From the NCBI GenBank assembly GCA_009995705.1, contig JAADBR010000180.1:1-7892 (forward strand): a stretch of DNA of 7,892 nt, read 5' to 3'. A model generated the notes under the pieces. The model was not told the origin of the DNA, made no database searches, and worked only from the letters and a program-made list of their open reading frames with translations. Origin of the DNA: Microcystis aeruginosa W13-11. Its GTDB lineage: Bacteria; Cyanobacteriota; Cyanobacteriia; Cyanobacteriales; Microcystaceae. The translations under genes were made by a program, and so were the position numbers. Of this stretch, positions 1 through 7,892 are shown in pieces. Positions within the stretch are counted from its first letter, which is position 1. Every line of letters begins with the position of its first letter.

Positions 1-195
1 TAGAGAGGTGCGTAGTTCACCCAAGGAGAATCAATCTCTCGAAGTAAAAGTGAAGGGAATTTCTGAAATGGAATTCAGTCTGTCTATATTTGACTATACT
101 TTTACTAACTATAAACACTTTCTTAAGAATTAACCTATGTCACAATAGATGAGGATAAACCAAATAGTGTGAAATTGTAAACTAGGTATTACTGA
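1..195 (+). other. Non-coding region upstream of ndhF1
   Basis: No convincing gene is seen here. AGTAAAAGT (43-51) is repeated inverted as ACTTTTACT (98-106), with a shorter CTGAA/TTCAG pair nested between, so the region could fold. TTGACT at 90-95 and TATAAA at 110-115 resemble promoter boxes, but their 14-base spacing is short, so I do not call a promoter. No clear Shine-Dalgarno precedes the ATG at 196, which is common in cyanobacteria. The ndhF1 transcript probably starts somewhere in this stretch. Confidence 0.4.
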
Positions 196-2247
196 ATGGA
201 ACCGCTTTATCAGTACGCGTGGCTAGTTCCCGTCCTACCCTTGGTAGGCGCTACCCTAGTCGGTGCGGGCTTAATTTCCTTTAATGAAGTCACCAATCGT
301 CTGCGACAGGTGAATGCTGTATTGATCATTTCTACCCTCGGTGCGTCGATGGTGCTGTCTTTTGCGCTGTTGTGGAGTCAAATCAATGGACACGCTCCCT
401 ATACCCAAATGATCGATTGGGCATCGGCGGGTAACTTTCACCTGAAAATGGGTTATACGATCGATCACCTCAGTGCTTTAATGTCGGTTATCGTCACCAC
501 CGTGGCTTTTTTGGTGATGATTTATACCGATGGTTACATGGCCCACGACCCCGGTTATGTGCGTTTTTACGCTTATCTGAGCATTTTTAGCAGTTCTATG
601 CTCGGTTTAGTCATCAGTCCCAACCTCGTCCAGATCTACGTTTTCTGGGAATTGGTGGGGATGTGTTCCTATCTGCTAGTAGGTTTCTGGTTCACTCGTC
701 CGGCGGCTGCCGAGGCCTGTCAAAAAGCCTTTGTTACCAACCGCGTCGGCGATTTTGGCTTATTACTGGGAATGCTGGGTCTTTTCTGGGCCACTGGCAG
801 CTTCGAGTTTGATGTCATGGGTGAACGTCTAGAGGAATTAGTCTCTTCTGGAGCCATTGCCGGCAGTTTAGCAGCATTATTCGCTGTTTTAGTCTTCCTT
901 GGCCCGGTGGCCAAGTCGGCCCAGTTTCCCCTTCATGTCTGGCTACCGGATGCCATGGAAGGTCCGACCCCGATTTCGGCCCTGATTCACGCCGCCACCA
1001 TGGTGGCCGCTGGAGTTTTCCTGATTGCCCGGATGTATCCCGTTTTTGAGCCAATTCCCACGGCGATGACGGTAATTGCTTGGACGGGGGCCTTTACTGC
1101 CTTCCTAGGGGCAAGTATCGCCCTCACCCAGAATGATATCAAAAAAGGTTTAGCCTATTCCACCATCTCCCAATTGGGTTATATGGTTATGGCTATGGGT
1201 ATTGGTGCTTATAGTGCGGGGTTATTCCACCTGATGACCCACGCTTATTTTAAAGCGATGTTATTCCTCGGTTCTGGTTCGGTCATCCACGGTATGGAGG
1301 ATGTGGTCGGTCATGAGCCAGTTTTAGCGCAAGATATGCGGATGATGGGCGGTTTACGCAAGTATATGCCCATTACTGCCCTAACTTTTCTGGTGGGAAC
1401 TCTGGCCATCTGTGGGATTCCTCCTTTCGCCGGTTTCTGGTCGAAGGATGAAATTCTCGGTTTAGCTTTTGAGGCGAACCCAGCTTTATGGTTAATCGGT
1501 TGGGGGACTGCGGGTTTAACAGCTTTTTATATGTTCCGGATGTACTTTAATACTTTTGAAGGGGAGTTTAGAGGCACTAATAAGGAAATTAAACGCCGAT
1601 TGTTAGCCAATGCGGGTGCGATTCCGGCTTTTGGACCAGGGGCAATGAATGTTAAGCAATTAGACTCGGAAGCGCAGGCAGAAGACAACCACGGCTATCA
1701 TGGCCATGAACCCCACGAATCGCCAATTACTATGACTTTACCTCTCATGATTTTGGCGGTTCCCTCTTTGTTAATCGGTTTGGTGGGTAAACCTTGGCAG
1801 AATTTCTTCGAGGGTTTTATTCATGTTCCTAAGGAAGTAGTGGAAGAAGTTCATGCTTTTGATTGGACGGAGTTTTTAATCATGGCGGGTAATTCGGTAG
1901 GGATTGCTTTAATCGGGATTACTGTCGCTTCTTTGATGTATCTCCAGAAGAAAATTGACCCCGCAACTATTGCGGAAAAATTCCCCGCTTTGTATCGTTT
2001 TTCCCTGAACAAGTGGTACATTGATAATCTCTATGATCGCGTTTTTGTCCAGGGTTGTCGTCGTCTCGCACGGCAAATTATGGAGGTGGATTATCGCGTT
2101 ATCGATGGGGCAGTGAATTTAACCGGTTTGGCTACTCTTGTCAGTGGTGAAGGTCTTAAATACCTCGAAAATGGTCGCGCCCAATTCTACGCTCTAATTG
2201 TCTTTGCCGCAGTTTTGGGTTTAGTAATTGTCTATAGTCTGGTGTAG
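196..2247 (+). CDS. ndhF: NAD(P)H-quinone oxidoreductase subunit 5 (NdhF1)
   Basis: This 683-residue protein is the proton-pumping antiporter-like NdhF subunit of the thylakoid NDH-1 complex. The complex passes electrons from ferredoxin to plastoquinone for respiration and cyclic flow around photosystem I. It is strongly hydrophobic throughout, with many membrane segments. Visible landmarks are the WELVG motif with Glu152, the long signature from Gly237 to Val270 (GPVAKSAQFPLHVWLPDA, then the EGPTPISALIHAATMV stretch) with Lys240, Lys317 in NDIKKGLAYST, His350/Lys353 in the THAYFK loop, and SKDE with Lys417. A His-rich loop (residues 499-508) precedes the last membrane segments, and a hydrophobic C-terminal helix ends the protein. 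The length is normal for cyanobacterial NdhF1 and the frame is intact. It appears to be transcribed alone: ndhD, a frequent neighbour, does not follow, and a terminator lies 28 bases past the stop. Antisense ORFs inside it are shadows. Confidence 0.97.
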   Translation: MEPLYQYAWLVPVLPLVGATLVGAGLISFNEVTNRLRQVNAVLIISTLGASMVLSFALLWSQINGHAPYTQMIDWASAGNFHLKMGYTIDHLSALMSVIVTTVAFLVMIYTDGYMAHDPGYVRFYAYLSIFSSSMLGLVISPNLVQIYVFWELVGMCSYLLVGFWFTRPAAAEACQKAFVTNRVGDFGLLLGMLGLFWATGSFEFDVMGERLEELVSSGAIAGSLAALFAVLVFLGPVAKSAQFPLHVWLPDAMEGPTPISALIHAATMVAAGVFLIARMYPVFEPIPTAMTVIAWTGAFTAFLGASIALTQNDIKKGLAYSTISQLGYMVMAMGIGAYSAGLFHLMTHAYFKAMLFLGSGSVIHGMEDVVGHEPVLAQDMRMMGGLRKYMPITALTFLVGTLAICGIPPFAGFWSKDEILGLAFEANPALWLIGWGTAGLTAFYMFRMYFNTFEGEFRGTNKEIKRRLLANAGAIPAFGPGAMNVKQLDSEAQAEDNHGYHGHEPHESPITMTLPLMILAVPSLLIGLVGKPWQNFFEGFIHVPKEVVEEVHAFDWTEFLIMAGNSVGIALIGITVASLMYLQKKIDPATIAEKFPALYRFSLNKWYIDNLYDRVFVQGCRRLARQIMEVDYRVIDGAVNLTGLATLVSGEGLKYLENGRAQFYALIVFAAVLGLVIVYSLV

Positions 2248-2275
2248 ATTTTTAAGCCGTTGACTAAAGATTTTT

Positions 2276-2299
2276 AGGGGGCGCAAAGCCCCTTTTTTT
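2276..2299 (+). terminator. Rho-independent terminator of ndhF, proximal hairpin
   Basis: GGGGC (2278-2282) pairs with GCCCC (2288-2292) around the loop GCAAA. A G-T and an A-T pair extend the stem, and a run of T follows to 2299. It lies 28 bases after the ndhF stop, the textbook position and shape of an intrinsic terminator. Confidence 0.85.
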
Positions 2300-2319
2300 A
2301 GCTTTGAGCCCCCCTTTTT
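2277..2319 (+). terminator. Alternative longer terminator hairpin after ndhF
   Basis: The same G-run can instead pair further on. GGGGGC (2277-2282) pairs with GCCCCC (2308-2313), and CAAAGC (2284-2289) pairs with GCTTTG (2301-2306), with a single G/A mismatch between the two blocks. The 11-base loop holds the first T-run, and a second T-run follows at 2315-2319. This 12-pair stem excludes the shorter hairpin, so the site may act as a fail-safe double terminator. Confidence 0.7.
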
Positions 2320-2502
2320 AATCTGTTGAGTATAGGCTACGTATCAGGACAGGTAAAAGGGAACAGGGAGAATAAATAATCAGTCTTTAATAACCAGATT
2401 TAGTATGAAACTATAACAAAGATAGATTAAAACTCTGATAAAAACTCTTGAGTCCGAGACAAAATAGGTATTATGGGAGGATATCAAACTTCCCCAGTAG
2501 TA
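2320..2502. other. Intergenic stretch with no recognisable gene
   Basis: No gene is supported here. TATCAGG occurs at 2341-2347 and again at 2501-2507. A small hairpin, GGGAGG (2475-2480) with CTTCCC (2489-2494), sits just beyond the stop of the minus-strand transposase relic. It could be an end structure of that element or a weak terminator, but it has no T-run in either direction. Confidence 0.35.
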
Positions 2503-2703
2503 TCAGGTAGCGGTGTTCTTCTCCTTTGGTTTGTATTTCTGGCAGAAGCCTTTGTACTTTCTGGCGCATTCTTCTAAGCTGTCACCAAGTTTAAGAAAAG
2601 CAGGATGCCATTGAGTTAAACCATCATCGGTTAAGCGTTCATAACTACCGTAGTTACTGAAATCATAGAAAAAAGTCGAACGCATTTTGGCAGCTTTCTT
2701 ATG
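2503..2703 (-). pseudogene. C-terminal relic of an IS200/RAYT-like (Y1) transposase
   Basis: Reading right to left, an open stretch of about 66 codons starts just after a stop at 2704-2706 (HKKAAKM) and continues through FFYDFSNYG, YERLTDDGLTQWHPAFLKLG and FCQKYKPKEK to a stop at 2503-2505. The HPxxLxLG segment and the basic KYKPKEK tail resemble the C-terminal part of single-tyrosine (Y1) transposases of the REP-associated/IS200-like type common in cyanobacteria. The catalytic HUH and tyrosine regions are absent, so this is a 5'-truncated remnant. An ATG at 2685 could start a 60-residue peptide, but I see no reason to think it is a functional gene. The relic ends about 20 bases short of the first Uma2 gene. 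The family call is from memory. Confidence 0.6.
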
Positions 2704-2720
2704 TTAATGGAGTAGATTTT

Positions 2721-3287
2721 ATGTTAATAACAAAACTCCGCTTTCAAACCTTTGCTGAATATCTACAGTATGAGGATAATTCAGAGGAATTATATGAATT
2801 ATTTAACGGAAAATTGGTACAAGCACCAACAGAATCAGGACTTAACTTTCAAATTGCTAATCGTCTTTTTCTAGTCTTTGCTTTAATGCTAGGAACCGAT
2901 AGAGTAAGAGGACATGGGTTAGAATTAGAAGTAAGAGGCGAACTGAAAAACCGTTATCCTGACTTAACCATTATCCGAGAAGAACATATTCAATTATTCT
3001 CCCAGAGAAATACGATTCTTCTTGCCATGGCACCCCCCTTATTAGTCCTTGAAGTGGTTAGTCCGGGGGAAATCCAAAGAGAGAGAGATTACATCGCTAA
3101 AAGAATTCAATATCAAGATTGTGGGATTACCGAATACTGGATAGTTGATCCTCAAACTCAAACCATTTTAGTCTTAGAATTAAGAGGAGATACTTATACA
3201 GAAATTGGTGATTTTAGCAATGATGACTTAGTAAAATCCTCTCTATTTAGCCAACTCAACTTAAAAGTCTCTGAAATGTTTAATTAG
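2721..3287 (+). CDS. Uma2 family (DUF820) PD-(D/E)XK nuclease-like protein, copy 1
   Basis: This 188-residue soluble protein has the Uma2/DUF820 layout, a restriction-endonuclease fold greatly expanded in cyanobacteria, with largely unknown biological role. Visible motifs are YELFNGKLV (25-33), the PD of YPDLTII (Asp81), LVLEVVSPG with Glu111, a basic helix with Lys127, and EYWIVDP (138-144). Together these give the expected D...ExxS...K active-site pattern, so it looks catalytically intact. A GGAG at 2709-2712, eight bases before the ATG, supports this start. It is the first of three tandem Uma2 genes, and the next begins 14 bases after its stop, suggesting one transcript. Whether it cuts DNA in the cell is unknown. 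Confidence 0.88.
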   Translation: MLITKLRFQTFAEYLQYEDNSEELYELFNGKLVQAPTESGLNFQIANRLFLVFALMLGTDRVRGHGLELEVRGELKNRYPDLTIIREEHIQLFSQRNTILLAMAPPLLVLEVVSPGEIQRERDYIAKRIQYQDCGITEYWIVDPQTQTILVLELRGDTYTEIGDFSNDDLVKSSLFSQLNLKVSEMFN

Positions 3288-3301
3288 GCAAATTAACCCC
3301 C

Positions 3302-3880
3302 ATGATTACCATCGAACCAATTATCTTAAACCTAAAAACCGTCAACTTAAGCGATGAGCAATTTTATCAACTTTGCCATAATAACGATGATTGGCGAATT
3401 GAACAAACTGCCACAGGAGAATTAATTATTATGTCGCCGATTGGTGCTATTAGTGGAAATCGAGAATCAGATTTAAACGGCTTTGTTTGGTTATGGAATC
3501 GTCAAATCAAACTCGGTAAAGTCTTTAGTTCTTCCACTATCTTTACCTTACCGAAGGGTGGTAAACGTTCCCCTGATGTTGCTTGGATTGCTAATGAGCG
3601 CTGGGACGTTTTACCCCGAGAAGAACAAGAAAAATTTGCGACAATTTGTCCTGATTTTGTGATAGAATTAAGGTCGCGCACTGATTCTTTAGCTCAACTA
3701 CAAGAAAAAATGCAGGAATATCTTGATAGTGGCTTAAGATTGGGTTGGTTAATTGATCCCATTAACCAACAGGTAGCCATCTATCGCCAAAATCAGGAAG
3801 TAGAAATCGTCTCATTACCAACCACCTTATCAGGGGAGGACGTTTTACCCCGATTTACTTTAGAATTACCCCTTTTTTAA
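3302..3880 (+). CDS. Uma2 family (DUF820) PD-(D/E)XK nuclease-like protein, copy 2
   Basis: This is a second Uma2 protein of 192 residues, clearly divergent from its neighbours and so not a recent duplicate. It begins with a longer N-terminal lead containing LSDEQFYQLCHNNDDWRIE, then LIIMSPIG (41-48), SPDVAWI with Asp92, PDFVIELRS with Glu122, Asp128, the basic helix QEKMQEYLDSG with Lys136, and GWLIDP (148-153). This is the typical family order and looks active. No good Shine-Dalgarno precedes the ATG. It lies 14 bases after copy 1, so translation may depend on the upstream gene or be leaderless-like. The PDVAWI/IELRS/LGWLIDP wording matches the subgroup often seen in Microcystis and Nostoc (from memory). 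Confidence 0.88.
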   Translation: MITIEPIILNLKTVNLSDEQFYQLCHNNDDWRIEQTATGELIIMSPIGAISGNRESDLNGFVWLWNRQIKLGKVFSSSTIFTLPKGGKRSPDVAWIANERWDVLPREEQEKFATICPDFVIELRSRTDSLAQLQEKMQEYLDSGLRLGWLIDPINQQVAIYRQNQEVEIVSLPTTLSGEDVLPRFTLELPLF

Positions 3881-3897
3881 CGACAGGAAATACCAAG

Positions 3898-4566
3898 ATG
3901 ATAGCTACTACAATAATTTCTTCTCAATCAACCATCCCACGCCTAGAAAATGGGGACAAGCTTACTCGTCGTGAATTTGAGCGTAGATATAAGGCTATGC
4001 CAAATCTGAAAAAGGCAGAACTGATTGAAGGAATTGTTTACATTATGGCTTCTCCCCTAAGAATTAAAAACCATGGGGAACCCCATGCTCAGATTGTTAC
4101 TTGGCTAGGTTTTTATCAAGCCTTTACTCCCAATCTGCAATTAGGCGATAATTGTACCGTGCGTCTTGATGCGGACAATGAACCTCAACCCGATGCACTA
4201 TTAAGAATTAAAAATGGCGGACAATCAACGATTAGTGAGGATGGTTATGTCGAAGGTGCGCCAGAGTTAATCGTCGAAATTGCCGCGAGTACCGTCTCCC
4301 TTGACTTACATCAAAAACTGAATGTTTATCGCCGTAACCAAGTGCAAGAATATCTAGTCTGGCGAGTCGAAGATGGAGAATTTGATTGGTTTAGATTAAC
4401 CAATGAAGAATATATTAAACTTGAACCGAACTCAGAAGGGATAATTTGTTCCCAGATATTTCCCGGATTATGGTTAGATAAAGATGCTTTACTAGCCGGT
4501 GATTTAGTCAAGGTTTTAGAGGTTTTGCAATTAGGAATAGCTAGGATCAAAAATGAATCTAGTTAG
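3898..4566 (+). CDS. Uma2 family (DUF820) PD-(D/E)XK nuclease-like protein, copy 3
   Basis: This is a third Uma2 protein of 222 residues, with an extra N-terminal segment (LTRREFERRYKAMP, 22-35) and a longer C-terminal tail than the other two. Motifs are AELIEGIVYIMASP (40-53), QPDALLRI with Asp99, PELIVEIAAST with Glu127, Asp136, LHQKLNVYRRN with Lys140, and EYLVWRVED (151-159), where the usual D-P is replaced by E-D. An AGGA at 3885-3888 gives a reasonable ribosome binding site, and the gene starts 17 bases after copy 2. It closes the Uma2 trio. The conserved acidic and lysine positions suggest an intact fold, but no substrate can be named. Confidence 0.87.
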   Translation: MIATTIISSQSTIPRLENGDKLTRREFERRYKAMPNLKKAELIEGIVYIMASPLRIKNHGEPHAQIVTWLGFYQAFTPNLQLGDNCTVRLDADNEPQPDALLRIKNGGQSTISEDGYVEGAPELIVEIAASTVSLDLHQKLNVYRRNQVQEYLVWRVEDGEFDWFRLTNEEYIKLEPNSEGIICSQIFPGLWLDKDALLAGDLVKVLEVLQLGIARIKNESS

Positions 4567-4624
4567 AGTAATCTAAATTTAACAAAAACTTCACACAAAT
4601 TCCTAGAGACGGAGATAATCAGTT

Positions 4625-5071
4625 ATGCTAGGTGTTCATCAATTAAAACAACTCTATGAGATTGATGACTCTCAATGGCTAGGAGAAACCGTTAGCCTAC
4701 TCAGAAATCATCAATTTTCACAACTAGACTTAGAACATTTAATCGAGGAATTAGAGGATTTGAGCAAAGAAAAGAAAAATGCGGTAGCCAGTCCTTTAGA
4801 ACAGGTTATCCGCCATTTATTATTACTGCAATACTGGACAAAGGAAGCAGAATATAATGTAATTAATTGGCAGGAATAAATTTATAACTTCCGTACTCAA
4901 TTAGGGCAAAAAATGACGACCAATCTCCGCAATTATTTAGAAGAATAATTAAACTTTATATATCAAGATGCGTTAGGTTTTGTCAAAATCAAAACAGTGA
5001 ATACTGTGATTTTTCCTTCTCAATGTCCTTACTCACTAGAACAATGACTGAAGCGCTCTTGGTTGCCATAA
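4625..5071 (+). pseudogene. DUF29 family gene interrupted by three in-frame stops
   Basis: The first 84 codons, ending at a TAA at 4877-4879, give a clear DUF29 N-terminal half: YEIDDSQWLGETVSLLR, then LDLEHLIEELEDL, then an LLLLQYW helix. Continuing in the same frame past the stop reads IYNFRTQLGQKMTTNLRNYL, a second TAA (4946-4948), LNFIYQDALGFVKIKT, FPSQCPYSLEQ, a TGA (5045-5047), and LKRSWLP before the final TAA at 5069. The total of about 148 codons matches usual DUF29 length, and FPxQCPYSLEQ...WLP is a familiar DUF29 C-terminus. The gene therefore carries three nonsense codons and no frameshift. A GGAG at 4611-4614 supports the ATG. Only an 84-residue N-terminal fragment could be made now. 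DUF29 function is unknown. Confidence 0.8.
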
Positions 5072-5095
5072 AAATCATATCAAGAAAAGGATGTT

Positions 5096-5140
5096 ATGAC
5101 TGTTATGACAGCAATTAAAGAATTAGAAAAATTAGAATAA
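5096..5140 (+). CDS. Tiny ORF overlapping the nuclease start (possible coupling peptide)
   Basis: An ATG at 5096, with AAGG at 5087-5090 upstream, opens a 14-codon reading frame (MTVMTAIKELEKLE). It ends in TAA at 5138-5140, sharing its last base with the ATG of the next gene (TAATG). The following gene lacks its own ribosome binding site, so translation of this peptide could load ribosomes onto it. The frame is also that of the DUF29 pseudogene, so this may be only a leftover tail of an older gene. It is not recognised as any family. Confidence 0.3.
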   Translation: MTVMTAIKELEKLE

Positions 5141-5976
5141 TGAAAACCGATAAAATCTTTTATACCCTATTTCAAGTCTTTCCCGAACTTCTCTTTCAAC
5201 TGCTAGGAGAATCTCCCAATCTGGCGCAAAATTATCAATTTAAATCAATCGAAATCAAAGAATTGGCTTTCCGACTCGATGGGGTATTTATTCCCGATGC
5301 AGACCACCCAGATTATCCGCTTTACTTTGTCGAAGTTCAATTTCAAAAAGACGAGGATTTTTATTGGCGATTCATCACTCAGATCTTCCTCTATCTCAAG
5401 CAGTATAAGCCGGAACGCGCCTGCTGTCCCGTGATTCTGTGGGGAAAGCGCCGCTTGGACATTGGGTTTCCCATCGCTTACCAAAATTTGCTAAACTTAG
5501 AGCGGATACAACAAATATATCTCGATGAAATCGAGGCTGAATCTCCTCCCTCTCTGGGGATAAGTATCCTCCAGTTTATCGTCATCAGTGGGAAAAAAGC
5601 ACCCGAACAGGTTCAATCCTTGATTGAGCAAACCCGCCAACAGATTATTGACCCTAACACTCAACGAAATGTTATCGAGTTAATCGAGAAGATTATTATC
5701 TACAAATTTCCCCAGAAAAGTCGCCAGGAGTTAGAAGCTATGTTTAATCTCACGGAATGGAAACAAACCAAGTTTTATCAAGAAGCTAAGGAAGAGGGGA
5801 AACTTGAAGGAAAACTTGAAGGAAAACTTGAAGGAAAACTTGAAGGAAAACTTGAAGGTAAATTGGAAACAATTCCTCTTCTGGTTAGGTTGGGACTTAA
5901 TGAAGAACAAATTGCACGGGAATTAAATCTAAGAGTTGAGATTGTTCATCAATTTATTACCAATCAGAACAATTAA
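5140..5976 (+). CDS. Rpn family (DUF2887) recombination-promoting nuclease / putative transposase
   Basis: The protein is 278 residues. Members of this family have a PD-(D/E)XK nuclease fold, and relatives in E. coli (RpnA-E) stimulate RecA-independent recombination. MKTDKIFYTLFQVFPELLFQ at the start is the DUF2887 hallmark. The active-site pattern is LDGVF (Asp47) followed by YFVEVQFQ (Glu65, Gln67). Residues 220-243 are six GKLE repeats, a charged linker typical of the family but variable in length. Residues 246-272 (LVRLGLNEEQIARELNL and on) look like a small helical, HTH-like tail. No Shine-Dalgarno is visible, and the start overlaps the stop of a tiny ORF. The reading frame is intact. 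DNA cutting in vivo is inferred from the family. Confidence 0.88.
   Translation: MKTDKIFYTLFQVFPELLFQLLGESPNLAQNYQFKSIEIKELAFRLDGVFIPDADHPDYPLYFVEVQFQKDEDFYWRFITQIFLYLKQYKPERACCPVILWGKRRLDIGFPIAYQNLLNLERIQQIYLDEIEAESPPSLGISILQFIVISGKKAPEQVQSLIEQTRQQIIDPNTQRNVIELIEKIIIYKFPQKSRQELEAMFNLTEWKQTKFYQEAKEEGKLEGKLEGKLEGKLEGKLEGKLETIPLLVRLGLNEEQIARELNLRVEIVHQFITNQNN
5797..5868 (+). repeat. 12-bp tandem repeat inside the Rpn gene (six GKLE units)
   Basis: Six head-to-tail 12-base units encode Gly-Lys-Leu-Glu. The middle four (5809-5856) are identical GGAAAACTTGAA. The first has GGG for Gly, and the last has GGT and TTG, all synonymous. Because the unit is a multiple of three, slippage would change linker length without breaking the frame. 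Confidence 0.93.
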
Positions 5977-6057
5977 AACTTTTAAGAGATTGCTTCGGGG
6001 GGTGAAGAAGCAGGGGAGAGGGGGAGCAGGGGAGTACAGGTTGTTGCTCTCATAGTA
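5977..6057. other. Intergenic G-run tract downstream of the Rpn gene
   Basis: Four G-runs of four or more lie on the plus strand at 5997-6002, 6013-6016, 6020-6024 and 6029-6032, a possible G-quadruplex. TGCTTC (5991-5996) can also pair with GAAGCA (6007-6012). Similar GGGGAG-rich tracts are scattered in cyanobacterial intergenic DNA. There is no T-run, so I do not call it an intrinsic terminator. Confidence 0.45.
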
Positions 6058-6077
6058 GGTTGATTCATGAATCAACC
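6058..6077. repeat. Perfect 20-bp palindrome
   Basis: GGTTGATTCATGAATCAACC is a perfect palindrome two bases before the left end of the MITE-like element. Its arm TGAATCAA also occurs in the element's right terminal repeat (CTGAATCAAGG read inward), so it may be a relic of a related element end or a protein-binding site. Confidence 0.6.
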
Positions 6078-6079
6078 GG

Positions 6080-6188
6080 CGTTGCTGATTTGAGATATGA
6101 ATCTTCTTTTGTGGGATTTTTAAAACCTAGACCCAAACTAACTTTTGGATGGGTGCAAGGTTGTCATTCATACCTTGATTCAGCAACG
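6080..6188. mobile_element. MITE-like element, 109 bp, imperfect 23-bp terminal inverted repeats
   Basis: The left end starts CGTTGCTGATTTGAGATATG, and the right end read inward starts CGTTGCTGAATCAAGGTATG. The ends agree at 19 of 23 positions. The interior has no coding potential. I recall GCGTTGCTGA-type ends on IS5-like elements and their small derivatives in cyanobacteria, but this is memory only. No clear target-site duplication is visible, so it may be old or trimmed at one side. Confidence 0.55.
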
Positions 6189-6222
6189 TCCTCTTTCCTA
6201 ACAAAAATTTACCTAGAAACTG

Positions 6223-6251
6223 TTGACTTGGATTGACAGTTTTGCCATACT
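6223..6251 (+). promoter_or_regulatory. Sigma-70-type promoter ahead of the small peptide ORF and brnTA
   Basis: TTGACT (6223-6228) and CATACT (6246-6251) are separated by 17 bases, a good -35/-10 pair about 40 bases before the ATG at 6292. ACTGT/ACAGT half-sites at 6219-6223, 6236-6240 and 6249-6253 overlap it and could be an operator. Since brnTA operons are normally repressed by BrnA, this may have been the brnTA promoter, but that is an inference. Confidence 0.5.
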
Positions 6252-6291
6252 GTGAAAAAAAACAAACCTAAAACCTAGGGAAAATTCCACC

Positions 6292-6393
6292 ATGAGAACC
6301 AGGAAACTGACACCCCGTCACTCTGCTCCCGTCCAACGGGAAAATACCGCTACCGTCTCTCGTGATGGCAATGCGATCGCCCATAACAATTAA
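6292..6393 (+). CDS. 33-residue peptide resembling an anacyclamide/piricyclamide-type cyanobactin leader
   Basis: Cyanobactins are ribosomally made, cyclised peptides cut from a short precursor whose leader recruits the processing proteases. This ORF starts MRTRKLTPRHSAPVQRE. By recall, leaders of the anacyclamide/piricyclamide class read roughly M-T/K-K-K-N-L-x-P-Q-Q-x-APVQRE, so Leu6, Pro8 and Ala12 to Glu17 fall at the same places. After the leader comes TVSRDGNAIA (with a HIP1 site in the DNA) and a stop after HNN. No plausible core with a following AGDD-type cleavage signal is seen, so it is likely a truncated or orphan precursor. It has a promoter 40 bases upstream, a weak AGGG at 6277-6280, and brnT 18 bases downstream. 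No modifying enzymes are in the window. The similarity could be chance, given the short length. Confidence 0.45.
   Translation: MRTRKLTPRHSAPVQRENTATVSRDGNAIAHNN
6373..6380. repeat. HIP1 palindrome GCGATCGC
   Basis: This is the highly iterated palindrome of cyanobacterial genomes. It lies inside the small peptide ORF, coding part of its Ala-Ile-Ala. It supports a cyanobacterial origin. Confidence 0.85.
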
Positions 6394-6484
6394 TTTTGCT
6401 ATCGTTTATCTATGAAATTTGAATGGGACGAGAGCAAAAACCAAAGTAACCTTATCAAACATGGATTTGACTTTGCAGATGCCT

Positions 6485-6492
6485 ATCGTATC
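6485..6492. repeat. Left copy of the 8-bp target-site duplication (ATCGTATC)
   Basis: ATCGTATC directly precedes the left end of the MITE and is repeated exactly at 6670-6677. The flanking bases differ on both outer sides, so the duplication is exactly eight bases. Confidence 0.9.
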
Positions 6493-6669
6493 GTAAGGAT
6501 TCAGGTCATACAAAAAGCAGTCAACCCCTTGCTGTGTAAGCATTTAGGGGAATTATGGACAAATGCTCATTCTCATTAAGAAACGCTGAAAGCCTTAATT
6601 TTCGGTTTAGCGAGTTCTGAGATTTTAGAAGCCGCTCTGTGACTGCATTTGAGACACCTGAATCCTTAC
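6493..6669. mobile_element. 177-bp MITE with 14-bp perfect TIRs, IS66-like ends
   Basis: The left end is GTAAGGATTCAGGT (6493-6506). The right end, ACCTGAATCCTTAC (6656-6669), is its exact reverse complement. An 8-bp direct repeat flanks the element. Ends beginning GTAA and 8-bp duplications are hallmarks of the IS66 family, so an IS66-type transposase probably moved it. The element has no transposase. A subterminal copy of the end (GTAAGCATTTAGGGG, 6536-6550) matches the left end at 11 of 15 bases. A short open stretch from about 6583 to a TGA at 6640 may be a leftover C-terminus of an IS gene. Confidence 0.88.
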
Positions 6670-6884
6670 ATCGTATCTTTAACCTACCTATGGTTGTTGA
6701 CTTGGATGAGCGAGAGAATTATGGAGAAGATCGCTTTGTTGCTATTGGTTTACTAGATGGACGAGTTGTCGTTATTGTCTATACTGAACCTGACGCTGAA
6801 ATAATTCGTATTGTATCTTTAAGAAAAGCATTATCTTATGAACGAAAATATTATGAGCAATATCTCAAAAACAGATTGGAATAG
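6639..6884 (+). CDS. Possible N-terminally altered BrnT expressed from a GTG in the MITE
   Basis: After the insertion, the surviving BrnT body can be read from a GTG at 6639 inside the MITE. This would give 81 residues in which about 12 MITE-encoded residues (MTAFETPESLHR) replace the first 27 of BrnT. The normal N-terminal strand and helix with FEWD, Lys9 and KHG are lost, so toxin activity is doubtful. No convincing Shine-Dalgarno precedes the GTG. It may simply be a leftover frame, but gene callers will report it. It overlaps brnA. Confidence 0.45.
   Translation: MTAFETPESLHRIFNLPMVVDLDERENYGEDRFVAIGLLDGRVVVIVYTEPDAEIIRIVSLRKALSYERKYYEQYLKNRLE
6670..6677. repeat. Right copy of the 8-bp target-site duplication (ATCGTATC)
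   Basis: This is the exact repeat of 6485-6492, directly after the right end of the MITE. It marks where the brnT reading frame resumes. Confidence 0.9.
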
Positions 6885-7131
6885 AATTGATGAAATGAAA
6901 GATGAGGATATTGACACTTCTGATATTCCTCCTCTATCAGAGGATTTTTGGGCTAAAGCACAACTGCGAATGCCTAATCCTTCTGTTACTGTAGAAGTTG
7001 AAGTCGATCCAGAAACTTTTGCCTGGTTTCAGGCCCAAGGAGGAACGGCACAACAACAAATGTCTGTCGCATTGAAAATTTATGCCCAAGCAAATAAGGC
7101 TTGTTCCTCGTCTACAACTACTAATCGCTAA
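6853..7131 (+). CDS. brnA: BrnA family antitoxin
   Basis: BrnA binds BrnT and represses the operon through a C-terminal ribbon-helix-helix domain. I prefer the ATG at 6853 (92 residues, starting MSNISKTDWNRIDEM), because the family starts close to the S-K-T-D-W-x-R-x-D motif. An in-frame ATG at 6838 would add five residues. Conserved parts are DEDIDTSDIPPLSEDFW (residues 18-33, DNA-free linker that wraps the toxin) and VTVEVEVDPETFAWFQAQGG (45-64), followed by the QQQMSVALKIYAQA helix. The gene overlaps the end of brnT, the usual brnTA arrangement. The last ten residues (ACSSSTTTNR) look unlike the family and abut a transposase relic, so the original end may have been replaced. With brnT broken, this is effectively an orphan antitoxin. 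Confidence 0.85.
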   Translation: MSNISKTDWNRIDEMKDEDIDTSDIPPLSEDFWAKAQLRMPNPSVTVEVEVDPETFAWFQAQGGTAQQQMSVALKIYAQANKACSSSTTTNR

Positions 7132-7183
7132 AAGTGGGACGGGTTGGGTTTGTCTTCTCCTTCGGTTTGTACCTCTGACAGAA
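7121..7183 (-). pseudogene. Second short relic of the IS200/RAYT-like transposase tail
   Basis: Read on the minus strand, this codes FCQRYKPKEKTNPTRPTF and ends at a TAG (7121-7123). A stop lies directly upstream at 7184-7186. FCQ(K/R)YKPKEK matches the last residues of the relic at 2503-2703, and the DNA agrees at 27 of 33 positions (7151-7183 against 2515-2547). It is only the extreme 3' end of such a gene, and it overlaps the brnA stop region. Confidence 0.6.
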
Positions 7184-7231
7184 TTACTTAAGCTATGATT
7201 AAGGTAAGATTTACTTACTCATAGATCACAA

Positions 7232-7624
7232 ATGACTCGAATTACTATTGATTTACCAGTCAGTTTAGCTGAAACCGCCCAATGTTTAGGGAAGGCTACG
7301 GAACGAGAGTTATCAGAGGTTTTAATTGATACCTTAGAAATTGTTCTACCTACCTTTAATAGTCTCTCAGCAGTGGGTAATCATGTTGAAATTTCCCATC
7401 TGTTAGATGCTGAAGTGATTGAATTAGCTAATTCAAAAATGGATGTTGTTCAAAATCAACGCTTGGGAGAGTTACAAGCTAAGGGAAAAAATACTGGTTT
7501 AACCGAAGCTGAAGGCTATGAATTATTAGTTTTAATCTCAATTTACCAAATGGGACAAATAAGAAAGTCAATCGCCTTAGCTGAAGCCGTTAAAAGAGGC
7601 TTGAGAAATCCTTTAATGCCATGA
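7232..7624 (+). CDS. Hypothetical antitoxin-like protein paired with an HNH-type gene
   Basis: This 130-residue soluble protein starts MTRITIDLPVSLAETAQCLG, a pattern seen in short DNA-binding or antitoxin-like proteins. It then has a helical middle and a C-terminal segment TEAEGYELLVLISIYQMGQI followed by RKSIALAEAVKRGL. Cyanobacterial genomes often carry this type of small protein directly before an HNH endonuclease (from memory), and here its TGA overlaps the next ATG (ATGA), implying translational coupling. No Shine-Dalgarno precedes the ATG. The upstream stretch contains GTAAG (7204-7208) and CTTAC (7214-7218), a small inverted repeat that could be an operator. I do not recognise a named family, and an antitoxin role is inferred from context. 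Confidence 0.65.
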   Translation: MTRITIDLPVSLAETAQCLGKATERELSEVLIDTLEIVLPTFNSLSAVGNHVEISHLLDAEVIELANSKMDVVQNQRLGELQAKGKNTGLTEAEGYELLVLISIYQMGQIRKSIALAEAVKRGLRNPLMP

Positions 7625-7892
7625 GCTTTCTCACAGAGCCTTTACGCCAAAAAGTTAGACAACGGGCAGGAAATCGCTGTGAATATTGCCTCAGTCATCA
7701 ACAAGCTTTTGATGTTGAGCCGATTTATCCTCTGGGGCTGTTTAAAGATTTTGTTATGGAAGTTGAAGGCGATTGTAATATTGAAGCCTCCTGTAAGATA
7801 GAATTAGATAAACTCATTGCCTCACGGTTTATGCTCTTTTTTAAAGATCAGTCCCAAGAATGGCAAAAATGTCTAACTCAATCTTTAGCTTT
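7621..7892 (+). CDS. HNH-type N-terminus, partial gene running off the window
   Basis: The reading frame starts at an ATG overlapping the upstream stop and stays open to the window edge (about 90 codons). MSFLTEPLRQKVRQRAGNRC followed by EYCLSHQ is the standard start of cyanobacterial HNH endonucleases, with Cys20 and Cys23 of the first zinc knuckle. From residue 30 it departs from the family. FDVEPIYPLG stands where a DHI-P-GG catalytic segment would be expected, so the catalytic His is missing, and the following text (FKDFVMEVEG, then KIELDKLIASRFMLFFKD) is unfamiliar. It could be a fusion of an HNH start with another protein, a deletion product, or a divergent family. The 3' end is not visible. 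Confidence 0.6.
   Translation, partial: MSFLTEPLRQKVRQRAGNRCEYCLSHQQAFDVEPIYPLGLFKDFVMEVEGDCNIEASCKIELDKLIASRFMLFFKDQSQEWQKCLTQSLA

What the first reader, a model, noticed from the sequence alone, without database searches (positions are those of the whole stretch)
6412..6884. Exact MITE footprint inside a brnT toxin gene
A 177-bp element with perfect 14-bp terminal inverted repeats (6493-6506, 6656-6669) and an exact 8-bp duplication (ATCGTATC at 6485-6492 and 6670-6677) splits brnT. Removing the element and one repeat copy restores a 95-residue BrnT in frame. Perfect ends and otherwise undamaged coding sequence suggest a recent insertion that disarmed a toxin while leaving brnA intact.
Basis: seen in the sequence. 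Interest (0 to 1): 0.75.

Follow-up and report, generated by a model that had tools for sequence, protein, structure and literature searches.

The report
Jumping DNA split a bacterial toxin
In DNA that most resembles the bloom-forming cyanobacterium Microcystis, a 177-base element that carries no transposase gene sits inside the brnT toxin gene and cuts its reading frame in two, so the toxin is predicted to be dead while its antitoxin gene is still open; uninterrupted relatives exist and the same element family occurs in other cyanobacteria, so this is likely a clean case of a known process.

Summary
The element at 6493-6669 has perfect 14-bp ends and an exact 8-bp duplication; 0 of 1000 simulated windows held such a pair. 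Uninterrupted brnT genes exist: with the flanks searched apart, 6 of 7 distinct loci share just one copy of the 8 bases, and a 95-residue database protein is identical to both pieces. Other copies have the same ends: 26 copies from the order are 200-202 bp, 14 of 26 with an exact 8-bp duplication. The window copy lacks 24 bp that relatives have. An IS66 transposon with identical 14-bp ends and an 8-bp duplication makes it an IS66-type MITE. The toxin is predicted dead: each fragment lacks 12 of 24 invariant residues. brnA is open; its expression is untested. Two additions: the element's tail is fused to other gene fragments, one from a ParE-type toxin, and brnTA sits in a piricyclamide (cyanobactin) locus in Microcystis and Planktothrix. 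Two further Microcystis brnT genes are broken by other lesions. Ordinary mechanism, good example.

The parts
6493..6669 (+). IS66-type MITE, 177 bp, no transposase gene; a copy 24 bp shorter than its 201-bp relatives
6493..6506 (+). left terminal inverted repeat GTAAGGATTCAGGT
   Evidence: the same 14 bases end an IS66-family transposon in L103
6656..6669 (+). right terminal inverted repeat ACCTGAATCCTTAC
6485..6492 (+). target duplication, first copy (ATCGTATC)
   Evidence: single copy in natural uninterrupted relatives
6670..6677 (+). target duplication, second copy (ATCGTATC)
6412..6492 (+). 5' piece of brnT (27 codons); frame runs on into the element and stops at 6577-6579
6678..6884 (+). 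3' piece of brnT (68 codons and stop), in another frame from the 5' piece
6639..6884 (+). 81-aa open frame from a GTG inside the element into the 3' brnT piece; predicted non-functional
   Evidence: lacks 12 of 24 positions invariant in 25 natural BrnT
6853..7131 (+). brnA antitoxin gene, open (92 aa from the conserved ATG at 6853; 97 aa if read from 6838), overlapping the end of brnT
   Evidence: this Met is present in 7 of 7 relatives compared, the upstream one in 4 of 7; PF14384 17.9 bits, below its cut-off 26.1
6292..6393 (+). truncated piricyclamide-type (cyanobactin) precursor gene pirE: leader only, no core peptide
   Evidence: TIGR04446, 54 bits, cut-off 35, positions 1-31 of 51
6223..6251 (+). 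promoter-like site (TTGACT, 17 nt, CATACT with TG) upstream of the pirE remnant and brnT
   Evidence: 3 such sites found in the region against 2.8 expected, so weak
7621..7892 (+). start of a PirF-type peptide prenyltransferase gene, cut by the window end
   Evidence: TIGR04445 positions 2-71 of 282, 93 bits (below the whole-protein cut-off of 140, as expected for a fragment)

Best explanation
A 177-bp element without a transposase gene, with matched 14-bp ends and an exact 8-bp duplication, lies inside brnT; it was likely put there by an IS66-family transposase acting in trans, and the toxin is predicted to be inactive. Shown: anatomy, natural empty sites, relatives with the same ends and duplications, an IS66 transposon with identical ends, an open brnA frame. 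Inferred: that an IS66 transposase recognised the GTAAGGATTCAGGT ends, cut an 8-bp staggered target and left the duplication on repair; that translation of brnT now stops in the element (6577-6579), leaving two fragments each without half of the invariant residues; that cells tolerate this because BrnA without BrnT is harmless. Untested: whether brnA is still translated, since its start lies inside the 3' end of brnT and may have depended on ribosomes finishing brnT.
For: Perfect ends and duplication, not expected by chance. Empty site: flank pieces searched apart share exactly the 8 bases in 6 of 7 distinct loci; N and C pieces adjoin in one frame in 11 of 14 loci. P0002 (95 aa) is identical to both pieces. 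A 201-bp relative in another Microcystis genome has an exact duplication GTTTTGAT. Of 26 copies with both ends, 14 have 8 of 8 matching flank bases and 17 at least 7; with ends taken straight from the alignment and no choice, 8 of 15 and 11 of 15; left flank of one copy against right flank of another, same choice of ends, 0 of 648 exact and 3 of 648 at least 7. L103:3119-4665 has the same 14-bp ends, an exact AGTAATTA duplication and a 497-aa IS66 transposase (PF03050 142 bits; NF033517 306 bits). The element tail (VRIQVIQKAV...) is fused to gene fragments in 7 further database proteins. Structure model of natural P0002 (pLDDT 93.8): the break after residue 27 falls at the end of helix 21-28.
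Against: The window's own genome is not held, so copies and a transposase in the same cell could not be sought. Among 12 Microcystis genomes the IS66 copies with ends like the element's have broken transposase frames, and of the 4 with both ends 0 show an 8-bp duplication; G013 holds two unbroken 524-aa IS66 frames, but no end like the element's was found in the stretches fetched around them (L280, L287). So no working partner was found in the genus. 9 of 26 copies of the family lack a good duplication. N-terminally shortened 81-residue BrnT alleles are common (15 of the 62 sequences printed), so a shortened BrnT need not be dead by that fact alone. No expression or toxicity was measured.
Confidence: 0.9

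Rival explanations
1. The insertion is real but the toxin is not dead: the GTG at 6639 inside the element starts an 81-residue BrnT with a new N-terminus, so the element swaps the start of the protein.
For: The frame 6639-6884 is open and keeps 68 BrnT residues; 81-residue BrnT forms with another start are widespread (P0009 71 contigs, P0010 20, P0041 34).
Against: It lacks 12 of 24 invariant positions, among them W5, D6, K9, N10, N13, K16, H17, and strand 2-5, helix 7-17 and nearly all of helix 21-28 of the model. The other 81-residue forms keep residues 18-27, this one does not.
Confidence: 0.06
2. The element belongs to another transposon family with 8-bp duplications (for example that of the ISL3-type 187-nt MITE of Microcystis) and the IS66 ends are a coincidence.
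For: The 187-nt Microcystis MITE also makes 8-bp duplications (PMC11448079, section 21). The Microcystis IS66 copies with like ends show no duplication (0 of 4).
Against: That MITE's ends begin GGCTCTTCG; this one begins GTAAGGATTCAGGT, identical over 14 bases to both ends of an IS66 transposon with its own 8-bp duplication, and over 16 bases to the left end of Microcystis IS66 copies.
Confidence: 0.04
3. Assembly artefact or chimera in the contig.
For: Either junction protein was listed only from this 7892-bp contig; the window's genome is not held.
Against: An artefact would not be expected to make an exact 8-bp duplication with perfect ends; the same element tail is fused to other genes elsewhere, including in a named Microcystis genome (P0159).
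Confidence: 0.02

Closest known systems
IS66 family (transposon L103:3119-4665, NCBIfam NF033517)
   Same: Identical 14-bp ends beginning GTAA and an 8-bp target duplication. That GTAA ends and 8-bp duplications typify IS66 is recalled.
   Different: The element has no transposase and no significant similarity to it beyond the ends.
187-nt ISL3-type MITE of Microcystis aeruginosa PCC 7806 (PMC11448079, passages and section 21 read)
   Same: Short element without a transposase gene, 8-bp duplications, hairpin, inserts in some Microcystis genes; reported as often lying between toxin-antitoxin genes and transposable elements.
   Different: Different ends (GGCTCTTCG) and a different likely partner transposase.
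95-bp MITE in a pirE gene of strain SYKE 864 (PMC3428304, sections 7 and 8 and passages read)
   Same: MITE insertion in the piricyclamide locus.
   Different: Length differs; its sequence was not seen, so kinship is open; the target there is a precursor gene.
MITEs of Anabaena sp. 90 (PMC3542288, passages read)
   Same: Cyanobacterial MITEs, 15 of 147 in disrupted genes.
   Different: Sequences not seen; called type II there because no insertion sequence of that genome shares their ends.
BrnT/BrnA toxin-antitoxin (PDB 3u97; the 2012 Brucella paper is known to me only as a reference and from recall: not held)
   Same: Natural relative P0002 aligns with 3u97 over residues 1-84 and better with 7vd7 over 1-87; toxin gene first, antitoxin gene overlapping its end.
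   Different: Here the toxin gene is interrupted.

Membership tests
[quoted passage not shown]
   14 of 14 complementary
[quoted passage not shown]
   8 of 8 bases; single copy in natural relatives
[quoted passage not shown]
   177 bp; no Pfam match of its first frame; that frame has a stop before codon 57 in every copy printed except L185
[quoted passage not shown]
   matches in 38 of 388 genomes of the order; 26 of 33 loci examined have both ends; copies in the window's own genome could not be counted
[quoted passage not shown]
   L103:3119-4665, identical ends, 8-bp duplication, IS66 transposase; not shown in the window's own cell, and no working one found in 12 Microcystis genomes
IS66 family member (autonomous) | DDE_Tnp_IS66 transposase gene | tested here: not met
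   no such gene in the element; filed as an IS66-type MITE, not as an IS66 insertion sequence
IS66 family member (autonomous) | ends 5'-GTAA and 8-bp duplication (recalled definition) | tested here: met
BrnT toxin (PF04365) | whole domain in one reading frame | tested here: not met
   two frames, profile positions 1-24 and 18-77; a broken brnT
BrnA antitoxin (PF14384) | score over the family cut-off | tested here: not met
   17.9 bits, cut-off 26.1; named by its place and by relatives beside intact brnT
piricyclamide-type cyanobactin precursor (TIGR04446) | leader, core and follower | tested here: not met
   leader only (positions 1-31 of 51): a remnant

The most novel reading that the evidence does not exclude
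brnTA is a lodger of the piricyclamide locus that works as an addiction module holding that cyanobactin cluster in the chromosome, and mobile elements and deletions repeatedly disarm its toxin while the antitoxin is kept, so that the cluster is set free to decay, as the coreless pirE beside the split brnT suggests. The 201-bp IS66-type MITE family is an old, length-fixed agent of this in cyanobacteria that also split a ParE-type toxin.
Probability: 0.1. Interest if true: 0.65.

Novelty: new member of a known kind. Interest (0 to 1): 0.38.

Why it matters
It is a clean natural interruption of a toxin gene by a mobile element with empty-site alleles in close relatives, usable to test whether an antitoxin gene is kept after its toxin is lost. 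It adds an IS66-type MITE family of near-constant length (200-202 bp in 26 copies) across the order of Microcystis, which I did not find in the held papers (no paper with Microcystis, MITE and IS66; none with the end sequence; none with six terms joining MITE, IS66 and toxin-antitoxin; most subscription papers are not held), and it shows toxin-antitoxin genes housed in the piricyclamide locus.

Tried and rejected
A hidden protein in the element: the first frame is open for 57 codons in the G014 copy and the length is constant, but every other copy printed has a stop before that; rejected. A conserved RNA: the whole element folds well (z -6.15), the part between the ends gives z -2.27 and the first 141 nt z -0.29, the consensus fold of 25 copies holds only 12 end pairs, 1 with changes on both sides, and Rfam gave no match inside the elements searched; rejected. 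A promoter or terminator in the element: site counts close to shuffles. Plasmid or phage carriage: no match (the L103 transposon against phages); the element's left 32 bases were not in viral contigs. Defence system: no PADLOC match. The 74-residue BrnT alleles starting MNPYP (P0003, P0051) look like another insertion of an element end at almost the same codon, but their DNA could not be reached; left open. Toxin preference of the MITE: of 7 further fused proteins one host fragment is ParE-like, one DUF29, one a repeat matched in 12 of 12 Microcystis genomes, and the others had no Pfam name (P0122 and P0142 share one host fragment); too few for a claim.

Rows dropped or not looked at: of 52 match rows (at most 2 candidates scored per genome, so copy numbers are lower bounds; 388 genomes drawn from a larger order) 33 loci were examined; 26 had both ends recognisable, L161, L187, L188, L273 and L276 lacked a clear left end, and L186 and L196 are cut by contig ends. 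In one search the ends were chosen within 15 bases of the projected place to favour a duplication; the test without choice and a crossed control are. L264 was left out of the alignment as a duplicate of L265. One search was given 13 of the 40 loci plus L164. One search printed 62 of 120 listed proteins. The 25 proteins were my choice of full-length ones.

Full report
Observation. The window holds a 177-bp element at 6493-6669 with 14-bp perfect inverted ends and an exact 8-bp direct repeat ATCGTATC on both sides. This is the only exact inverted pair of that size within 600 bp in the window; of 1000 simulated windows with the same dinucleotide steps, 36 had such a pair and none had it flanked by an identical 8-mer. 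It divides brnT: PF04365 matches the 5' frame (27.2 bits, under the cut-off of 34.5, profile 1-24) and the 3' frame (50.6 bits, profile 18-77) separately, and the two lie in different frames.

Empty site. The window's genome is not held, so I used relatives, with the flank pieces kept apart. A scan of one genome for each of 84,980 species with the 3' piece gave 40 loci. For 11 locus ids (7 distinct places) the left and right pieces were aligned separately: in 6 of 7 (L001, L002, L003, L025, L029, L164) the left match ends and the right match begins with exactly the 8 bases in common, that is one copy and no element; in the seventh (L028) the left piece ends at the same point but sequence next to it is deleted. 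At protein level the N piece ends at residue 27 and the C piece begins at the next codon in one frame, whole, in 11 of 14 loci; L025, L028 and L029 are broken in other ways. Database protein P0002 (95 aa, two contigs) is identical to both pieces. The two junction proteins of the window (55 aa and 81 aa) were listed only from the 7892-bp contig (best 120 of 239 hits listed, 63 hits).

The element. In Microcystis genome G014 a copy of 201 bp, 83% identical with a 24-bp gap, has an exact duplication GTTTTGAT; two partial copies in G009 match the window over 119 of 119 and 118 of 119 aligned bases but also hold the 24 bp. So the window copy is a shortened version of a 201-bp element; whether it was shortened before or after landing is open. 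Across the order of Microcystis (Cyanobacteriales by recall), 38 of 388 genomes have a match. I examined 33 of the 52 match rows: 26 have both ends, with lengths 200, 201 or 202. Of these 26, 14 have identical 8-bp flanks and 17 at least 7 of 8; since the ends had been chosen to favour this, the test was repeated with ends straight from the alignment: 8 of 15 exact, 11 of 15 at least 7; and crossed flanks of different copies with the same choice gave 0 of 648 exact and 3 of 648 at least 7 (an offset control gave 0 of 1014). An internal inverted motif ATTCTCAATAA / TTATTGAGAAT is kept at 9 or more of 11 positions in 19 of 25 copies, best offset taken and no control run; the 24 bp missing from the window copy contain one arm. 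The interior is neither coding nor, by these tests, a conserved RNA.

The transposase. This is a complete transposon with an exact AGTAATTA duplication and a 497-aa IS66 transposase; its host is unknown to me. In 12 Microcystis genomes, IS66 transposase matches occur in 7. Copies with similar ends share the first 16 bases with the element but have broken transposase frames and a right end with two changes, and of the 4 with both ends 0 show the duplication. Two unbroken 524-aa IS66 frames in G013 have no such ends in the fetched stretches. So the family is IS66-type; the working partner in Microcystis was not found.

Activity. The element's first frame encodes a tail VRIQVIQKAVNPLLCKHLGELWTNAHSH before its stop. 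The tail, exact in five and with one or more changes in P0122 and P0142, is fused to seven other database proteins: P0122, P0123, P0124, P0125, P0142, P0159 and P0160, P0159 from a named Microcystis aeruginosa genome. The host part of P0123 matches a gene in L301 whose product is a ParE_toxin (47.8 bits); that of P0160 is DUF29; that of P0124 is matched in 12 of 12 Microcystis genomes and looks like an insertion-sequence gene (recalled). The DNA of these proteins was not seen.

Effect on the toxin and antitoxin. In 25 natural BrnT proteins that I chose, 24 columns are invariant, 12 on each side of the break. The model of natural P0002 (mean pLDDT 93.8) places the break at the end of helix 21-28, so the 3' frame lacks the first strand and nearly all of the first two helices. 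Loss of toxicity is therefore predicted, not shown. brnA is open and without stops here and in 7 of 7 relatives compared, including three with a damaged brnT (L025, L028, L029). The Met at 6853 is the likely start: present in 7 of 7, while the upstream Met is present in 4 of 7. It lies inside the end of brnT, so coupling to brnT translation is possible; the stop at 6577-6579 would break it.

Recurrence. Among the Microcystis brnTA loci read here (window, L001, L003, L164, L028, L029) three of six have a damaged brnT, each by a different lesion: the MITE, a deletion, and loss of the 5' end with a further deletion. Fifteen of the first 62 database proteins printed are 81-residue forms reading SQGFDF after the first residue, and two are 74-residue forms starting MNPYP. 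That antitoxins can outlive toxins is known in general (recalled).

Surroundings. The 33-aa frame just upstream of brnT is the leader of a piricyclamide-type precursor without core (TIGR04446, 54 bits), and the gene at the window's end begins a LynF/TruF/PatF-type prenyltransferase. The Uma2 genes of the window recur beside pir genes in Microcystis. pirE-like sequences lie near brnTA in L001, L002, L003, L028 and L029, the Microcystis and Planktothrix loci, and were found in none of the other 35 loci at E 1e-4 within the 3-12 kb held (L030 had a weak protease match and L025 a Uma2 match). In G014 the locus also holds a pirE leader and a PatA-type protease. Several ParE- or YafQ-type toxins are neighbours in L310 and L312. 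A paper search for cyanobactin, toxin-antitoxin and gene cluster listed five, none about this by title or start of abstract (listing only). PMC3428304 (sections 7 and 8) describes interruptions, short hypothetical proteins and a 95-bp MITE in this locus.

Judgement. The finding is real and correctly read. The mechanism is a known kind: a small transposon-like element landing in a gene. Added here are the family assignment, its near-constant length across the order, and the cyanobactin locus as the setting. Interest is modest.

Noticed in passing
window 6292-6393 and 7621-7892; L001, L002, L003, L028, L029, L310: brnTA lies in a piricyclamide (cyanobactin) locus: pirE leader remnant upstream, PirF-type prenyltransferase downstream; pirE-like sequence also near brnTA in five Microcystis and Planktothrix loci but found in none of its other 35.
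   Followed up: partly
window 7621-7700: The prenyltransferase gene starts with about 25 residues (RQRAGNRCEYC) unlike the start of the same gene in L029 and resembling an HNH nuclease (recalled), so its 5' end looks chimeric.
   Followed up: no
L228, L229, L230, L231: Microcystis IS66 copies with ends like the MITE's: of 4 with both ends, 0 show an 8-bp duplication, unlike the MITE and L103.
   Followed up: partly
P0003, P0051 (database proteins): 74-residue BrnT alleles starting MNPYPIFN could be read from an element end ...ATGAATCCTTAC next to brnT at nearly the same codon, a possible second insertion; P0051 stands for 90 contigs.
   Followed up: partly
26 copies, alignment A1: The element family keeps a length of 200-202 bp at about 69-88% identity to the G014 copy, with an internal inverted motif, without coding or RNA-fold signal; reason for the fixed length unknown.
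   Followed up: partly
window 4625-4879: DUF29-type gene ends early at an in-frame stop compared with the database relative P0160, in which the same MITE tail is fused.
   Followed up: no
window 5782-5877: Tandem 12-bp units (GAAGGAAAACTT) inside the DUF2887 gene.
   Followed up: no
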